The notes beneath the pieces are model-generated. The model worked only from the letters and a program-made list of their open reading frames with translations. It ran no database searches and was not told where the DNA came from. From positions 620,001-684,000 of the forward strand of contig NZ_CP108882.1 of the NCBI RefSeq assembly GCF_036347055.1: a DNA stretch of 64,000 nucleotides. Reading direction: 5' to 3'. Position numbers and translations under genes: made by a program. This DNA is from Streptomyces sp. NBC_00820. GTDB lineage: Bacteria; Actinomycetota; Actinomycetes; Streptomycetales; Streptomycetaceae. This document shows positions 1 to 64,000 of this stretch, one piece after another. The first letter of the stretch is position 1; each line of letters opens with the position of its first letter.

Positions 1-1
1 G

Positions 2-1294
2 CTGCGCGAGGCCGAGCGGTCCGGACACCCCGCCGAAGTGGCCCGTTGCGGGCTCGCCGTGGCGGAGGCGCACCGGCGGCTCGGCCGGATACACGACGCC
101 GACCAGGCTTGGAAGGCCAGTTACCGGGCCGCGAGAGAGGCCGGGGACACCGCCGCGATGGCCTGGGCGCTGTGGAGCGGCGGCACCCTCGCCCGGCAGC
201 GCGGCTCCTTCCCGCTCGCCCGGCGCCTGCTGGGTCTCGCGGCCGAACTCGGCGAGCGGGGCGGCGACATCGTCGTCCGCGGCTACTCCCTGGCCGGGCT
301 CGCCGAGACCGGACGCATCCAGGGCGACTACGCGGCCGTCGGCCGGCTGCACGAGCAGTTGCTGGCCGAGGCCCGGAGGCGCGGGGAGGCCCGGCACACG
401 GTGTGGGCGCTGGAAGGCATCGCACAGATGCACCGCAACACCGGGGAGTACGACCGCGCCCACGCGCTGTTCGAGGAGGCGGCGGAGATAGCCGAGCGCG
501 CCGACGACCGGCGCGGCCATGCCTGGGCGCTGCGCGGACTCGCCGACATCCGGTCGGTGCGCGACGGAGACACCGAGGGGGCACTGGAGCTGCTGGCACG
601 GGCCGAGGCGACCTGCCGGACGATGAACCTCTCCAGCGCGCTCGCCTACAACCACAAGATGCGGGGCAACGTCCTCTACCGCGCCGGGCGTTACCCCGAG
701 GCCCGGGACCTGTACCAGCTGGCCCTGACGGAGTTCCGCGCGATGAACGAGCCGCGCGGCACGGCACTGGCACGGCTCGGCCTGGTCAAGTCACTGGCCC
801 GGCTGGGCCGCGCCCACTCGGAGACCGCGGCCGAACTCGCGGACCTCGCGGCCACGTCGGAACGCATCGGCCTGCGGCACGCGCGGGAGATGGTCGCCCT
901 CGCCCAGGCGGAGTTCGCTCCGGGAGCGAGGACGGTGCGGGCACGGGGCGAGTCCGGCACGGCCGCACAAACCACGCGCCCACGAACGGAGTCCGGGGCA
1001 GCGGGAGAACCCGCCCACACACGGGCCGAGTCCCGCACCACCACGAGCACCGCCCGTACGCGGGCAGAATCCCCCACCACCACGAGCACCGCCCGTACTC
1101 GGGCAGAATCCCGCACCACCACGAGCACCGCCCGTACGCGGGCCGAGTCCCGCACCGTCACGAGCACCGCCCACGCGCGGGCCGAGTCCCGCACGCCCTC
1201 CGACGGCCCCGCACCGCGGACGCGGTCCCGTACGGACGCGGCACCCGCCCCGGCGCAGGCCGAGTCCCGCGTGACCGAGGGGGGTCCGCGGTGA
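2..1294 (+). CDS. Tetratricopeptide-repeat protein, 5' end outside the window
   Basis: The frame is open from base 2, so the true start lies to the left. About the first 300 residues are helical TPR-type repeats with recurring patterns such as GEYDRAHALFEEA and GRYPEARDLYQLAL, which normally form a protein-protein interaction scaffold. No enzyme motif is visible. The last ~120 residues are low-complexity, rich in Arg, Ala, Thr and Ser, and contain a 13-residue tandem repeat. The stop codon overlaps the GTG start of the polyprenyl synthase (GTGA), so the two are translationally coupled. Its role is unknown; a partner of the prenyl synthase is an inference from the overlap only. Confidence 0.8.
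   Translation: MREAERSGHPAEVARCGLAVAEAHRRLGRIHDADQAWKASYRAAREAGDTAAMAWALWSGGTLARQRGSFPLARRLLGLAAELGERGGDIVVRGYSLAGLAETGRIQGDYAAVGRLHEQLLAEARRRGEARHTVWALEGIAQMHRNTGEYDRAHALFEEAAEIAERADDRRGHAWALRGLADIRSVRDGDTEGALELLARAEATCRTMNLSSALAYNHKMRGNVLYRAGRYPEARDLYQLALTEFRAMNEPRGTALARLGLVKSLARLGRAHSETAAELADLAATSERIGLRHAREMVALAQAEFAPGARTVRARGESGTAAQTTRPRTESGAAGEPAHTRAESRTTTSTARTRAESPTTTSTARTRAESRTTTSTARTRAESRTVTSTAHARAESRTPSDGPAPRTRSRTDAAPAPAQAESRVTEGGPR
1022..1196 (+). repeat. Tandem 39-bp repeat (4.5 copies) in the TPR gene 3' part
   Basis: The CGGGC(A/C)GA element recurs at 1022, 1061, 1100, 1139 and 1178, exactly 39 bases apart, and encodes TRAESRTTTSTAR-like 13-mers. The period is a multiple of three, so copy number can change without a frameshift. 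Copies differ by a few substitutions. Confidence 0.9.
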
Positions 1295-2322
1295 CGCTGT
1301 CCTCCGCGGCGGCGCCCGCGCCGCCGACCGCGCCCGATGTCCTGCTGCGGTGCCAGGAGCTGGTGCGTCCCGCGCTGCGGGACGCGGTGAAGCGCCTGCA
1401 TCCGTGGACGGCCGAGATGGCCGCGTACTCCTTCGGCTGGTGCGAAGTCGGGGGCGCGCCCGCGTCCTTGGGCGGTGGCAAGGGCGTGCGGCAGGCGCTC
1501 GCGCTGCTCGGCGCCGAGGCGGTGGGCGCGGACGCGCACACCGGTGTGCCCGCGGCGGTCGCGGTGGAGCTGGTGCACGCCTTCTCGCTGCTGCACGACG
1601 ACATCATGGACGGCGACACGGTCCGGCGCGGACGCCCCGCCGTGTGGCGGGCGTACGGCACGGGCCCGGCGGTCCTCGCCGGTGACGCCCTGTTCGCGCT
1701 GGCCGTCGAGAGCCTCGCCGCCGCGCCGGGCGGACCCGGCGCCCTGCGGCTGCTCTCCGCCGCGCTATCCGACCTGGTGCGCGGGCAGGCCGACGACCTG
1801 CTGTTCGCCGCACGGCCCTGGGCGGGGCCGCAGCGCGTGACACCCGAGGAGTACCGGGCGATGGCCGAGCGCAAGACGGGCGCTCTGCTGGGGTGCGCCC
1901 TCGCCCTCGGGGCCGCGCTGGGCGGCGCCCCCTCCCCCGTGACCGGCGCGCTGGACCGGGCCGGACGGCATCTCGGCATCGCCTTCCAGATGGTCGACGA
2001 CGTGCTCGGCATCTGGGGCCGTCCCGACGTCACCGGCAAGCCGGTGGGCGGCGACCTGCGGGAGCGCAAGAAGACCTTCCCGGTGCTGGCCGCCCTCCGC
2101 TCACCCGCGGCCCGTCACCTGCCCACGCTCCTCGCCTCTCCCGCGCACGCCAGGGAGGCGGCAGCCCTGGTCGAGCGGGCCGGAGGGCGCACGGCCGCGC
2201 TGGCCGAGGCCCGCGCGCAGACGGCCGCCGCACGGGCCCTGCTCGCGGGACTGCCCCTGGCCGCGGGAACCGCCGGGGAACTGCTCCTGCTGCTGGACTT
2301 CCTGGTGGGCCGCGATCTTTGA
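1291..2322 (+). CDS. Polyprenyl diphosphate synthase, family 2 encapsulin cargo type
   Basis: Trans-isoprenyl diphosphate synthase of 343 residues that condenses IPP with allylic diphosphates. The first Asp-rich motif DDIMD is at residues 103-107; the second is DDVLG at 236-240, with Gly in place of the last Asp. The substrate-binding GK is in a GGGKGVR context, and the N-terminal HPWTAEMAAYSFGW signature is, to my knowledge, that of the subfamily named as family 2 encapsulin cargo polyprenyl transferase. GTG start chosen because it overlaps the upstream stop (GTGA) and gives family length. A matching family 2B shell gene lies at 13799-15241. It could instead be an ordinary GGPP or FPP synthase; product length cannot be read from sequence. 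Confidence 0.85.
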   Translation: MTLSSAAAPAPPTAPDVLLRCQELVRPALRDAVKRLHPWTAEMAAYSFGWCEVGGAPASLGGGKGVRQALALLGAEAVGADAHTGVPAAVAVELVHAFSLLHDDIMDGDTVRRGRPAVWRAYGTGPAVLAGDALFALAVESLAAAPGGPGALRLLSAALSDLVRGQADDLLFAARPWAGPQRVTPEEYRAMAERKTGALLGCALALGAALGGAPSPVTGALDRAGRHLGIAFQMVDDVLGIWGRPDVTGKPVGGDLRERKKTFPVLAALRSPAARHLPTLLASPAHAREAAALVERAGGRTAALAEARAQTAAARALLAGLPLAAGTAGELLLLLDFLVGRDL

Positions 2323-2559
2323 CCCCGTCCGTTCCGGGGTGCCGCCAAAGGCCCCGGCGCGGCATCGCACCCGGCCGCTTACCGTCGGTTACCCGCAGGT
2401 CGCTGCCGGGTCGTGTGCCGCCTTCGCAGACCGTGAGCGCTCCCGGAGGTTGAATAAAAGGCGGAGAGGGGACCGGAGTTGCGCATTCATTGAACATACC
2501 CCCGCACGCCCCGCGTACCTCTGGGCAAGACGAGGCAGCGGTTGCAGCGAGGGATGACG

Positions 2560-4170
2560 ATGGTCAAGGCGCACGTCTCCGCACATGAGTTGGTGGCCGG
2601 GCGGTACCGGCTGCTGGAGGTCTTCTCCCGTGAGACGAACCGTCTGTGGTGGTACGCGGAGGACGTGACGGCGGGCCGGCCCCGCCTGGTGGCGCAGACC
2701 GGCCTGCCGGAGACCGCCGACGCGCAGACCCCGCACCGCGCCGCGGAACGGGTCGTCCGGACCTCCGAGACCATGTGCGTGCTGCGACCGGGCCGGGTCG
2801 CCGTCGTCGTGGACGCGGTCGTCGAGGCGGGTTCCCTGTGGACGGCGACGGAGTGGATCGAGGGCACCACCTTGGGGGAACTCCTCGACCAGGAGGGTCC
2901 GTTGAGTCCGGAGCGGGCGGCACGGATCGGTCTCGACGTCCTCGACGTGCTTCAGGCCGCGCATGACGAGGGCATCACCCACGGCGAGCTGAGCCCCGGC
3001 CAGATCCTCGTCCACGAGTCCGGCCCCGCCGTCGTCGCCGGGTTCGGACTCGCGGGCACAACCCTGGCCCCGAGGATCGCGGCACCGTCGTACGCGTCCC
3101 CGGAACAGGCGCGGGACGAGCGCGTCGGGCCGGCCGCCGACCTGTGGGCGCTCGGCGCGATCCTCTACACGATGGTCGAGGGCCGGCCCCCGTTCCGTGA
3201 CCGCGGACGGCCCGAGGCCACCCTCAGGGCCGTGGACCGGCTGCCGGTGCGCACCCCGCTGCGCGCGGGCCCGCTCACCCAGGCCGTCCGGGGGCTGCTG
3301 CGGAAGAACTCCCGGGAGCGGCTGACCCGGCCGGTGGTCCGTGAGGCGCTGACCCGCGCCCTCGACACGGACGCGACGGCTCGGCGGTGTCCCGCGCAGG
3401 CCCCCCGGTCGCGCGGCGTGTGGCCGGCCGGACGGTTCGGCGGCCTGGCGCGGAGCAGGCGGGTACGGGCAGGACGGTACGGCGGCCTGGCGCGGAGCAG
3501 GCGGGTGCCGGTCGCCGTGGCGGTGCTGGCCGTCGTCACCGTGGCCGTCACCGCCCTGGTCGCCACGCATCTCGGCACCGGCACCACGGCGACGGCCCCG
3601 CCGTCCCGCCGGACCGCCACGGCCGCCCCGTCGGCCGGCCGTACGCAGGACGGCGCCACCCCGACCTCCGACGCCCTACCCGGCACCGGCGCGTCCCCCT
3701 CCCTGCCGGCCGGATACCGCGTCTACAGCGCTCCCGAAGGCTTCTCGGTGGCGCTGCCCGAGGGCTGGCGGCGGCTGGCCACCGCACGCGCCGCCGACCA
3801 CGCCTACCGCGTCACCTTCGGCACCGGCGGCGACTCCCCCACCCTCGCCGTCACCTACAGCGAGCGCGTCGGCTCCGATCCCGTCGCCGTGTGGCGGGAC
3901 GACGTCGAGCCCGGACTGCGGCGGCTCGACGGCTTCCAGCGCATCGGCACCGTACGGGCCACCACCTACCAGGGGCGCGCGGCCGCCGACCTGGAATGGC
4001 TGTCGGGCACCGGCGACGGACGGGCGCGCACCTTCGGGCGGGGTTTCCTGCTGGGAGCGGGCCGCGGCTTCTCCCTGCGCTTCACCACCCGGGCGGCGGC
4101 CTGGGACGCCGCCGCTGCCCGGCTCGCCCTGAAGACCTTCCTGGGCACCTTCCGCGCGACACGCGGGTGA
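2560..4170 (+). CDS. Membrane-anchored serine/threonine pseudokinase with extracellular domain
   Basis: 536 residues. The N-terminal ~270 have an Hanks-type kinase fold with recognisable later motifs (SPEQ-type APE region, DLWALGAILYTMVEGRPPF), but catalytic residues are gone: HRDxKxxN reads HGELSPGQIL, DFG reads GFG, and no Gly-loop or VAxK lysine is seen. A linker with a duplicated 14-residue basic segment leads to one membrane helix (about residues 310-330), a Thr/Pro-rich stalk and an outer domain beginning YRVYSAPEGFSVALPEGW. It probably signals or scaffolds rather than phosphorylates. ATG at 2560 is 6 bases after GAGGG; ATG at 2554 is an alternative. Nearest relatives are the Streptomyces Pkn-like membrane kinases. 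Confidence 0.82.
   Translation: MVKAHVSAHELVAGRYRLLEVFSRETNRLWWYAEDVTAGRPRLVAQTGLPETADAQTPHRAAERVVRTSETMCVLRPGRVAVVVDAVVEAGSLWTATEWIEGTTLGELLDQEGPLSPERAARIGLDVLDVLQAAHDEGITHGELSPGQILVHESGPAVVAGFGLAGTTLAPRIAAPSYASPEQARDERVGPAADLWALGAILYTMVEGRPPFRDRGRPEATLRAVDRLPVRTPLRAGPLTQAVRGLLRKNSRERLTRPVVREALTRALDTDATARRCPAQAPRSRGVWPAGRFGGLARSRRVRAGRYGGLARSRRVPVAVAVLAVVTVAVTALVATHLGTGTTATAPPSRRTATAAPSAGRTQDGATPTSDALPGTGASPSLPAGYRVYSAPEGFSVALPEGWRRLATARAADHAYRVTFGTGGDSPTLAVTYSERVGSDPVAVWRDDVEPGLRRLDGFQRIGTVRATTYQGRAAADLEWLSGTGDGRARTFGRGFLLGAGRGFSLRFTTRAAAWDAAAARLALKTFLGTFRATRG
3431..3514 (+). repeat. 42-bp direct duplication in the pseudokinase linker
   Basis: Two adjacent 42-base copies (3431-3472, 3473-3514) encode GRFGGLARSRRVRA and GRYGGLARSRRVPV just before the membrane helix. 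The near identity suggests a recent in-frame duplication of a basic stop-transfer-like segment. Confidence 0.85.
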
Positions 4171-4230
4171 CCTGAGTGCCGGTCTGCCGCGACGCCGACC
4201 GGGACACCGGCCCGACCGCGCCGTCAAAGC

Positions 4231-4247
4231 ATCGCCAATGGGGCGAT
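4231..4247. promoter_or_regulatory. Inverted repeat upstream of gene 4320
   Basis: ATCGCC-AATGG-GGCGAT is a perfect 6-base dyad 72 bases before the GTG start of the next gene. It could be an operator or a small hairpin in the leader. No regulator can be assigned. Confidence 0.4.
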
Positions 4248-4319
4248 ATAGGCTTTCCTGTCTGCACCTGGGCACCCGGGTGCGGGTTCCACCCAGCCAT
4301 CCCCGCAGGAGAGCCATTC

Positions 4320-5360
4320 GTGACCCTGGCCATCGACCCGTCCGAGACGTCCGTCCCCGCCGCCGCGCCCCTTTCCGACCTCGTCGCACGCGACGCGCGC
4401 GAGTTCGGCGTGTACGCCCGCACCGGTGGCTGGGCCTTCGCGCTGATGGTGGCGCGCAGTGTGCGGCCCGGCGGCCAGCCCGCCGGGGAGACGCCGAAGG
4501 TGTCGGCGAAGGAGTTCGCCGAGCTGGCCGGCTGCTCCCCGGAGCGGGTCATGCGCTACTACAAGGCGTGGGACCGGGCCGCCGACGACGCTCTCGTGCC
4601 GCACTTCGAGGTCCTCGCCCCCGGCCAGGCCGTGGAGCTGCCGGACGCCGACGTCTGGCTGAGCTACTACGTCTCCCGCAACAGCGCCACCTCCGAGCGC
4701 GGCACCGCGATCGCCCAGGCTGCCGAGGCCGAGGGCATCCGCCCCACCAAGGCCCTCGAGGTCGCCGAGAACCCCACCGCGCTGCGCGCCGCGATCCTCG
4801 CCGACCCCTCCACCGCGCGGACGGCCCGCGCCGCCCTGCTGGACCGGCTGCGCGAGGACCCCGGCCTCCAGGCCGAGCTGGCGCGGGACGTCGTGCGCAC
4901 CGACGACCTCAAGAAGGCCGTCGCGACCGAGAGCCGCGCCGCTGACCGGATCGGGTACGTCCGGCAGATCGCCGAGTCCGGGCAGTTCAGGACGCCCGCG
5001 GGGCAGACGGTGCAGGCGCCCGTCGAACTGCGCGAGGAGGCCGAACGGCATCTGTCGCTGATCGACGAGCTGGAGGACGGCGAGGAAGCCGGCGAGTGGG
5101 CCACCGAGGCCTACGACACCTTGAAGAACCTGGTCGCCGAGACGGTCGAGGCCGACCCCGAACTGCGCGTGCAGGAACGCCGGACGAAGTTCTACAGCAG
5201 CCTGCAGAAGGCGACGAAGGCGTTCGAGGAGCTGACCTTCGACGACGCCCAGGACTTCTACGAGGACGACATGGTCCAGCGCCTGGAGGAGCTCCAGCAG
5301 GCCATCGGCAGCTGCCTGTCCGCGCTGCGGGGGACCGGCGGCGGCCAGTCACAGGAGTGA
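4320..5360 (+). CDS. Conserved Streptomyces protein with possible N-terminal HTH, unknown function
   Basis: 346 residues. GTG start chosen because AGGAGAG lies 8 bases upstream; the longer open frame back to 4176 lacks this. Residues ~58-85 (VSAKEFAELAGCSPERVMRYYKAW) look like a helix-turn-helix, which would fit a DNA-binding role such as those of plasmid-maintenance or nucleoid proteins. The rest is highly charged and helical, ending in Glu/Asp-rich heptad-like segments (LSLIDELEDGEEAG, TFDDAQDFYEDDMVQRLEEL). No signal peptide or membrane helix. I do not recognise a named family; soluble DNA-associated protein is an inference. Confidence 0.7.
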   Translation: MTLAIDPSETSVPAAAPLSDLVARDAREFGVYARTGGWAFALMVARSVRPGGQPAGETPKVSAKEFAELAGCSPERVMRYYKAWDRAADDALVPHFEVLAPGQAVELPDADVWLSYYVSRNSATSERGTAIAQAAEAEGIRPTKALEVAENPTALRAAILADPSTARTARAALLDRLREDPGLQAELARDVVRTDDLKKAVATESRAADRIGYVRQIAESGQFRTPAGQTVQAPVELREEAERHLSLIDELEDGEEAGEWATEAYDTLKNLVAETVEADPELRVQERRTKFYSSLQKATKAFEELTFDDAQDFYEDDMVQRLEELQQAIGSCLSALRGTGGGQSQE

Positions 5361-5398
5361 GGACGCGGTCCCGGGCGGCGGGGACACCCGGCGCGGAC

Positions 5399-5414
5399 TG
5401 AGTAGTGGTACTCA
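5399..5414. promoter_or_regulatory. Perfect palindrome TGAGTA-GTGG-TACTCA
   Basis: Six-base arms with a 4-base spacer, 92 bases before the ATG of the membrane protein at 5507. The symmetry and AT content, against GC-rich surroundings, fit a repressor operator near the promoter. The regulator is unknown. Confidence 0.5.
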
Positions 5415-5506
5415 TGCCCGGGCCCGTCGGCCGGGACCACGATGGGGTAGCCGGAACACCTACGTGCCCGGCTACCCCTCCGACTCCCGCGGCAAGGAGC
5501 CCCGCC

Positions 5507-6250
5507 ATGACAGCAGCGCACCCCGGCCCGCACCCCAGGCCCCGTCCCGCCTCGCGCACCGGGCCACGCCCTGCCTCGGACCCCGGCCCGCGCCGCGCGC
5601 CGCGCCGCGTGCCGCCCGTCCTGTTCGCGGGCGTGGCGGCCGTGGGCCTCGCCGTGTCGGCGTGGGACGTACGGGACCGGACGACCTGGTTCCTGGAGAC
5701 GTTCTGGGCACTGATCGGGCTGCCCCTGGTGGTGCTGCTCTGGCGGCGCTTCCCGCTGACCGGGCTGCTGTGCGGGCTGCTGGCCGCGCACACGCTGGTG
5801 CTCGCGGCCGGCGGACACTACACGTACGCGCAGGTACCGGCCGGCGACTGGGTGCGTGACACGTTCGGGCTGTCCCGCAACCCGTACGACCGGTTCGGAC
5901 ACCTGATGCAGGGCTTCGTACCGGCCGTCCTCGTCCGGGAACTGCTCAGCCGCACCTCCCCGTTGCGCGGCAGCCGCTGGCTGGCGCCGCTCACCGTGTG
6001 CGCGTGCCTCGCCTTCAGCGCCTTCTTCGAGCTGCTGGAGTGGGCGGCGGCCCTGATCGGCGGCCACGGCGCGGACGCGTTCCTCGCCACCCAGGGCGAT
6101 GTGTGGGACACCCAGTGGGACATGTTCTGTGCCCTCACCGGGGCGGTACTGTCGCTGCTGCTGCTCAGCAGGGCGCACGACCGCCAACTGGCGGACCTCG
6201 CGGCACGGGACGGTGTCCGGCCTTTGCGCGTCTTTCACCCGCACGGGTGA
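5507..6250 (+). CDS. DUF2238 (YjdF-like) integral membrane protein
   Basis: 247 residues. ATG chosen because AGGAG lies 7 bases upstream. A Pro/Arg-rich N-terminus of ~45 residues precedes at least five hydrophobic segments. The motif NPYDRFGHLMQGFVPAVLVRELL and the later FFELLEWAAALIGG and DVWDTQWDMFCALTGA stretches are the conserved core of the DUF2238/YjdF family, whose function is unknown. It sits alone between a cytosolic gene and a cholesterol oxidase. A palindrome lies 92 bases upstream. Confidence 0.82.
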   Translation: MTAAHPGPHPRPRPASRTGPRPASDPGPRRAPRRVPPVLFAGVAAVGLAVSAWDVRDRTTWFLETFWALIGLPLVVLLWRRFPLTGLLCGLLAAHTLVLAAGGHYTYAQVPAGDWVRDTFGLSRNPYDRFGHLMQGFVPAVLVRELLSRTSPLRGSRWLAPLTVCACLAFSAFFELLEWAAALIGGHGADAFLATQGDVWDTQWDMFCALTGAVLSLLLLSRAHDRQLADLAARDGVRPLRVFHPHG

Positions 6251-6303
6251 TAGGGATCGACGGGCGGCCCGGAATCGTCAAGCAGCGGCCCTAGCGTGAC
6301 TCC

Positions 6304-8037
6304 GTGAGCGATCATTCCATAGGCAACTTTCCTTCTTACGACGGCAGTTCGCCGCCCGTCGACCGGCGCGCGTTCCTGCGTGCCGCCGCCGCGCTGGCCG
6401 CCGTACCGGTGGCGCTCGCCGCCGATCCGGCACGGGCCGCGGCCGAACTCCCCGGATTCCCGGGAGAGGTGGCGCTGTACCGGTCCGCGTACCGCAACTG
6501 GGTGGGCGAGATCACCGCCGACGAGATGTGGGCCTGTGCCCCGGACGGCCCGCAGCAGGTGGCCGGTGTCGTCAACTGGGCGTGGCGCAACGGCTGGCGG
6601 GTCCGCGCGCGGGGAAGCTCGCACGGCTGGTCACCGCTGACCGTCACCGCGGGGACGACGGCGGACACGCGGGTCCTGCTGGTCGACACCGCGCCCCATC
6701 TGACGGGTCTGGCACTGGAGTCCGCCTCCGAGGTGCGGGCCGGCACCGGTGTCACCCTGGAGGCACTGCTCGGGTTCCTGGAGGAGCACGGGCTGGGCCT
6801 CACCGCGACACCCGCCCCCGGTGACCTCACGCTGGGGGGCGCCCTGGCGATCGACGCCCACGGCACGGCCGTTCCGGCCGCCGGGGAACACCCGCCGCCC
6901 GGTACGACGTACGGTTCGCTGAGCAACCGGGTGCTGGAGCTGACGGCCGTGGTGTGGGACGACGCCGCGGGCGCCTACGTCCTGCGGACGTTCCGCCGCG
7001 AGGAGGCGGACTGTGCGGCGCTCCTCGTCCACCTGGGCCGGTCCTTCGTCACGGAGGTGGTGCTGCGGGTCGGCCCGGACACGGACCTGCGCTGTGTCAG
7101 CCGCACCGACATCCCGGCCACCGAACTGTTCGCGGCCCCCGGCTCCGGCGGGCGCAAGTTCGACGGCTTCCTGCGGCGCTCGGGCCGGGTGGAGGCGATC
7201 TGGTTCGCGTTCACCGACTTCCCGTGGCTGAAGGAGTGGAGCGTCACCCCGGTCAGGCCGCCCGGCTCGCGGCGCGTCACCGCGCCGTACAACTACCCCT
7301 TCTCCGACAGCGTGCCGACCCTGGTGGCCGACCTGGCCGGGCGGCTGGTCGCCGACGCGGCCTGGTATCTGGCGCCGGTCCTCGGCAACGCGCAGCTCGA
7401 CGCGGCCGAACTGGGGCTGGTGGCCACCCGGTCCGCCGATCTGTGGGGGCCGTCGAAGAACACGCTGCTGTACCTGCGCCCGACGACGCTGCGGGTGACC
7501 GCGAACGGGTACGCCGTGCTCACCTCGCGGGCCGGTGTGCAGCGGGTGGTGCACGAGTTCGCCGGACACTACCGCGACCGGCTCGCGGCGTACGCGCGGC
7601 AGGGACGCTTCCCCGTCAACGGCTCGGTGGAGATCAGGGTGACCGGCCTCGACGACCCCGCCGACACCGGTGTCGCGGGCGCCCGGGCCCCGCTGCTGTC
7701 CGCGCTGCGGCCGAGCGGGACCCGTCCCGAGTGGGACACCGCGGTCTGGCTGGACGTGCTCACGCTGCCGGGAACGCCGTACGCGGAGGTGTTCCTGCGG
7801 GAGCTGGAACGGTTCCTGCTCGACACCTACGACGGCGGGTACGCGCTCGCCCGCGTGGAGTGGTCCAAGGGCTGGGCGTACACCGAGGAGGCGGCCTGGG
7901 CCGACGCGGAGGTGATGGGCACGACGGTGCCCGACTCCTTCGGTGCCGGGGTGTGGCAGCAGGCGGTCGGGATCCTCGACCGCCTGGACCCGCACCGCGT
8001 GTTCGGCAACGCCTTCCTGGACGGCCTCCTGCGCTGA
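6304..8037 (+). CDS. Tat-exported class II cholesterol oxidase-like FAD oxidoreductase
   Basis: 577 residues. A Tat signal (DRRAFLRAAAALAAVPVALA) ends near residue 46 (ARA-AAEL). The mature part begins LPGFPGEVALYRSAYRNWVGEIT and carries a vanillyl-alcohol-oxidase-type FAD domain with RARGSSHGWSPLT; His107 aligns with the His that bonds FAD covalently in Brevibacterium class II cholesterol oxidase. APAPGDLTLGGALAIDAHGTAVP and the long substrate domain also match that family. Predicted reaction: oxidation of 3-beta-hydroxysterol to cholest-4-en-3-one with H2O2 release, outside the cell. The real substrate may be another sterol or hydrophobic alcohol. GTG start; weak ribosome site. Confidence 0.85.
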   Translation: MSDHSIGNFPSYDGSSPPVDRRAFLRAAAALAAVPVALAADPARAAAELPGFPGEVALYRSAYRNWVGEITADEMWACAPDGPQQVAGVVNWAWRNGWRVRARGSSHGWSPLTVTAGTTADTRVLLVDTAPHLTGLALESASEVRAGTGVTLEALLGFLEEHGLGLTATPAPGDLTLGGALAIDAHGTAVPAAGEHPPPGTTYGSLSNRVLELTAVVWDDAAGAYVLRTFRREEADCAALLVHLGRSFVTEVVLRVGPDTDLRCVSRTDIPATELFAAPGSGGRKFDGFLRRSGRVEAIWFAFTDFPWLKEWSVTPVRPPGSRRVTAPYNYPFSDSVPTLVADLAGRLVADAAWYLAPVLGNAQLDAAELGLVATRSADLWGPSKNTLLYLRPTTLRVTANGYAVLTSRAGVQRVVHEFAGHYRDRLAAYARQGRFPVNGSVEIRVTGLDDPADTGVAGARAPLLSALRPSGTRPEWDTAVWLDVLTLPGTPYAEVFLRELERFLLDTYDGGYALARVEWSKGWAYTEEAAWADAEVMGTTVPDSFGAGVWQQAVGILDRLDPHRVFGNAFLDGLLR

Positions 8038-8124
8038 CCGCCCCGTCGGCCGGCACCCCTCCCCCGAACGGCGGGCGGCCCGGACACCGGCCGACGCGCC
8101 GCGACGGGACCGTGGCGGCGGCGC

Positions 8125-8814
8125 TCAGTCCCGGGGCGTCAACTGCGCCTGTACGACGGGGCCGTAGAGGTCGGCGATGGTGTCGATGTCCGTCGCGCGC
8201 AGGTGCGGCCCGCGGGCGATGCCGTACATCACGCCGAGGCCGATCAGGGCCGCGACGGCGAGTTCGGCACGCGGGCCGGCGTCGGGGCCCGTGAGCCGGG
8301 CGGCCAGGCGTTCGGTCACCTGGGCGCGGAAGTTGGCGCGCAGGATGTCGCCCTGGTCGCCGTGCAGGGGCGCGAAGGCGATGCGCAGCAGCGGGTCGGT
8401 GCCGCGCTCCCGCTGTGCGGCCAGAACGTGCCGGACCATGTGCCGGCCGAGGCCGGCCAGGGGGGCGTCCAGCAGGTCGTCCGCGTCGGTGTCGAAGGAC
8501 ATGACGCGGGCGAAGAGGGCGTCCTTGTTGCCGAAGTACTTCAGGACCAACGGCGGGCTGACACCGGCACGTTCGGCGACCGCCTTGAGCGTGACGTCGG
8601 CCTGCGCCCGCCGGACCAGGAAGTAGCGGGCGGCCTTGAGGATGGCCGCCTTGGTGGCCTCGGCGTCACGGCGGGCGGGGGCGGTGCCACCGGGATCGGC
8701 CGCTGTGCGGGCGGAGTCGGCGTCGGCCGGGGTGGTGCCGGGCTGCGGGAAGTCCGTGGCCCGGGGTGCGGGGGCGGCCGGGCGGGGGTCGTGCGGGGTG
8801 CTCACGGCGCTCAC
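8125..8814 (-). CDS. TetR-family transcriptional regulator
   Basis: 229 residues. After a disordered Pro/Ala N-terminus of ~50 residues comes a TetR DNA-binding domain (AILKAARYFLVRRAQADVTLKAVAERAGVSPPLVLKYFGNKDALF) followed by a helical ligand domain (GPDAGPRAELAVAALIGLGVMYG). The GTG start overlaps the MFS stop codon (GTGA), so it is the second gene of an MFS-tetR operon. The double palindrome at 10343-10384 ahead of the MFS gene is the obvious binding site, making this an autoregulated local repressor whose inducer is probably an MFS substrate. Confidence 0.9.
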   Translation of the reverse strand: MSAVSTPHDPRPAAPAPRATDFPQPGTTPADADSARTAADPGGTAPARRDAEATKAAILKAARYFLVRRAQADVTLKAVAERAGVSPPLVLKYFGNKDALFARVMSFDTDADDLLDAPLAGLGRHMVRHVLAAQRERGTDPLLRIAFAPLHGDQGDILRANFRAQVTERLAARLTGPDAGPRAELAVAALIGLGVMYGIARGPHLRATDIDTIADLYGPVVQAQLTPRD

Positions 8815-10313
8815 GCTCCCTCCATCGCGCCGTCGCGGGCGGCCGGAGTGGTGCCCCGGGCGCGCCGAGCGCGCCGGGTGCCGTCGGACGGGGCGTCGCC
8901 GGGGATCGACAGGGAGGCCGCGCAGGCCGCGAGGGCGACGGCGCCCGCCATCGCGAAGGCCAGCAGATAGCCGTGCAGGGTGGGCACCGCGATGCCGCCG
9001 ACGAGGTTGCTGTGGTGCACGAGGACGGCGGCGACGGCGGCGCTGGAGACGGCCTGGCCGACGGTCCTCATCAGGACGTTGACGCCGTTGGCGGAGGCCG
9101 TCTGGCCGGCCGGTACGGCGCGCAGGATCAGGGTCGGCAGCGCGGAGTAGGCGAGCGTGGTGCCGCTCGCCACGACCGTCGCACCGAGGATGATCATCCA
9201 CAGGTCGCGGCTGTCGGCGATGCGCACCGCGTAGCCGCAGGCGATGACCGCGGCGCCCAGGGCGAGGGTGACGCGCGGGCCGCGTGCGGCGGAGATGCGG
9301 GCCGACACGGGGGACAGCAGCAGCATGGTCACGCCGCCGGGCAGCAGGCACAGGCCGGTGGCGACGATCGAGAGTCCGAGGCCGTATCCGGTGGCCTTCG
9401 GAGCCTGCACCAGCTGGGCGGTGACGAGCGAGTTGGCGTAGAAGGCGAACCCGGTGAGCAGGGCCGCCACATGGGACAGTCCGACCCGCGGCCGGGTCAC
9501 CAGACGCAGGTCGACCAGCGGCCGCTCGGCCCGCAGCTGCTGCCACCACCACAGGGCGAGGACGACGGCGGCCGCGACGAACAGCCCGAGGACCCGGGGA
9601 CTCCCCCAGCCCCACTGGCCGCCCTGGGAGACGCCCAGCAGCAGACACACCAGCGCGACGGCCAGACCGAGCGCGCCCAGGACGTCGAAGCGGCCCGGCT
9701 CCCGTACGGGCGACTCCCTGACCGCCCACCAGGTGGCCGTCACACCCAGCGCGCCCAGGGCACCGGTCAGCCAGAACATCGTGTGCCAGTCGGCGTACTG
9801 CACCACGACGGCGGCGAGCGGCAGGCCGAGGGCGGCGCCGATGCCGACGGTGGAACTCATCAGCGCCACCGCCGACCCCCGGCGCTCCGGCGGGAGTTCG
9901 TCGCGCAGGATGCTGATCGACAGCGGGACGACGGAGGCGGCGGCACCCTGCAGCGCGCGGGCCGCGATGAGCACCCCGATGTCGGAGGACAGGGCGCACA
10001 GCACGGAGCCGGCGGTCATCAGCGCGAGCGCGGCGATGAGCACCCGGCGCTTGCCGTACATGTCACCGGCCCGGCCGAGCACGGGTGTCAGCACCGCTCC
10101 GGAGAGCAGGGTCGCGGTGACCATCCAGGAGACGGCGGCCGCCGACGCCCCGGTCAGCCGGGGCAGGTCCGGCAGGAGCGGGACGACCACGGTCTGCATG
10201 ACGGCCATGAGGATGCCGCCCGACGCCAGCACGGGGATCGTGAGGCGGTCCCGCAGCCGGGGGGTCGCGCCGGGGGCGCGGGACGGCTCGGGTATCGGGG
10301 CGGAGGGGTCCAT
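8811..10313 (-). CDS. MFS drug exporter, 14-helix DHA2 type
   Basis: 500 residues with about 14 hydrophobic segments. The N-terminal part (ILMAVMQTVVVPLLPDLPR..AAAVSWMVTATLL) and the RAGDMYGKRR loop between helices 2 and 3 are typical of proton-driven multidrug exporters. GSAVALMSSTVGIGAALGLPLAA is the helix 5 antiporter region. ATG chosen because AGGAG lies 8 bases upstream. First gene of a two-gene operon with tetR. Expression is likely repressed by that regulator at the operator ~30 bases upstream. Substrate unknown. Confidence 0.9.
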   Translation of the reverse strand: MDPSAPIPEPSRAPGATPRLRDRLTIPVLASGGILMAVMQTVVVPLLPDLPRLTGASAAAVSWMVTATLLSGAVLTPVLGRAGDMYGKRRVLIAALALMTAGSVLCALSSDIGVLIAARALQGAAASVVPLSISILRDELPPERRGSAVALMSSTVGIGAALGLPLAAVVVQYADWHTMFWLTGALGALGVTATWWAVRESPVREPGRFDVLGALGLAVALVCLLLGVSQGGQWGWGSPRVLGLFVAAAVVLALWWWQQLRAERPLVDLRLVTRPRVGLSHVAALLTGFAFYANSLVTAQLVQAPKATGYGLGLSIVATGLCLLPGGVTMLLLSPVSARISAARGPRVTLALGAAVIACGYAVRIADSRDLWMIILGATVVASGTTLAYSALPTLILRAVPAGQTASANGVNVLMRTVGQAVSSAAVAAVLVHHSNLVGGIAVPTLHGYLLAFAMAGAVALAACAASLSIPGDAPSDGTRRARRARGTTPAARDGAMEGA

Positions 10314-10342
10314 CGGCGCTCCTGGAACTGCTCGGCGTTGAG

Positions 10343-10384
10343 GGTGAATCACTATTCACCCTATCGAGTGAATAGTGATTCACC
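10343..10384. promoter_or_regulatory. Double TetR operator: two nested palindromes inside a 17-bp inverted repeat
   Basis: GGTGAATCACTATTCAC at 10343-10359 and its exact reverse complement at 10368-10384 flank 8 bases. Each arm is itself a palindrome, GTGAAT-N4-ATTCAC (10344-10359 and 10368-10383), so there are two dimer sites 24 bases centre to centre, about two helical turns. It lies just upstream of the MFS start, the usual place for a TetR operator. Confidence 0.88.
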
Positions 10385-10407
10385 AACATTTCGCGGGCCG
10401 GCGCCCC

Positions 10408-11616
10408 CTAATCCCGGCGGGCCGACGAGCGGGCGTGCAGGGCGCGGGCGGCCCGGGGGCCGAGCCAGCGCTTGAGCCTGCGCAGGGGCTCCAGTTGCCC
10501 GGCCGCCTTGTCGAGGCCGTAGTACACCTGCGGCGGGATGTACGGGAGCAGCGGGGAGTGGCGCTGGCCGAGCAGCGCGAACATGCGGTGCGGCGGCAGG
10601 TCGATGTAGCGGGGCAGGTTCTCGTACCACTGGGCGCTGTAGCGGGCCGCGCTCTGCACGGAGAGCAGTTCGCTCCTGCGTCGGCTCTCGTAGGCGGTCA
10701 GGGCCTCGGGCACGGTGTCGTGCGCGCGCAGGGCGGTGGCCAGGCACATGGCGTCCTCCAGGGCGAGGGTGGTGCCCGCGCCGATGGAGTAGTGGGTGGT
10801 GTGGGCGGCGTCGCCGAGCAGAACGACGTTGCCGTGGTGCCAGCTGCTGTTGGTGAGGGTGCGGAAGTTCAGCCACGGGGTGGTGCCGGTGGCCGAGGGG
10901 CGGGCGATGAGGGGGTGGCCGTCGAGGACGCCGGCGAAGAGTTTCTCCAGCGTCGCGAGTCCCTCACCCTCGTCCGCACGGTCCAGGCCGAGTCCGGCGA
11001 AGGTCGACGGGGCGCACTCGACGACGCAGGTGCTGTGCCCGCCGCTGTAGCCGTAGCCGTAGGCCCAGATCCAGCCGTGCTCGGTCTCGGTGAACGCGAA
11101 GGTGAAGGCGTCGAACACCTTGGTGGTGCCGAGCCAGACGTAGTGGTTGCGGCCCGTGGTGATCCGCGTGCCGAAGTGTGCGGAGCGGCGCTCCCGCAGC
11201 GCGCTGCGCACCCCGTCGGCGGCGACCACGAGGTCGGCGCCGGCCGGGGGTTCGGTGATCTCGCTCTCGAACTCCAGCCGTACGCCCAGGGTCCGTGCGC
11301 GGTCGGCGAGCAGTTCGAGGAGACGGTGGCGGCCGATGCCGTGGCCCTGGTCGCCGTGGTGGCGCGTGGTCAGGTCCCGTACGTGGGCGACGCCGTCGCT
11401 CCAGCGGACCGAGTGCTCCTCGATCGCGCTCGCCGACGCGGGGTCGTGGGTCCGGAGCCTGTCGAGCAGCCCCTGCCAGTAGGTGACGCCCCAGCCGTAG
11501 GTCGAGCCCTCGGGGTCGCGTTCGTGGACGGTGACGTCATGGGCGGGGTTCTGCCGCTTGAGCAGGATGGCGAGGTACAGACCGGCGGGCCCGCCTCCGA
11601 CACAGACGACCTTCAC
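10408..11616 (-). CDS. FAD-dependent monooxygenase, salicylyl-CoA 5-hydroxylase (SdgC)-like
   Basis: 402 residues. GTG at 11616 (AGGGG 7 bases upstream) begins MKVVCVGGGPAGLYLAILLK, an N-terminal Rossmann FAD site. The following DVTVHERDPEGSTYGWGVTYW matches the salicylyl-CoA/anthraniloyl-CoA hydroxylase group rather than generic PHBH enzymes. The second FAD motif is LLGDAAHTTHYSIGAGTTLALEDA. Expected reaction: NAD(P)H-dependent ring hydroxylation of an aryl-CoA thioester. The CoA ligase and thioesterase or dioxygenase partners of the sdg pathway are not beside it, so the substrate is unproven. Confidence 0.82.
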   Translation of the reverse strand: MKVVCVGGGPAGLYLAILLKRQNPAHDVTVHERDPEGSTYGWGVTYWQGLLDRLRTHDPASASAIEEHSVRWSDGVAHVRDLTTRHHGDQGHGIGRHRLLELLADRARTLGVRLEFESEITEPPAGADLVVAADGVRSALRERRSAHFGTRITTGRNHYVWLGTTKVFDAFTFAFTETEHGWIWAYGYGYSGGHSTCVVECAPSTFAGLGLDRADEGEGLATLEKLFAGVLDGHPLIARPSATGTTPWLNFRTLTNSSWHHGNVVLLGDAAHTTHYSIGAGTTLALEDAMCLATALRAHDTVPEALTAYESRRRSELLSVQSAARYSAQWYENLPRYIDLPPHRMFALLGQRHSPLLPYIPPQVYYGLDKAAGQLEPLRRLKRWLGPRAARALHARSSARRD

Positions 11617-11707
11617 TCGCACACCCCTGACGGTTACCTGACGTAGCTGTTCGGCCTCGCAGGGTAGCAGGGGGTGGGTGACACAAAGGCGGGGCCGGCG
11701 CACCCGC

Positions 11708-11888
11708 CCAGGTCCTGTCGTCGAACTCCCGTCGTTCGCCCGGAGGGCGGGCCTCGCGGCGTCAGGTGCGTTCTCTCGGCGTGCCGGGCCCTGGCCCGCG
11801 TACTGGATGTACGTGGGTCGGGGCCCGGTGCGGCGAGAGGACGTGCATGGCGTCGCGAGGCAGGCAGGAGTTTGACGACAGGGCCTGG
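11708..11888. mobile_element. MITE-like imperfect long palindrome
   Basis: The ends CCAGGTCCTGTCGTCGAACT and, inverted, CCAGGCCCTGTCGTCAAACT match at 18 of 20 positions. The inner parts also pair: CTCGGCGTGCCGGGCCC against the complement of GGGCCCGGTGCGGCGAG, meeting at TGGATGTACG near 11808. The left arm has ~20 extra bases. No ORF inside is convincing. This is the form of a non-autonomous element mobilised by an IS transposase elsewhere; no target duplication is clear. Confidence 0.6.
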
Positions 11889-11919
11889 CCCCGCCTTCGT
11901 CCGCGCCGCGGGCTTGCGG

Positions 11920-12624
11920 TCAGCCCTCGGCGGTACGGCACTCCGGGTGGCCCCAGCCCTGCGCGTTCTTGGCGATGGACTCGCCGGCCGCGTAGGAGCG
12001 GCCGCAGACGCAGCGGCCGGGGAACTTCGCCTTGAGGGTGCGGGAGGACGGTCCGCCGCCGGTGCCGGCGGACGCCGCGCCGCCGGTACGGCGGGACGGC
12101 TTGCGGCGCGCGGCGGAGGACGCCGGGGTGTCGGGCGACGCCGGCGGCTCCGGGGAGCCGAGGGCGCTGCCGGCCGCTTCCTGGACCGAGGCGGCCTGGC
12201 TGGCGGCACGGTCGGCGAAGTCGTTCAGCGGGTCGCCGTCGACCTGGTGGGCGGGGACGTAACGGAACTCGACGGACCGGCCGCCGAGAAGTTCGTCGAT
12301 GCGGACCACCAGCTCCTGGTTGGCGACCGGCTTGCCGGCGGACGTCTTCCAGCCGTTGCGCTTCCAGCCGGGCAGCCAGGTGGTGACGGCCTTCATCGCG
12401 TACTGGGAGTCCATCCGGATCTCCAGCGGCACGCCGGGGTCGGTCGCCGCCAGCAGTTGTTCCAGCGCCGTCAGTTCGGCGACGTTGTTGGTGGCCCTGC
12501 CGAGCGGGCCGGCCTCCCAGCGGACCGGGGTCCGCTCGTCCTCGGACACCACCCACGCCCAGGCGGCGGGTCCGGGGTTTCCCTTCGAAGCCCCGTCGCA
12601 CGCGGCCACTACACGTTCAAGCAT
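11920..12624 (-). CDS. rnhA: Ribonuclease HI with Cys-rich C-terminal extension
   Basis: 234 residues from ATG 12624 (GTG 12630 and ATG 12636 are in-frame alternatives). Residues 1-~145 are RNase HI: CDGASKGNPGP, NNVAELTALEQLL, MDSQYAMKAVTTW and NDFADRAA supply the four acidic metal ligands and the HQ of VPAHQVDGDP. It cuts RNA in RNA-DNA hybrids. A Pro/Ala/Ser linker then leads to a ~40-residue tail, KFPGRCVCGRSYAAGESI..GWGHPEC, with CxC...HPEC spacing that could bind zinc. Most RNase HI proteins lack this tail. Confidence 0.9.
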   Translation of the reverse strand: MLERVVAACDGASKGNPGPAAWAWVVSEDERTPVRWEAGPLGRATNNVAELTALEQLLAATDPGVPLEIRMDSQYAMKAVTTWLPGWKRNGWKTSAGKPVANQELVVRIDELLGGRSVEFRYVPAHQVDGDPLNDFADRAASQAASVQEAAGSALGSPEPPASPDTPASSAARRKPSRRTGGAASAGTGGGPSSRTLKAKFPGRCVCGRSYAAGESIAKNAQGWGHPECRTAEG

Positions 12625-12675
12625 GGACACGATCATGCCACGGGCGGCGGGCCCGTCCGTCCGGCCGGGTGCCGG

Positions 12676-13470
12676 TCAGACGTCCCTGGTCTTCGGCATC
12701 TCGCCCTCGGTGGTCGTGATGTCGATCACCGAGAAGTTCGCGCCCTGCGGGTCGGTGAGCGCCGCGAACCGTCCGAAGGGGCTGGTCATCGGGCCGAAGC
12801 GCAGGACGGCGCCGTGCTCGGTGGCCTGGGCCACGGCCGCGTCGCAGTCGTCGACCGTGTAGTAGACGTTGATGTACGACGGCACCTCGGGCGGGAAGTC
12901 GTCGGTCATCCGCATCCGGCCGAGCACGGTTTTCTCACCGATGTCGAACATCCGGAAGTCGACCGCGTCGTCCTCGACGTCCTTCATCCGGTAGGGGAAG
13001 ACGGCGGAGAAGAAGGCGTCCGTCGCCTCCGGGTCACGGGTGAAGACCTCCGCCCAGCAGTACGCGCCGGGGGTCGCCGTCGCCTCGAAGCCCTCGTGGG
13101 CGCCCGGCTGCCAGACACCGAACACGGCGCCGCTGGGCTCGCGGGCCAGGCACATCGTGCCGAAGTCGCCGACCTGCATCGGCTCCATCAGCACGTCGCC
13201 GCCGTTCTCCCGGATGCGCTCCGCGGTCGCGGCCGCGTCCGGAGAGGAGAAGTACAGGCACCACTGCGACTGGCCCTCCTGGCCGGGCATCGGCGGGACG
13301 ACGGCGGCCACCGCCTTGTCGTCCACGAAGACCTGGGTGTAATTGCCGTACTCCGACGACGACTCGCCGAAGGTCCAGCCGAGGACCTCCCCGTAGAACC
13401 TCTTGGCACCCTCCAGGTCGGTGAACATCGCGTCGGCCCAGCAGGGCGTTCCTTCGGGTTGCACGGCCAT
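12676..13470 (-). CDS. VOC (glyoxalase/dioxygenase fold) protein, two tandem domains
   Basis: 264 residues with two beta-alpha-beta-beta-beta domains: [28 protein letters not shown] (from residue 7) and [26 protein letters not shown] (from ~137), each ending in the GDPQG/PSG-type strand. This resembles actinobacterial CFP30B-type proteins often annotated as hydroxylases. No clear metal-ligand set lets me name a reaction. It faces away from the 2-MIB operon and shares its upstream region. Confidence 0.82.
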
Positions 13471-13798
13471 GGTCGGGCCCTCTCGGTCGGGTGGGTTCGC
13501 CTTTTCCGCCCCGGGACATCACGCTAGCCATCCCTCGTTCCGCCCGCGCGCCGAAAGGCCGCGGCGTCCGTACACCAGGGCGCGGGAGCGGGGGACCGGC
13601 GCGCGATCACGGCGCGGGCGCCGAGTGCCCCCGGCAGCGGGTTTGCGCAACACGGAGATCAAAACCGCCCCTTTCGCGCTGTACCCGCAGCTCACGCGTG
13701 CTGTTTGGCTTGGCGCAGCGCACCGGCACCCGGCGCACCACCGACCGATCCGTTCACCGTTGTTCACCTCTGCTGTCCGCCTCTGTGATGGAGGGAAA
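13471..13798. promoter_or_regulatory. Control region between VOC gene and 2-MIB operon; GTTCACC direct repeat
   Basis: No gene is credible here. GTTCACC occurs at 13752 and 13762, ten bases apart, 31-47 bases before the shell gene start. GTTCAC(C/T) repeats are the core of Streptomyces PhoP boxes, but those have an 11-base period, so assignment is tentative. GGAGGG immediately before the GTG is the ribosome site. Confidence 0.4.
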
Positions 13799-15241
13799 GT
13801 GTCCACACCGGACATCGCCACCGCATCCACCGTCGACGAACCCGAACCAGTCCCCTCGGCCGGCGGGCAGCTCACGAGCCTGAGCACCCGGGCGGCCCGC
13901 CGGCTCGCCACCACGACCAAGTCCGAACCGCAGATGCAGGGCATCAGCTCGCGATGGCTGCTGAAGTCGCTGCCCTGGGTGGACGTGCGCGGCGGTACCT
14001 ACCGGGTCAACCGGCGCCTGCAGCTGCGCACCGGTCGCGGGCGGGTGCATTTCGAGCACAACGGCGCCGACGACATCCGGGTCGTTCCGCAGACGCTGAC
14101 CGAGCTGCCGATACTGCGCGGTTATCCGGACCTCGAGGTGCTGCGGGAGATCGCCTCCCGCTTCCAGCCCCGGGAGGTGCGGGCCGGACAGGTCCTGTTC
14201 GAGGCCGGGCAGCCGGTCACCGAGGCCTACCTGGTGGCGCATGGCCGCTTCACCCGCTACACGTCCGGCAAGTACGGGGAGGAGGAGGTCCTCGGGCTCG
14301 TCACGGGCGGCGACCAGATGGGTGACGAGGCGGTCGGGCACTCCGACCCGCTGTGGCTTGCCTCGGTCCGGGCGGAGACCGCGGGCGTGGTGCTGGTGCT
14401 GCCCTGGGCGGCCGTGCGGGACCTGACCGACCGCGTGCCCTCCCTCGACGCGCACCTGCGGGCGTACGTCGACCGGCAGGCCAGGCCCATGAACCGCAAG
14501 GGCGAGGCGGAGGTCCCCGTCCACGCCGGCCACGTGGGTGAACCGACCCTGCGGGGCGGCTTCGTCGACTACGAACTCGCCCCGCGCGAATACGAGTTGT
14601 CGCTCACCCAGACCGTGCTGCGGGTCCACAGCCGGGTCGCCGACCTCTACAACGATCCGATGGACCAGACACAGCAGCAGTTGCGGCTCACGGTCGAGGA
14701 GATCCGCGAGCGGCAGGAGTGGGAGCTGGTCAACAACCGGGAGTTCGGGCTGCTCCACAACATCGACCACGGGCAGCGGATCAGCACCCACACCGGACCG
14801 CCGACGCCGGACGACATGGACGAGCTGCTGACGATGCGGCGCAGCACCAAGGTGTTCCTCGCGCATCCCAAGGCGATCGCGGCCTTGTTCCGGCAGTGCA
14901 ACCGGCGCGGCCTGGTGCCGGGTACCGCGAACGTCGACGGGCGCGAGGTGCCGGCCTGGCGCGGTGTGCCGCTCCTGCCGTGCGGCAAGATCCCCGTCGG
15001 CGAGGACCACACCAGCAGCATCATCGCGCTGCGCACCGGCGAGGCCGACCAGGGGGTCGTCGGCCTGTACCAGACCGGCATCCCCGAGGAGTACCAACCC
15101 GGCCTGAACGTCCGCTTCATGGGCATCGACAGCGCCGCGATCATCAACTACCTCGTCACGGCCTACTACTCGCTGGCCATCCTGGTCCCCGACGCGGCGG
15201 GAGTCCTGGAGAACGTCCAGATCGGCCGGACGGCCGAGTGA
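13799..15241 (+). CDS. Family 2B encapsulin shell protein (cyclic-nucleotide-binding domain type, EshA-like)
   Basis: 480 residues. GTG 13799 chosen because GGAGGG sits just upstream and the protein then begins [10 protein letters not shown], as in relatives; the frame is open further back without a ribosome site. Residues ~45-75 are the N-arm ([26 protein letters not shown]). An inserted cyclic-nucleotide-binding fold spans ~105-225. The HK97-type P and A domains follow ([58 protein letters not shown]). In S. griseus the homologous shell encloses 2-MIB synthase (established knowledge). First gene of the operon, 16 bases from the next. Confidence 0.92.
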
Positions 15242-15257
15242 CGGCCTGGAGCACACC

Positions 15258-16310
15258 ATGAGCACACCCACCGACTCCTACACGCTGCCCGGTCCGCCGG
15301 ACATCGCCCGGAGCCTGCGCCCGCAGCGGCGCACCGGCACGATCCCCGGACTGCACCACCGGCCGGCCGTTCCCGCCGACCCGGTCAAGGCGGCCGAGGT
15401 CGACCGCCGGCTGGAGACCTGGGCGCGCGGCCTGGACCTGTTCCCGGAAGCCTGGAAGGGGGACTTCTCGGGCTTCCAGTTCGGGCGGGCCGTCGCACTC
15501 CAGCATCCGGGCGCCCTGGACCTGGAACGGCTGACGGTCGCCGGGCAGCTGCTGCTCGCCGAGAACGTCGTCGACTCCTGCTACTGCGAGGAGGACGAGG
15601 GCCGGGGCGGGGCGCGGCGCGGGCTCGGCGCCCGGCTGATCATGGCCCAGTCGGCGATCGACCCCTACCACGGCGTGCCGGAACTGGAGGAGGAGTGGCG
15701 GGAGGGCATGCGGGCCGACGGCCCCCTGCGCTCGTACCACTTCGCCCTCGCCGACTACGCGGCCTTCGCGACACCGAGCCAGACCGACCGGTTCGTGCAC
15801 GACATCGCCCGGCTGCACCTGGGCTATCTCGCGGAGGCCGCCTGGGCCGAGACCCGGCATGTGCCGCGGGTGTGGGAGTACCTGGTCATGCGGCAGTTCA
15901 ACAACTTCCGTCCCTGTCTGTCGATCGTCGACGCGGTGGACGGCTACGAGCTGCCCGAACAGGTCTACGCCCGCCCCGAGATCCAGCGGATCACCGCCCT
16001 GGCCTGCAACGCCACCACCATCGTCAACGACCTGTACTCCTTCACCAAGGAGCTGGCCAGCGACCCCGACCACCTCAACCTGCCCCAGGTCGTCGCGGCC
16101 AACGAGCGCCGCGGACTGAAGGCCGCCTATCTGAAGTCCGTCGAGATCCACAACCGGATCATGGAGGCCTTCGAGGAGGAGTCGGCCCTTCTGTCCGCCG
16201 GCTCGCCGCTCGTCGAGCGCTACGCCCAGGGGCTCGCCGCCTGGGTGTCGGGCAACCACGAGTGGCACGCCACCAACACCCACCGCTACCACCTGCCCGA
16301 CTACTGGTGA
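15258..16310 (+). CDS. 2-Methylisoborneol synthase (class I terpene cyclase), short N-terminus
   Basis: 350 residues. Cyclises 2-methyl-GPP to 2-MIB. The metal site ENVVDSCYCEE has Asp106 and Glu111, but the usual DDCYCED second Asp is Ser107 and its last Asp is Glu112. The NSE motif NDLYSFTKE (257-265) and C-terminal HRY are intact, as is LGYLAEAAWAETRHVPRVWEYLVMRQFNNFRP in segments. Only ~28 residues precede the conserved IPGLHHRPAV, whereas homologues such as SCO7700 have a disordered Pro/Gly-rich extension of ~100 used for encapsulin loading. ATG after a TGGAG site. Could make another methylated monoterpene such as 2-methylenebornane. Confidence 0.9.
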   Translation: MSTPTDSYTLPGPPDIARSLRPQRRTGTIPGLHHRPAVPADPVKAAEVDRRLETWARGLDLFPEAWKGDFSGFQFGRAVALQHPGALDLERLTVAGQLLLAENVVDSCYCEEDEGRGGARRGLGARLIMAQSAIDPYHGVPELEEEWREGMRADGPLRSYHFALADYAAFATPSQTDRFVHDIARLHLGYLAEAAWAETRHVPRVWEYLVMRQFNNFRPCLSIVDAVDGYELPEQVYARPEIQRITALACNATTIVNDLYSFTKELASDPDHLNLPQVVAANERRGLKAAYLKSVEIHNRIMEAFEEESALLSAGSPLVERYAQGLAAWVSGNHEWHATNTHRYHLPDYW

Positions 16311-16378
16311 CCGCCCCTACGGGCAACCGTCACCCGCTCTTCCGGAAACACCGTCATCTGCGCAACGAGGAGTCACCC

Positions 16379-17257
16379 TTGACGACCGCCCCCGTCGCCC
16401 GGACCGTACCGGCCGCCGTGCCGGCCCAGTCCACCTACCAGAACCGCGTCGCGGAGTACTGGAACGCCGAGGAGAACCCGGTCAACCTCGAACTCGGGAA
16501 GCTCGACGACCTCTACCACCACCACTACGGCATCGGAGCGGCCGACCGGACGGTCCTCGACGACCCCGACCCGGACCGCCGCAGGGACCGCGTCACGGCC
16601 GAACTGCACCGACTGGAGCACGCCCAGGCCGAGTTGCTCGCGGCCCACCTCGGGCCCCTCTCCCCCGCCGACCGGGTCTTCGACGCCGGCTGCGGGCGCG
16701 GCGGCGGCAGCGTCACCGCGCACCTGCGCTACGGCTGCCACGCCGACGGTGTCACCATCTCCGCCAAACAGGCCGACTTCGCCAACGAGCAGGCGCGCGC
16801 CCGCGGCATCGACGGCAAGGTCCGCTACCACCACCGCAACATGCTCGACACCGGCTTCACGACGGGCGCGTACGCGGCGTCGTGGAACAACGAGTCGACC
16901 ATGTACGTCGAGCTGGACCTGCTCTTCGCCGAGCACGCCCGGCTGCTGCGCCGCGGCGGGCGGTACGTGACGATCACCGGCTGCTACAACAACACCTACG
17001 GGCAGGCCTCGCGCGAGGTGTCGCTGATCAACGCGCACTACATCTGCGACATCCATCCGCGCTCGGAGTACTTCAAGGCGATGGCCCGCAACCGCCTGGT
17101 GCCGGTCCACGTGGAGGATCTGACGGAGGCGACGATCCCCTACTGGGAACTGCGCAAGGAGGCGGACCACCTGGTCACGGGCATCGAGGACGCGTTCCTC
17201 GACGCGTACCGCAACGGCAGCTTCCAGTATCTGCTCATCGTGGCCGACCGGGTCTGA
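16379..17257 (+). CDS. Geranyl diphosphate 2-C-methyltransferase
   Basis: 292 residues from a TTG codon 7 bases after GAGGAG; this start gives the same length as S. coelicolor SCO7701. The SAM-binding motif FDAGCGRGGGSVTAH is at ~101-115. YHHHYGIG (46-53), ASWNNESTMYV and the final GSFQYLLIVADRV are diagnostic of the family. It methylates C2 of GPP to give the substrate of the cyclase upstream. Last gene of the operon, followed by a strong hairpin. Confidence 0.95.
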   Translation: MTTAPVARTVPAAVPAQSTYQNRVAEYWNAEENPVNLELGKLDDLYHHHYGIGAADRTVLDDPDPDRRRDRVTAELHRLEHAQAELLAAHLGPLSPADRVFDAGCGRGGGSVTAHLRYGCHADGVTISAKQADFANEQARARGIDGKVRYHHRNMLDTGFTTGAYAASWNNESTMYVELDLLFAEHARLLRRGGRYVTITGCYNNTYGQASREVSLINAHYICDIHPRSEYFKAMARNRLVPVHVEDLTEATIPYWELRKEADHLVTGIEDAFLDAYRNGSFQYLLIVADRV

Positions 17258-17271
17258 CCCCGGCCGCCGGT

Positions 17272-17303
17272 AGCGGGGCGGTGTCGCCGGACACCGCCCC
17301 GCT
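17272..17303 (+). terminator. Terminator hairpin of the 2-MIB operon
   Basis: A perfect 14-base stem (17272-17285 with 17290-17303) and a GCCG loop begin 15 bases after the methyltransferase stop. There is no U-tract, which is common for Streptomyces terminators. Confidence 0.8.
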
Positions 17304-17353
17304 GTCCGTTGTCCGCTCGACAGGACCGGCGCCGGGGCCTTGGATGGGGGCTC

Positions 17354-18244
17354 ATGTGTGCGGTGAGGATGCGCGAGGACGAGATCACGATCGAGGTCCC
17401 GCTGGTCGAGCGGCTGATCGCCGGGCAGTTCCCGGCATGGGCGTCGCTCCCGGTACGGCGTCTGGCGTCGTCGGGCACCGAGAACGCGATGTTCCGGCTC
17501 GGACCCGACCTGGTGGTGCGGCTGCCGAGGTACCCGGGGGCGGTGGCCGACGTGACGCACGAACAGCGCTGGCTGCCCCGGCTCGGCCCCCGGCTGCCCC
17601 TCGCCACGCCCGAACCGGTGGGTCTCGGCGAGCCGGGCGAGGGCTTCCCCTGGCCCTGGTCGGTGTACCGCTGGCTGGACGGCGGCAACCCGGTGGCGGG
17701 CAGCGTCGGGCGACCGGAGCGGCTGGCCCGGGAGCTGGGCGCGTTCGTCGCCGCCCTGCGCCGGATCGACGCGGGGGACGGGCCGCCGGCGCACCGGGGT
17801 GTGCCGCTCGCGACCCGGGACGCCCCGACCCGCGCGGCCCTCGCCGAACTGGGCGGCCGGATCGACACGGCCTCGGTGACGCGCTTGTGGGAACGTGCGC
17901 TGCATGCCCCCGCGCACGCCGGTGCGGCCGCCTGGGCGCACGGTGACCTGTCCCCCGGGAACGTGCTCGTCGCCGGGGAACGGCTCACCGCGGTGATCGA
18001 CTTCGGGTGCGCCGGGGTGGGCGATCCCGCCGTGGACCTGATCGTGGCCTGGAATCTGCTGCCCGCGGGGGTCCGTGGCGTCTTCCGCGAGGCGGTGGGC
18101 GCCGACGACGCCGAGTGGGCGCGCGGGCGGGGCTGGGCACTGTCGATCGCGCTGATCGCGCTCCCGTACTACTGGCACACCAACCCCGCGCTGGCGGAGA
18201 ACTCCCGGCACGTGATCACCGAGATCCTGGCCGAGGCGGCGTAG
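17354..18244 (+). CDS. Aminoglycoside phosphotransferase (APH) family kinase
   Basis: 296 residues. The kinase core shows AWAHGDLSPGNVLV (catalytic Asp) and VIDFGCAGVGDPAVDLI (metal-binding DFG-like), with an N-terminal nucleotide lobe (SSGTENAMFRLGPDLVVRLPR). The pattern DLSPGN and the final AWNLLP..PYYWHTNP segment fit the MPH/HSK2-like branch common in Streptomyces. Substrate is unknown: aminoglycoside, macrolide or a primary metabolite. ATG 17354 follows a G-rich site; 17369 is an in-frame alternative. Confidence 0.85.
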   Translation: MCAVRMREDEITIEVPLVERLIAGQFPAWASLPVRRLASSGTENAMFRLGPDLVVRLPRYPGAVADVTHEQRWLPRLGPRLPLATPEPVGLGEPGEGFPWPWSVYRWLDGGNPVAGSVGRPERLARELGAFVAALRRIDAGDGPPAHRGVPLATRDAPTRAALAELGGRIDTASVTRLWERALHAPAHAGAAAWAHGDLSPGNVLVAGERLTAVIDFGCAGVGDPAVDLIVAWNLLPAGVRGVFREAVGADDAEWARGRGWALSIALIALPYYWHTNPALAENSRHVITEILAEAA

Positions 18245-18325
18245 CGGCCCGGTTGCCTGGCGTCGTGGCGGCCCACCGGTATGGCTGCGGGCGCGGACAC
18301 GAGCGGGACCGGGGACCGGTTCCGG

Positions 18326-18808
18326 CTACGCGCCCGCGTGGGCCTTCTCCAGCTCGGCGATGTCGAGCTTGCCCATGCCCAGCATGGCGCGGGTGGTGCG
18401 GGACGCCTTCTCCGGGTCCGGGTCCTGCATCAAGTCGGCCAGCCGGTCGGGGACGACCTGCCAGGAGACGCCGTACTTGTCCTTGAGCCAGCCGCAGGGG
18501 CCGCCCTCGCCGCCGTCCTCGGTGAGCCTGTTCCAGTAGTAGTCGATCTCCTCCTGGTCGGCGCAGAGGATCTGCAAGGAGATCGCCTCGTTGAACGTGA
18601 ACTGGGGGCCGCCGTTGAGGGCGATGAACTTCTGGCCGTTCGCCGTGAACTCCACGACCAGCACGGAGCCCGCCGGCCCCGGACCGGCGTCGGTGTAGCG
18701 GCTGACGCGGCCGATGCCGGAGTTCTTGAAGACGGAGACGTAGTGGTGGGCGGCCTCCTCGGCCTGGCCGTCGAACCAGAGACACGTGGTGAATCCCTCG
18801 GTGGGCAT
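18326..18808 (-). CDS. PhnB/3-demethylubiquinone-type VOC protein
   Basis: 160 residues with an ideal AGGAGGTG ribosome site. The sequence starts TEGFTTCLWFDGQAEEAAHHYVSVFKNSGIGRVSRYTD and contains NGGPQFTFNEAISLQILCADQEEIDYYWNRLTEDG, the signature of the PhnB-like branch of the VOC superfamily, and ends KASRTTRAMLGMGKLDIAELEKA. Despite the common label, no methyltransferase motif is present; the enzymatic role is unknown. Confidence 0.87.
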   Translation of the reverse strand: MPTEGFTTCLWFDGQAEEAAHHYVSVFKNSGIGRVSRYTDAGPGPAGSVLVVEFTANGQKFIALNGGPQFTFNEAISLQILCADQEEIDYYWNRLTEDGGEGGPCGWLKDKYGVSWQVVPDRLADLMQDPDPEKASRTTRAMLGMGKLDIAELEKAHAGA

Positions 18809-19005
18809 GAGCACCTCCTGGAGCGTGAACGCGGTCAACAGTGTCGACCGGTCCGCCCCGCGGAACTCATCGCCGCCCGGCCGATCCATCCCCATGGCGC
18901 AACGACGATGACGCAACGCCGATCCGTGCCGGCGCCTCCCCCCACACCGAACCCCGTCACCCCCGGCACGGTCCGTAGGGGGAGGAGAGTCCCTGGCATG
19001 GGGTC

Positions 19006-19911
19006 TCAGACAGTGCCCTCGTCCGGCTTGTCGAGGAGAGCCAGTTCCTCTTCGGTCAGGCGCAGGCTTCCGGCGGCGATGTTCTCCGCGAGGTGTGCCG
19101 GGTTCGTGGTGCCGGGTATGGCCAGCACGTGCGGACCGCGGTGGAGGGTCCAGGCGAGCCGTACCTGGGCCGGCGTCGCATGGTGGGCGTCGGCGACGGC
19201 GAGGACCCGCGCATCGTCCTCCTGGCCCGCGGCCGCCTCGCGCCGCAGGCCGGAGACCGCGAAGAACGGGACGAAGGCGATGCCCCGCTCCCCGCACAGG
19301 TCCACCAGCCCGCTCTTGTCGGCACGGCGCCAACCCAGGCTGTAGGAGTTCTGCACGCAGACCACGGGCGCGATCTTCTGGGCCTCGGCCACGTGCTCAG
19401 GCAGGACAGCGGAGAGCCCGAGGTGCCGGATCAGGCCCGCCTCGCGCAGCTCGGCGAGGGCGCCGAAGTGCTCGGCGACCGAGGCCGTGCGGGGGCCTCC
19501 GGCGCGCAGGTTCACCACGTCCAGGCAGTCCCGGCCGAGCTGTCGCAGGTTCTCCTCGACCTGGCCACGCAACTGGTCGGGGCGGATCGTGTCGAGCCAC
19601 TCGCCGGAGGGATCACGCCCCGGGCCGACCTTGGTCACCACGACCACATCGCCGGACCAGGACGAGAGGGCGCGGTTGACGAGTTCGTTCGCGGGCCGCA
19701 GCGGTGAGAAGTAGAAGGCGGCCGTGTCGATGTGGTTGACCCCTTGCTCGAACGCGCTGTGCAGCAGGCCGACGGCGGCATCGCGGTCGATCGGCGCGCC
19801 GTCGGAGTTGCCCATCATGCCGTTGCCCGTCAGCCGCATCGCGCCGTAGCCGATGCGATTCACCTCCAGGTCCCCGAGCTTCCAGGTCCCTGCCGCCGCC
19901 GCTGCGCTCAC
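19006..19911 (-). CDS. Aldo/keto reductase
   Basis: 301 residues, TIM barrel. The catalytic tetrad is visible: Asp and Tyr in HIDTAAFYFSP, Lys in VVVTKVGPGRD; the His position reads NLRAGG rather than the usual RxH. The NADPH-binding end is IPGTTNPAHLAENIAA. GTG start 6 bases after GGAGGAG. A close paralogue lies at 31831-32739. Both belong to the Streptomyces group annotated as oxidoreductases acting on small carbonyls; substrate unknown. Confidence 0.88.
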   Translation of the reverse strand: MSAAAAAGTWKLGDLEVNRIGYGAMRLTGNGMMGNSDGAPIDRDAAVGLLHSAFEQGVNHIDTAAFYFSPLRPANELVNRALSSWSGDVVVVTKVGPGRDPSGEWLDTIRPDQLRGQVEENLRQLGRDCLDVVNLRAGGPRTASVAEHFGALAELREAGLIRHLGLSAVLPEHVAEAQKIAPVVCVQNSYSLGWRRADKSGLVDLCGERGIAFVPFFAVSGLRREAAAGQEDDARVLAVADAHHATPAQVRLAWTLHRGPHVLAIPGTTNPAHLAENIAAGSLRLTEEELALLDKPDEGTV

Positions 19912-20215
19912 CGTGCTCCTCCACCCGTCGGGTCGTCAGGTCCCGGAGTATGGGACCGTCACGGTGTGCTGCGACAGATCAACGGGCTGGGCAGAACGTC
20001 ACACCCCCATCGGGAACCAACCATCGCCGCAAAGCCGTTGGACTTACTGAGAGAGCGTCCGTCGGGACGAGCGCGTTGGAGGAGGCCCGATCCGGTCTCG
20101 AAGCCGCGAAGGAGGCCGACCGGGACCTGGCCAGAGCTTTGAACCAATGCGACCGAGTCAGCGACTCACGCCCGGGTCGGAGAGCGGCCGGTCCCCGACC
20201 CGAACGGTTTCGTTA
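19912..20215. other. Gene-free stretch with a possible coding remnant
   Basis: No complete gene. On the + strand, 20070-20160 reads TSALEEARSGLEAAKEADRDL in a coiled-coil pattern, without start or family match, and may be a decayed fragment. The region presumably holds the promoter of the aldo/keto reductase. Confidence 0.3.
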
Positions 20216-20917
20216 CTACTGTTCGCGCGCGGCGAGCCGTTCGGCGGTCTCGGTCTTGACCGTCTCGTGCAGCTCGTCCGACGTGAAGCCGAGGTTGCGC
20301 AGGATCTGCGCGGCCGGGCTCTCCTCGGCACGGATCAGGCCCAGCAGCGTGTGCTCCGTGCCGACCCAGTCGTGGCCGAGGTCGTCCGCAGCGCGGCGTG
20401 CCTGTTCGATGGCCTCCTTGCTCTCCGGCCGGAACGCGATGTGCCCCCGCAGTGCCTTCGCCCCGGCCGGCGGCAGCACTTCCTCGATCGCTTCGCGGAC
20501 GCGTTGCGCCGACTCGGCCTTCGCCACCAGCACCTCGTACGCCAGGCCCCGCGGTTCGCCCAGCAGGCCGAGCAGCATGTGTTCGGTGCCGATGAAGTCG
20601 TGCTTGTGCGTTCGGGCGGCCTCCTGCGCCAGCACGATGCTGTGCCGGTTCAGGTTGGTGAACCGCTCGAACGGGGCGGGCGCGTGGCGTTGCTGCGCGG
20701 CCTGCTTGGACACTCCGATGGCATCGCCGATCTCGGTCCATGACGCACCGGTCTGCTTCGCCTTGCTGACGTAGTGGTCGATGAGCTGGTCACCGAGGTC
20801 GGACAGCGTCTGGGCGCGAAGTCGCGCCTCGCTGATGCGGGACAGTTGGTCGGCGTTGGGGAGTTCCTCGTCGAGCCGAGCGATCAGGTCGGCGAGGCTG
20901 ATGTCGAGTGGGCTCAT
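20216..20917 (-). CDS. HTH plus double Clp-N domain protein
   Basis: 233 residues. Residues ~30-80 contain a helix-turn-helix-like segment (TGASWTEIGDAIGVSKQAAQQRH). Then come two Clp N-terminal repeats: FERFTNLNRHSIVLAQEAAR..DFIGTEHMLLGLLGEPRG and the second with WVGTEHTLLGLIRAEESPAAQIL. There is no ATPase domain, so it is not an unfoldase; it could bind DNA while sensing Clp substrates or antibiotics that target Clp-N. The ATG is directly preceded by an operator-like repeat and has no ribosome site, so the mRNA may be leaderless. Autoregulation is likely. Confidence 0.85.
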   Translation of the reverse strand: MSPLDISLADLIARLDEELPNADQLSRISEARLRAQTLSDLGDQLIDHYVSKAKQTGASWTEIGDAIGVSKQAAQQRHAPAPFERFTNLNRHSIVLAQEAARTHKHDFIGTEHMLLGLLGEPRGLAYEVLVAKAESAQRVREAIEEVLPPAGAKALRGHIAFRPESKEAIEQARRAADDLGHDWVGTEHTLLGLIRAEESPAAQILRNLGFTSDELHETVKTETAERLAAREQ

Positions 20918-20919
20918 GC

Positions 20920-20964
20920 GTCAATCTTAAGTTGACGACCCCCAATCGTCAACTTGTAATTGAC
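20920..20964. promoter_or_regulatory. Two GTCAA-N7-TTGAC operator copies
   Basis: GTCAA-N7-TTGAC occurs at 20920-20936 and 20948-20964, centres 28 bases apart. Between them the outer halves also form a 10-base perfect dyad (AAGTTGACGA / TCGTCAACTT, 20929-20955). The first copy begins three bases upstream of the Clp-N gene ATG, so binding would block initiation. The HTH of that protein is the natural candidate. Confidence 0.75.
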
Positions 20965-21022
20965 GCTTACCTCGCAGGGATGGACGTCAGCGCCACCGGT
21001 GTCGCACGCGGCCGACGAGTCG

Positions 21023-21451
21023 TCAGGCGGCCAGGCACATCCCCTGGTACGGCCTGCCCGTCCCGTACGGCCTGCCGGCGGCGCGCGACGTCGTGCGTGC
21101 GGCCGCGCCGGCCTGTCGGGTCAACTCACCCTGGGCCAGTGTCAGCAGGTCGCTCAGGCCCAGGCCGAGGGCGTGGGCGGCGGCGGCCAGGACCTCCGAG
21201 GAGGCCTCCTTGCGGCCGCGCTCCACCTCGGACAGGTAGGGCAGTGAGATACGGGCCGCGTCGGCCACCTCCTTGAGCGTGCGCTCCTGTGCCCGTCGCT
21301 CACGGCGCAGCGCCTGGCCGACGAGGTCACGCCACAGGGGCTCCCGGGGAGCGTCCTGGCGCACCTCCGGCGCGAACTGGCGGGCGGGTGCCGGGCGCAG
21401 GGGAATCACGCGGGCTTCGCTGACGGCCTCGTTGCTCACCTCGTTGCTCAC
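21023..21451 (-). CDS. XRE-family regulator, ClgR-like
   Basis: 142 residues. The HTH (RRERRAQERTLKEVADAARISLPYLSEVERGRKEASSEVLAAAAHALG) matches in pattern the ClgR/PspC-type regulators of clp genes, especially YLSEVERGRKEASSE. The N-terminus begins with a duplicated VSNE encoded by a 12-base repeat; GTG 21451 or 21439 could be the start, and neither has a good ribosome site. It lies just upstream of the Clp-N gene in the same direction, which suggests a proteolysis-stress context. Confidence 0.85.
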   Translation of the reverse strand: MSNEVSNEAVSEARVIPLRPAPARQFAPEVRQDAPREPLWRDLVGQALRRERRAQERTLKEVADAARISLPYLSEVERGRKEASSEVLAAAAHALGLGLSDLLTLAQGELTRQAGAAARTTSRAAGRPYGTGRPYQGMCLAA

Positions 21452-21530
21452 CGTCTCAGCCTAGGGGCCCCGAACTCCCCCGGAAGAGGGCCGGGTTCCG
21501 CCCTCAGGGAAATCGGTTGGGATCGAACAG

Positions 21531-21554
21531 GCATGGGGAGCGGAGTTCCGGGTA
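21531..21554 (+). promoter_or_regulatory. Candidate SigB/SigF-type promoter of the sigma gene
   Basis: GCAT at 21531 and GGGTA at 21550, 15 bases apart, fit the Streptomyces group pattern GNNT-N14-16-GGGTA, 88 bases before the sigma ATG. This would allow autoregulation. The pattern is short and can occur by chance. Confidence 0.4.
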
Positions 21555-21641
21555 GCCGGGGAACACCCGGCCCGTAAGGACCGGGCGTCGTACGGGGGCC
21601 GCACCGGCTGACGTCGAGCCGTGACTGACAGGGGAGAGGGA

Positions 21642-22532
21642 ATGACTACCGCCGCCGGGATCCGGCTGGAAGCAAAGACAGTCGACAGCACCGCACGGGA
21701 CGCCGGCGGCGGAGGAGATCTGCCGGGCATCGCGGATCCGGCATCCGTCGCCCCGCGTGACGCGCGGGCGCTGTCCCGCCAGTTCTTCCGCCGGCTGACC
21801 GAGGTGGAGGAGGGCACTCCCGAGTACCAGTACGCGCGCAACACCCTCATCGAGATGAACATGTCCCTCGTGCGATTCGCGGCCGGACGGTTCCGGGGCC
21901 GCGGCGACGACATGGAGGACATCGTCCAGACCGGCATGATCGGCCTGATCAAGGCCATCGACCGGTTCGAGCTGTCGCGCGAGGTCGAGTTCACCTCCTT
22001 CGCGCTGCCGTACATCATGGGCGAGATCAAGCGGTTCTTCCGGGACACCACCTGGGCCGTCCACGTGCCGCGCCGGCTGCAGGAACTGCGCGTGGAACTG
22101 GCCAAGGCCCGCGAGGAGCTGTCCAGCAGGCTGGACCGCAACCCGACGGTCGCCGAACTCGCCACGCTCATGGACATCACCGAGAACCAGGTCGTCGAGG
22201 CCCAGCTCGCCTCCAACGGCTACACCTCCGCCTCCCTGGACGCCGCGCTCACCGGGGACGGCCCCGAGGACGGCGAGGCGGTCCTCGCGGACTTCATCGG
22301 CGTCGAGGAGGAGGGGCTGCGGCTCGTGGAGGACATTCACGCGCTCGCCCCGCTGATGGCCGAACTCAGCCCCCGGGACCGGAAGATCATCCATCTGCGG
22401 TTCGTGGAGGAGGCCACCCAGGCGGAGATCGGGGAACGGCTCGGCTGCTCCCAGATGCACGTCTCCCGGCTGATCAAGCGGATCATCACGCGTCTGCGCA
22501 AGGGAATGCTGGGCGAACTGGGCTGCGCCTGA
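21642..22532 (+). CDS. SigB/SigF/SigG-subfamily RNA polymerase sigma factor
   Basis: 296 residues from ATG 21642, after GGGGAGAGGG (upstream GTG 21621 possible). Region 2 is NMSLVRFAAGRFRGRGDDMEDIVQTGMIGLIKAIDRFELSREVEFTSFALPYIMGEIKRFFRD; region 3 starts VPRRLQELRVELAKAREEL; region 4 holds the HTH TQAEIGERLGCSQMHVSRLIKRI. These are typical of the Streptomyces stress/sporulation sigma factors (SigB, F, G, H, I, K-M-N group). The ATPase at 22696-23148 could be its anti-sigma factor. Confidence 0.92.
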   Translation: MTTAAGIRLEAKTVDSTARDAGGGGDLPGIADPASVAPRDARALSRQFFRRLTEVEEGTPEYQYARNTLIEMNMSLVRFAAGRFRGRGDDMEDIVQTGMIGLIKAIDRFELSREVEFTSFALPYIMGEIKRFFRDTTWAVHVPRRLQELRVELAKAREELSSRLDRNPTVAELATLMDITENQVVEAQLASNGYTSASLDAALTGDGPEDGEAVLADFIGVEEEGLRLVEDIHALAPLMAELSPRDRKIIHLRFVEEATQAEIGERLGCSQMHVSRLIKRIITRLRKGMLGELGCA

Positions 22533-22695
22533 GCCCTGAAGAACTGAAGGCCCGAAGGGACGGAGAAGACCCGAAGGGGCGGGAAGGGGCGGGCCGGCAC
22601 GACCGGTCCGCCCCGGCGGTCCCCCTACGGCGACCCCCGCCCTCTACGGCGGTCCCCGCCTCCCGATGGCTCGCGCCCCGCCCTCGGGTGCGCGC

Positions 22696-23148
22696 TCACT
22701 GCTCCAGGACGACCCGGGCGCACACCCGCTTGCCCACGGGCACGCGCTCCACGGTGAGTTCGGAGGCGAGCGCGTGCACGATCTCCAGTCCGTGCCGCCC
22801 TATCCGTGCGGGATCCCTCGGGTAGCGGTGCGGCAGCGCGACGCTGCTGTCGTACACGGACACGCTGACCGAGCTGTCCGTGCCCTCCAGTTCCAGGATG
22901 TACGGGCCGTTGCTGTGCCGGTCGGCGTTGGTGACCAGCTCGCTGACGACGAGCAGCAGCTCACCGTCCGCCCGGCCGTCGATCATGGCGCACCACTCGG
23001 TCCGCAACTGCTCCAGGAAGCGGGCCGCGAAGGCCCGCGCCTCGGCGATGCATCCGGATTCCCCGGAGTAGTGCGCAGCGCGGCGCAGTGGCTCCACGGG
23101 TACGTCGAAACCAGTCGGCATCACTGCCCCGCCCAGCTGTTCGGTCAT
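22696..23148 (-). CDS. RsbW-like HATPase (putative anti-sigma factor)
   Basis: 150 residues. GHKL ATPase signatures: N-box SELVTNADRHS and G2 box GRHGLEIVHALA. The G1 box, usually DxGxG, reads DSSVA, as in many Streptomyces members. Such proteins bind sigma factors or anti-anti-sigma partners and may phosphorylate them. It faces the sigma gene convergently with only ~160 bases between. ATG 23148 used; ATG 23166 is an alternative. Confidence 0.82.
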   Translation of the reverse strand: MTEQLGGAVMPTGFDVPVEPLRRAAHYSGESGCIAEARAFAARFLEQLRTEWCAMIDGRADGELLLVVSELVTNADRHSNGPYILELEGTDSSVSVSVYDSSVALPHRYPRDPARIGRHGLEIVHALASELTVERVPVGKRVCARVVLEQ

Positions 23149-23321
23149 GCCTGTCTCTCTCGGCACCTAGGCCCGTCCGGTTGTCTGTCGCACCCATCCT
23201 CGTACCCCGACCCGGGCCGACCAGTCCCCCCTGACGTTCGCCCACCGCGCAAGGTGGCGATCGTCACGGTGACCGACCTGATGGCGGGCCCGGGCCGGCC
23301 CGCCGTTGCACGTGTCACGTG

Positions 23322-23732
23322 TCAGGCGACGGGTACGACGAGTGCCGGGAGGGTGCGCTGCATGCGCAGGGCGTCGATGGACTCGGCGAGCAGTTCGTAC
23401 TCGGTGGTGTCGTCATTGGCCGCGATCCGTACCAGTCGTCCGCCGGCCAGTTCCTCGGCGACCAGTTCCTGCCGGGCGTCGTCGGCACACCAGGCCCGGA
23501 GCAGGGCGGGGACGTCGGCCACCGTGTCCGCGACCGGCACCAGCGCACCGGCGGGGAAGGCGGCGTGCTCCGGCGTGGGATCGAGCCGCTCGGCGATCCA
23601 CGACGCACGATCGCGCAGCCACCACAGGGCGAGCGCCAGAGTGGGCGCGCGGTAGGTGCCGAGCGGTACGCCTATACGTTGCCCCGCGCATGTCCCGTAA
23701 GCGGTGACATGGCACAGGAATTCGTCGTGCAC
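23322..23732 (-). CDS. Hypothetical protein
   Basis: 136 residues. GTG 23732 chosen because GGGGGAG lies 5 bases upstream; the frame extends to 23849 with a possible ATG at 23792. Begins VHDEFLCHVTAYGTCAGQRIGVPLGTYRAPTLALALWWLRDRASWIAERL and later has RLVRIAANDDTTEYELLAESIDALRM. Soluble, no recognised domain. Gene-like codon pattern and a good ribosome site are the support. Confidence 0.65.
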   Translation of the reverse strand: MHDEFLCHVTAYGTCAGQRIGVPLGTYRAPTLALALWWLRDRASWIAERLDPTPEHAAFPAGALVPVADTVADVPALLRAWCADDARQELVAEELAGGRLVRIAANDDTTEYELLAESIDALRMQRTLPALVVPVA

Positions 23733-24331
23733 AATCACTCCCCCGTCGCTTCGCTGGTGTGCCGGTACGGCCTTTCTTTCGGTGCGGCTCATGTGCGGTG
23801 AAGTGCCCCTGAAGTTCGAGTATCGCCACTCCCGAAACACTGTCACCATGACTTTCCGGCCAGACTGCCGGCATATTCACCGCCAGGCCTGACCGAAAAC
23901 GCGCGCCTGTGCGCCCGACGGCCGAGGACCCGGGCTAAAGCAGCCGCCCTGGGCCCGTCCAAAGCAGTCGGACCGAGTCCGGCCGTGAAAAGGATCACGG
24001 CGAGCGGAGACCGTCGCCAGCGCGACTGACGAGAACACGCGTACGAAACAGAATGCGGGCGGCACCGGGATAGCGGGGCGGTCGGGAAAACGGGGCGACG
24101 GGACGACGGGGAAAGCGAGCGCGGAATTCAGCGCCGCTCCGCGGAAAAGGTCCGGCGGAAGCGGGCCGGGCGTACGTGATCCGGCGGCGGTCCCCCGCAT
24201 TCCCCGGCGCTCACGGACCGGCCGGGGGCCGTGGAACGGCCCGCGACCGGCCGTTCCGGGGGGCCTTCATGGACCTGGGCAACGCGAGGCGCGGGCGGCC
24301 CATGCCGCCCGCGCCCGCGCCGCCCGTGTGT
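23733..24331. other. Gene-free stretch
   Basis: About 600 bases, less GC-rich than its neighbours between 23780 and 23880. Short open frames have no ribosome site or family features. It contains a small GGAC-CGA-GTCC hairpin near 23970 and two AAAGCAG(C/T)CG copies; nothing else assignable. Confidence 0.5.
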
Positions 24332-25324
24332 TCAGCCCTTGACGATGGCGTCGATCCGCTCCAGCTCGTCCGCGTCGAAGTCCGGACCGCTCAGGGCGCC
24401 GACGCTGTCCTCCAGCTGCCCGGGGCTGCTCGCGCCGACCAGGGCGGAGGTCACCCTGCCACCCCGGAGCACCCAGGCCAGGGCCATCTGGGCCAGGGTC
24501 TGGCCGCGGGACGCGGCGACCTCGTGCAGGGCGCGCAGACGGGCGACCAGGTCGTCGGTGACCGCGTCCGACTTCAGGAAGGGGCTGTCGCCCGCGGCAC
24601 GGGAGTCCTCGGGGATGCCGTCGAGGTAGCGGCCGGTGAGCAGGCCCTGCTCCAGCGGGGAGTAGGCGATGGAGCCGGCCTCGAGGTCGTCCAGCGTGTC
24701 CAGCAGGCCCCCGTCCTCGGGGCGTCGGTCGAGCATCGAATAGCGCGGCTGGTGGATGAGGAGCGGGGTGCCGAGGCCGGCGAGGATGCGGGCCGCCTCG
24801 CGGGTCTGCTCCGCCGAGTAGTTGGAGACGCCGACGTAGAGCGCCTTGCCCTGCCGCACCGCCGAGTGCAGGGCGCCCATCGTCTCCTCCAGGGGAGTCC
24901 CGGGGTCGTAGCGGTGCGAGTAGAAGATGTCGACGTACTCCAGGCCCGTCCGCCTCAGGCTCTGGTCGAGCGAGGACAGCAGGTGCTTGCGTGAGCCCCA
25001 TTCGCCGTACGGGCCGGGCCACATCAGGTAGCCGGCCTTGGTGGAGATGACGAGTTCGTCGCGGTACGGCGCGAAGTCGGCCCGCAGCGCGTCGCCGAGC
25101 GCGGATTCGGCGGCGCCGGGCGGCGGGCCGTAGTTGTTGGCCAGGTCGAAGTGGGTCACGCCGAGGTCGAAGGCGCGGCGAAGGATCGCGCGCTGGGTCT
25201 CGGCGGGCCGGCCGGGGCCGAAGTTGTGCCACAGTCCGAGGGACAGCGCGGGGAGCGTCAGACCGCTGCGTCCGGCGCGCCGGTAGGGCATGTCCGCGTA
25301 ACGGTCGGGGTGTGCGGTGTACAA
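24332..25324 (-). CDS. Aldo/keto reductase, YghZ (L-glyceraldehyde-3-phosphate reductase) type
   Basis: 330 residues from TTG 25324, 6 bases after TGGAG; this start gives the family opening YTAHPDRYADMPYRRAGRSGL. Barrel and tetrad: FDLANNYGPPPGAAE (Asp, Tyr), STKAGYLMWPGPYG (Lys), DIFYSHRYDPGTPLEET (His). The GSRKHLLSSLDQSLRRTGLEYVD segment is typical of YghZ/Kv-beta-like reductases. NADPH-dependent reduction of L-glyceraldehyde 3-phosphate or methylglyoxal-like carbonyls is expected. Divergent from the LysR gene. Confidence 0.88.
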   Translation of the reverse strand: MYTAHPDRYADMPYRRAGRSGLTLPALSLGLWHNFGPGRPAETQRAILRRAFDLGVTHFDLANNYGPPPGAAESALGDALRADFAPYRDELVISTKAGYLMWPGPYGEWGSRKHLLSSLDQSLRRTGLEYVDIFYSHRYDPGTPLEETMGALHSAVRQGKALYVGVSNYSAEQTREAARILAGLGTPLLIHQPRYSMLDRRPEDGGLLDTLDDLEAGSIAYSPLEQGLLTGRYLDGIPEDSRAAGDSPFLKSDAVTDDLVARLRALHEVAASRGQTLAQMALAWVLRGGRVTSALVGASSPGQLEDSVGALSGPDFDADELERIDAIVKG

Positions 25325-25335
25325 CGCGACTCCAG

Positions 25336-25369
25336 GGGGTTGGCGCACGACAGGGGTTGGCGCACGACA
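25336..25369. repeat. 17-bp tandem duplication in the divergent promoter region
   Basis: GGGGTTGGCGCACGACA occurs twice head to tail (25336-25352 and 25353-25369) just upstream of the TTG start of the reductase, between it and the divergent LysR gene. Confidence 0.85.
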
Positions 25370-25505
25370 AGCGGGGGCGCACCGCCCGTCGTCCCGGCAC
25401 CCGGGAGTCGAGGCCCCCGGGAACCCGCGCCCCACTCTTCCCCGGCGGGCGGCCAGCGGTCCAACAGAAGAATCCGATGGAATTCAGCGGATAAGCTTCT
25501 CAATC

Positions 25506-26420
25506 ATGGAACTGCGCCATCTCCAGCACTTCGTCGCGGTCGCCGAGGACCAGCACTTCACCCGGGCCGCCGAACGCCTGCTGGTGTCCCAGTCGGGTCT
25601 GTCGGCGTCCATCCGCGCGCTGGAGCGGGAGCTGCGGGCGCCTCTGTTCGTACGGACCACCCGCCGGGTCACGCTCACCGAGGCCGGGCGCGCGCTGCTG
25701 GTGGAGGCCGAGCGGATCCTGGCACAGGTGCGCTCGGCGCACGAGGCGGTGGCGGCGGTGCAGGGCGTGCTGCGCGGCACGCTGACGCTGGGCACCGAGC
25801 AGTGCATCGCCGGCGTGCATGTGGCGCGTCTGCTGGCGGCCTTCCGGGGCCGGCACCCGGACGTGGAGATCCGGCTGCGGCAGGCCGGTTCGGGCGCGCT
25901 GGCCGAGGAGGTCACGGCCGGACGTCTCGACCTGGCCTTCGCCTACCGCACCCAGGCGGACAGCGACCAGCCGCGCTCGTTGTCGCTGACCAGCGAGCCC
26001 ATGACGGTGCTGTGCCACCCGAGCCACCGGCTCGCCGCGTCCGGCGCGGTCCTCACGCCGCAGGATCTGGCCGGCGAGGTCTTCGTGGACTTCCACCCCG
26101 ACTGGGGCCCGCGCCGCACCACCGACGCCGCCCTGACCGCGGCCGGGATCCGGCGCACGGTCGCCCTGGAGGTCAACGACGTGCACACCCTGCTGGACCT
26201 GGTCGACGAGAGCCTCGGGATCGCCGTCGTACCGCGGCACTTCCGGCACAAACGGCCCTCGCTCACAGCGCTTTCGCTGAAGGGCACGGGCGAGGCGGCG
26301 TACGAGACCGTCGCCCTGCTGCCACCGGAACGGGCCACGAGCCCGGCGGCCCGCGCGCTGGTCGCCCTGCTCGGGACGGAGGGCCTGGCGGCGCCCCCGG
26401 AGTGGTCCGAGGCCTCCTGA
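25506..26420 (+). CDS. LysR-family transcriptional regulator
   Basis: 304 residues. The winged HTH is MELRHLQHFVAVAEDQHFTRAAERLLVSQSGLSASIRALERELRAPLFVRTTRRVTLTEAGR, followed by a periplasmic-binding-like effector domain (GTLTLGTEQCIAGVHVARLLAAFR...DLAFAYRT). Divergent from the YghZ-type reductase, the usual arrangement for a LysR regulator and its target. Effector unknown. Confidence 0.92.
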   Translation: MELRHLQHFVAVAEDQHFTRAAERLLVSQSGLSASIRALERELRAPLFVRTTRRVTLTEAGRALLVEAERILAQVRSAHEAVAAVQGVLRGTLTLGTEQCIAGVHVARLLAAFRGRHPDVEIRLRQAGSGALAEEVTAGRLDLAFAYRTQADSDQPRSLSLTSEPMTVLCHPSHRLAASGAVLTPQDLAGEVFVDFHPDWGPRRTTDAALTAAGIRRTVALEVNDVHTLLDLVDESLGIAVVPRHFRHKRPSLTALSLKGTGEAAYETVALLPPERATSPAARALVALLGTEGLAAPPEWSEAS

Positions 26421-26493
26421 CTCCCGGTCCCGGTCACCTGCGACACGGCGGCTTCCCGGCGCACCGGCGGCCGCCGTGCGCGATGGTGGACTC

Positions 26494-27009
26494 ATGCATG
26501 CCAAGGACATCCTCATCGACGGCTACGGCCGCATCCGGGAAGAAGTCCATGTCGCCGTCGACGGCCTCGGACCGGAAGAGCTGCGCCGTCGGCCCGCGCC
26601 CGACGCCAATTCCGTCGCATGGCTCGTCTGGCACCTGACCCGGGTGCAGGACGACCACGTCGCCGACGCCTTCGGCCTCGACCAGGTATGGCTGTCACAG
26701 GGCTGGGAGAAGCGCTTCGGTCTCGACCTGCCGCGCCACGACACCGGCTACGGGCACAGCCCGGCGAAGGTCGCGAAGGTGCGGGTGGGCTCGGCGGACC
26801 TGCTCACCGGGTACTACGACGCCGTGCACGAGCAGACCCTGGGCGCCCTGCGCGGGCTCACCGCGAAGGATCTGGAACGGGTCGTGGACGAACGCTGGGA
26901 CCCTCCGGTCACGCTGGGGGTGCGCCTGGTGAGCGTCCTGTCCGACGACCTTCAGCACGTCGGACAGGCCGCCTACCTGCGGGGGCTGATTCAGAGCGCG
27001 GCGGCGTAA
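26494..27009 (+). CDS. DinB/DUF664-like four-helix protein (mycothiol-transferase superfamily)
   Basis: 171 residues, mostly helical. [19 protein letters not shown] supplies the first His, HEQT the second and [15 protein letters not shown] the third, matching the metal-binding triad of DinB/mycothiol-dependent enzymes. Actinobacterial members include mycothiol S-transferases. Substrate unknown. ATG after GGTGGA. Its 3' end overlaps the adenosine deaminase gene by 19 bases in a tail-to-tail arrangement. Confidence 0.83.
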
Positions 27010-28061
27010 CCCGGCAGGATCAGGTCCTCGATGAGGGCCTTGCGCTCGTCGAACGGGATGAAGGCGCTCTTGACCGCGTTCACCGTGACGGTCCGCAGGT
27101 CGTCGAGCGTCCAGCCGGCCTCCTCGACCAGCAGGGACATCTCGCGGGTCATCGTCGTACCGGAGACCAGCCGGTTGTCCGTGTTGAGGGTGACGCGGAA
27201 GCCCAGGTCCTTCAGGGCGGTGATGGGGTGCTCGGCGATCGAGGTGGCGCAGCCGGTCTGGAGGTTGGAGGTCGGGCACATCTCCAGGGCGACGCGCCGG
27301 TCGCGGACCCAGCCGGCCAGACGGCCGAGCTTGCCGTCGACGATGTCCTCGGTGAGGCGGACGCCGTGGCCGACGCGCTGGGCGCCGCACACCTGGAGGG
27401 CCTGGTGGATGCTGGGCAGGCCGTGCGCCTCGCCGGCGTGGATGGTGAACGGCACGCTCTCGCGGCGCAGGTGCTCGAAGGCGGCCAGGTGGTCGGCGGG
27501 CGGGAAGCCGTCCTCGGCGCCGGCGATGTCGAAGCCGACGACTCCGGCGTCGCGGTAGGTGACCGCCAGCTCGGCGGCCTCGGCGACGCGGTCGAACATC
27601 CGCATGCCGCACAGCAGGGTGCCCACGCGGACGGGCGTGCCCGCGGCGGCCGCCTTGGCCATACCGGCGGCAAGGCCCTCCTGGACGGCCTCCACGACCT
27701 CGTTCAGGGACAGGCCGCCGTTCACGTTCAGCTCGGGGGCGTAGCGCACCTCGGCGTAGACGACGCCGTCGGCGGCGAGGTCCAGGACGTACTCCTCGGC
27801 GACGCGCAGCAGGCCCTCGCGGGACTGCATGACGGCGAGGGTGTGCTCGAAGGTCGCTATGTAGCGCACCAGGTCACCGGAGTTGGCGGCCTCGACGTAC
27901 CACGCGGCCAGCTCGTCCGGGTCGGTGGTGGGCAGCGTGTGGCCGACCGCGGCCGCGAGCTCGATGACGGTGGCGGGACGCAGACCGCCGTCCAGGTGGT
28001 CGTGCAGCACGGCCTTGGGGAGCCGGCGGAGGGTCTCGGTGTCGATGCGGGGCGCGGTCAT
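26991..28061 (-). CDS. add: Adenosine deaminase
   Basis: 356 residues. Hydrolyses adenosine/deoxyadenosine to inosine in purine salvage. Zinc ligands in LHDHLDGG (His20, His22), catalytic [26 protein letters not shown] and the metal Asp in [17 protein letters not shown] are all present. Cytosolic. Its tail overlaps the DinB gene by 19 bases. Confidence 0.97.
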
Positions 28062-28106
28062 GGGCGTGCTTCCTCGGCAGGTGGTGCGGGTGGGGAGCGG
28101 ACGGGG

Positions 28107-28514
28107 TCAGTCGGTGGCGGGCTGGAGCAGGTCCCAGCGGTTTCCGTACAGGTCCTGGAAGACGGCGACCGTGCCGTAGGCCTCGTGGCGCGGCTCTTCC
28201 AGGAAGGTGACGCCGGCGGCCGCCATCCTGGCGTGGTCGCGGGCGAAGTCGTCGGTGTGCAGGAAGAACCCCACCCGGCCGCCGGTCTGGTCCCCGATCC
28301 GGGCACGCTGGCCGTCGTCCTTGGCACGGGCGAGCAGCAGCCCGGTGCCGTACCCGGCCCCGTCGTCCGGCAGGCCCGGCTCCACGACGACCCAGCGGGA
28401 GCCGTCCGGCCGGGACTCGTCCTCGGCCAGGTGGAAACCGAGGGCGTCGGTGTAGAAGCGGATGGCCTCGTCGTAGTCGTCCACGACAAGGGTGACCAGG
28501 GCAACGCGTCGCAT
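28107..28514 (-). CDS. Glyoxalase/bleomycin-resistance-type VOC protein
   Basis: 135 residues, single VOC domain: RRVALVTLVVDDYDEAIRFYTDALGFHL and DLYGNRWDLLQPA. The acidic ending and RVGFFLHTDDFARDHARM segment are common to single-domain VOC proteins of unknown substrate. Lies 46 bases downstream of the adenosine deaminase start in the same direction but is transcribed first. Confidence 0.85.
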   Translation of the reverse strand: MRRVALVTLVVDDYDEAIRFYTDALGFHLAEDESRPDGSRWVVVEPGLPDDGAGYGTGLLLARAKDDGQRARIGDQTGGRVGFFLHTDDFARDHARMAAAGVTFLEEPRHEAYGTVAVFQDLYGNRWDLLQPATD

Positions 28515-28965
28515 CGGAGCCTTCCGGTGGGGGTGGTTAGCGGGAGAGGTTATACGTAAAACTAGACGTACGCCAGTCACTCCCAGCGGGGTCTGGGAGG
28601 GCGGGGGCACGGGCACCGGCGGGCGGGCGGGGCGGGGGTGCTCGGGTCGGGCGGGGGCACTGACGGCGTGCGGGGACGGCACCGGGCGGGCGGGGCAGCG
28701 ACGGCCGAACGCGGGGGCGACACCCGGACACGCAAGGAGGCGGGGTTACCGAAGGGGCCACCACCCGCCGGACAGGGGAAGCGGACCGCGCCGGCCGGAC
28801 AGAGTCGCCACCCGGACCGACGAGGAGGCGACTGTCGCACGGACGGGAGACGGCATCAGCCCGGAGGAGAGCCGGCACCTGCCCGGCAGGGAGGCGACAC
28901 CCGCCCGGAGGAGGGTCGGCACCCTCCCGGCGCGGCTACGGTGTCGCCCTGTCGGGCGGGTTCGG
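28515..28965. other. Gene-free stretch with a promoter-proximal dyad
   Basis: TACGT-N8-ACGTA (28553-28570) in an AT-rich patch lies ~40 bases upstream of the VOC gene and may be an operator. The remaining ~390 bases are purine-rich, GC-rich sequence with repeated CGGAGGA(G) words and no convincing gene. Confidence 0.4.
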
Positions 28966-29895
28966 TCAGGGCCGCTCTTCGCCCTGGGCGACCTCCACGC
29001 GGTGGTGGAAGTCGGCCATCCCGGTCACCGAGGCCACGCAGGAGACGGCGGTACAGGCCAGCAGCAGGGCCGCGACGCGGCGGCCGGCCCGACGGGGAGT
29101 GCGGGGGGTGTCGAGGAGGGCCTGGACCCGCCGCGGGACGGGTCCCGTCGTCGCGGCGGCGACGAAGCCGGGGCGTTCGGTGCGGGCGGCCTGTCCCGCG
29201 AGGGCCGCGCGGGCGATGGCCCGGGCGGTCAGGCGCCGGTCGCCGACGGAGGCAGCGGCGGCCTCGTCCGCGGCGCGCTCCGCGGCGAGCCGGATGGTCT
29301 CGCGGACCGGGCGCAGGGCGGGGTGGCAGTGCGCCGCGAGTTCGGCGCCGGCCAGGAAGTAGTGGTGGCCGCCCTCGTTGTGCGCCCGCTCGTGCGCGAA
29401 GAGCGCCTCGCGCTCCGCGCCGTCCAGGCTGCGCAGCATGGCGGTGGTGACGACGATGCGGTGCGGGCGCCCCGGCAGCGCGTACGCGTCCGGGCGGGGC
29501 GAGTCCACGACGCACAGGTCCCCCACGGGGGGACGCGTCCCGGCCTCCGTACGCGCGGCGCGGAAGGCGCGGCTCTGGTGCAGGACCGCACGGACGAGGG
29601 TCCAGCCGCACACGGCGAGGGCGCCGACGGAGGTGGCGGCGGCCGGCAGCACGAAGAGGTCGGAGGCGGTGCGCAGGGGGCGTACCAGTTCACCGAACGC
29701 GGCGAAGAGCGGCAGCTTGAACAGGCCGATCAGGACGAAGGAGCCGAGGGCGGCGAGCGAGCAGCCCGCGAACACGACCGCGCAGCCGGTGACCGCCCAC
29801 AGCGCGGTGACGGGGGCGAGCCGGTCCAGGGCCCGGCGGGCCAGTGCCGGGAGGGCGAACGGCAGCAGGAGCGGCAGCAGGAGGAGTGCGGTCAT
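28966..29895 (-). CDS. M56/M48-type membrane metallopeptidase (BlaR1-like, without sensor domain)
   Basis: 309 residues. Four or so membrane helices: two at the N-terminus, one at ~85-105, one near the C-terminus. The zinc motif ALFAHERAHNEGGHHYF gives HExxH, and the later ERAADEAAAASVGDR gives the third ligand. The start overlaps the BlaI stop (ATGA), the classic BlaI/M56 pair in which the protease destroys or modifies the repressor when a signal arrives. No penicillin-binding sensor domain, so the signal is not evident. Confidence 0.9.
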   Translation of the reverse strand: MTALLLLPLLLPFALPALARRALDRLAPVTALWAVTGCAVVFAGCSLAALGSFVLIGLFKLPLFAAFGELVRPLRTASDLFVLPAAATSVGALAVCGWTLVRAVLHQSRAFRAARTEAGTRPPVGDLCVVDSPRPDAYALPGRPHRIVVTTAMLRSLDGAEREALFAHERAHNEGGHHYFLAGAELAAHCHPALRPVRETIRLAAERAADEAAAASVGDRRLTARAIARAALAGQAARTERPGFVAAATTGPVPRRVQALLDTPRTPRRAGRRVAALLLACTAVSCVASVTGMADFHHRVEVAQGEERP

Positions 29896-30263
29896 TGTCC
29901 GTCGGATTCGAGGAGGTCCCGCAGGATGCGCTCGTCGTCGGCGCTGAGCTGGGCGACGAAGCGGGCGAGCACGGTCTCGCGGTCGGCGTCCCGGTCGAGT
30001 TCGGTGTGCATCCGGCGGGCGGTGAGGCCGTGGGCGTCCTGGACGGGGTAGTAGGCGTAGCCGCGGCCCTGCCGCTGCCGCTCGACGACGCCCTTGTCGT
30101 GCAGTCGGGACAGGATGGTCGTCACCGTCGTGCGGGCCAGGTCGGCGTGCAGGCTCAACTGGACCTGGCCGGGTGTCTGGGGGGCTCCGGCGGCCCAGAG
30201 GGCGGCCATGACGCTCGCTTCGAGTTCTCCGGCCGGCCGGCGTTCGTCCTTGGCGTCGGTCAT
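29892..30263 (-). CDS. BlaI/MecI-family repressor
   Basis: 123 residues with the BlaI winged helix: GELEASVMAALWAAGAPQTPGQVQLSLHADLARTTVTTILSRLHDKGVVERQRQGRGYAYYPV. The C-terminal dimer helix is RFVAQLSADDERILRDLL. ATG 9 bases after GAGG. First gene of the pair; a TACA/TGTA dyad 45 bases upstream is the expected operator. Confidence 0.93.
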   Translation of the reverse strand: MTDAKDERRPAGELEASVMAALWAAGAPQTPGQVQLSLHADLARTTVTTILSRLHDKGVVERQRQGRGYAYYPVQDAHGLTARRMHTELDRDADRETVLARFVAQLSADDERILRDLLESDGQ

Positions 30264-30307
30264 GGGAACGATCCTCACCCCGTCTTCGTCTAGAGTTCCA
30301 AGACCGT

Positions 30308-30321
30308 CTACAGGATTGTAG
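30308..30321. promoter_or_regulatory. BlaI-type operator CTACA-GGAT-TGTAG
   Basis: BlaI/MecI repressors bind dyads built on TACA...TGTA; this copy is perfect over five bases per arm and is located 45 bases before the blaI ATG. Confidence 0.65.
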
Positions 30322-30511
30322 TCAGCTCTGCGTCGTCTACGGCCGTGTGCCCGCACACCCATTATGAAAGGGGCGCCGACGATGACCGAACGGTCACGTG
30401 GAACCCGCCCTCCGTTCCGCCCGGCCGCCCCCTCGCCCTGCCCGGCGTACACCTTCGCGATATGTGCCCTCCGTCTCCCACCGGCCCCGACGACGGAAGA
30501 GCACTCCCCGC

Positions 30512-31622
30512 ATGCGCCCTCACTTCCCGTCCACGGCCGTGGCCCGGTTCCACGGCTTGCTCCGGCACCGGCTCGGCCGTGCCGTGACCGCGATGTACGC
30601 CACTGCCGCGCTGCCGCCCGCACCGGGGCTGTGGCTGCGCCGCCCGCACACGATCGGCCTCGCCGGACTCACTGAACTGCGGCTCGGCGTGCCGCAGCTG
30701 CTGCTGGCCCTGGTGCTGTTCGGCGCGGGCCTCCAGGTCCCGTTGCGGGAGCTGGGCCTGCTGCTGCGCCGCCCGGCCGCGCTGCTCGCCGGGCCGGCGC
30801 TGCACGTGCTGACGCCGCTGCTGATCGTGCCCTGCGTGGCGTTCGTGCTGCACCGTTCCCCCGACCAGGACGGCGGCAGCGGCATGGTCACCGCGATGAT
30901 CCTGGTCGTCGCCATACCGGTGGCGGCCGGGGCGACGGTGTGGACCGCGAAGGGGGAGGGCGACCAGTCCACGTCCGTCGGTCTCGTCCTCGCCTCCACC
31001 CTGGCGAGCCCGCTCACCGTGCCACTGACCGTGGCCGTGCTGGGCCCGCTGCTGCGCGGCTCCGCCGCGGGCCGCCTGGCGTCCGCCGCCGCCGTGGCCG
31101 GGGAGTCCTTCGCGCTGACCTCGGTGGTGCTTCCTTGCGTCCTCGGCCTGCTGGTCCGGCCGGCGCTGCCCGGACGCTCGCGCGACGGACTGCTCGCCGC
31201 GGTCGTGCCGGCGGCGCTGCTGGGCTCGCTCCTGCTGACATACGTCAATGCCAGCGGCGTCCTCGGGCCGTTCCTGCGGCATCCGCGCCCGCTCCTGCCG
31301 GCGGCCGCGCTGGCCGTCGCCGCCACCGTGTGCGGCCTGTCCTTCGCCCTGGGCGGCCTCGCGGCGCGAGCCCTGCGGCTGGACGCCCGGACCGGCACCT
31401 CGGTGACACTGGCCTGCGGGATGAACAACAGCAGCGCGAGCGCCGTGCTGATCACCACGGCTCTCCCCGACCGTCCGCAGATCCTGCTGCCGGTGCTCGC
31501 CTACGGGCTGCTGCAGAAGGTCGCGGCGGGGCGCGTGGTGCGCGGTGCTGGGCCGGGGCGGCGGGCCTCGGGGGCGTCGGGAGCCCCGGGCTGTGGCGCG
31601 CCCGGGAAGACCTGGACCGTAG
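30512..31622 (+). CDS. SBF (bile acid:sodium symporter)-like transporter, C-terminus uncertain
   Basis: About 340 recognisable residues from ATG 30512 with nine or so membrane helices: VPQLLLALVLFGAGLQVPLRELGLLL, ALLAGPALHVLTPLLIVPC, then LACGMNNSSASAVLITTALPDRPQILLPVLAYGLLQKVAA, the conserved SBF core with its Asn/Ser helix-break. Predicted cation-coupled uptake of an organic anion. The in-frame ORF runs on to 32092, 180 residues of low-complexity sequence partly antisense to the next gene. A one-base shift near 31530 would end it at TAG 31620-31622; I have used that end but it is not proven. Confidence 0.6.
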
Positions 31623-31830
31623 CCGCGACGCAGGAGCGCGCCGCCGGGCTCAGGTCCCCCGCGCGCCACCCTCTTCGCTCGCCCTGGCCCTACGACTCTC
31701 CGCTCACCCCGGCCCGACAGCTCTTCGCTCACCCCGGCACGCGCCGCGTTCACGGACGGGGTCCGGGCCCCGGGCCCCGGGCGCCGCGCCCGCCCGCCCG
31801 CCGTACGCCGCCGCGTTCACCGCCGGTCCG

Positions 31831-32739
31831 TCAGCTCACCTCTGCGTGGGTCGCGTTCAGCCGTGCCAGCTCGTCGTCCGAGAGCCACAGGGCGCCGGCG
31901 GCGACGTTCTCCTCGATGTGGTCGGGGTTGCCGGTGCCGGGGATGGCGAGGACGTGCGGGCCCTGGTGGAGGGTCCAGGCGACGCGGATCTGCGCGGGGC
32001 TCACTCCGTGCGCGCGGGCGACGGCGAGCACCTCGGCGTCGTTGCGCGCCTCGGCCGCGCCGCGCTCGGCGCCCTCGCCGGCGACCGAGTAGTACGGCAC
32101 GAAGGCGATGCCCCGGTCCCCGCACATCCGCAGGACCTCCTGGGCCTCCGCGCGGGGGACGTCCAACCCGTACCGGTTCTGCACGGACACCACGGGGGCG
32201 ATCTCCAGCGCCTCGGTCAGGTGCCGGGGCTCGATCGTGGAGATACCCAGGTGCCGGATCAGGCCCTCCTCGCGCAACTCGGCGAGGGCTCCGAAGTGTT
32301 CGGCGATGGAGTCCTGGCGCATGCGCCGCAGGTAGACGAGGTCGAGGTGGTCGCGGCCGAGCTGGCGCAGGTTCTCCTCGACGTGGCCGCGCAGCTGGTC
32401 GGGGCGGGCGGAGGTGGCCCACTCGCCGGCCTGGTCGCGGAAGGGGCCCACCTTGGTGGCGATGACCAGGTCGTCCATGTAGGGGGACAGGGCGGCGTTG
32501 ATGATCTCGTTGGCGGAGCGCAGGGAGGAGAAGTAGAAGGCGGCCGTGTCGATGTGGTTCACCCCCAGTTGGACCGCCCTGCGCAGGACGGCGATCGAGC
32601 GTGCCCGGTCGCTGGGGGTGCCGAGATGGAAGGCGGCGCTGCCCGTCAGCCGCATCGCGCCGAAGCCGATGCGGTGGACGGACAGATCGCCGAGTTTGAA
32701 CGTGCCGGACGCGTCAGCGGTGATCGTTTCAGCGGTCAT
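31831..32739 (-). CDS. Aldo/keto reductase (paralogue of 19006-19911)
   Basis: 302 residues. Shares long stretches with the earlier reductase (GVNHIDTAAFYFS, LRGHVEENLRQLGRD, EHFGALAELREEGLIRHLG, RVAWTLHQGPHVLAIPGTGNP). Tetrad: Asp and Tyr in DTAAFYF, Lys in IATKVGPFRD; the His site is YLRRMRQ. Substrate unknown. Confidence 0.88.
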   Translation of the reverse strand: MTAETITADASGTFKLGDLSVHRIGFGAMRLTGSAAFHLGTPSDRARSIAVLRRAVQLGVNHIDTAAFYFSSLRSANEIINAALSPYMDDLVIATKVGPFRDQAGEWATSARPDQLRGHVEENLRQLGRDHLDLVYLRRMRQDSIAEHFGALAELREEGLIRHLGISTIEPRHLTEALEIAPVVSVQNRYGLDVPRAEAQEVLRMCGDRGIAFVPYYSVAGEGAERGAAEARNDAEVLAVARAHGVSPAQIRVAWTLHQGPHVLAIPGTGNPDHIEENVAAGALWLSDDELARLNATHAEVS

Positions 32740-32776
32740 CGGCGGAGCTTCGCACACCCGCGCCGATGACGGGAGG

Positions 32777-34099
32777 TCAGCTGAGCGGCTTGGCGAGAAC
32801 AGCCTTGCGGTGGCTGAACGTCTCGATCGAGTAGCGGCCGTGGTAGCTGCCCATGCCGCTCTCGCCGACACCGCCGAACGGCAGGTCGGAGACGGTGAGG
32901 TGAGCGAGCGGCAGGCCGTGGCCGAGGCCGCCGGAGGAGGTCTCGGCGGCGATGCGGTCGCGCGTGCCGGCGGACTCGGCGAAGACGTACAGCGCGAGGG
33001 GCTTGTCGCGGTCGTTGATGAAGGTGATCGCGGCGTCGAGGTCCGGCACGGTGACGATCGGCAGGATCGGGCCGAAGATCTCCTCCCGCATCACCGGCGC
33101 GTCGGGCTCGACATCGACGAGCACGGTCGGCGCGATGTACTTGTCCGCACGGTCGCTGCCGCCGCCGACCGCCACCCGGCCGGAGTCGAGCAGGGCGGAA
33201 AGCCGGTCGAAATGACGCTCGTTGACGATCCGGCCGTACTCGGGCGAGGTCGCGGGGTCGGCGCCGTAGAGGCCCTCGACGACACGGACGAGGGCGGCCT
33301 CCAGGGCCACGGCTGTCTCCGGGTCGGTGAGGACGTAGTCCGGGGCGACGCAGGTCTGGCCCGCGTTGAGGAACTTGCCGCGCGCCAGCCGGTCGGCGAC
33401 CACGTCGAGGTCGGTGCCGCGGTCGACGAACACCGGGGACTTGCCGCCGAGTTCGAGGGTGACCGGGGTGAGGTACTCGGCGGCGGCGCGCAGCACGATG
33501 CGGCCGACGGTGCCGTTGCCGGTGTAGAAGATGTGGTCGAAGCGCTCGGCCAGCAGGGCCGTGGTCTCCGGGATGCCGCCCTCGACGACGGCGACCGCGT
33601 CGGTGTCGAGGTAGGCCGGGATCAGCCGGGCCAGCGCGGTGGAGGTGGCCGGGGCCAGTTCGCTGGGCTTCGCCACCACCGCGTTGCCGGCAGCGAGGGC
33701 GCCGACCAGCGGGGCGAGCAGGAGCTGGGCCGGGTAGTTCCAGGGCGCGATGACGAGCACGACACCGAGCGGGTCGTACTGCGTCCAGGCCGTCGCGTCG
33801 TCGCCGAGGTGGGCCGGGACGGGCGCGGGTTCGGGACGCAGCCACTCGTCCAGGTGCTCAAGGGTGTGGTCGATCTCGCGGACCGTGAAGTCGATCTCGG
33901 TGCGGTAGGCCTCGGTGGCGCTCTTCCCCAGGTCCGCGCGGAGGGCAGCGGCGAGGTCCGCGCCGTTCTCGGTGAGCATCGCGCGCAGGCGGCGGAGCTG
34001 GTCGGTACGCCACTCGACGGGCTTGGTACGGCCGGTGCGGTAAGTGGCGCGCAGACGGGCCACGACGTCGCTGGGCCGCTCGGGGGTGGACTGCTTCAC
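32777..34099 (-). CDS. Class 3-like NAD(P)-dependent aldehyde dehydrogenase
   Basis: 440 residues from GTG 34099 (GAGG 6 bases upstream). [24 protein letters not shown] binds cofactor; [22 protein letters not shown] (general base Glu) and [16 protein letters not shown] (nucleophile Cys) are intact. Length and lack of a long N-terminus fit the ALDH3/fatty-aldehyde group. An AT-rich patch (34155-34195) holds its promoter. Substrate is probably a fatty or aromatic aldehyde. Confidence 0.93.
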
Positions 34100-34350
34100 G
34101 GGTGCCTCGCTGATGGTGCACGGGCCGGTGGGCCCGAGCCCGGGTCTCGGAGAATCAGATGCAAATACCAACCTTTCAGGTACCCAAGTAATTCCGGCGG
34201 CGGCTCGCGGTCTCGGTGACGCCGGTCACGTCGACGCTCGCGTCAGGTCACGATTCCGGTCGCCGGTGCGGACGTGCCCGCGCACCTCTTCCGACCCGCC
34301 CCGGGCTTCCCCGACACTGTCCCGTGAGTGCGCGACGGGGGTGGTGCGGG

Positions 34351-34914
34351 GTGCGACGTACGGCCGGCGCGGTGTGCACGGTGGTGGGGCTCGGCCTGGT
34401 GAGCGGATGCAGTCCGGCGGATCTGCCACTCGCCGCGGTATGGCTGAACGGGGCCGGGAAACCCGTCGCGGAGGTACGGCTGTGCGACGGAGACCGTGCC
34501 TCGAACGTGTCTCTCAGGAGTTGGGGTGAGCGCGAGTTCGACGACGTCGACCTCGGCCTCGGCGACGACACCGACGACGCCGGCGGCTCCACCGCGACGC
34601 CTTCACGCACGGCGGGAGGCGACGTCGAGGACAGCGACTGGACGGCATACGCCCGGGTGCGCGACGGCACGACGTTCCCCCTCTTCTCCCCGCCCCCCTC
34701 CTGGCGCGCGGAGGCCACCGGGCCGCAGGTGCTGACGCCCGGCCGCGTGTACGCCCTGTCGTTCACGGGCTCCCGCCAGGGCTGGACCCCCTACGACGGA
34801 CACGTCTACTTCACCGCGGACGATCTCGCGTCGCTGCGCCCCGGCCAGGTCTGGGCCGACGACCACGCCATGGACCGGGACGCCTTCGACAAGCTGGTCG
34901 ACGAACACTGCTGA
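34351..34914 (+). CDS. Putative lipoprotein, unknown function
   Basis: 187 residues from GTG 34351, giving RRTAGAVCTVVGLGLVSGC, a type II signal with Cys at about residue 20. The mature part has an Asp/Gly-rich linker (DLGLGDDTDDAGGSTATPSRTAGGD) and ends VDEHC. The frame is open to 34216, but that extension hides the signal. No recognised domain; exported and lipid-anchored by inference. Confidence 0.72.
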   Translation: MRRTAGAVCTVVGLGLVSGCSPADLPLAAVWLNGAGKPVAEVRLCDGDRASNVSLRSWGEREFDDVDLGLGDDTDDAGGSTATPSRTAGGDVEDSDWTAYARVRDGTTFPLFSPPPSWRAEATGPQVLTPGRVYALSFTGSRQGWTPYDGHVYFTADDLASLRPGQVWADDHAMDRDAFDKLVDEHC

Positions 34915-34935
34915 ACAGCAGTTGCCGTACGGGGC

Positions 34936-34992
34936 CGGGAGACGGGAGACCGGGGTAACCGGGATAACCGGGGAGACAGGGGTGACCGGGAG
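34936..34992. repeat. Short degenerate ACCGGG(A/G)TA repeats
   Basis: GGGAGAC and ACCGGG(G)TAACCGGGATAACC words recur through the gap between the lipoprotein and the acyl-CoA dehydrogenase-like gene, ending at its ribosome site (GACCGGGAG). Probably slippage-prone sequence. Confidence 0.6.
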
Positions 34993-35001
34993 AATGTCCG
35001 C

Positions 35002-36066
35002 ATGACCACTCCCCCGCATCCGCTCGTCGCCCGCGCCCGCCGGCTCGCCACGGAACTGCTGCTCCCCGCGGCCGAGCGGGTGGACCAGGAAGGGGTCCCC
35101 GCGAGCCACCTCGAGGCGGTGAAACGGTCCGGGCTGCTCGGGGTGGGCGCGCCGGTGGAGTACGGCGGGGCCGCGGCGCCGGCGGCCGTGCTGCGGGAGA
35201 CCGCCGAGATCCTGGCCGGGGCCTGCTGCTCGACGTGGTTCGTGCAGACGCAGCACCACACACCGGTGCAGACCCTGATGCGCGGCGAACTCCCGGCGCG
35301 AGAACGTCTGTTGGGTCCACTGTCGCGCGGGGAACTGCTGTCCGGAGTGGCGTACGCGCATCTGCGGGCGTACCCACGGGTGCCGGTGCGCGTGCGGCGG
35401 GAGGGCGACGGCTGGCGGTTCGACGGGACCGTCCCCTGGTACACCGGCTGGGGCCTGAACGACGTGATGCTGCTCGCCGGTACGACCGACGCGGACGAGG
35501 TGCTGTTCGCCTTCGTCGACGCACGCGACCAGCCGGGGCTGCGGGCCTCGGCGCCGATGCGGCTCGCCGCCCTCACCGCAGCCCGTACGGTGTCCCTGGA
35601 GCTGGACGGGCTGCGGGTGCCCGACGAAGCCGTGGCCCTGCGGACACCGTACGAGCGGTGGGTGCCGGGCGACCGTGCCAAGACGCTGAACACCAGTCCG
35701 GCGGTCTTCGGCATCGCGGAGGCGGCGCTGTCCCTCCTGGACGAGGAAACGGCCGCTCCCCTGCGCACCCGCCTCGGCGACGCCCGCCGCCTCGCCTATG
35801 CCCTGGCCGACCATCCTGCGGCACACGAACGGGCCGAGGAGCGCCTGGCGGTGCGGGCACAGGCGTACGAACTGCTGCGCGCGGCCACCACGGCGGCGAT
35901 CGTGGCCGGCGGCGGCCGCACGATGGCCCTGACCAGCCGCGCCCAACGGCTGGCCCGCGAAGGGTTGTTCCTGCTGGTGCAGGGCCAGACGGCGGAGACC
36001 CGCAGAGCGCATCTACGGGCACTCGCCGGGATGCCGACCGGTGCCGGCGGCGCGAGCGAGGAGTGA
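35002..36066 (+). CDS. Acyl-CoA dehydrogenase/DszC-like flavin monooxygenase
   Basis: 354 residues with the acyl-CoA dehydrogenase fold: N-terminal helical part (LEAVKRSGLLGVGAPVEYGG), middle beta domain (WRFDGTVPWYTGWGLNDVMLLAGTT) and C-terminal helices (GGGRTMALTSRAQRLAREGLFLLVQGQT). The active-site Glu of true dehydrogenases is not evident, which fits the flavin-dependent monooxygenase branch (DszC/SfnB). Next to SsuD- and SsuE-like genes, it may release sulfur from organosulfur compounds. Convergent with the SsuD gene. Function is an inference. Confidence 0.72.
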   Translation: MTTPPHPLVARARRLATELLLPAAERVDQEGVPASHLEAVKRSGLLGVGAPVEYGGAAAPAAVLRETAEILAGACCSTWFVQTQHHTPVQTLMRGELPARERLLGPLSRGELLSGVAYAHLRAYPRVPVRVRREGDGWRFDGTVPWYTGWGLNDVMLLAGTTDADEVLFAFVDARDQPGLRASAPMRLAALTAARTVSLELDGLRVPDEAVALRTPYERWVPGDRAKTLNTSPAVFGIAEAALSLLDEETAAPLRTRLGDARRLAYALADHPAAHERAEERLAVRAQAYELLRAATTAAIVAGGGRTMALTSRAQRLAREGLFLLVQGQTAETRRAHLRALAGMPTGAGGASEE

Positions 36067-36170
36067 GCCTCCCCGCTGCCCATACGCCTCATCCGCTCAT
36101 ACGCCCCATCTGCCCGCCCGACCGCCAGCCTGCCCCGTGAACGGCGTCCCGCCCAGCTCGCCCAGCTCGC

Positions 36171-37313
36171 TCAGCTCGCGAACGGCACCCGGGCCGAGGG
36201 GGCGTCGGCCGTGTCGCCGGGACGGGTCCACAGCCCCTGGGCCGCGAGCCGGGGCAGCACACCCTCCCCGAACCAGTACGCCTCCTCCAGGTGCGGGTAC
36301 CCGGAGAGCACGAACTCGTCGATACCCAGGGCGTGATACTCCTTGATCCGGTCGGCGACCTCGTCGTGGCTGCCGACCAGCGCCGTACCGGCGCCGCCGC
36401 GCACCAGGCCGATGCCGGCCCACAGGTTGGGGTGGATCTCCAGGCCGTCCCTGCCGCCTCCGTGCAGGGCCAGCATGCGCCGCTGCCCCTCCGACTCGCT
36501 GCGCGCCAGGCCCGCCTGGACGGACCGTACGGTCTCCGTGTCGAAGCCGTCGAGCAGCCGGTCGGCCTCGGCCCAGGCCTGCGCCGAGGTGTCCCGGGTG
36601 ATGACGTGCAGCCGGATGCCGAAGCGCAGGGTCCGGCCGTGCCGCGCGGCCAGTTCCCGGATCCACGCGATCTTCTCCGCGACCTGCGCGGGCGGCTCGC
36701 CCCAGGTCAGGTAGACGTCGGCGTACCGCGCGGCGACCTCTCCGGCGACCGGCGAGGAGCCGCCGAAGTAGACCTCGGGCACCGGATCGGGCAGCCGGCT
36801 GAGCCTCGCGTCCTCGACCCGGAGGTGTTCCCCGTGCAGATCGACACTCTTGCCCTCCCACAACTCCCTTACGATCCGCAGGAATTCACCGGTACGACGG
36901 TACCGGTCGTCCTTGTCGAGGAAGTCCCCGTACGCCCGCTGCTCATGGCTCTCGCCGCCGGTGACCACGTTCAGCAGGAGCCGGCCGCCGGTCTGCCGCT
37001 GGAAGGTGGACGCCATCTGCGCGGCGAGCGTCGGCGAGACGAAGCCGGGCCGGAAGGCGACCAGGAACTTCAGCCGTTCGGAGTTCTGGCTGACCATCGC
37101 CGTGGTCAGCCACGCGTCCTCGCACCAGGCCCCCGTCGGGGTGAGCGCGCCCACGAACCCCAGGCTCTCGGCGGCACGGGCGATCTGGCTCAGGTAGGCG
37201 ACCGTCGGCGGCCGGTCCCGGCCGGAGACCGTGGCCGGACTGCCGTGGCCACCGCCGACGACGTCCCGGCTGTCGCCGTTGGTGGGCAGGAACCAGTGGA
37301 AGGCGAGGGACAT
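36171..37313 (-). CDS. ssuD: FMNH2-dependent alkanesulfonate monooxygenase-like (SsuD)
   Basis: 380 residues of the bacterial-luciferase-like family. MSLAFHWFLPTNGDSR, FVGALTPTGAWCEDAWLTTAMV, FLVAFRPGFVSPTLAAQMASTFQRQTGGRLLLNVVTGG, and PEVYFGGSSPVAGEVAA match SsuD. It cleaves the C-S bond of alkanesulfonates to sulfite using FMNH2 and O2. The reductase partner is encoded upstream in the same direction, and a Cys leader peptide heads the unit. Confidence 0.92.
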   Translation of the reverse strand: MSLAFHWFLPTNGDSRDVVGGGHGSPATVSGRDRPPTVAYLSQIARAAESLGFVGALTPTGAWCEDAWLTTAMVSQNSERLKFLVAFRPGFVSPTLAAQMASTFQRQTGGRLLLNVVTGGESHEQRAYGDFLDKDDRYRRTGEFLRIVRELWEGKSVDLHGEHLRVEDARLSRLPDPVPEVYFGGSSPVAGEVAARYADVYLTWGEPPAQVAEKIAWIRELAARHGRTLRFGIRLHVITRDTSAQAWAEADRLLDGFDTETVRSVQAGLARSESEGQRRMLALHGGGRDGLEIHPNLWAGIGLVRGGAGTALVGSHDEVADRIKEYHALGIDEFVLSGYPHLEEAYWFGEGVLPRLAAQGLWTRPGDTADAPSARVPFAS

Positions 37314-37443
37314 GCGAGTCTCCGTTCTGTACGTGCGGCTGCGCCTGCGGCTGTACGTGCGGGGCGCACATACGGGCTGTGGCGTACGGCTCTGCGTGCG
37401 CGGGCTGTGTGCGTGGGGACAGGGACTGCGACGGCGTCCGTGC

Positions 37444-37998
37444 TCAGCTCGCCACCGCGAGCACCGGGGTACGGCCCAGCGCGGCCGAGAACCGGTCCAC
37501 CACGTGTCCCAGGGCCTCGGCGGCGGCCGGGGCGACGGTGAGGGAGCCGTCCTCCCGGACGGCCATGTCCGTGTCGAGGGTGAACCAGCCCTGGACTATG
37601 TGGTCGGCGCCCATGGAGTTCAGCACCGGGCGCAGCGCGTAGTCGATGGCGAGGACATGTGCGGTGGAGCCACCGGTGGCGAGCGGCAGGACCGTCTTGC
37701 CGGTGAGCGCGTACTGCGGCAGCAGGTCGAGCAGCGCCTTGAGGACTCCGGAGTACGACGCCTTGTAGACGGGAGTGCCGACCACCACGCCGTCGGCCCG
37801 GGCGAACAGCTCGGCCGCCGCCACGATGGCCGGGTGCCGGAAGTCCGCGCCGAGGAGGGCCTCCGCGGGGATCGTACGGACGTCGAGCGGGATCACCTCG
37901 TGCCCTTGGGCGATCAGCCGCTTGTCCAGATGGCGCAGCAGGCGATGGGTGCGGGAGGAAGCGGAAGGACTGCCGGAGACGGAGAGGACGGTGGCCAT
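37444..37998 (-). CDS. ssuE: NAD(P)H-dependent FMN reductase (SsuE-like)
   Basis: 184 residues, flavodoxin-like: ATVLSVSGSPSASSRTHRLLRHL binds FMN phosphate, and GVVVGTPVYKASYSGVLKALLDLLPQYALTGKTVLPLATGGS is diagnostic of SsuE/MsuE. Supplies FMNH2 to the SsuD-like enzyme 130 bases downstream. The gap between them contains repeated CTGTACGTGCGG words. Confidence 0.9.
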   Translation of the reverse strand: MATVLSVSGSPSASSRTHRLLRHLDKRLIAQGHEVIPLDVRTIPAEALLGADFRHPAIVAAAELFARADGVVVGTPVYKASYSGVLKALLDLLPQYALTGKTVLPLATGGSTAHVLAIDYALRPVLNSMGADHIVQGWFTLDTDMAVREDGSLTVAPAAAEALGHVVDRFSAALGRTPVLAVAS

Positions 37999-38212
37999 GG
38001 ATGCCTCTTTCTGGAGCGGTGCGTCAGCGCGGGAAGGGCCGCCGTCCGCCGGGCCGCGTCGCGGTCGCCCCTCGCGACACGCGGAACACACGGATGCCGC
38101 GGGCATTCGGGCATCCGGGCACCCCTGGCGCGGAATGCGCGGTCATGCTCCGAGCACGTCGATTTCCGTCCGTGTGACGGACGGGGCGGAATCACGGAGT
38201 GCCGGGAAGAAA

Positions 38213-38230
38213 GCCGGGCGGAGGCCCGGC
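38213..38230 (-). terminator. Putative attenuator hairpin after the leader peptide
   Basis: Read on the minus strand: GCCGGGC-CTCC-GCCCGGC followed by TTTCTT, an intrinsic terminator starting 29 bases after the leader-peptide stop. A second perfect 8-base stem (38166-38184, CCGTCCGT/ACGGACGG) lies further on before ssuE. The arrangement is that of transcription attenuation coupled to translation of the Cys codons. Confidence 0.7.
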
Positions 38231-38258
38231 GGCGGCGGATCGGAGGTGAGTCGGACGA

Positions 38259-38342
38259 TCAGGCCGCGGCGCGACAACAGGCGCTGGAGACGCGAGCGAG
38301 GTCGACATGGCGTCGCCGCGTGAGGTCCAGTCGCATGGTCAT
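38259..38342 (-). CDS. Cysteine leader peptide of the sulfonate genes
   Basis: 27 residues starting at ATG 38342 (or 25 from ATG 38336): M-T then MRLDLTRRRHVDLARVSS, then ACCRAAA and TGA. This closely resembles the short leader peptides known upstream of actinobacterial sulfur genes, with a Cys pair near the end so that ribosome stalling under cysteine shortage can report sulfur status. No strong ribosome site is seen. It is followed by a terminator hairpin and then ssuE and ssuD. Confidence 0.85.
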   Translation of the reverse strand: MTMRLDLTRRRHVDLARVSSACCRAAA

Positions 38343-38624
38343 GTCGGCGATCGTGGCAGCCCGCGGCGAGGACCGTCAAGGAAATCCTGAGAGGTCTCGT
38401 ATCGCGGACCACGGCATTTCACGCGAGCGTGGAAAGGGGGCGGCACAGAGAAACACGCGCGGCACGGCAGATCGGGCGTGACCCAGCAGGACCCCCGCGG
38501 CACAGCGGGAACACGCGCGGCACAGCCGGACACGCGTTCCACCGGAAGGAGGACACGCATCCGCGACACGTGCCGTACGGGAAGTGATCACAGGGGGATC
38601 ACCGACGCGGAGGTACCGGGAGCG

Positions 38625-40148
38625 ATGAACGACCAGGACTCGACGCCACTGCGCTGTCTGGTGACGGGCGCCACGGGCTACATCGGCGGACGGCTCGTGC
38701 CCGAGCTGCTGGCCGCCGGGCACCAGGTGCGCTGTCTGGCCCGCACTCCGCGCAAACTGCGCGACCATCCCTGGGCGGGCGAGGCGGAGGTGGTGGAGGG
38801 CGACGTCACCGACGCCGACTCGGTCGCCGACGCGCTGCGGGACATCGACGTGGCGTACTACCTGGTGCACGCACTCGGCACCGGGAGCGACTTCGAGGAG
38901 ACCGACCGGCGCGCGGCCCGCATCTTCGGCGAGCAGGCGAAGGCGGCCGGTGTCCGCCGCATCGTGTACCTCGGCGGGCTGACCCCGGAAGGCGTACCCG
39001 AGGAGGATCTGTCCCCGCACCTGAGGTCACGGGCGGAGGTGGGCCGCATCCTGCTGGAGAGCGGCGTACCGACCTCCGCGCTGCGGGCCGCCGTGATCAT
39101 CGGCTCCGGCTCGGCCTCCTTCGAGATGCTGCGCTACCTCACCGAGCGGCTGCCCGTGATGCTGACCCCGACCTGGGTGCGCACCCGTCTTCAGCCCATC
39201 GGCGTCAAGGACGTCCTGCGGATTCTGGTCGGCTGCGCGCGGCTGCCCGAGGACGTGAACCGCACCTTCGACATCGGCGGCCCGGACATCCTGACGTACC
39301 GGGAGATGATGATCCGGTACGCGCGCGTGGCCCACCTGCCTCCGCGCGTCATCCTGCCCGTGCCGGTCCTCACACCGTGGCTCTCCAGCCACTGGGTGGG
39401 GCTGGTCACCCCGGTCCCCGCCGCCATCGCCCGGCCGCTCACCGAGTCGCTGCGCTACGAGGTCGTCTGCCGCGAGCACGACATCAGGCGGTACGTGCCG
39501 GAACCCCCGGGGTATCCGCTCACCTTCGACCAGGCGCTGAAGCTGGCGCTGCGCCGGATCCGGGAAGCGAAGGTGATCACCCGCTGGACGTCCGCCGCGA
39601 GCCCGGGCGCGCCCAGCGACCCGCTGCCGACCGACCCCGACTGGGCCGGCGGCAGTCTGTACACGGACAGCCGTCAGTCGCTGGTGTCGGCTCCGGTGAG
39701 CACCTTGTGGCGGGTGATCGAGGGGGTGGGCGGCGACAACGGCTGGTACTCCTTCCCGCTCGCCTGGAGTGTCAGGGGCTGGCTGGACCGGCTGGTGGGC
39801 GGGGTGGGGCTGCGCCGGGGGCGGCGGGACGCGCACCGGCTCCGGGTGGGCGACTCCCTGGACTTCTGGCGGGTGGAGGAGATCGAACCGGGGCATCTGC
39901 TGCGGCTGCGCGCCGAGATGCGGCTGCCCGGCCTCGCCTGGCTGGAGATGTACGCGGAGCCGGACGGCGACGGCCGCAGCCGGTACCGCCAGCGCGCCCT
40001 GTTCCATCCGCACGGGCTGCTGGGGCAGATCTACTGGTGGGCCGTCTCCCCCTTCCACGCCGTCGTGTTCGGCGGGATGGCCCGCAACATCGCCCTCGCG
40101 GCGGCGCGGCAGGCCGACGAGGACGGCGGCGGCACCCCCGTCGGCTGA
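38625..40148 (+). CDS. NAD(P)-binding epimerase-like protein with C-terminal DUF2867 domain
   Basis: 507 residues. N-terminal atypical SDR domain: RCLVTGATGYIGGRLVPELLAAGHQVRCLAR (NAD(P) site), IVYLGGLTPEG, and VRTRLQPIGVKDVLRIL. From ~345 a DUF2867/START-like domain (GNGWYSFPLAW-type: GGDNGWYSFPLAWSVRGWLDRLVGG; LFHPHGLLGQIYWWAVSPFHAVVFGGMARNI). ATG 38625 is the first convincing start. It precedes the photolyase by 69 bases and, as in other Streptomyces, probably belongs to the light-induced set. Reaction unknown. Confidence 0.85.
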   Translation: MNDQDSTPLRCLVTGATGYIGGRLVPELLAAGHQVRCLARTPRKLRDHPWAGEAEVVEGDVTDADSVADALRDIDVAYYLVHALGTGSDFEETDRRAARIFGEQAKAAGVRRIVYLGGLTPEGVPEEDLSPHLRSRAEVGRILLESGVPTSALRAAVIIGSGSASFEMLRYLTERLPVMLTPTWVRTRLQPIGVKDVLRILVGCARLPEDVNRTFDIGGPDILTYREMMIRYARVAHLPPRVILPVPVLTPWLSSHWVGLVTPVPAAIARPLTESLRYEVVCREHDIRRYVPEPPGYPLTFDQALKLALRRIREAKVITRWTSAASPGAPSDPLPTDPDWAGGSLYTDSRQSLVSAPVSTLWRVIEGVGGDNGWYSFPLAWSVRGWLDRLVGGVGLRRGRRDAHRLRVGDSLDFWRVEEIEPGHLLRLRAEMRLPGLAWLEMYAEPDGDGRSRYRQRALFHPHGLLGQIYWWAVSPFHAVVFGGMARNIALAAARQADEDGGGTPVG

Positions 40149-40217
40149 CCAGCGCATCCGTCCGGCGCGCCGGGACAGAACGCTCTGCGTAGCCACCGTC
40201 TCGCCTGGAGCCGCACG

Positions 40218-41594
40218 ATGAACACCTCGGTCGTCCTGTTCACCGCCGATCTGCGCCTGCACGACCATCCACCGCTGCGGGCCGCGCTGGACGAGGCACG
40301 CGAGGTCGTGCCCCTCTTCGTGCGCGACCGCGGGGTGACGGACGCGGGGTTCGCCGCGCCCAACCGGCTGGCGTTCCTCGCCGACTGCCTGCGCGACCTG
40401 GACGCCGGGCTGCGCGAGCGCGGCGGCCGGCTGGTCCTGCGCTCCGGCGACGTGGTCGACGAGGTGTGCAAGGTGGTCGCCGAGGCCGACGCCGACGAGG
40501 TGCACATGGCCGCCGACGTCAGCGCGTACGCCCATCTGCGCGAGCGGCGGCTGCGCCGCGCCCTGGAGGCGGACGGGCGGCGGCTGCACGTCCACGAGAC
40601 GGTGACCGGCGTGATCCCGCCCGGCACGGTGACCCCGGCGTCCTCGGACCACTTCGCCGTGTTCACGCCGTACTTCCGGCAGTGGTCGCTGCGGCAGCCG
40701 CGGGATCCGCTCGGCGCGCCCCGCTCGATCCGGGTCCCGGAGGGCGTCGGGTCCGAGGAACTGCCGTCCCGGTCCGCGCTGTCCGGCGTCTCGCCGGGGC
40801 TGGCCGCGGGCGGCGAGGCGGAGGGCCGTAAGCGGCTCACCGCGTGGCTGCGCTCCGGGATCGCCGCGTACGAGGAGAGGCACGACGACATGGCGGGCGA
40901 CGCGACCTCGCGGCTGTCGCCGCACCTGCACTTCGGCACGCTCTCCCCCGTGGAGCTCGTCCACCGCGCGCGCAGGGCGGGCGGTCCGGGCGCCGAGGCG
41001 TTCGTGCGGCAGGTCGCCTGGCGCGAGTTCCACCGCCAGGTGCTGGCGGCACGCCCGGCCACGGCCGGCGACGACTACCGCACCAAGCACGACCGCTGGC
41101 GGTCCGGGCGTGCGGCCCAGGAGGACGTCGAGGCGTGGCGGGAGGGCCGTACCGGCTATCCGATCGTCGACGCGGCGATGCGCCAACTCCTGCACGAGGG
41201 CTGGATGCACAACCGCGGACGCCTGCTGGCGGCGAGCTTCCTGACCAAGACGCTGTACGTCGACTGGCGGGTGGGGGCCCGCCACTTCCTGGAGCTGCTG
41301 GTGGACGGGGACGTCGCCAACAACCAGCTGAACTGGCAGTGGATGGCCGGAACGGGCACGGACAGCCGCCCCAACCGGGTCCTCAACCCCGTCGCCCAGG
41401 CCAAACGGTACGACCCGGACGGCGCGTATGTCCGGCGCTGGGTACCCGAGTTGACGGACATCCCGGATTCCGCGATTCACGAGCCGTGGAGACTCCAGGG
41501 GTTCGACCGGGCGCGGGTCGGCGACTACCCCGACCCGATCGTCGAACTCGCCGACGGCCTGGCCCGCTTCAGGCAGGCCCGGGAACGAGACTGA
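40218..41594 (+). CDS. phr: Deoxyribodipyrimidine photolyase (CPD class I)
   Basis: 458 residues. N-terminal antenna domain (TSVVLFTADLRLHDHPPLRAAL) and C-terminal FAD domain with TSRLSPHLHFGTLSPVELV, WREFHRQVL, GYPIVDAAMRQLLHEGWMHNRGRLLAASFLTKTL and GDVANNQLNWQWMAGTGTD. Splits UV pyrimidine dimers using blue light. Downstream of the DUF2867 gene, probably one transcript, and convergent with the LitR-like gene. Confidence 0.96.
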   Translation: MNTSVVLFTADLRLHDHPPLRAALDEAREVVPLFVRDRGVTDAGFAAPNRLAFLADCLRDLDAGLRERGGRLVLRSGDVVDEVCKVVAEADADEVHMAADVSAYAHLRERRLRRALEADGRRLHVHETVTGVIPPGTVTPASSDHFAVFTPYFRQWSLRQPRDPLGAPRSIRVPEGVGSEELPSRSALSGVSPGLAAGGEAEGRKRLTAWLRSGIAAYEERHDDMAGDATSRLSPHLHFGTLSPVELVHRARRAGGPGAEAFVRQVAWREFHRQVLAARPATAGDDYRTKHDRWRSGRAAQEDVEAWREGRTGYPIVDAAMRQLLHEGWMHNRGRLLAASFLTKTLYVDWRVGARHFLELLVDGDVANNQLNWQWMAGTGTDSRPNRVLNPVAQAKRYDPDGAYVRRWVPELTDIPDSAIHEPWRLQGFDRARVGDYPDPIVELADGLARFRQARERD

Positions 41595-41735
41595 CACCGG
41601 CCCCCGAGGGACGCGGCCGAGGCGGACTCCGGCGGCCCGCCTTCCCGGCACCCGCCTGGCCGCCTGCCCGGCACCCGGCGAGAACGAGTCACCGCGCGGC
41701 GCAGGCGGCGGTGGGCGCGGGCTGCCGGGCGATGG

Positions 41736-42842
41736 TCAGTGCGGTTCGGCCCGGGGGGCCGTTCCGTACACCGCGACGAGTGTGTCGAGCGCGTCGGCCA
41801 GGGCGGTGGGGCGCACCATGCCGCGCGAGAACCGGCCGGCCCAGCCTGGGCCGCCGAGCACCACCAGTGGCTGCGCGCGGGCTCCTCGCACTCCCCACTC
41901 GGTGGCCGCGACGTACTGGGCCAGCGGAATGCTCGCGGTGGAGCGTGCCTGCGCCCACAGCACGACGGCGGCCGGGCCCAGTCGCCGTACCGCCACGAGG
42001 AGCGCCTCCGCCGGAACGGCCGCCCCGAACATCCTTGTGGGGATGCCGTGTTCACTCAGCGCGGCGTTGAGCGCCTCCAGCGGCAGGGTGTGCTGTTCAC
42101 CGGGGACACAGGCGAGGATGACGGGCCCCGCGGCGGCCGGCGGCCCGTGCCACGCGGGGTGGCGGGTGTACCGGCGCAGCGTCGTGGAGACGTGCCAGGA
42201 CAGCAGGTGCTCGACCTCGACGTAACGGTCGCCCGACGAGGCCCACTTGCGGCCCACGGCGTGCAGGGTCGGAACCATGATGTCCTGCCACGCGACCTGG
42301 ACGCCGTACTCGGTCACGGCGGTGTCCAGTTGGTCCTGCACGGCGGCGGCGTCCAGCCGGACGGCCGCGCGGGCCAGGCCGCGGCACTCCTGACGGACGT
42401 CACCCAGGGGCAGTCCGCCGGCGGCACGGGAGGGCGCGGCCGCCTGCTCGGGCCGAGGTGCCGGTGCGGCGGCGGGCACGGACGGCGCCGACGGGACGGT
42501 GGCGTCCTCGGGCGGCGTCCCCGGCGCGCCGGCGTCGTCCGGGACACCGGGGCGCGCGTGGTCCTTCGCGGCGCGGGCCGCTTCGGCGGGTGGCACACCG
42601 GACGAGGTGAGCCGGCACATCGTCTCCAGCATCGCCACGTCCCTGGGTGTCCAGCGCCGGTGCCGCCCGTCGGCGCGCTCGGCGGGACCGATGCCGTAGC
42701 GGCGGTCCCAGGACCGCAGGGTGGTGGGTGAGACGCCGAGCCTGCGGGCGAGGGCGCCGGTGGTCAGCCCGGCGTCCGCGGACGGGGAGTCCTGCGCGGG
42801 GCGCTCCGGGTCCGGTCCGGTCGAGACCGGGTCGTCGTCCAT
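41736..42842 (-). CDS. litR: LitR/CarH-like B12-binding MerR regulator
   Basis: 368 residues. MerR HTH LTTGALARRLGVSPTTLRSWDRRYGIGPAERADGRHRRWTPRDVAML (from ~25), a long Ala/Pro linker, then a B12-binding module: four-helix part ending DRYVEVEHLLSWH (ExEH as in CarH) and Rossmann part ILACVPGEQHTLPLEALNAALSEHG with the cobalt-ligand-type His. In S. coelicolor LitR uses adenosylcobalamin to sense light and controls an adjacent sigma factor. The divergent ECF sigma gene here fits that. The usual Gly three residues after the His is Pro. Confidence 0.85.
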   Translation of the reverse strand: MDDDPVSTGPDPERPAQDSPSADAGLTTGALARRLGVSPTTLRSWDRRYGIGPAERADGRHRRWTPRDVAMLETMCRLTSSGVPPAEAARAAKDHARPGVPDDAGAPGTPPEDATVPSAPSVPAAAPAPRPEQAAAPSRAAGGLPLGDVRQECRGLARAAVRLDAAAVQDQLDTAVTEYGVQVAWQDIMVPTLHAVGRKWASSGDRYVEVEHLLSWHVSTTLRRYTRHPAWHGPPAAAGPVILACVPGEQHTLPLEALNAALSEHGIPTRMFGAAVPAEALLVAVRRLGPAAVVLWAQARSTASIPLAQYVAATEWGVRGARAQPLVVLGGPGWAGRFSRGMVRPTALADALDTLVAVYGTAPRAEPH

Positions 42843-42843
42843 A

Positions 42844-42859
42844 CGTCGAGCATACGACG
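42844..42859. promoter_or_regulatory. CGTCG-N6-CGACG dyad between litR and sigma gene
   Basis: A perfect 5-base dyad immediately upstream of the LitR start, within the 94-base divergent promoter region; a candidate LitR operator. Confidence 0.45.
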
Positions 42860-42936
42860 CAGAATCGATGCGAGTTGTGGGCGCCGTGCGTCGGTTCGCA
42901 CGATGGCTGGACCGTCACACACGAGGAGCCGAAGTC

Positions 42937-43605
42937 ATGGCCCCGAATCGGACCGCCTCCGCCACGAGCGCCACCACCGGAACCCCCGTCCCGGCGCCCG
43001 CGTCCGCGCCCGCGCCCGCACCCGGCGCGGCGGCCGCGGCGCCTCCGTGCACCCCGGCCGAGGCGGCGTGCGGGGACGAGGAGATCGCGCGTGGCCTGGT
43101 GGCGGGTGACGAGGCCTGCCTGGCCGCCGCCTACCGCCGCTGGTCCGCGCTGGTGTACGCGCTGGCCCGCCGCTCGCTGGGCGACGCCGGAGAGGCGGAG
43201 GACGTCACTCAGCAGGTGTTCCTGGGCGTGTGGCGCGGCCGGCGGGGCTACCGGCCGGAGCGCGGTCCGCTGGGCGGCTGGATCGTCGGCATCGCCCGCC
43301 GCAAGATCTTCGACGCCCTGTCGGCGCGTACTCGGCGCGGTGAGCTGGTGGCGGCGGCCGGCTCGGCCCTCGCGCACGCGGCCGCCACCGACGCCGCGGA
43401 GACGGGCCCCGAGGCGGTGCTCGACCGGATCCTCGTCCAGCGCGCGCTGGAACGCCTTCCCGAAACCCAGCGGCAGGTGCTCTACCTGGCCTTCTACGAG
43501 GACCTCACCCAGACGCAGATCGCCGCCCGCACGGGCTGGCCGCTGGGCACGGTGAAGAGCCACGCGCGGCGGGGGCTCCACCAGCTCCGGCGCAGCCTCG
43601 AATAG
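42937..43605 (+). CDS. litS: ECF sigma factor, LitS-like
   Basis: 222 residues from ATG 42937, 8 bases after GAGGAG. A ~45-residue Ala/Pro-rich N-terminus precedes region 2 (EEIARGLVAGDEACLAAAYRRWSALVYALARRSLGDAGEAEDVTQQVFLGVWRGRRGYRPERGPLGGWIVGIARRKIFDAL) and region 4 (RALERLPETQRQVLYLAFYEDLTQTQIAARTGWPLGTVKSHARRGLHQLRRSL). No anti-sigma gene is adjacent; control probably comes from the divergent LitR-like repressor. Expected targets include the nearby photolyase unit. Confidence 0.88.
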   Translation: MAPNRTASATSATTGTPVPAPASAPAPAPGAAAAAPPCTPAEAACGDEEIARGLVAGDEACLAAAYRRWSALVYALARRSLGDAGEAEDVTQQVFLGVWRGRRGYRPERGPLGGWIVGIARRKIFDALSARTRRGELVAAAGSALAHAAATDAAETGPEAVLDRILVQRALERLPETQRQVLYLAFYEDLTQTQIAARTGWPLGTVKSHARRGLHQLRRSLE

Positions 43606-43901
43606 GCGGCGCTCGCCGGCTCCCCCGCCTGAAGCAGTGGCACCCGCCTCCGAGGCGATGGCCGGACTCACGTTCGACGCACAAACGATGCATCGCTCGC
43701 GAAGGGGCGTTCGGGCACATCCTGACACCACCTCGACCCCGTCCCCGCGATGCCCCGACCGCGTCGGTACGGCCACCACGTGGGCGCAAATCGGATTATG
43801 CTACCTATAAAGAATTAATAAGTGCAAAATGGTGAGTGCGCGGCGCTCGCCGCGTACCGCGCAGGACGCGGTCAGCCTTGCGAGTCACGAAGGAGACGAA
43901 G

Positions 43902-44338
43902 ATGGCCAACGTCTCGCACAGAGGTGACATGGCGACTCACCCCGACATCTCCGAAATGCGGGACCGCTACGCCCGCATGCTCGGCGGCCGTGAGTGGCGC
44001 TCATGGACGGGCCGGTGTTCCTGCTCGGCCTGTACTGCGCCGCCTCTCCGTGGATCGTGCACTACACGGCGAGCCAGCCCGCACTCATGGTCCACAACCT
44101 GATCATGGGCATCGCGATAGGACTGCTGGCCCTCGGATTCACCACGGCCCCCGCGCGGATGTACGGCCTCAGCTGGGCCATGTGCGCCATGGGCGTCTGG
44201 ATGATCATCGCTCCGTGGATCGTGGGCCGCGGCCCCGACGCCGGCGTGATCGCCAACAACGCCGTCATCGGTGGACTGGCCGTCATCCTCGGGTTGCTGT
44301 GCACCTGGACGGCGGCCAAGAGCGTCCCCAGGCGTTAG
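43902..44338 (+). pseudogene. SPW-repeat membrane protein interrupted by a frameshift
   Basis: The gene starts at ATG 43902 (AAGGAGA upstream) with MANVSHRGDMATHPDISEMRDRYARMLGGRE in one frame and continues from about 43993 in the +2 frame as ALMDGPVFLLGLYCAASPWIVHY..WMIIAPWIVGRGPDAGVIANNAVIGGLAVILGLLC. Restoring one G after CGTGAG would join them as GRE-VALMDGP, the family sequence. Both SPW-type motifs (ASPWI, APWI) and four membrane helices are intact, so the lesion is recent or a sequencing error. Function of the family is unknown. The upstream 43790-43835 stretch is unusually AT-rich. Confidence 0.85.
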
Positions 44339-44479
44339 CGCGCACGGGCCGAAGGCCCACCGGACCACGAAGTCGAGACACGAGGGAAGGAGGACCGCCT
44401 GAAGACAGTGAAGTCCACGAAAAGAACGCGAGGCCGGTCCACCCGGGTGGACCGGCCTCCCCCGCGCCCGCGGCCGAGT

Positions 44480-45247
44480 TCAGCGTGCGGGCATCTCCCA
44501 CGGCGCCTGCGGCAGGGTGCTGCCGGTCTCCAGGAGCGACTTCAGGTTGGACAGCACCGCCGGCCAGCCGGACGCGATACCGGCACGCTCGCCCTCGTCG
44601 TTGAGGTCCTCGTGGGTGACGGTGAGCCGGACGATGCCCTCGTGCGGCTGGAGGTCGAAGGTGACCCGGGAGTGCCGCTCCTCCCGCTCCTCCTCGTCCG
44701 GCGCGGCCCACGTGACGACCAGCCGGGTCGGCCGGTCGCTCTCGACCACCCGGCCGACCACGTCGGCGACGCCGGAACCGTCGGCGCGGACGTGCTCCCA
44801 GCGGGAGCCCGCCTTCCAGTCGGAGACGTTGTGATGCCCCCAGTAGGCGGCGGTCAGGTCGGCTTCGGTGAGCGCCTCCCAGACCTTCTCGGGCGTACTC
44901 GCGATGTAGGTGACGTAGACGAAATCCGGCTTGTCGTTCATGGCTTCCTCGGCTTGTCGCTTCACGGCGGCCAGCGCGCTCAGGCGCGGGCGCTCGAACT
45001 TGTCGATCCACCGCTCCTGGATCTCATGGAGCGGCACGGGATTGAGGTAGTGCAGCTTCTCCCGTCCCCGCCGCACGGTGGTGACCAGGCCGGCGTCCTC
45101 CAGGACGCCCAGGTGCTGGGTGACCGACTGACGCTTCATGTCGATCCGCGCGCACAGTTCGCCGAGCGTCTGGCCGTTGTCCTCGCGCAGCCGGTCGAGA
45201 AGCCGCCTGCGCGTCTCGTCCGCCAGCGCCTTGAAGACCTTGTCCAT
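44480..45247 (-). CDS. ArsR-type HTH fused to SRPBCC/AHSA1 domain
   Basis: 255 residues. Residues 1-~90: MDKVFKALADETRRRLLDRLREDNGQTLGELCARIDMKRQSVTQHLGVLEDAGLVTTVRRGREKLHYLN, an ArsR winged helix without obvious metal ligands. Residues ~105-250: AHSA1-like START fold (YVTYIASTPEKVWEALTEADLTAAYWG...WKAGSRWEH). The fusion suggests a regulator whose START domain binds a hydrophobic ligand. A perfect dyad 35 bases upstream suggests autoregulation. Confidence 0.9.
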   Translation of the reverse strand: MDKVFKALADETRRRLLDRLREDNGQTLGELCARIDMKRQSVTQHLGVLEDAGLVTTVRRGREKLHYLNPVPLHEIQERWIDKFERPRLSALAAVKRQAEEAMNDKPDFVYVTYIASTPEKVWEALTEADLTAAYWGHHNVSDWKAGSRWEHVRADGSGVADVVGRVVESDRPTRLVVTWAAPDEEEREERHSRVTFDLQPHEGIVRLTVTHEDLNDEGERAGIASGWPAVLSNLKSLLETGSTLPQAPWEMPAR

Positions 45248-45281
45248 CCTGGCCTCGCCCTCCGATCGCACACCTCAAGTT

Positions 45282-45301
45282 ATGCAGGCAATCACCTGCA
45301 T
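45282..45301. promoter_or_regulatory. ArsR-type operator ATGCAGG-CAATCA-CCTGCAT
   Basis: Perfect 7-base inverted repeat with 6-base spacer, 35 bases upstream of the ArsR-SRPBCC ATG; location and symmetry fit autoregulation. Confidence 0.7.
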
Positions 45302-45346
45302 GTCAATCGGACCGGCCTCCACCGGCTCCCCCGGCGCGCCACCCGC

Positions 45347-45859
45347 TCACCGCGGCACCACGAACGAGATCCACACGTCCGGGGGCAGCTCCGGGCGGCC
45401 GGGCACCGGCCGGACCGCCTGCTCCCAGGCGTCACCGGCGACCTCGCGGGCGACGCGGTGCCAGAAGCTCACCGCCGGCGCGTTGTCGTGCTGGAAGGCG
45501 ATCTCCCACCGGCCCGGGTGCCGGGCGAGGATCTCGCGCACGGCGCGCAGCCCCACGCCCGCGCGGCGCGCTCCGCGCACCACGAAGAAGCTGTTGAGCA
45601 CCCGGGTGGGGGCGGTCGGGCCGCGGACGAAGGCGAAGCCGACCGGGTGCTCGCCGCACGTCATCAGATACGGCACCCAACCGGCCTCCGCGAAGGCCGA
45701 GTCGAGCCTTTCGCTGCGGAACTCGGCGCCGGGGCCGGGCAGTACACCCCGGAATCCGGAGAGGTCGTGGCGGAACAACAGCCACAACCGCTCGACGGTG
45801 GGGCGGTCCTCGGCGGTCGCGGGGCGGACGGACAGGTCGGAGAGCAGGGTTTCAGGCAT
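45347..45859 (-). CDS. GNAT-family acetyltransferase
   Basis: 170 residues. VRPATAEDRPTVERLWLLFRHDL opening, acetyl-CoA loop region FFVVRGARRAGVGLRAVREILARHPGRWEIAFQHDNAPAVSFWHRVA. Substrate unknown. The ATG is 8 bases after GGGGAGG, and that ribosome site lies within the 3' arm of the terminator of the upstream permease gene. Confidence 0.87.
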   Translation of the reverse strand: MPETLLSDLSVRPATAEDRPTVERLWLLFRHDLSGFRGVLPGPGAEFRSERLDSAFAEAGWVPYLMTCGEHPVGFAFVRGPTAPTRVLNSFFVVRGARRAGVGLRAVREILARHPGRWEIAFQHDNAPAVSFWHRVAREVAGDAWEQAVRPVPGRPELPPDVWISFVVPR

Positions 45860-45860
45860 G

Positions 45861-45904
45861 AAAAAAGCCTCCCCGGTGGGCGTGCGAGCCGACCGGGAAG
45901 GCTT
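45861..45904 (-). terminator. Intrinsic terminator of the permease gene, overlapping the GNAT ribosome site
   Basis: Minus strand: AAGCCTTCCCGGT, 14-base loop, ACCGGGGAGGCTT, then six U. The 13-base stem has one mismatch. It lies 49 bases after the permease stop; its U-tract ends two bases before the GNAT ATG. Confidence 0.88.
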
Positions 45905-45952
45905 GAGGAATGCGTCAACCTTAGCGCATCGCGGGATGATTGGGGTTGATGT

Positions 45953-47425
45953 TCAGCTCGCCGCGGGCTCCGCGGCCGGGTCGGTGTCCGGGTCGGCGTC
46001 CATGCCGGTCGCGAACTCCTCGCTGATCTCCTTCTCCCCGAACGGCCACACCCGCTCCCGCCGCGCCCAGACCAGGAAGGCCACGCAGCCGAGGGCGAGC
46101 CAGGCCAGCGACCACTCGATGGGATGGCGGCCCGGGGAGTTGCGGTCGGCGTATCCGTAGATCACGCACCAGCCGGTGAAGGCGATGACGCTGGGCACCG
46201 GGTACAGCCACATGCGGTACGGGCGGCGCAGCAACGGCCTCCGCTTGCGAAGGACCGTCAGCGCGACGATCTGGGCGAGCGCCTGCACGATCACCATCAC
46301 GGTCGTGAGCAGCTGGATGAGGGTCGCGAGGTCGGTGTGCCGGCCGATCAGGAAGCCGATCGCGGTGATCACGCCCATCGTCGCGAGGCCCAGCACGGGG
46401 AAGCGGTGCCGGGGGTGCAGCTTCTCGTACGGGCGGAAGAAGACCCGGTCGCGGGCGGCGTCGTAGGGCACCCGGGAGCCACCCAGCAGGCCCGTGAAGA
46501 CGGACGCGAACGCGGTGATCAGGATCAGCACGGTCACGGTGTCCGCGGCGCCCTTGCCCCAGGTCCTCTCCAGCACGGCGGAGGCCACGGAGGTGGAGGC
46601 GATGTCGTGCGGGTCGGTCATCCGGTGCCAGTCGACGACGCCGAGGGTACCGATCTGGAGCAGCAGGTAGATGGCCATGATGCCGAGGATCGAGAAGAAG
46701 ATGGAACGCGGCAGGGTGCGGCCGGGGTCCTTGATCTCGGCGCCCATGTAGGCGGTGGTGTTGTAGCCGAGGTAGTCGTAGATGCCGATGGTCAGGCCCG
46801 CGGCGAAGCCCAGCCAGAAGTGGTCGCTCGTCAGGTCGAAGGCGTGGGCGGGGTAGGTGAAGGCCAGATGCGGGCTGAAGTCGCTCGCGGCGGCGGCGAT
46901 GACGAGCAGGACCGAGGCGATCATCACGGTCCACATCACGGCGGTGATGCGGGCGATGTGTTCGATGCCGCGCCAGAGCAGGATCACCACGAGGGCGATG
47001 ACGCCGAGGCCGACGAGATCGCCGGAGGTCTGTCCCAGGCCCGGTGCCAGGTAGCCCAGGTACTGGACGAAGCCGACCACGCCGGTGGACATGATCAGCG
47101 GGATGAAGAGCATCGCCGTCCACACGAACAGGAACGGCATCAGGCGGCCGGTGCGGTACTGGAAGGCCTGGCGGAGATAGACGTAACTGCCGCCCGAGCC
47201 GGGCAGTGCGGCGCCCAGTTCGGCCCAGACCAGGCCGTCGCACAGGGCCAGTACGGCGCCCGCGACGAAGCCGATGACCGCCTGGGGGCCGCCGAACGCG
47301 GCGACCATCAGCGGGATCGTCACGAACGGGCCGATGCCGCACATCTGGCTCATGTTGATGGCCGTGGCCTGGAACAGGCCGACACGGCGGACGAAACCAC
47401 CGGTGGGTGGCGGGCTACCGGACAT
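45953..47425 (-). CDS. APC-superfamily amino-acid permease
   Basis: 490 residues, 12 membrane helices. The first helix has the unwound Gly motif CGIGPFVTIPLM; LPGSGGSYVYLRQAF and GYNTTAYMGAEIKDPGRTLPRSI are conserved in amino-acid/polyamine transporters. Asp/Glu-rich cytosolic tail. Divergent from the ROK regulator, so a ROK-controlled nutrient is a possible substrate. Terminator follows directly. Confidence 0.9.
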   Translation of the reverse strand: MSGSPPPTGGFVRRVGLFQATAINMSQMCGIGPFVTIPLMVAAFGGPQAVIGFVAGAVLALCDGLVWAELGAALPGSGGSYVYLRQAFQYRTGRLMPFLFVWTAMLFIPLIMSTGVVGFVQYLGYLAPGLGQTSGDLVGLGVIALVVILLWRGIEHIARITAVMWTVMIASVLLVIAAAASDFSPHLAFTYPAHAFDLTSDHFWLGFAAGLTIGIYDYLGYNTTAYMGAEIKDPGRTLPRSIFFSILGIMAIYLLLQIGTLGVVDWHRMTDPHDIASTSVASAVLERTWGKGAADTVTVLILITAFASVFTGLLGGSRVPYDAARDRVFFRPYEKLHPRHRFPVLGLATMGVITAIGFLIGRHTDLATLIQLLTTVMVIVQALAQIVALTVLRKRRPLLRRPYRMWLYPVPSVIAFTGWCVIYGYADRNSPGRHPIEWSLAWLALGCVAFLVWARRERVWPFGEKEISEEFATGMDADPDTDPAAEPAAS

Positions 47426-47498
47426 GGGGACTCCTGACGCGACGGGCGCACGGACCGCGTGCGTGACGGTGACTCGCCCGGCCGGGCTGACTGGCCGA

Positions 47499-47519
47499 TA
47501 AAGTTAAGGAGCCTTACTA
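47499..47519. promoter_or_regulatory. ROK-type operator between permease and ROK genes
   Basis: TAAAGTTAAGGAGCCTTACTA is, in inverse orientation, alike at 17 of 21 positions to the site at 48853-48873 before the glucosaminidase gene, and is the AT-rich island between the divergent starts. Confidence 0.6.
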
Positions 47520-47560
47520 GAGGCGTCAAGTATCCGTCAGAAATACGTGAGAATGGTGCG

Positions 47561-48772
47561 ATGCCCGCCGGTGAGGTCATAGAGCCGCAGGAACAGCCCT
47601 GGAGCCGCCGGCGCCTGCGCAGCACCAACGAGCGGCTGCTCCTGGACCGGCTGCGCGCCCTCGGTGCCGCCTCCCGCGCCCAACTGGCCCGCGAGACGGG
47701 CCTGTCGAAGCCGACGGTGTCCAGTGCGCTGGCGTCGCTGGCGGCGGCCGGCCTGGTCCACGAGGTCGGCACCCATGCCCCCGAGCGGGGCCGGACCGCC
47801 GTGCTGTACGCCCCGGACCCGGCCGCCGGGTACGTGCTCGGCGTGGACGTCGGCCGCGGCTGGCTGCGGGTGGCGGTGGCCGGCCTGGACGGAACGGTGG
47901 CCGCCCGCGCCGACGTACGCAACCGCGCCCGCACCTCCGCCGCCCTGGCCGACCTGGTCGTGGGCACCGCCCGCCGGGTCGTCGGTGATTCGGGGGTGGA
48001 CCCGGCGGAGGTGGTGCACGGCGTCGTCGGCACGCCCGGCGTCTACGACGAGGAGCGGCGCCGGGTGCGCTACGCGATGCATCTGCCGGGCTGGGGCCGC
48101 GCGGGCCTCTTCGACCGGATGCGCGAGGAGCTGGGCGTGCCGCTGGAGGTGCACAACGACGCCAACCTGGCGGCGCTGGGCGAGTACACGTACGGCGTCG
48201 GCGCGGGCAGCCGGCTCTTCGCCTACATCATGATCGGCACCGGTCTGGGCATGGGCGTGGTCAGCGAGGGGCGGCTGTTCACGGGGGCGCACGGGCTCGC
48301 CGGGGAGATCGGGTTCCTGCCCTGGCCGGACCGGCGGGCGGGGCAGGAGGAGCCCGGGCGCCACCGGCCGGAGCGGCTGGAGGACGCGGTGTCGGGGGTG
48401 GCCGTCGTGGAGGCCGCACGGCACTTCGGGATGAGCGGGCAGCTGACCGCGAAGGCGGTCTTCGACGCGGCCCGGCGGGGCGACGCGGCCGCGGTGCGGG
48501 CGGTGGAACTGGAGGGCGAGCGGATCGCGCACACGGTGGCGGCGGCCGCCGCCGTGCTGGACCCGGACCTCGTGGTGCTCGGCGGCGGCGTCGGCCACAG
48601 CGTCGACCTGCTGCTCGGTCCGGTCCGCGCGCACCTGCGCGCGCTCACCCCGCTGCGGCCCGCGATCGCCCCGAGCCGGCTCGGTGAGGACGCCGTACTC
48701 CTCGGCGCGGTGGCCACGGCGCTCGGCACGGCCCGGGATCTCGTCTTCGCGCGCCGGACGGGCGACGGCTGA
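47561..48772 (+). CDS. ROK-family transcriptional regulator
   Basis: 403 residues. N-terminal winged HTH (STNERLLLDRLRALGAASRAQLARETGLSKPTVSSALASLAAAGLVHEVG) and ROK sugar-kinase-like domain (GVDVGRGWLRVAVAGLDG; VHNDANLAALGEYTYG; IMIGTGLGMGVVSEGRLFTGAHGLAGEIG). The ROK zinc-type Cys cluster is missing. Probably represses at the shared AT-rich motif before itself, the permease and the glucosaminidase. CsnR, which controls chitosan use in S. lividans, is a ROK protein and a reasonable comparison. Confidence 0.92.
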   Translation: MPAGEVIEPQEQPWSRRRLRSTNERLLLDRLRALGAASRAQLARETGLSKPTVSSALASLAAAGLVHEVGTHAPERGRTAVLYAPDPAAGYVLGVDVGRGWLRVAVAGLDGTVAARADVRNRARTSAALADLVVGTARRVVGDSGVDPAEVVHGVVGTPGVYDEERRRVRYAMHLPGWGRAGLFDRMREELGVPLEVHNDANLAALGEYTYGVGAGSRLFAYIMIGTGLGMGVVSEGRLFTGAHGLAGEIGFLPWPDRRAGQEEPGRHRPERLEDAVSGVAVVEAARHFGMSGQLTAKAVFDAARRGDAAAVRAVELEGERIAHTVAAAAAVLDPDLVVLGGGVGHSVDLLLGPVRAHLRALTPLRPAIAPSRLGEDAVLLGAVATALGTARDLVFARRTGDG

Positions 48773-48850
48773 CCTGTTCGCAGCCACCGCCAAGGCCCCG
48801 GGCGGCCGGGGTCGTTGACACACCTCCTGCGCCGCCCTACGTTGGCGCGG

Positions 48851-48873
48851 GTTAGTAAAGTTTCCTAACTTTA
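48851..48873. promoter_or_regulatory. Operator before the exo-glucosaminidase gene
   Basis: GTTAGTAAAGTTTCCTAAC (48851-48869) is a 19-base dyad with one mismatch, overlapping GTAAAGTT-TCCT-AACTTTAC (perfect 8-base arms, 48855-48874). It lies 17 bases upstream of the GTG and matches the element at 47499-47519. Confidence 0.75.
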
Positions 48874-48890
48874 CGAGCCTGGAGCTCAAC

Positions 48891-51698
48891 GTGTCCCCTC
48901 GCCCCGCACCCGGCCACCGGCTCGCCGCGGCCACCGCACTCGTCGGCCTGATCGGCACGCTCACGACCACCGCCTGGGCCGACCCCCGGGACCGGGGAAC
49001 ACACCGGGACCCCGCGCCGCATGGGCACGCCATGGCGACCGCGACCCGTACGCCGGCCCACGCGCCTTCTCCCGCCGGCCCGGCCCGGGCCCGGTCGCAC
49101 AGCGGCGTGACCCGCGTCCCCTCGTCCGCCGGATCCGCCACGCCGCTGTCCGGGTACACGATCCAGTCCACGGCGAAGGTGAGCGACTCGGCGGCGGCCG
49201 TCTCCTCCCCCGGCTACCCGGCGAAGGGCTGGTACCCGGCGGGCCCGCGCTCCACGGTCCTCGCGGCGCTGCTGGCCGACGGTGTGTATCCCGATCCCTT
49301 CCACTCGACCGACCAGCAGCGCATCCCGCGGGCCGACTTCCAGGTCCCCTGGTGGTACCGCTCCGACTTCACCGTCGAGGACACCGGCCGGCGCACCCAT
49401 CTCGACTTCAGCGGGGTGATCTCGGCGGCCGACGTGTACGTCAACGGCCACCAGGTCGCGAAGTCCGCGGAGGTGACGGGCGTCTACCCCCGCCACGAGA
49501 TCGACATCACCTCGCTGATGAAGGCAGGCACGAACACGGTCGCCTTCCGGGTCCAGCCCAACGAGCCGACCAGGAACCTCAGCATGAGCTGGCTCGACTG
49601 GCTCCAGCCGCCGCCGGACCGGAACATGGGCCTGGTCCGCGACGTCCTGGTCCGGCGCGACGGGCCGGTGGCGCTGCGCGACACGCACGTGGTGACCAGG
49701 CTCGCCGTGCCGTCGCTGGCCACGGCCGAGCTGACCGTCAGGGCCCAGGTCCGCAACGACAGCGCCGCGGCGGTCACGGCCGAGGTGTCCGGCGGCGTCG
49801 CCGGCACCCGCTTCACCAGGTCCGTGCCGCTCGCCGCGCACGAGTCGAAAACCGTCACCTTCTCCCCCGCCGACACCCCCGGCCTGCGGCTGGCCTCGCC
49901 GAAGGTGTGGTGGCCGGCCGGCATGGGCAGCCAGCCCCTGTACGCCCTGGACCTCTCCGTCTCCGTCGCCGGCGCCCTGTCGGACACCGCCCGCGAGACG
50001 TTCGGCATCCGCGACGTCCAGGCGCCGCTGAACTCCGACGGCGCCCGCACCTACCTGATCAACGGACGCAGGCTGCTGATCAAGGGCGGCGGCTGGTCCC
50101 CGGACGAGTTCCTGCGCTGGGACCCGGTCTACGCGGAGGACCGGCTCGAGTACGCCGTGGACCTCGGGCTGAACACCATCCGTCTGGAGGGCCACCTCGA
50201 ACCGGACGAGTTCTTCGACCTCGCGGACCGCCACGGCGTGCTCACACTGCCGGGCTGGGAGTGCTGCGACAAGTGGGAGGGGCAGGTCAACGGCAGTGAG
50301 GCCGGGGAGAAGTGGACCGCCGCCGACTATCCGGTGGCGAAGGCCTCCATGGCCGCCGAGGCCGCCCGGCTGCGCGACCACCCGAGCGTGATCTCCTTCC
50401 TGATCGGCAGCGACTTCGCGCCCGACGCGACGATCGAGAAGAACTACCTGGACGCGCTGCGGGCCGCCGACTGGACGCTCCCCGTCATCCCGGCGGCCTC
50501 CGACAAGTCCGCACCCCAGCTGGGAAGTTCGGGGATGAAGATGACAGGGCCCTACGACTGGGTACCGCCGGGCTACTGGTACGCCAAGCGCGAGGGCGGC
50601 GCCACCGGCTTCAACTCCGAGACCAGCGCGGGCCCCGACATCCCCACGCTCGACACCCTGCGCCGGATGCTGACGCCCGCCGAACTCGAGACCCTCTGGA
50701 AGAACCCCGACGCCCAGCAGTACCACCGCTCACCGTCGCCCACGTTCAACACCCTGAAGCTCTACGACGCCGCCCTCACGGGCCGTTACGGTGCCCCGAC
50801 GAGCCTGGCCGACTACGTCCGCAAGGCGCAGCTCGCCCAGTACGAGAACGTCCGCGCCCAGTACGAGGCCTACGCGCGCAACGCGACGGACGCCGTCAAG
50901 CCGTCCACCGGGGTCGTCTACTGGATGTTCAACAGCGGCTGGACGTCCCTGCACTGGCAACTGCTGGACCGCTATCTCGACCAGGGCGGCGCCTACTTCG
51001 GCGCCAAGAAGGCGAACGAGCCGCTGCACGTGCAGTACTCCTACGACGACCGCTCGGTCGCCGTCGTGAACAACCAGAACGGCTCGGCCGCCGGACTCGC
51101 CGCGCGGGCCACGCTGTTCAACCCCGACGGCACGCAGAAGTACGACAGGACCGTCACCGGTGTCGGCGTCGACGGCGGCGGCGCCCACGCCACGGCGCTG
51201 ACGCTGCCGTCCTCGGTGAGCGGGCTGTCGTCCACGTACCTGCTGCGGCTGGTCCTCACCGACGCGGGCGGCAAGGAGGTGAGCCGTAACGTGTACTGGC
51301 TCTCCTCCAAGGCCGACACGCTCGACTGGGCGCACACCGACTGGTACTACACCCCGACGACGAGTTACGCCGACCTTAAGGGGCTCACCTCGATGGCGAA
51401 GGCGCCGGTGACGGCGACGGCGTCGACTACGGACTCCGGCGCCATGTCGACCACGACCGTGACCGTGCGCAACACCGGCAGCGGCACGACGCCGTCGCTG
51501 TTCACGGACGTCCACCTGGTCGACGCGCAGAACAGACCGGTGCTGCCGGTGCGGTGGTCGGACAACGAGGTCGGCCTGTGGCCGGGTGAGTCGACGACGC
51601 TGACCGCGACCTACCGCACGTCGGATCTGCGCGGCTCGGCACCGCGCGTGCGGGTCTCCGGCTGGAACACGCCGGAGCAGACCGTCCCCGCGGGATGA
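48891..51698 (+). CDS. csxA: Secreted exo-beta-D-glucosaminidase (GH2, CsxA-like)
   Basis: 935 residues from GTG 48891 (GGAG 7 bases upstream). Sec signal HRLAAATALVGLIGTLTTTAWA. GH2 order: jelly-roll (GWYPAGPRSTVLAALLADGVYPDPF..), Ig-like, TIM barrel (ENGRRLLIKGGGWSPDEFLRW-type), C-terminal beta domains. The acid/base motif is ISFLIGSDFAPD, Asp instead of the usual GH2 Asn-Glu, and the nucleophile motif FNSETSAG, exactly as in Amycolatopsis CsxA (D469, E541). It removes glucosamine from the non-reducing end of chitosan. Regulated by a ROK-type operator directly upstream. Confidence 0.92.
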   Translation: MSPRPAPGHRLAAATALVGLIGTLTTTAWADPRDRGTHRDPAPHGHAMATATRTPAHAPSPAGPARARSHSGVTRVPSSAGSATPLSGYTIQSTAKVSDSAAAVSSPGYPAKGWYPAGPRSTVLAALLADGVYPDPFHSTDQQRIPRADFQVPWWYRSDFTVEDTGRRTHLDFSGVISAADVYVNGHQVAKSAEVTGVYPRHEIDITSLMKAGTNTVAFRVQPNEPTRNLSMSWLDWLQPPPDRNMGLVRDVLVRRDGPVALRDTHVVTRLAVPSLATAELTVRAQVRNDSAAAVTAEVSGGVAGTRFTRSVPLAAHESKTVTFSPADTPGLRLASPKVWWPAGMGSQPLYALDLSVSVAGALSDTARETFGIRDVQAPLNSDGARTYLINGRRLLIKGGGWSPDEFLRWDPVYAEDRLEYAVDLGLNTIRLEGHLEPDEFFDLADRHGVLTLPGWECCDKWEGQVNGSEAGEKWTAADYPVAKASMAAEAARLRDHPSVISFLIGSDFAPDATIEKNYLDALRAADWTLPVIPAASDKSAPQLGSSGMKMTGPYDWVPPGYWYAKREGGATGFNSETSAGPDIPTLDTLRRMLTPAELETLWKNPDAQQYHRSPSPTFNTLKLYDAALTGRYGAPTSLADYVRKAQLAQYENVRAQYEAYARNATDAVKPSTGVVYWMFNSGWTSLHWQLLDRYLDQGGAYFGAKKANEPLHVQYSYDDRSVAVVNNQNGSAAGLAARATLFNPDGTQKYDRTVTGVGVDGGGAHATALTLPSSVSGLSSTYLLRLVLTDAGGKEVSRNVYWLSSKADTLDWAHTDWYYTPTTSYADLKGLTSMAKAPVTATASTTDSGAMSTTTVTVRNTGSGTTPSLFTDVHLVDAQNRPVLPVRWSDNEVGLWPGESTTLTATYRTSDLRGSAPRVRVSGWNTPEQTVPAG

Positions 51699-51704
51699 CC
51701 GTGT

Positions 51705-51732
51705 GGGGCCCGGCGCCCGTGGGCCGGGCCCC
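51705..51732. terminator. Bidirectional hairpin between convergent genes
   Basis: Perfect 10-base stem GGGGCCCGGC / GCCGGGCCCC with an 8-base loop, 6 bases from each stop codon. Probably serves the glucosaminidase and the secreted hydrolase-like gene. Confidence 0.8.
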
Positions 51733-51738
51733 ATGCGG

Positions 51739-53184
51739 TCAGCTGACGTTGAGCGCCGTGTCGTCGACGACGAACGACGTCTGGAGAGTGGAGCCCTCGG
51801 TGCCGGTGAACTTGATCGTGACGGTCTGCCCGGCGTAGCCGCCGAGATTGAAGCTGCGCTGGGTGTAACCGCTCGCCGCGTTCAGGTTCGAGTACGTGGC
51901 GAGCGTCGACAGCACCGTTCCGCCGCTGTTGAGGACCTGCGCCTTCACGGTGTCGTAGGCCGTGGACGTGGTGGTCTCGGCGGTGTCGATGTGGAGGTAG
52001 AAGCTCAGGGTGGCGTTGGCGCAGCCGGCCGGGATGGTGACCGTCTGGGCGAGCGTGTCGGTGTGGGCCGATCCGTAGCCGCTCAGCCAGGCCTTGTAGG
52101 AGCCCGTGCGGGCGGCCTCCGCGGTGTCGTTGGTGATGACACCGCTGGACGCGGTCCAGGAGGTGGCCCCCGACTCGAAGCCGGGGTTGGCCAGCAGCTG
52201 GGCGGCGGTGCAGGTGCCCCCGCCGCCTCCGCCCGTGGTGCCCGAACCGGCCAGCCAGGCGGTCGCGTTGAGGGCGAGGGCCGCATTGGTGGCGCCGGTG
52301 TCGTTCCAGCCGTCGTACAGGGTGTTGCCGGACTGGCCCGTGCCGTCGTCGACCGGCGAGCTGTCGCCCCAGAAGGCGACGCGGCCACTGCCGAAGGCGG
52401 AGGTGAGGAAGAAGGCGCCGGTGTTCCCCGAGGAACCGGTGCGGTAGACCAGGCCCTTGACGGCGGGGTTGTCCGCGGGCTTGAGGGTGGCCGTCGTCCC
52501 GCTGGCGATCAGGCTCTTGGTGACGGTGCCGAAGGAGCCGTGCAGCACCGGGTCGGTGCCGTCGCTGATCGCCGAGGGGTAGTCGGACTGGATGTTCTGC
52601 GTGTCGATGGCGAAGCCGAACGGGTCGGTGGAGTCGACGCTGTTGTTCGTCATCAGGTCGTTGAGGATCTCGACCGCGTCCGCACCGTCGTTGTTGCGGT
52701 CGGAGCCGGTGTGGTCGGAGATCATGAACAGGCCGCCGCCGTTCTTCACGAAGTTCATGATCGCCGTCTTCTCGGCGGCCGTGAACAGCGTGTTGGGCTC
52801 GGGCAGGACCAGCGTGTCGAACTGCGACAGGTCGGTGGCGGAGGCGCCGCCGTAGCTGAGGGCCCCGCCCGAGGGCAGCGTCTTCAGGCTGTAGCCGCCC
52901 GCCTTCTGCAGCGCCACGCCCCAGGAGGACAGGGCGCCGGTCCAGTCGGTCTCGGCGGACGGGGTCGAGTCCTGGCCGAGCGGGTCGGGCTGGCTGGTGG
53001 AGATGATCCAGTCGGCGTTGCCCGCCGTCTCGGCGTGGGCGTTGTCGAACAGGATCCGGTGCGTGGTGGCCGCCTGGGCGGGCGCCGCGCCGGCACCGAC
53101 CTGCAGGGCGGCGGACGTGGCGAGCAGGCCGAGTCCGGCCAGGGCGGTGGTGAAGCGGTGGCGGGATCTCCTGGATCCGAGCAT
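51739..53184 (-). CDS. Secreted protein with GATase-like domain and C-terminal beta-sandwich
   Basis: 481 residues. ATG 53184 chosen (GGAGG 8 bases upstream); the upstream ATG 53199 contains that site. Signal peptide [31 protein letters not shown]. Residues ~40-290 resemble the ThuA/GATase-like fold of exported proteins ([61 protein letters not shown]). A Gly linker leads to [19 protein letters not shown]..., a carbohydrate- or protein-binding sandwich found on Streptomyces exoenzymes. Catalytic role unproven. Confidence 0.8.
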
Positions 53185-53400
53185 CCGGCGAACCTCCATG
53201 GAGGGTGGGGAGAGGCAGTGGGGGCGCCAAGTCTGCGCGCGTAGAGCCTGGTTGAGCGTTCTACACGCGTCAATTGATTGAAAGGTACATGGCGTGACGC
53301 GGCGGTGAACAGAAAGCCGGGTCAACAACCGGTATGGACTGACTCCGCTTACAGCGGGCACATGCCAGTAAAGCGGGGGACGGGACCTGGAGGGGTGGAG

Positions 53401-53664
53401 ATGGAGATCTCAGGCATCATCAGTGCCGTTGTCATCGGTCTGGTCGTCGGTGTGCTGGGCCGCCTCGTCGTACCCGGACGGCAGCACATCGGCATGCTGC
53501 TGACCATCGTCGTCGGTATCGTGGCGGCGCTGGTGGGTTCGGCGGTCGCCGCCGCGTTCGGGGTCGCCGACACCAACGGGCCCGACTGGATCGAGTGGTT
53601 CATCCAGATCGCGCTCGCGGCGCTCGGCATAGCCGCCCTGGACCGGTCCAGGGGCCGCCGCTGA
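53401..53664 (+). CDS. GlsB/YeaQ/YmgE-family stress membrane protein
   Basis: 87 residues, three hydrophobic segments: [54 protein letters not shown] and [18 protein letters not shown]. The conserved GRLVVPGRQ and GIVGALVG-like pattern identify the transglycosylase-associated (GlsB) family, usually general-stress induced; its biochemical function is not known. ATG after GGAGGGG. Confidence 0.88.
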
Positions 53665-53669
53665 CGCCG

Positions 53670-54446
53670 TCAGACTCCGTACAGATACGGCGTCGTGGTG
53701 CTCAGCGCGTGGAATCCCAGGCGCTCCAGGATGGGCCGGCTCATGGCCGAGGCGTCCACCTGGAGACAGCGGTAGCCGTGGGCAGCGGCGACGCGGGCGC
53801 GATGGGCGACCAGGGCACGGTAGACGCCCCGGCCGCGCCAGGCCGCGACCGTGCCGCCGCCCCACAGGCCGGCGAACGGGGTTCCGGACACCAGTTCCAT
53901 CCGAGCCGAGCCGACCGGTTCGGCGCCGGCCAGCGCGAGCACGGCGACGACCGTGCCGGGGTCGGCGGCCAGCCGGCCGAGCATCTGGTGACGCAGCCGG
54001 GTGCCGTCCGCGCCGAAAGCCCTCTCGTGCACGTCGACGACGAGATCGACGCCGGCCCGGTCGGTGACCTCGACGAGGCGGACGCCCGCGGGCGGCTCCG
54101 CGTCCGACGCCAGGGCCGCGACCTCGGCCGCCATCAGCGTCTCCTCGAGCTCGGCCCGGAAGCCGGCGGCCAGGAGCCGGGGGCCGAGGTCCGCCGGCCG
54201 GTCGTGAGCGTAGAGCTTCCACTCGAAGTCGCGGCCCAGGCCGGTGAAGTACGTGATCTGCTCGTCGATCGCCAGGTCCGCGCCCGCCGCGTCGAGGCCG
54301 CTCCACAACACGCCGTTCCAGCTCCGCGCGTCCGCCACCTGGCGCACCACGGCTCCGGCCCGCTCGATCCGGGCCCCGGGGCCGTCGGGCCGTGCGCCCT
54401 CGCGCATGTCCCTGTCGTAACGGGCGAGCACTGCCTCGCGATCCAT
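53670..54446 (-). CDS. GNAT-family N-acetyltransferase
   Basis: 258 residues. The C-terminal half is GNAT: VGSARMELVSGTPFAGLWGGGTVAAWRGRGVYRALVAHRARVAAAHGYRCLQVDASAMSRPILERLGFHAL, with the R-G-R-G-V-Y-RAL acetyl-CoA loop. The N-terminal half is a divergent second domain. Substrate unknown. Confidence 0.85.
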   Translation of the reverse strand: MDREAVLARYDRDMREGARPDGPGARIERAGAVVRQVADARSWNGVLWSGLDAAGADLAIDEQITYFTGLGRDFEWKLYAHDRPADLGPRLLAAGFRAELEETLMAAEVAALASDAEPPAGVRLVEVTDRAGVDLVVDVHERAFGADGTRLRHQMLGRLAADPGTVVAVLALAGAEPVGSARMELVSGTPFAGLWGGGTVAAWRGRGVYRALVAHRARVAAAHGYRCLQVDASAMSRPILERLGFHALSTTTPYLYGV

Positions 54447-54658
54447 GGCCCCACCCCATCATCCGCGCCTGGAGGGGTCAACGGGATTGTCCTGCGCCCG
54501 GGTTCCTCTCCCGGTCCGGTCCGCCCGGCGGGCCGGGGAGGCGGCGAGCCTCCGGCCGCGGGCCGGGACGGTCGCTATGGGCCCGGGTCCGGTCGGTACG
54601 GGCCTGGCTCCGGTCGATGCGCCTACGCGGTGGGGCAGCGGTGATCAAAGCCCTGTCG

Positions 54659-54695
54659 GGCACCGGCTCCACGAAGGCCTCGTGGAGCCGGTGCC
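54659..54695 (-). terminator. Strong hairpin after GNAT gene 54727
   Basis: Perfect 16-base stem (54659-54674 with 54680-54695) and AGGCC loop, 31 bases past the stop on the minus strand, with GGGCTTTGAT shortly after. Confidence 0.85.
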
Positions 54696-54726
54696 GCGCG
54701 TCACCTTCCGTAAGTTCCGTTTCGTG

Positions 54727-55581
54727 TCAGCCCAGTTCGAGTGTCGTCACGCCGAACACCCGCTCGCGGGCGTGTGCGCGGACCGGGCCGGTGTACATGC
54801 GGGCGGTCTCGAACGAGGGGGTGAATCCGGCCTCCTCGGCCAGCGCGACTCCGGCCGTGTTCGGTTCGGGCACGTCGATGGCGACCTCACGGCCGGCGAC
54901 GTCGGCCGTGAGCGCGGCGAACAGGGCGCGGGCGTCGTCCGGGGTGTCCGCGAAGAGGGGGCCGACGCGCAGGGTGTCGCGCCCGGGGCGGATCACGCCG
55001 TAGCCGGTGAGGCGGTCGCCGTCGTGGCGGACGACGGCACGGTGGCCGGGGCCGGTCAGCCATTCGGCGAGGAAGCGCGGGCGGTCGGCCGGGAAGCAGA
55101 GGCCGTCGTAGGCGGTGACGGCGGCGAGGTCGTCGGGACCGGCGGCGCGGACGCCGGCGGGCATGGCGGCCTCGGGGGCGGTGCCGGTGAAGCGGATGGT
55201 GCGGTAGGCGAGCGCGAAGCCGGACTGACGGTAGTTGTCCTGCTGGGCGACGACGCCGTCGAGGCCGACGGTCCGGTTGCCGGCGTGGGCCAGGGCGGTC
55301 TTCCAGGTCATGAGCCCGTGTCCGTGACCGCGCAGGTCGGGGCGGACGAGGTAGCAGCCGAGGAAGGCGTAGTCGGAGCCGTGGCGGACCACCGAGATGG
55401 CCGACACCGGTTCGCCGTCGATCCGGCCGAGGAAGAAGCCCTCGGGGTCCTGGGCGAAGAAGGCGGGGCCGTCGGACAGCCCGGGGTTCCACCCCTCCGC
55501 CGCCGCCCACTCGCTGATCACCGGCCAGTCGGCGAGGGTGGCCTGCGTGACGACGAGATCCTGAGGGGCCGCTGACGTCAT
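54727..55581 (-). CDS. GNAT-family N-acetyltransferase, two-domain
   Basis: 284 residues. First GNAT domain: VVTQATLADWPVISEWAAAEGWNPGLSDGPAFFAQDPEGFFLGRIDGEPVSAISVVRHG..FLGCYLVRPDLRGHGHGLMTW, the RGHGHG loop being the acetyl-CoA site. The C-terminal part (AVTAYDGLCFPADRPRFLAEWL) is the DUF/YitH-type half. Substrate unknown. Confidence 0.88.
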   Translation of the reverse strand: MTSAAPQDLVVTQATLADWPVISEWAAAEGWNPGLSDGPAFFAQDPEGFFLGRIDGEPVSAISVVRHGSDYAFLGCYLVRPDLRGHGHGLMTWKTALAHAGNRTVGLDGVVAQQDNYRQSGFALAYRTIRFTGTAPEAAMPAGVRAAGPDDLAAVTAYDGLCFPADRPRFLAEWLTGPGHRAVVRHDGDRLTGYGVIRPGRDTLRVGPLFADTPDDARALFAALTADVAGREVAIDVPEPNTAGVALAEEAGFTPSFETARMYTGPVRAHARERVFGVTTLELG

Positions 55582-55807
55582 CGGTTCGCTCCATGTTCCG
55601 TGTGGTCCGGGCTGCGTGGGGCACGGCTCCGGGCGCCGCGCCCTGTGCATCCTTCCCGATCCACCGGGGACCTCGCCACGTCGGGTTCAGCCGTTACGGC
55701 GCGTCAACCGGTCGTCGGGCCACCACTGTTGGCCGGCGGTGCGGCCGCCCCTGACACGGCGGAGCCCCACCGGGCCGGCGTCCGGTGGGGCCATGCGGTG
55801 CCATGGG

Positions 55808-56482
55808 TCAGCGGTCGCTGCCCGGGCGGAACCGGCGGTACAGCACCAGGCCCGTGACAATGAGCGCGGCACTGCCGGCCACCGTGGGTGCCATCAGATC
55901 CGTACCGGTGTGGGCGAGGGAGCCCACGGGCACCGGCGCCGCAGGCTGCGGCGGGCGCGGGGTGGGGTGGGACTTGACCGGGGTGGTGGGGGGCGTCGGC
56001 GTCTCGGGCTGTACCGGGGTGGGCGTGGGCTCGTCCGGACCGTTGACGGAGCTGTTGCCGAAGACCGGGTTGCCCACACCGACCACGTTGACGCTGTTGC
56101 CGCTCAGGTTCACCGGCAGGTGAACCGGGAGCTGGATCCCGTTGCCGGAGAGCACTCCGGGCGAGTCCGTCGTACCACCCTGCGCCGTCGCGCCGCCGGA
56201 CGTGGAGGACGCGCCCGTGCCGCCGCCACCGCCGCTGTTGGCACACTTGTTGCCCATGGCCGGATTGAGCAGCCCCACCACGTCGACGGTGTTGCCGCAC
56301 ACGTTCACCGGCACGTCGACCGGGACCTGCAGGGTATTGCCGGAAATCACCCCGGGCGAGCCCGCCGCGGTGCCGTCGGCGGAGGCCCCGTCGGCCGCGA
56401 GAGCGGCGGACACCGGCAGCGCCATGGCCATCGCCCCGGATGCGGCGACGGCCATCACGCCGTTTCGGGTAGCCCGTCTCAT
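55808..56482 (-). CDS. Long chaplin with two chaplin domains and sortase signal
   Basis: 224 residues. Sec signal to ~Ala30, then chaplin domain 1 (GSPGVISGNTLQVPVDVPVNVCGNTVDVVG...MGNKCAN) with Cys62 and Cys80, a Gly/Thr linker, domain 2 (DSPGVLSGNGIQLPVHLPVNLSGNSVNVVG...GNSSVN) in which both Cys are Ser (127, 145), a Pro/Thr stalk, LAHTG at 189-193, a membrane helix and YRRFR. Chaplins form amyloid fibrils that make aerial hyphae hydrophobic; long forms are linked to peptidoglycan by sortase. LAxTG is the Streptomyces sortase E motif. Ribosome site AGGAAG. Confidence 0.95.
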   Translation of the reverse strand: MRRATRNGVMAVAASGAMAMALPVSAALAADGASADGTAAGSPGVISGNTLQVPVDVPVNVCGNTVDVVGLLNPAMGNKCANSGGGGGTGASSTSGGATAQGGTTDSPGVLSGNGIQLPVHLPVNLSGNSVNVVGVGNPVFGNSSVNGPDEPTPTPVQPETPTPPTTPVKSHPTPRPPQPAAPVPVGSLAHTGTDLMAPTVAGSAALIVTGLVLYRRFRPGSDR

Positions 56483-56817
56483 AGCTTCCTGCCTTCCATG
56501 ATCCTCGCGGGCACTCACCCGCACCTCATGACGCGGGCAGTCACCCGCATCACATAAAACGCAGGCGAACCATCCAAGTTATGGCCAAACGGTCTTTCAC
56601 TCCCACGAGTGACATGCATATTCGAATCGCACGTAAAGCCATCGATCCCCATCGATACATAATTGATCGAACGAATCAGCATTGACCGGCCTTGGGCGGG
56701 CGAAGAGTACGGTCCTGGGCGCCGTCCCGCCCGCCGGGAGGCGGCCCTCAGGGGGCCCGCTTATGGTGAGGAGGGCGCCGACCCCGTCCTCAGCGGGTGC
56801 GCCCCAGGAGGCGATCG
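56483..56817. promoter_or_regulatory. Chaplin leader and promoter region with repeats
   Basis: CGCGGGCA(C/G)TCACCCGCA occurs at 56506-56523 and 56532-56549, 26 bases apart; each folds as GCGGG/CCCGC and lies 24-67 bases upstream of the chaplin ATG, in the likely 5' leader. Further upstream are TCACTC-CCAC-GAGTGA (56597-56612) and ATCGAT-CCCC-ATCGAT (56641-56656) within an AT-rich stretch to 56690. No gene. Confidence 0.6.
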
Positions 56818-58527
56818 ATGCTGGCCAAGCTGTCGACACGGCCCGCCGTGCGGCACGGTGCGGGCGCCGGAGTGCTCGCCCTGACCCTCCTCGGAGCCGG
56901 GCTGCCCGCGGTCGCCGCCGGCCGGGCGGAGCCCGACCTGTCCCGGTTCTACGGGCAGAAGGTGACGTGGGCGGCCTGCACGGACCCGAACGCGCCCGAC
57001 GATCTCCAGTGCGGCAAGGTCACCGTCCCGCTCGACTACGCGCGGCCCGGCGCGGGCACCCTCGACCTGGCGCTGGCCCGCTACCGGGCGACCGGTCCCT
57101 CGCGCGGCTCGGTGCTGCTGAACTTCGGCGGCCCGGGCGCGCCCGGCGTCAGCCAGCTCGCCGGCCAGGGCAAGGACTTCATGGACCTGACCAACGGCTA
57201 CGACGTGGTCACGTTCGACCCGCGCGGCGTCGGCCGCTCCTCCCCCGTCAGCTGCGGCGAGAGCGCGGACGGGGCGGACGGGGCGGCCGAGGCGCCCGGG
57301 AACGTCGACGCGGCCCGCCCGCAGGCGCTGCTGACCCGGCTGCAGAAGTCCGTCACCCTGTGCACCAAGCACTCCGGGCCGGTCCTGAAGCACATAGGCA
57401 CGGTCGACACGGCCCGGGACCTCGACGTCATACGCCAGGCCCTCGGGGACAGGAAACTGAACTACCTGGGCTTCTCCTACGGATCGCGGCTCGGCGCGGT
57501 GTACGCCGCGCGGTTCCCGCAGAACGTCGGCCGGATAGCCCTCGACGGGGTCGACACCCTGACCGAGTCGCTGGCCGACCAGGGCCTGGCGGGCGTCGAG
57601 GGACAGCAGACGGCGCTGGAGGACTTCCTGACCTGGTGCACGAAGGACATCGCCTGCCCGTTCGGCCAGGACCGCCGGGCCGCCGGGGACCAGGTCGTGG
57701 AGATCATGCGCTCGCTCGACGCGCACCCCGTGCCCAACGCCTTCGGCGGCTCCTTCTCCGGTCAGGATCTCGTGGGCGCCATCGGGCAGGCGCTCTACAG
57801 CCGGCAGCTGTGGCCCTCGCTGGAGCGCGCGCTGGCCTCACTGGTCCAGGACGGCGACACCCGGGGCGTGCTCAACTTCGCCATCGGCGGCTTCTCCCCG
57901 TCGCTCCGGGCCGCCCCGCACGGCACGAAGGACGACCCGCGAGGCGCGAAGGGCGATCCGCAAGGCAACGGTACGAAGGACGACCGGCACGGCACGAAGA
58001 GCGACCGGCACGGCGCGAAGAACGGTGGACTCGTGGACGCCCAGGACGTCCCGACCGACAACCTCCCGGCCGCCCTGATGGCGATCAACTGCGCCGACGA
58101 CCCCGACCGCCCCACCGCCGCGCGGATCGGCAAGGACCTCAAGGGGCTGCGCGACGCCTACGAGGACGCCTCCCCGGTCTTCGGCCCTTACCGGCTCAGC
58201 CAGTTGCTGATGTGCTACGGCCGCCCCAAGGGCACGGACTACATCCGCGACCAGGTCAGGAACGTCCACTCGGCCAAGATGCTGCTGGTCGGCACGCGCG
58301 GCGACCCGGCGACGCCGTACCGGTGGACCGTGGAGACGGCCAAGCGGCTCGGCCCGTCCGCCGTCGTCCTCGACAACAAGGGCGACGGGCACACCGGCTA
58401 CACCTCGTCCAAGTGCGTGCACCGCAAGGTGAACGACTTCCTGCTGTACGGCTTCCTGCCGCCGAGCGGCAGTTCCTGTCTGACGCAGGAGACCGGCTGG
58501 AGCTCCGGCACGGAAGCCGTCGATTGA
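56818..58527 (+). CDS. Secreted tripeptidyl aminopeptidase-type alpha/beta hydrolase
   Basis: 569 residues from ATG 56818 (AGGAGG 7 bases upstream). Signal peptide VLALTLLGAGLPAVAA. Oxyanion NFGGPGAPGVSQL, nucleophile GFSYGSRLG, Asp in GTRGDPATPY, His in GDGHTGY: the S33/TAP triad. It removes N-terminal tripeptides outside the cell. A low-complexity insertion between the lid and cap (HGTKDDPRGAKGDPQGNGTK..., residues ~370-410) is a repeated GTK/GAK+Asp-rich segment not usual for the family. Confidence 0.9.
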   Translation: MLAKLSTRPAVRHGAGAGVLALTLLGAGLPAVAAGRAEPDLSRFYGQKVTWAACTDPNAPDDLQCGKVTVPLDYARPGAGTLDLALARYRATGPSRGSVLLNFGGPGAPGVSQLAGQGKDFMDLTNGYDVVTFDPRGVGRSSPVSCGESADGADGAAEAPGNVDAARPQALLTRLQKSVTLCTKHSGPVLKHIGTVDTARDLDVIRQALGDRKLNYLGFSYGSRLGAVYAARFPQNVGRIALDGVDTLTESLADQGLAGVEGQQTALEDFLTWCTKDIACPFGQDRRAAGDQVVEIMRSLDAHPVPNAFGGSFSGQDLVGAIGQALYSRQLWPSLERALASLVQDGDTRGVLNFAIGGFSPSLRAAPHGTKDDPRGAKGDPQGNGTKDDRHGTKSDRHGAKNGGLVDAQDVPTDNLPAALMAINCADDPDRPTAARIGKDLKGLRDAYEDASPVFGPYRLSQLLMCYGRPKGTDYIRDQVRNVHSAKMLLVGTRGDPATPYRWTVETAKRLGPSAVVLDNKGDGHTGYTSSKCVHRKVNDFLLYGFLPPSGSSCLTQETGWSSGTEAVD

Positions 58528-58657
58528 CGACAGCCGGTGCGCAAACGGGTAACAGTGCCGATTCCGGTACAACCGCACGGCCCTCCCCGGCGTCACACTG
58601 ATCGGGCGTGCTTCGGCCCGCCCGACCCGTACGTGACCGTGACAGGGGGAACCCGCC

Positions 58658-59182
58658 ATGCGCCTGCGCGCCGCCCACGCCGTACCCGCCGTCCTCTCCG
58701 CCGCCACTGCTCTGCTGCTTTCCGCGCCGCAGAGTCAGGCCGCCGCCCCGCACCTCCCCCGCGCCGCCCCGTGCGCGCAGGGCGCTCTGACCCTGCGGGC
58801 GAAGGCCGCGTCCGCCGATCCGTCCGTGGTCCGCTTCAGCGTGACCAACCGGGGCGCCGCCTGTGTCGTCGACCGCGTGCCCACGGTCACCTTCGGCGAC
58901 CTGGACGGGGCGGCGCTGCCGGTGCCGGAGGGAGGCGCCGGGACGTACCGGATCGCGACCGGGGCGACGGCGTACGCGGCCGTCCGCACCATCGCCGACC
59001 CGGCGGACCCCGAGGCCCGCCGGGTGGACGCGATCACGGTGGCCGCGTCGGCCTCGCAGTGGGGCCGGACGTTCACCGCCGCGCGGCTCGGGACCGGGGC
59101 GGACGTCCGGGTCTGGGAACCGGTGACCACGTGGTGGCGGCCGACGGCGGCCGCCGCGGACCGGGCCATCGGCCTCAGCTGA
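58658..59182 (+). CDS. Secreted DUF4232-like protein
   Basis: 174 residues. Signal peptide to AAA (VLSAATALLLSAPQSQAAA). One Cys pair (CAQ.. and AACVVDRVP) and the beta-sandwich pattern VRFSVTNRGAACVVDRVPTVTFGDLDG typical of DUF4232. Function unknown. The last 8 bases overlap the asparagine synthase stop, tail to tail. Confidence 0.8.
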   Translation: MRLRAAHAVPAVLSAATALLLSAPQSQAAAPHLPRAAPCAQGALTLRAKAASADPSVVRFSVTNRGAACVVDRVPTVTFGDLDGAALPVPEGGAGTYRIATGATAYAAVRTIADPADPEARRVDAITVAASASQWGRTFTAARLGTGADVRVWEPVTTWWRPTAAAADRAIGLS

Positions 59183-61016
59183 GGACCAGCTCCGGGGAGT
59201 ACAGGTCCAGCCAGTGCGCCAGGTCCAGGGTGCGTTCCAGGCCGCGCCGTGCCGACGGGGTGCTGACCGGTGTCCCGCGTTCGGCCGTCACCCGCGCCTT
59301 CTCCCGGTCCACCAGGTCGAAGACGGCGTGGGAGGGCCGGGCGAGGAGGTCCCTGACCTGGTCCTGGAGGGCCTGGGCGTAGCGCGGGTCCTGCGTGGAG
59401 GGATACGGGCTCTTGACCCGCTCGTAGACCGACCGCGGCAGCAGGTCGGCGGTGGCCTCCCGCAGCAGGCTCTTCTCCCGGCCGTCGAAGGACTTGAACG
59501 ACCACGGCGTGTTGTACACGTACTCCACCAGCCGGTGGTCGCAGAACGGCACCCGGACCTCCAGGCCGACGGCCATGCTCATCCGGTCCTTGCGGTCGAG
59601 CAGGACGCGGACGAAGCGGGTCAGGTGCAGGTGGCACATCCGCCGCATGCGGTACTCGAAGTCGCTCTCGCCGTCCAGGCGCTCGATGCCGGCGACGGCG
59701 GTGCGGTGGCCGTCGGCGATGTAGCCGTCCAGGTCCAGGGACTTGGCGAGGCCGGGCCGCAGGACGTCGGCGTCCTCGCCGAAGTGGCGGCGGGCGCGCA
59801 CCAGCCAGGGGAAGGTGTCGGCGTTGCGGGCGTCCTCGTCGAAGAACTGCAGGTAGCCACCGAAGACCTCGTCGGCCGACTCGCCCGACAGGGCGACCGT
59901 GGACTGGTCGCGGATGGCACGGAAGAGCAGCAGGAGCGAGGCGTCCATGTCGCCGAACCCGGCCGGCAGGTCGCGGGCGCGGATCACCCGTCGGCGGGTG
60001 TCGGGGTCGGCGAGGGTCTGGGCGTCGAGGACGATGTCCTGGTGGTCGGTGTCGGCGAGCCGGGCCACATCGTGGACGAACGGGGTGTCGGGGGTGCCAC
60101 GCAGTTCGTCGGCGACGAAGTGGTCGCTCTGGCCGACGAAGTCGACGGCGAAGCTGCGCACCTTCTCGCCCCGCTCGGCGAGTTGCCGGGCGGCGAGCGC
60201 GGTCATGGCGGAGGAGTCGAGGCCACCGGAGAGCAGGGTGCAGCGCGGGACGTCCGCGACCAGTTGACGGCGCACGATGTCGTCGAGGAGCGAGCGCACG
60301 GTGGCGATGGTGGTGTCGCGGTCGTCGGTGTGCTCGCGGGTCTCGAGACGCCAGTAGACACGGGTGCGAAGGCCCGAGCGGTCGACGGTGACGACGGTGC
60401 CGGGTTCGACCTCGCGCAGGCCGTCCCACACGGCGTGGCCCGGCGTCTTGATCATGGTGAACAGCTCGCGCAGGCCGTCCTGGGTGACGCGGGGGCGGGC
60501 GAGGGGGTTGGCGAGGATCGCCTTGGGCTCGGAGCCGAACAGGACACCGTCCGGGGTCGGGTGGTAGTAGAACGGCTTGATGCCCATGCGGTCGCGGATC
60601 ATCACGAGCTTGTCGTGGCGGCCGTCCCACACGGCGAAGGCGTACATGCCGTTCAGCCGCTCGGCCACGGAGTCGCCCCATTCGAGGTAGCCGCGCAGGA
60701 CGACCTCGGTGTCGGAGTCGGTGGTGAAGCGGTGGCCGCGGTCGGCGAGTTCGCGGCGGAGTTCGGTGAAGTTGTAGGCCTCCCCGGAGTAGACGAGGGC
60801 GACCGACCCCTCGGGGGTGTGGACGGACATCGGCTGCCGGCCGCCCGGGAGGTCGATGACGGCGAGCCGGCGGTGCCCGAGGGCGGCCGGGCCCTCGGTC
60901 CAGGTGCCGCGGTCGTCCGGGCCCCGGCAGGCCATCGTCTCGGTCATCGCATGCAACACCGTGGCCTCGGCGCCGAGGTCGCGGTCATAGGAGACCCATC
61001 CGGTGATGCCGCACAT
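59175..61016 (-). CDS. asnB: Asparagine synthase (glutamine-hydrolysing)
   Basis: 613 residues. Cys2 (MCGITGWVS) is the glutaminase nucleophile; RGPDDRGTW, YSGEAYNF and SDTEVVL complete that domain. The synthetase domain has TLLSGGLDSSAM (PP-loop) and GESADEVFGGYLQF. Makes Asn from Asp, Gln and ATP. ATG after AGGAGG. Typical length for AsnB. Confidence 0.95.
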   Translation of the reverse strand: MCGITGWVSYDRDLGAEATVLHAMTETMACRGPDDRGTWTEGPAALGHRRLAVIDLPGGRQPMSVHTPEGSVALVYSGEAYNFTELRRELADRGHRFTTDSDTEVVLRGYLEWGDSVAERLNGMYAFAVWDGRHDKLVMIRDRMGIKPFYYHPTPDGVLFGSEPKAILANPLARPRVTQDGLRELFTMIKTPGHAVWDGLREVEPGTVVTVDRSGLRTRVYWRLETREHTDDRDTTIATVRSLLDDIVRRQLVADVPRCTLLSGGLDSSAMTALAARQLAERGEKVRSFAVDFVGQSDHFVADELRGTPDTPFVHDVARLADTDHQDIVLDAQTLADPDTRRRVIRARDLPAGFGDMDASLLLLFRAIRDQSTVALSGESADEVFGGYLQFFDEDARNADTFPWLVRARRHFGEDADVLRPGLAKSLDLDGYIADGHRTAVAGIERLDGESDFEYRMRRMCHLHLTRFVRVLLDRKDRMSMAVGLEVRVPFCDHRLVEYVYNTPWSFKSFDGREKSLLREATADLLPRSVYERVKSPYPSTQDPRYAQALQDQVRDLLARPSHAVFDLVDREKARVTAERGTPVSTPSARRGLERTLDLAHWLDLYSPELVLS

Positions 61017-61401
61017 GCGCTGCCTCCTGCCTCCGGCCGGCGGCCGAGCCCCCACTCACCTGTGCTTTCGGGGGTGGGCAGAAGACGACCGCCGAACCGG
61101 TTGTATCGAGCACCTATACGACGAGCGTCCGCCAGTCGCACGCGCCGGTCAACGTGGCCGTAACACGGACGGCTCCGCTCCCCTACGGTTTCGGCCGCGC
61201 TTTGCCCGCACGACAGCCTCAGGACTCCGCGACACCGGGCTCGAACGGGCGGTTACCCGCCATGGGCAAAAACTGCACCAAGGGGCTGACACGCCGGGCG
61301 ACGCCGGGCTGCGAACCGGGCCCCGGTCACTCTCGTCACTCCGGTCGCTTCGGTGTGTTCGGCGGCCCGCGTCACCTCGCCGCGCGCGGGTGGCCCGGGC
61401 G
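61017..61401. other. Gene-free stretch
   Basis: Presumed asnB promoter region (ATAGGTGCTCGATACAACC near 61100-61120). No gene, repeat or strong dyad seen. Confidence 0.5.
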
Positions 61402-62181
61402 TCACGCCTTCGTGGTCAGGAACCGGTCCAGCGCCTCGGTCAGCTCGGCCGGCTTCTCGACCGGCAGCTCGTGGCCCGCGTCGACGATCCGGACGACGGC
61501 GTCCGGGTAGGCCTTGGCCATCCGGAGCATCTGCCGCACCGGCAGCTGGACGTCGTGGTAGCCGTGCACCATCAGGGTGGGCGTACGGATCTCACCGACG
61601 CGGTCGAGGACGTCGAAGGTCCGCATGGCGCCGTACGACGTCATGACGACCTCGCGCGGGGTGCCGGCGGAGGCGCGGATGTGCGCGCGGATCTCCTCGC
61701 GCGGGTAGCCCGGCGCGAAGGCCCGCTGGATGTTGGCGGCGACGAAGAGCCTGAACGGCACCAGGGTGGAGGCCGCCATGAGCAGGCCGCGGCCCCGGCT
61801 GTAGGCCATCCGGCCGATGGAGTTGACGAGCACCATGCGCTCCACCCGCTCCGGGTGGGAGAGCGCGATGGTCTGCGCGATCATCCCGCCCATCGAATGG
61901 CCGACCAGCGCGAACCGTTCGACCTTCAGATGAGCGAGGAGGGCGAGGACGTCGTCGGCCAGCTCCGCGATCGTACGCACCCCGGCCCCGCCGCTCTCCC
62001 CGTGCCCGCGCAGGTCCAGCCGGATCACCCGCCGCCCCGCGGCGAAGTGCGCCGTCTGGTGGTCCCAGCGGTGCCGGTTCGCGGTCCAGCCGTGCACGAA
62101 CACCAGGGGCACGTCGGCCGCGTCGCGGGGGCCCTCGTCGTCGTACGTCAGTACGGCACCGGCGACTTCGAGCTGCGGCAT
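61402..62181 (-). CDS. Alpha/beta hydrolase
   Basis: 259 residues. Oxyanion VFVHGWTANRHRWDHQ, nucleophile LVGHSMGGMIAQ, acid in MVHGYHDVQLP, His in DAGHELPVEKP. Substrate unknown; the overall pattern suits small esters or lactones. AGGAGGG ribosome site. Confidence 0.9.
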   Translation of the reverse strand: MPQLEVAGAVLTYDDEGPRDAADVPLVFVHGWTANRHRWDHQTAHFAAGRRVIRLDLRGHGESGGAGVRTIAELADDVLALLAHLKVERFALVGHSMGGMIAQTIALSHPERVERMVLVNSIGRMAYSRGRGLLMAASTLVPFRLFVAANIQRAFAPGYPREEIRAHIRASAGTPREVVMTSYGAMRTFDVLDRVGEIRTPTLMVHGYHDVQLPVRQMLRMAKAYPDAVVRIVDAGHELPVEKPAELTEALDRFLTTKA

Positions 62182-62218
62182 GTGGCCCTCCTGGGGTGAC
62201 GCGGACGGGCCGGTCCAG

Positions 62219-62232
62219 TTACTGACCGGTAA
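62219..62232. promoter_or_regulatory. TTAC-N6-GTAA dyad upstream of the hydrolase
   Basis: TTACTGACCGGTAA, 38 bases before the hydrolase ATG, near-palindromic (TTACYGNNCRGTAA-like); could be an operator of a TetR or FadR-type regulator not in the window. Confidence 0.4.
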
Positions 62233-62343
62233 TGCCCCGTACGGTAACGGGCCGTACGACCGCCCGTCACGCCTCCTCCACCCGCCCCCTTCACACGGAG
62301 TGTGCGATCTGCGACACACTGCCGTCAGCGGAAGGGAGCACGC

Positions 62344-63372
62344 ATGGGTGATCTGCTGGGCGTGGCGGTACTGGGTGCCGGGCACATGGGCGCTGACCAC
62401 ATCAGGCGGCTGGACGAGGTGGTGAGCGGCGCGAGGGTGGCGGCCGTCGCCGATCCCGATGTCGAGCGGGCGAAGGCGGCCGTGGCCGGGCGGGACGGCG
62501 TCGCCGTGCACACGGACGCGGTGGCCGCGCTCGACGCGCCCGACGTGGCGGCCGTGCTGATCGCCTCCCCGGGTCCGGCGCACGAGGAGGCGCTGCTCGC
62601 GGCCTTCGAACGCGGCCTTCCGGTGCTGTGTGAGAAGCCCATGGTGCCGGACTCCACCGGTGCGCTGCGGATCGTGGAGGCCGAGGCGCGGCTCGGCCGC
62701 CGGCTGGCGCAGATCGGTTTCATGCGCCGCTTCGACGCGGGGTACCTGCGCCTGAAGTCCCTGCTGGACGGGGGCGGCCTGGGCCGTCCGCTGATGCTGC
62801 ACTGCGTCCACCGCAACGTCTCCTCCCCCGCCGGTTTCACCAGTGCCATGCTGATCAACAGCTCCGTCTCGCACGAGATCGACGCGGCGCGCTGGCTGCT
62901 GGGGCAGGAGCTGGCGGCGGTCACCGTGCTGCGCCCGGCGTCCTCGGCGAGCGCCCCGCGGGACCTGGTCGACCCGCAGTTCGTGCTCTTCGAGACCGAG
63001 CGGGGCGCTCTCGTCGACGTGGAGGTCTTCGTCAACTGCGGCTTCGGCTACCAGGTGCGCTGCGAGGCGGTGTGCGAGGCGGGAAGTGCCCGGATCGGCG
63101 ACGAGCACGCCATGGTCGTCACCGCCGCGGGCGCCGCCACCGAAGAGGTGGCCCAGGACTATCTCGTCCGGTTCGCCGACGCCTACGACCGGGAGGTGCA
63201 GACGTGGGTCGACGCCACCCGGCACGGCGAGGTGACCGGTCCGACCGCGTGGGACGGCTACGCGGCCTCCGCGGTCGCCGAGGCGGGGGTCCGGTCGCTG
63301 GAGACCGGCGGCCGGACGGCCGTCGACCTGGCCGCACGCCCCGGCCTGTACGCCGCCCGGCCGGGCGGCTGA
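62344..63372 (+). CDS. Gfo/Idh/MocA oxidoreductase (inositol 2-dehydrogenase-like)
   Basis: 342 residues. Rossmann start [18 protein letters not shown]; catalytic Lys in [22 protein letters not shown] holds the conserved Asp/His. The pattern [10 protein letters not shown] and [14 protein letters not shown] is shared with IolG-type dehydrogenases. NAD-dependent oxidation of a polyol or sugar; the substrate is not fixed by sequence. ATG after GGGAG. Confidence 0.88.
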
Positions 63373-63423
63373 CGCCCGGAGTCCGCCGAAGAGGTCGCTC
63401 AGGCCCCGTCGAAGAGGGCGCGC

Positions 63424-63837
63424 TCAGACCCCGTCGAAGAGGGCGCTGAGCCCTTGTTCCACGGCGACCGTCACATCCTCCCGTCCGGCGTCGACCACGG
63501 CGTACGTGCACAGCAGGAAGCAGCGCAGCGCCGAGGTGGGGAACCGGAGCATCGCGAGACCGTGCGGCGCGTGGAACTCCACGACCGTACGGGTTCGGCC
63601 GTACGGCCAGATCCGTACGTCCCCGTAGCCGGCCGGGGTGCTCAGCCCCTGGTCCAGGAGTGAGCGCGCGAAGGTCCAGGTGACCTCGCCGCCCTCCAGG
63701 GTGGCCTCGGGCGGGAAGTCCACGAAGACGGCCAGCGGATCACCGGCGCTGTAGCGCAGGGTGGCCGTCACCGGGACCTCCCGGTCCTCGGCGGTGAGAA
63801 GGTGGGCCCGCGCCGGCTGCTCAATGAGGATGTCCAT
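63424..63837 (-). CDS. SsgA-like sporulation/cell-division protein (SALP)
   Basis: 137 residues. VPVTATLRYSAGDPLAVFVDFPP, VTWTFARSLLDQGLSTPAGYGDVRIWP and LRFPTSALRCFLLCTYAVV are diagnostic of the actinomycete SsgA family, which guide septum and spore-wall sites. Which of SsgA-G it is cannot be decided from these motifs. Confidence 0.93.
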   Translation of the reverse strand: MDILIEQPARAHLLTAEDREVPVTATLRYSAGDPLAVFVDFPPEATLEGGEVTWTFARSLLDQGLSTPAGYGDVRIWPYGRTRTVVEFHAPHGLAMLRFPTSALRCFLLCTYAVVDAGREDVTVAVEQGLSALFDGV

Positions 63838-64000
63838 GCCTATTAGGAGTCCGCGGGGGCGCTTTCGAGGACGCCGGATCCGGACAGAGTTGACGCGCGT
63901 CGGCCGGTCGGCGTCACCATGGAACAAACATGCGTCGAACGCGCGGCCGGGCCTTACACCGAAGGGCTCGGAAATGGGTCAAGTCCCGTATTCGGTCTAC
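63838..64000. other. Upstream of the SsgA-like gene; right edge
   Basis: Promoter region of the SsgA-like gene. A + strand frame opens at ATG 63919 (MEQTCVERAAGPYTEG) and runs off the edge, without a ribosome site. Confidence 0.3.

Follow-up and report, generated by a model that had tools for sequence, protein, structure and literature searches.

A short conserved tail on the terpene cyclase of a distinct clade of family 2B encapsulin operons, with loss of the shell in Actinacidiphila

Results

Genes and features of the operon

The window, by which we mean the whole analysed stretch of 64,000 nucleotides from Streptomyces sp. NBC_00820, carries on its forward strand three consecutive genes followed by a hairpin. 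The first gene (13799..15241, +; GTG start, 480 aa) encodes a family 2B encapsulin shell protein, which matches NF041163 (encap_f2b) with 709.4 bits over a cut-off of 400 and contains both the SrpI-like HK97-type domain (PF19307) and the cNMP-binding insert (PF00027); its best PDB chain is 9bhu, the shell of S. griseus. It is followed by a gene for a terpene cyclase, probably a 2-methyl-GPP cyclase of the 2-MIB synthase-like type (15258..16310, +; ATG start, 350 aa), whose score of 423.8 bits against NF041167 (cut-off 400) places it among the family 2 encapsulin cargo terpene cyclases, and by a gene for a geranyl diphosphate 2-C-methyltransferase (16382..17257, +; TTG start), recognized by 459.7 bits against NF041943 (GPPMT, cut-off 400). 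Folding energy points to a terminator-like hairpin at 17271..17304 (+), with -43.7 kcal/mol for the region and z = -5.05, and a T run is absent there. The operon of shell, cyclase, methyltransferase and hairpin, as given in the original prediction, was therefore confirmed at the same coordinates by three profile matches and a strong hairpin. Judged by these matches and by the trees described below, the operon belongs to a distinct clade of family 2B encapsulin systems with a single shell gene, in which that gene stands together with those for a short-tailed 2-methyl-GPP cyclase and for a GPP C-methyltransferase. The mark of two-component 2B encapsulins given in the accessible part of PMC12407261, another 2B shell gene no more than 10 kb away, was not found at the window locus.

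The three genes are flanked by a gene for a glyoxalase-family protein (PF00903) at 12676-13470 (-) and by one for an APH-type phosphotransferase (PF01636) at 17309-18244 (+). Just 5' of the shell gene, at 13640-13713, blocks conserved in ten aligned relatives are situated around AACCGCCCC-TTTCGCGC and GCTGTTTGGCTTG, and these are a possible promoter or operator.

Start, tail and motifs of the cyclase

The core of the cyclase starts at IPGL (residues 29-32) and is preceded by a tail of about 28 residues (codons 1-28, 15258..15341, +), which is in accordance with the short tail predicted for it. That the tail looks short because the start is wrong or the frame broken can practically be dismissed, since the cyclase frame contains no ATG, GTG or TTG between the last stop and 15258 and relatives carry the same tail; a longer true N-terminus from an upstream start was rejected on the same grounds. 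The expression “nearly tail-less” nevertheless proved too strong, because the tail is not featureless and is conserved across the clade with PGPP, a LARSLR-like piece and RRxG. In the window these are LPGPP (codons 10-14, 15285..15299, +), the middle piece DIARSLRPQ (codons 15-23, 15300..15326, +), which is a candidate shell-docking piece mostly missing from shell-less relatives, and RRTG (codons 24-27, 15327..15338, +), retained with and without a shell. In the AlphaFold2 model of the cyclase (m8073baab4ebd), built on 37 sequences, residues 1-25 have pLDDT < 50 and are predicted to be disordered, and the rest is mostly well folded (mean 81.2, pTM 0.83).

The Asp-rich motif of the window cyclase reads DSCYCEE (codons 106-112, 15573..15593, +) instead of DDCYCED, the form characteristic of 2-MIB synthases and present in 32/33 of the long-tailed ones, while the fold is that of 2-MIB synthase (3v1v / 4la6). 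Throughout the clade Ser or Asn takes the second place of this motif in 76 of 81 members and Asp (DDC) in three, with two unmatched. The first Asp is kept, as are Asn257, Ser261 and Glu265 of the second metal motif, which are invariant in 37 rows. The product of the clade is likely to be made from 2-methyl-GPP, because the methyltransferase is always present, and homology suggests that it could be “2-MIB”, an earthy-odour-type terpene.

The short-tailed clade and its shells

A contig scan for relatives of the cyclase found 177, and the best 80 of these were used, which together with the window gives 81 members. Among these best 80 of 177 the methyltransferase is situated downstream in all 80 and the shell directly upstream in 76. 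Four are without an adjacent shell: L112 lies at a contig edge, with just 426 bases upstream, and its cognate shell is on another contig of the same genome, while in L098, L099 and L102 the shell was lost. A cognate shell is present in the genome for 78 of the 81 members, window included, 77 of them beside the cyclase (alignments over 380 residues) and that of L112 elsewhere.

The best rows among the matches listed for NF041167 all score 485 or more, and the 40 regions taken for comparison from the top of these matches are long-tailed: 33 hold 2-MIB synthases (51-56% identity) and seven hold other encapsulin-linked cyclases with GPTGLGTSAAR-type tails. The latter have a methyltransferase nearby in 7/7, as in the window operon, and a 2B shell upstream in 4/7 within the fetched stretch, but they are only 37-39% identical and form a separate branch in the cyclase tree. 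In this tree of 72 rows, with 32 of the 81 short-tailed members, the short-tailed cyclases are united with support of 100/98 on a long stem (1.33 changes per column), and the long-tailed 2-MIB synthases make up a clade of their own (98/86). The shell tree, which holds 22 of the 77 short-type shells besides the cognate ones from the L112 and L090 genomes, likewise unites all of these (SH-aLRT 100) at the end of a long stem, with the 28 long-type shells in another clade. Because both trees split in the same way, shell and cyclase are seen to have diverged in parallel, and in these comparisons the short tail is the mark of a clade and not of one genome. The shells of the short- and long-tailed classes are 55-60% identical, which amounts to an overall difference of 40-45%.

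Conservation of the tail and comparison with GPTGLGT

With a rough choice of start, the length of the tail up to the core is 24-35 residues in 71 of the 81 members and at least 43 in the other 10, among them L102, whose value comes out too high, as there is no shell to bound the tail; counted by hand, the long tails used for comparison run from some 60 residues to well above 100. PGPP is present in 81/81 of the short-clade tails, the residues ahead of LPGPP are variable, and the spacing between LPGPP and the PGL of the core is 19-20 in 77/81. The Gly codon of PGPP varies among the 81 tails (GGC 30, GGG 28, GGA 17, GGT 6), and therefore it is the protein sequence that is under selection. Between LPGPP and the core there is an Ala in 69, a Leu, Val or Met in 68 and an Arg in 74 of the 81, and RRxG has majority fractions of 1.00 at residue 24, 0.95 at residue 25 and 0.99 at residue 27.

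A GPTGLGT-type motif was found in all 33 sampled long-tailed synthases. LPGPP and this motif are alike by eye, but the possibility that the former is a worn GPTGLGT was rejected because profile scans failed in both directions. On the 81 short tails the profile of the long motif did no better than on shuffles (median shuffle p 0.72, with the best site on PGPP in 26/81), and on the long tails the best site of the short-motif profile coincided with the long motif in 0/33. As was anticipated, the GPTGLGT-type motif proposed for loading was not found within residues 1-28, and by these scans the element carried by the short tail is a different one. According to the accessible part of PMC8346489, the first 100-120 residues of 2-MIBS-like cargo are usually unannotated and mostly contain the GPTGLGT consensus, which was suggested as the targeting sequence; the window cyclase, with its tail of ~28 residues and without the long motif, departs from this description. 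The accessible parts of PMC8346489 and PMC12407261 make no mention of a short-tailed clade or of shell losses, in a search that left most subscription journals and preprints outside and in which a single paper contained GPTGLGT.

A second LPGPP-like copy (shuffle p < 0.01) was detected in 4/22 longer tails (L057, L112, P0044 and P0055), a set in which some rows are redundant and two, L102 and P0024, are no true tails. In L112 the extra copies precede the position at which its database protein P0047 is annotated to begin, and the tail of P0047 itself yields p 0.31. In the control 4/33 long-tailed synthases reached p < 0.05 for such a copy. In the long-tailed L146 and L156, GPSGLGT is accompanied by a stretch of LPGPPSL or LPGPPSV (shuffle p 0.003 and 0.027).

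Loss of the shell in Actinacidiphila

The short-tailed cyclase is present in 19 of 35 Actinacidiphila genomes (78-84% identity), with the shell adjacent in nine of the 19 and missing in ten, A. paucisporea being an example of a shell-less species. The best 2B shell anywhere in the ten shell-less genomes is 56-58% identical to that of the window, in comparison with 73-83% in four shell-bearing controls. The methyltransferase gene was retained in 10/10, and in these ten genomes both enzyme genes persist without the cognate shell. The region upstream of the shell is still found ahead of the cyclase in nine of the ten loci, with differing end points and, in several of the nine, with a few codons of the shell start or end left; the tenth locus (L099) kept the last shell codons. 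In a tail-free tree three changes of shell state are needed, two of which are forced by well-supported branches. L190 (G417), with its broken cyclase frame, was left out of this tree and of the counts of tail against shell, and L174, which matches L081, was left out of the counts.

In these counts PGPP is retained in 10/10 shell-less and 82/85 shell-bearing loci (changed in L182, L185 and L186) and RRxG, under a loose definition, in 10/10 and 84/85. The middle piece, taken as [LVMAI]R, was found in 72/85 with a shell and 1/10 without, and a full-length linker in 82/85 and 1/10; the rows are not independent and the patterns were picked after the tails had been seen, which makes the Fisher values descriptive only. 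The linker was shortened about once, in a subclade which still holds the shell-bearing L174 and L177. The contrast in the middle piece by shell state, resting on about one ancestral shortening, is no more than suggestive. The shell-less branches sum to ~1 change per site (a hand estimate which assumes losses at the base of each group), and at the average rate of the core about four changes would be expected in the four residues over these branches. Because PGPP shows none, a function apart from the shell is probable for it. Among the long-tailed synthases 5/33 (L137, L143, L153, L162, L164) are without a shell of >66% identity to the long-type query; their genomes hold other shells and the long motif is kept, which makes the retention of a motif after shell loss weak evidence either way.

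A second family 2B shell in the genome

The genome from which the window comes is a single 8.1 Mb contig, and the only other 2B shell above the cut-off (774.9 bits) is situated ~4.8 Mb off. At this second locus (G000:C1:5395975-5397324; L120:7817-9334 and 9447-10616) a gene for a polyprenyl transferase (NF041169, 482.4 bits) stands after the shell, which gives this shell family another type of cargo here, and LPGPP was not found in the first 118 residues of the transferase. Loading of the cyclase via the second shell was set aside in view of this neighbor, though loading in trans is still conceivable.

Discussion

The reading that we favor, with a probability of roughly 45%, is that the short clade-specific tail serves the co-diverged shell and that the cyclase is loaded through this minimal tail. 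In shell-bearing species the cyclase would be carried inside the shell by a tail of roughly 20 residues, composed of LPGPP, the LARSLR-like piece and RRxG and used instead of the GPTGLGT tail found on ordinary 2-MIB synthases. Docking would most likely fall to the middle piece, and PGPP and RRxG probably serve the enzyme too, because both survive the loss of the shell. PGPP as a pure tag is a weakened reading, at least from the distribution of the motif, since its retention in 10/10 shell-less and change in 3/85 shell-bearing loci is not what such a tag would predict. On the side of the shell, a luminal loop, at residues 373-390 of the shell, was suggested for cargo loading in the accessible part of PMC12407261. 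Its consensus in the short-tailed class is VPGTxxVDGHEVP, as against YPDHVDLGGQQVP, which speaks for loading through the tail, as do the genes beside the cyclase, the parallel divergence of shell and cyclase, the conservation and predicted disorder of the tail, the additional LPGPP-like copies and the contrast in the middle piece. It speaks against such loading that the 22 class-fixed shell positions all fall outside this loop and that the shells of the two classes differ so widely overall. Confidence in loading through the tail is held at the given value because the fixed differences of the shell miss this loop and because the extra copies in L112 are maybe outside the protein. Of the ways out offered by the original prediction, a minimal signal is thus favored, though unproven, while unenclosed working found support in one sub-lineage, the Actinacidiphila with 10 of 19 genomes shell-less.

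A serious, though less likely, rival is that the tail is an element of the enzyme itself, for example one that orders as a lid over the active site on substrate binding, and that loading proceeds via the folded core, or weakly. Such a role would fit both the retention of PGPP and RRxG in all ten shell-less genomes and the nearly fixed distance to the core, but it accords less well with the predicted disorder of the tail, with the repetition of the motif in a small number of longer tails, and with the apparent absence of the tail from the model of 4zq8. The latter, a terpene synthase of Streptomyces lydicus, is the best PDB match of the window cyclase (84% identity); no essential difference between the two was seen, and it has the LPGPP tail, which is also found in the S. 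lydicus locus of the clade (L069). Its aligned range begins from residue 28, with 321 residues modelled, and LPGPP is probably unseen in the crystal structure. Literature naming 4ZQ8 was not found in the search, which left most subscription journals and preprints outside.

We consider it a serious rival, but an unlikely one, that the cyclase of the clade works mainly unenclosed, with the shell as a dispensable partner. The ten Actinacidiphila genomes which retained the cyclase and methyltransferase genes without a cognate shell, and the nine loci among them in which the upstream region of the shell was kept ahead of the cyclase, speak for it. On the other hand, 78 of the 81 members retain the cognate shell, and the loss of the shell is not special to short tails, as the five of 33 long-tailed synthases without a near shell indicate.

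Returning to loading through the short tail, the ordinary Streptomyces 2-MIB/2B operon differs from that of the window in several ways. The S. coelicolor 2-MIB synthase (3v1v, 4la5, 4la6) is 52-54% identical to the window cyclase, whose tail is ~90 residues shorter (its residue 26 aligns with residue 116 of the chain). The window cyclase is without GPTGLGT and has DSCYCEE in place of DDCYCED, and its shell belongs to a separate clade, apart from ordinary operons such as that with the S. griseus shell (9bhu). On the loading in S. griseus cited in the original prediction no paper was found, in the same search that left most subscription journals and preprints outside. One could imagine, although we give this fuller history little credence, that a bipartite tail of roughly 20 residues, read by a co-diverged shell, replaced GPTGLGT, that its LARSLR-like part docks and its other elements, PGPP and RRxG, work for the enzyme, and that in one lineage the docking piece shrank before the shell was deleted, with at least two losses in all and an unenclosed pathway left. 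If this were true, the shell-less lineage would show what encapsulation is worth. With a candidate tag of so few residues the clade bears on the choice of cargo by family 2B shells, and its close relatives with and without a shell make the value of encapsulation for the synthesis of odorant terpenes directly testable.

Some single loci show further rearrangements. In L203 (G400) deletion of the shell has seemingly left its start region fused in frame with the tail of the cyclase. The short-tailed cyclase of L212 (G417) has its frame broken near residue 68 and a more divergent shell (67% identity) beside it, and this operon is possibly decaying. In P0024, a database protein of 389 residues, the end of the shell reads straight into the cyclase, which may be a natural fusion or a sequencing error.
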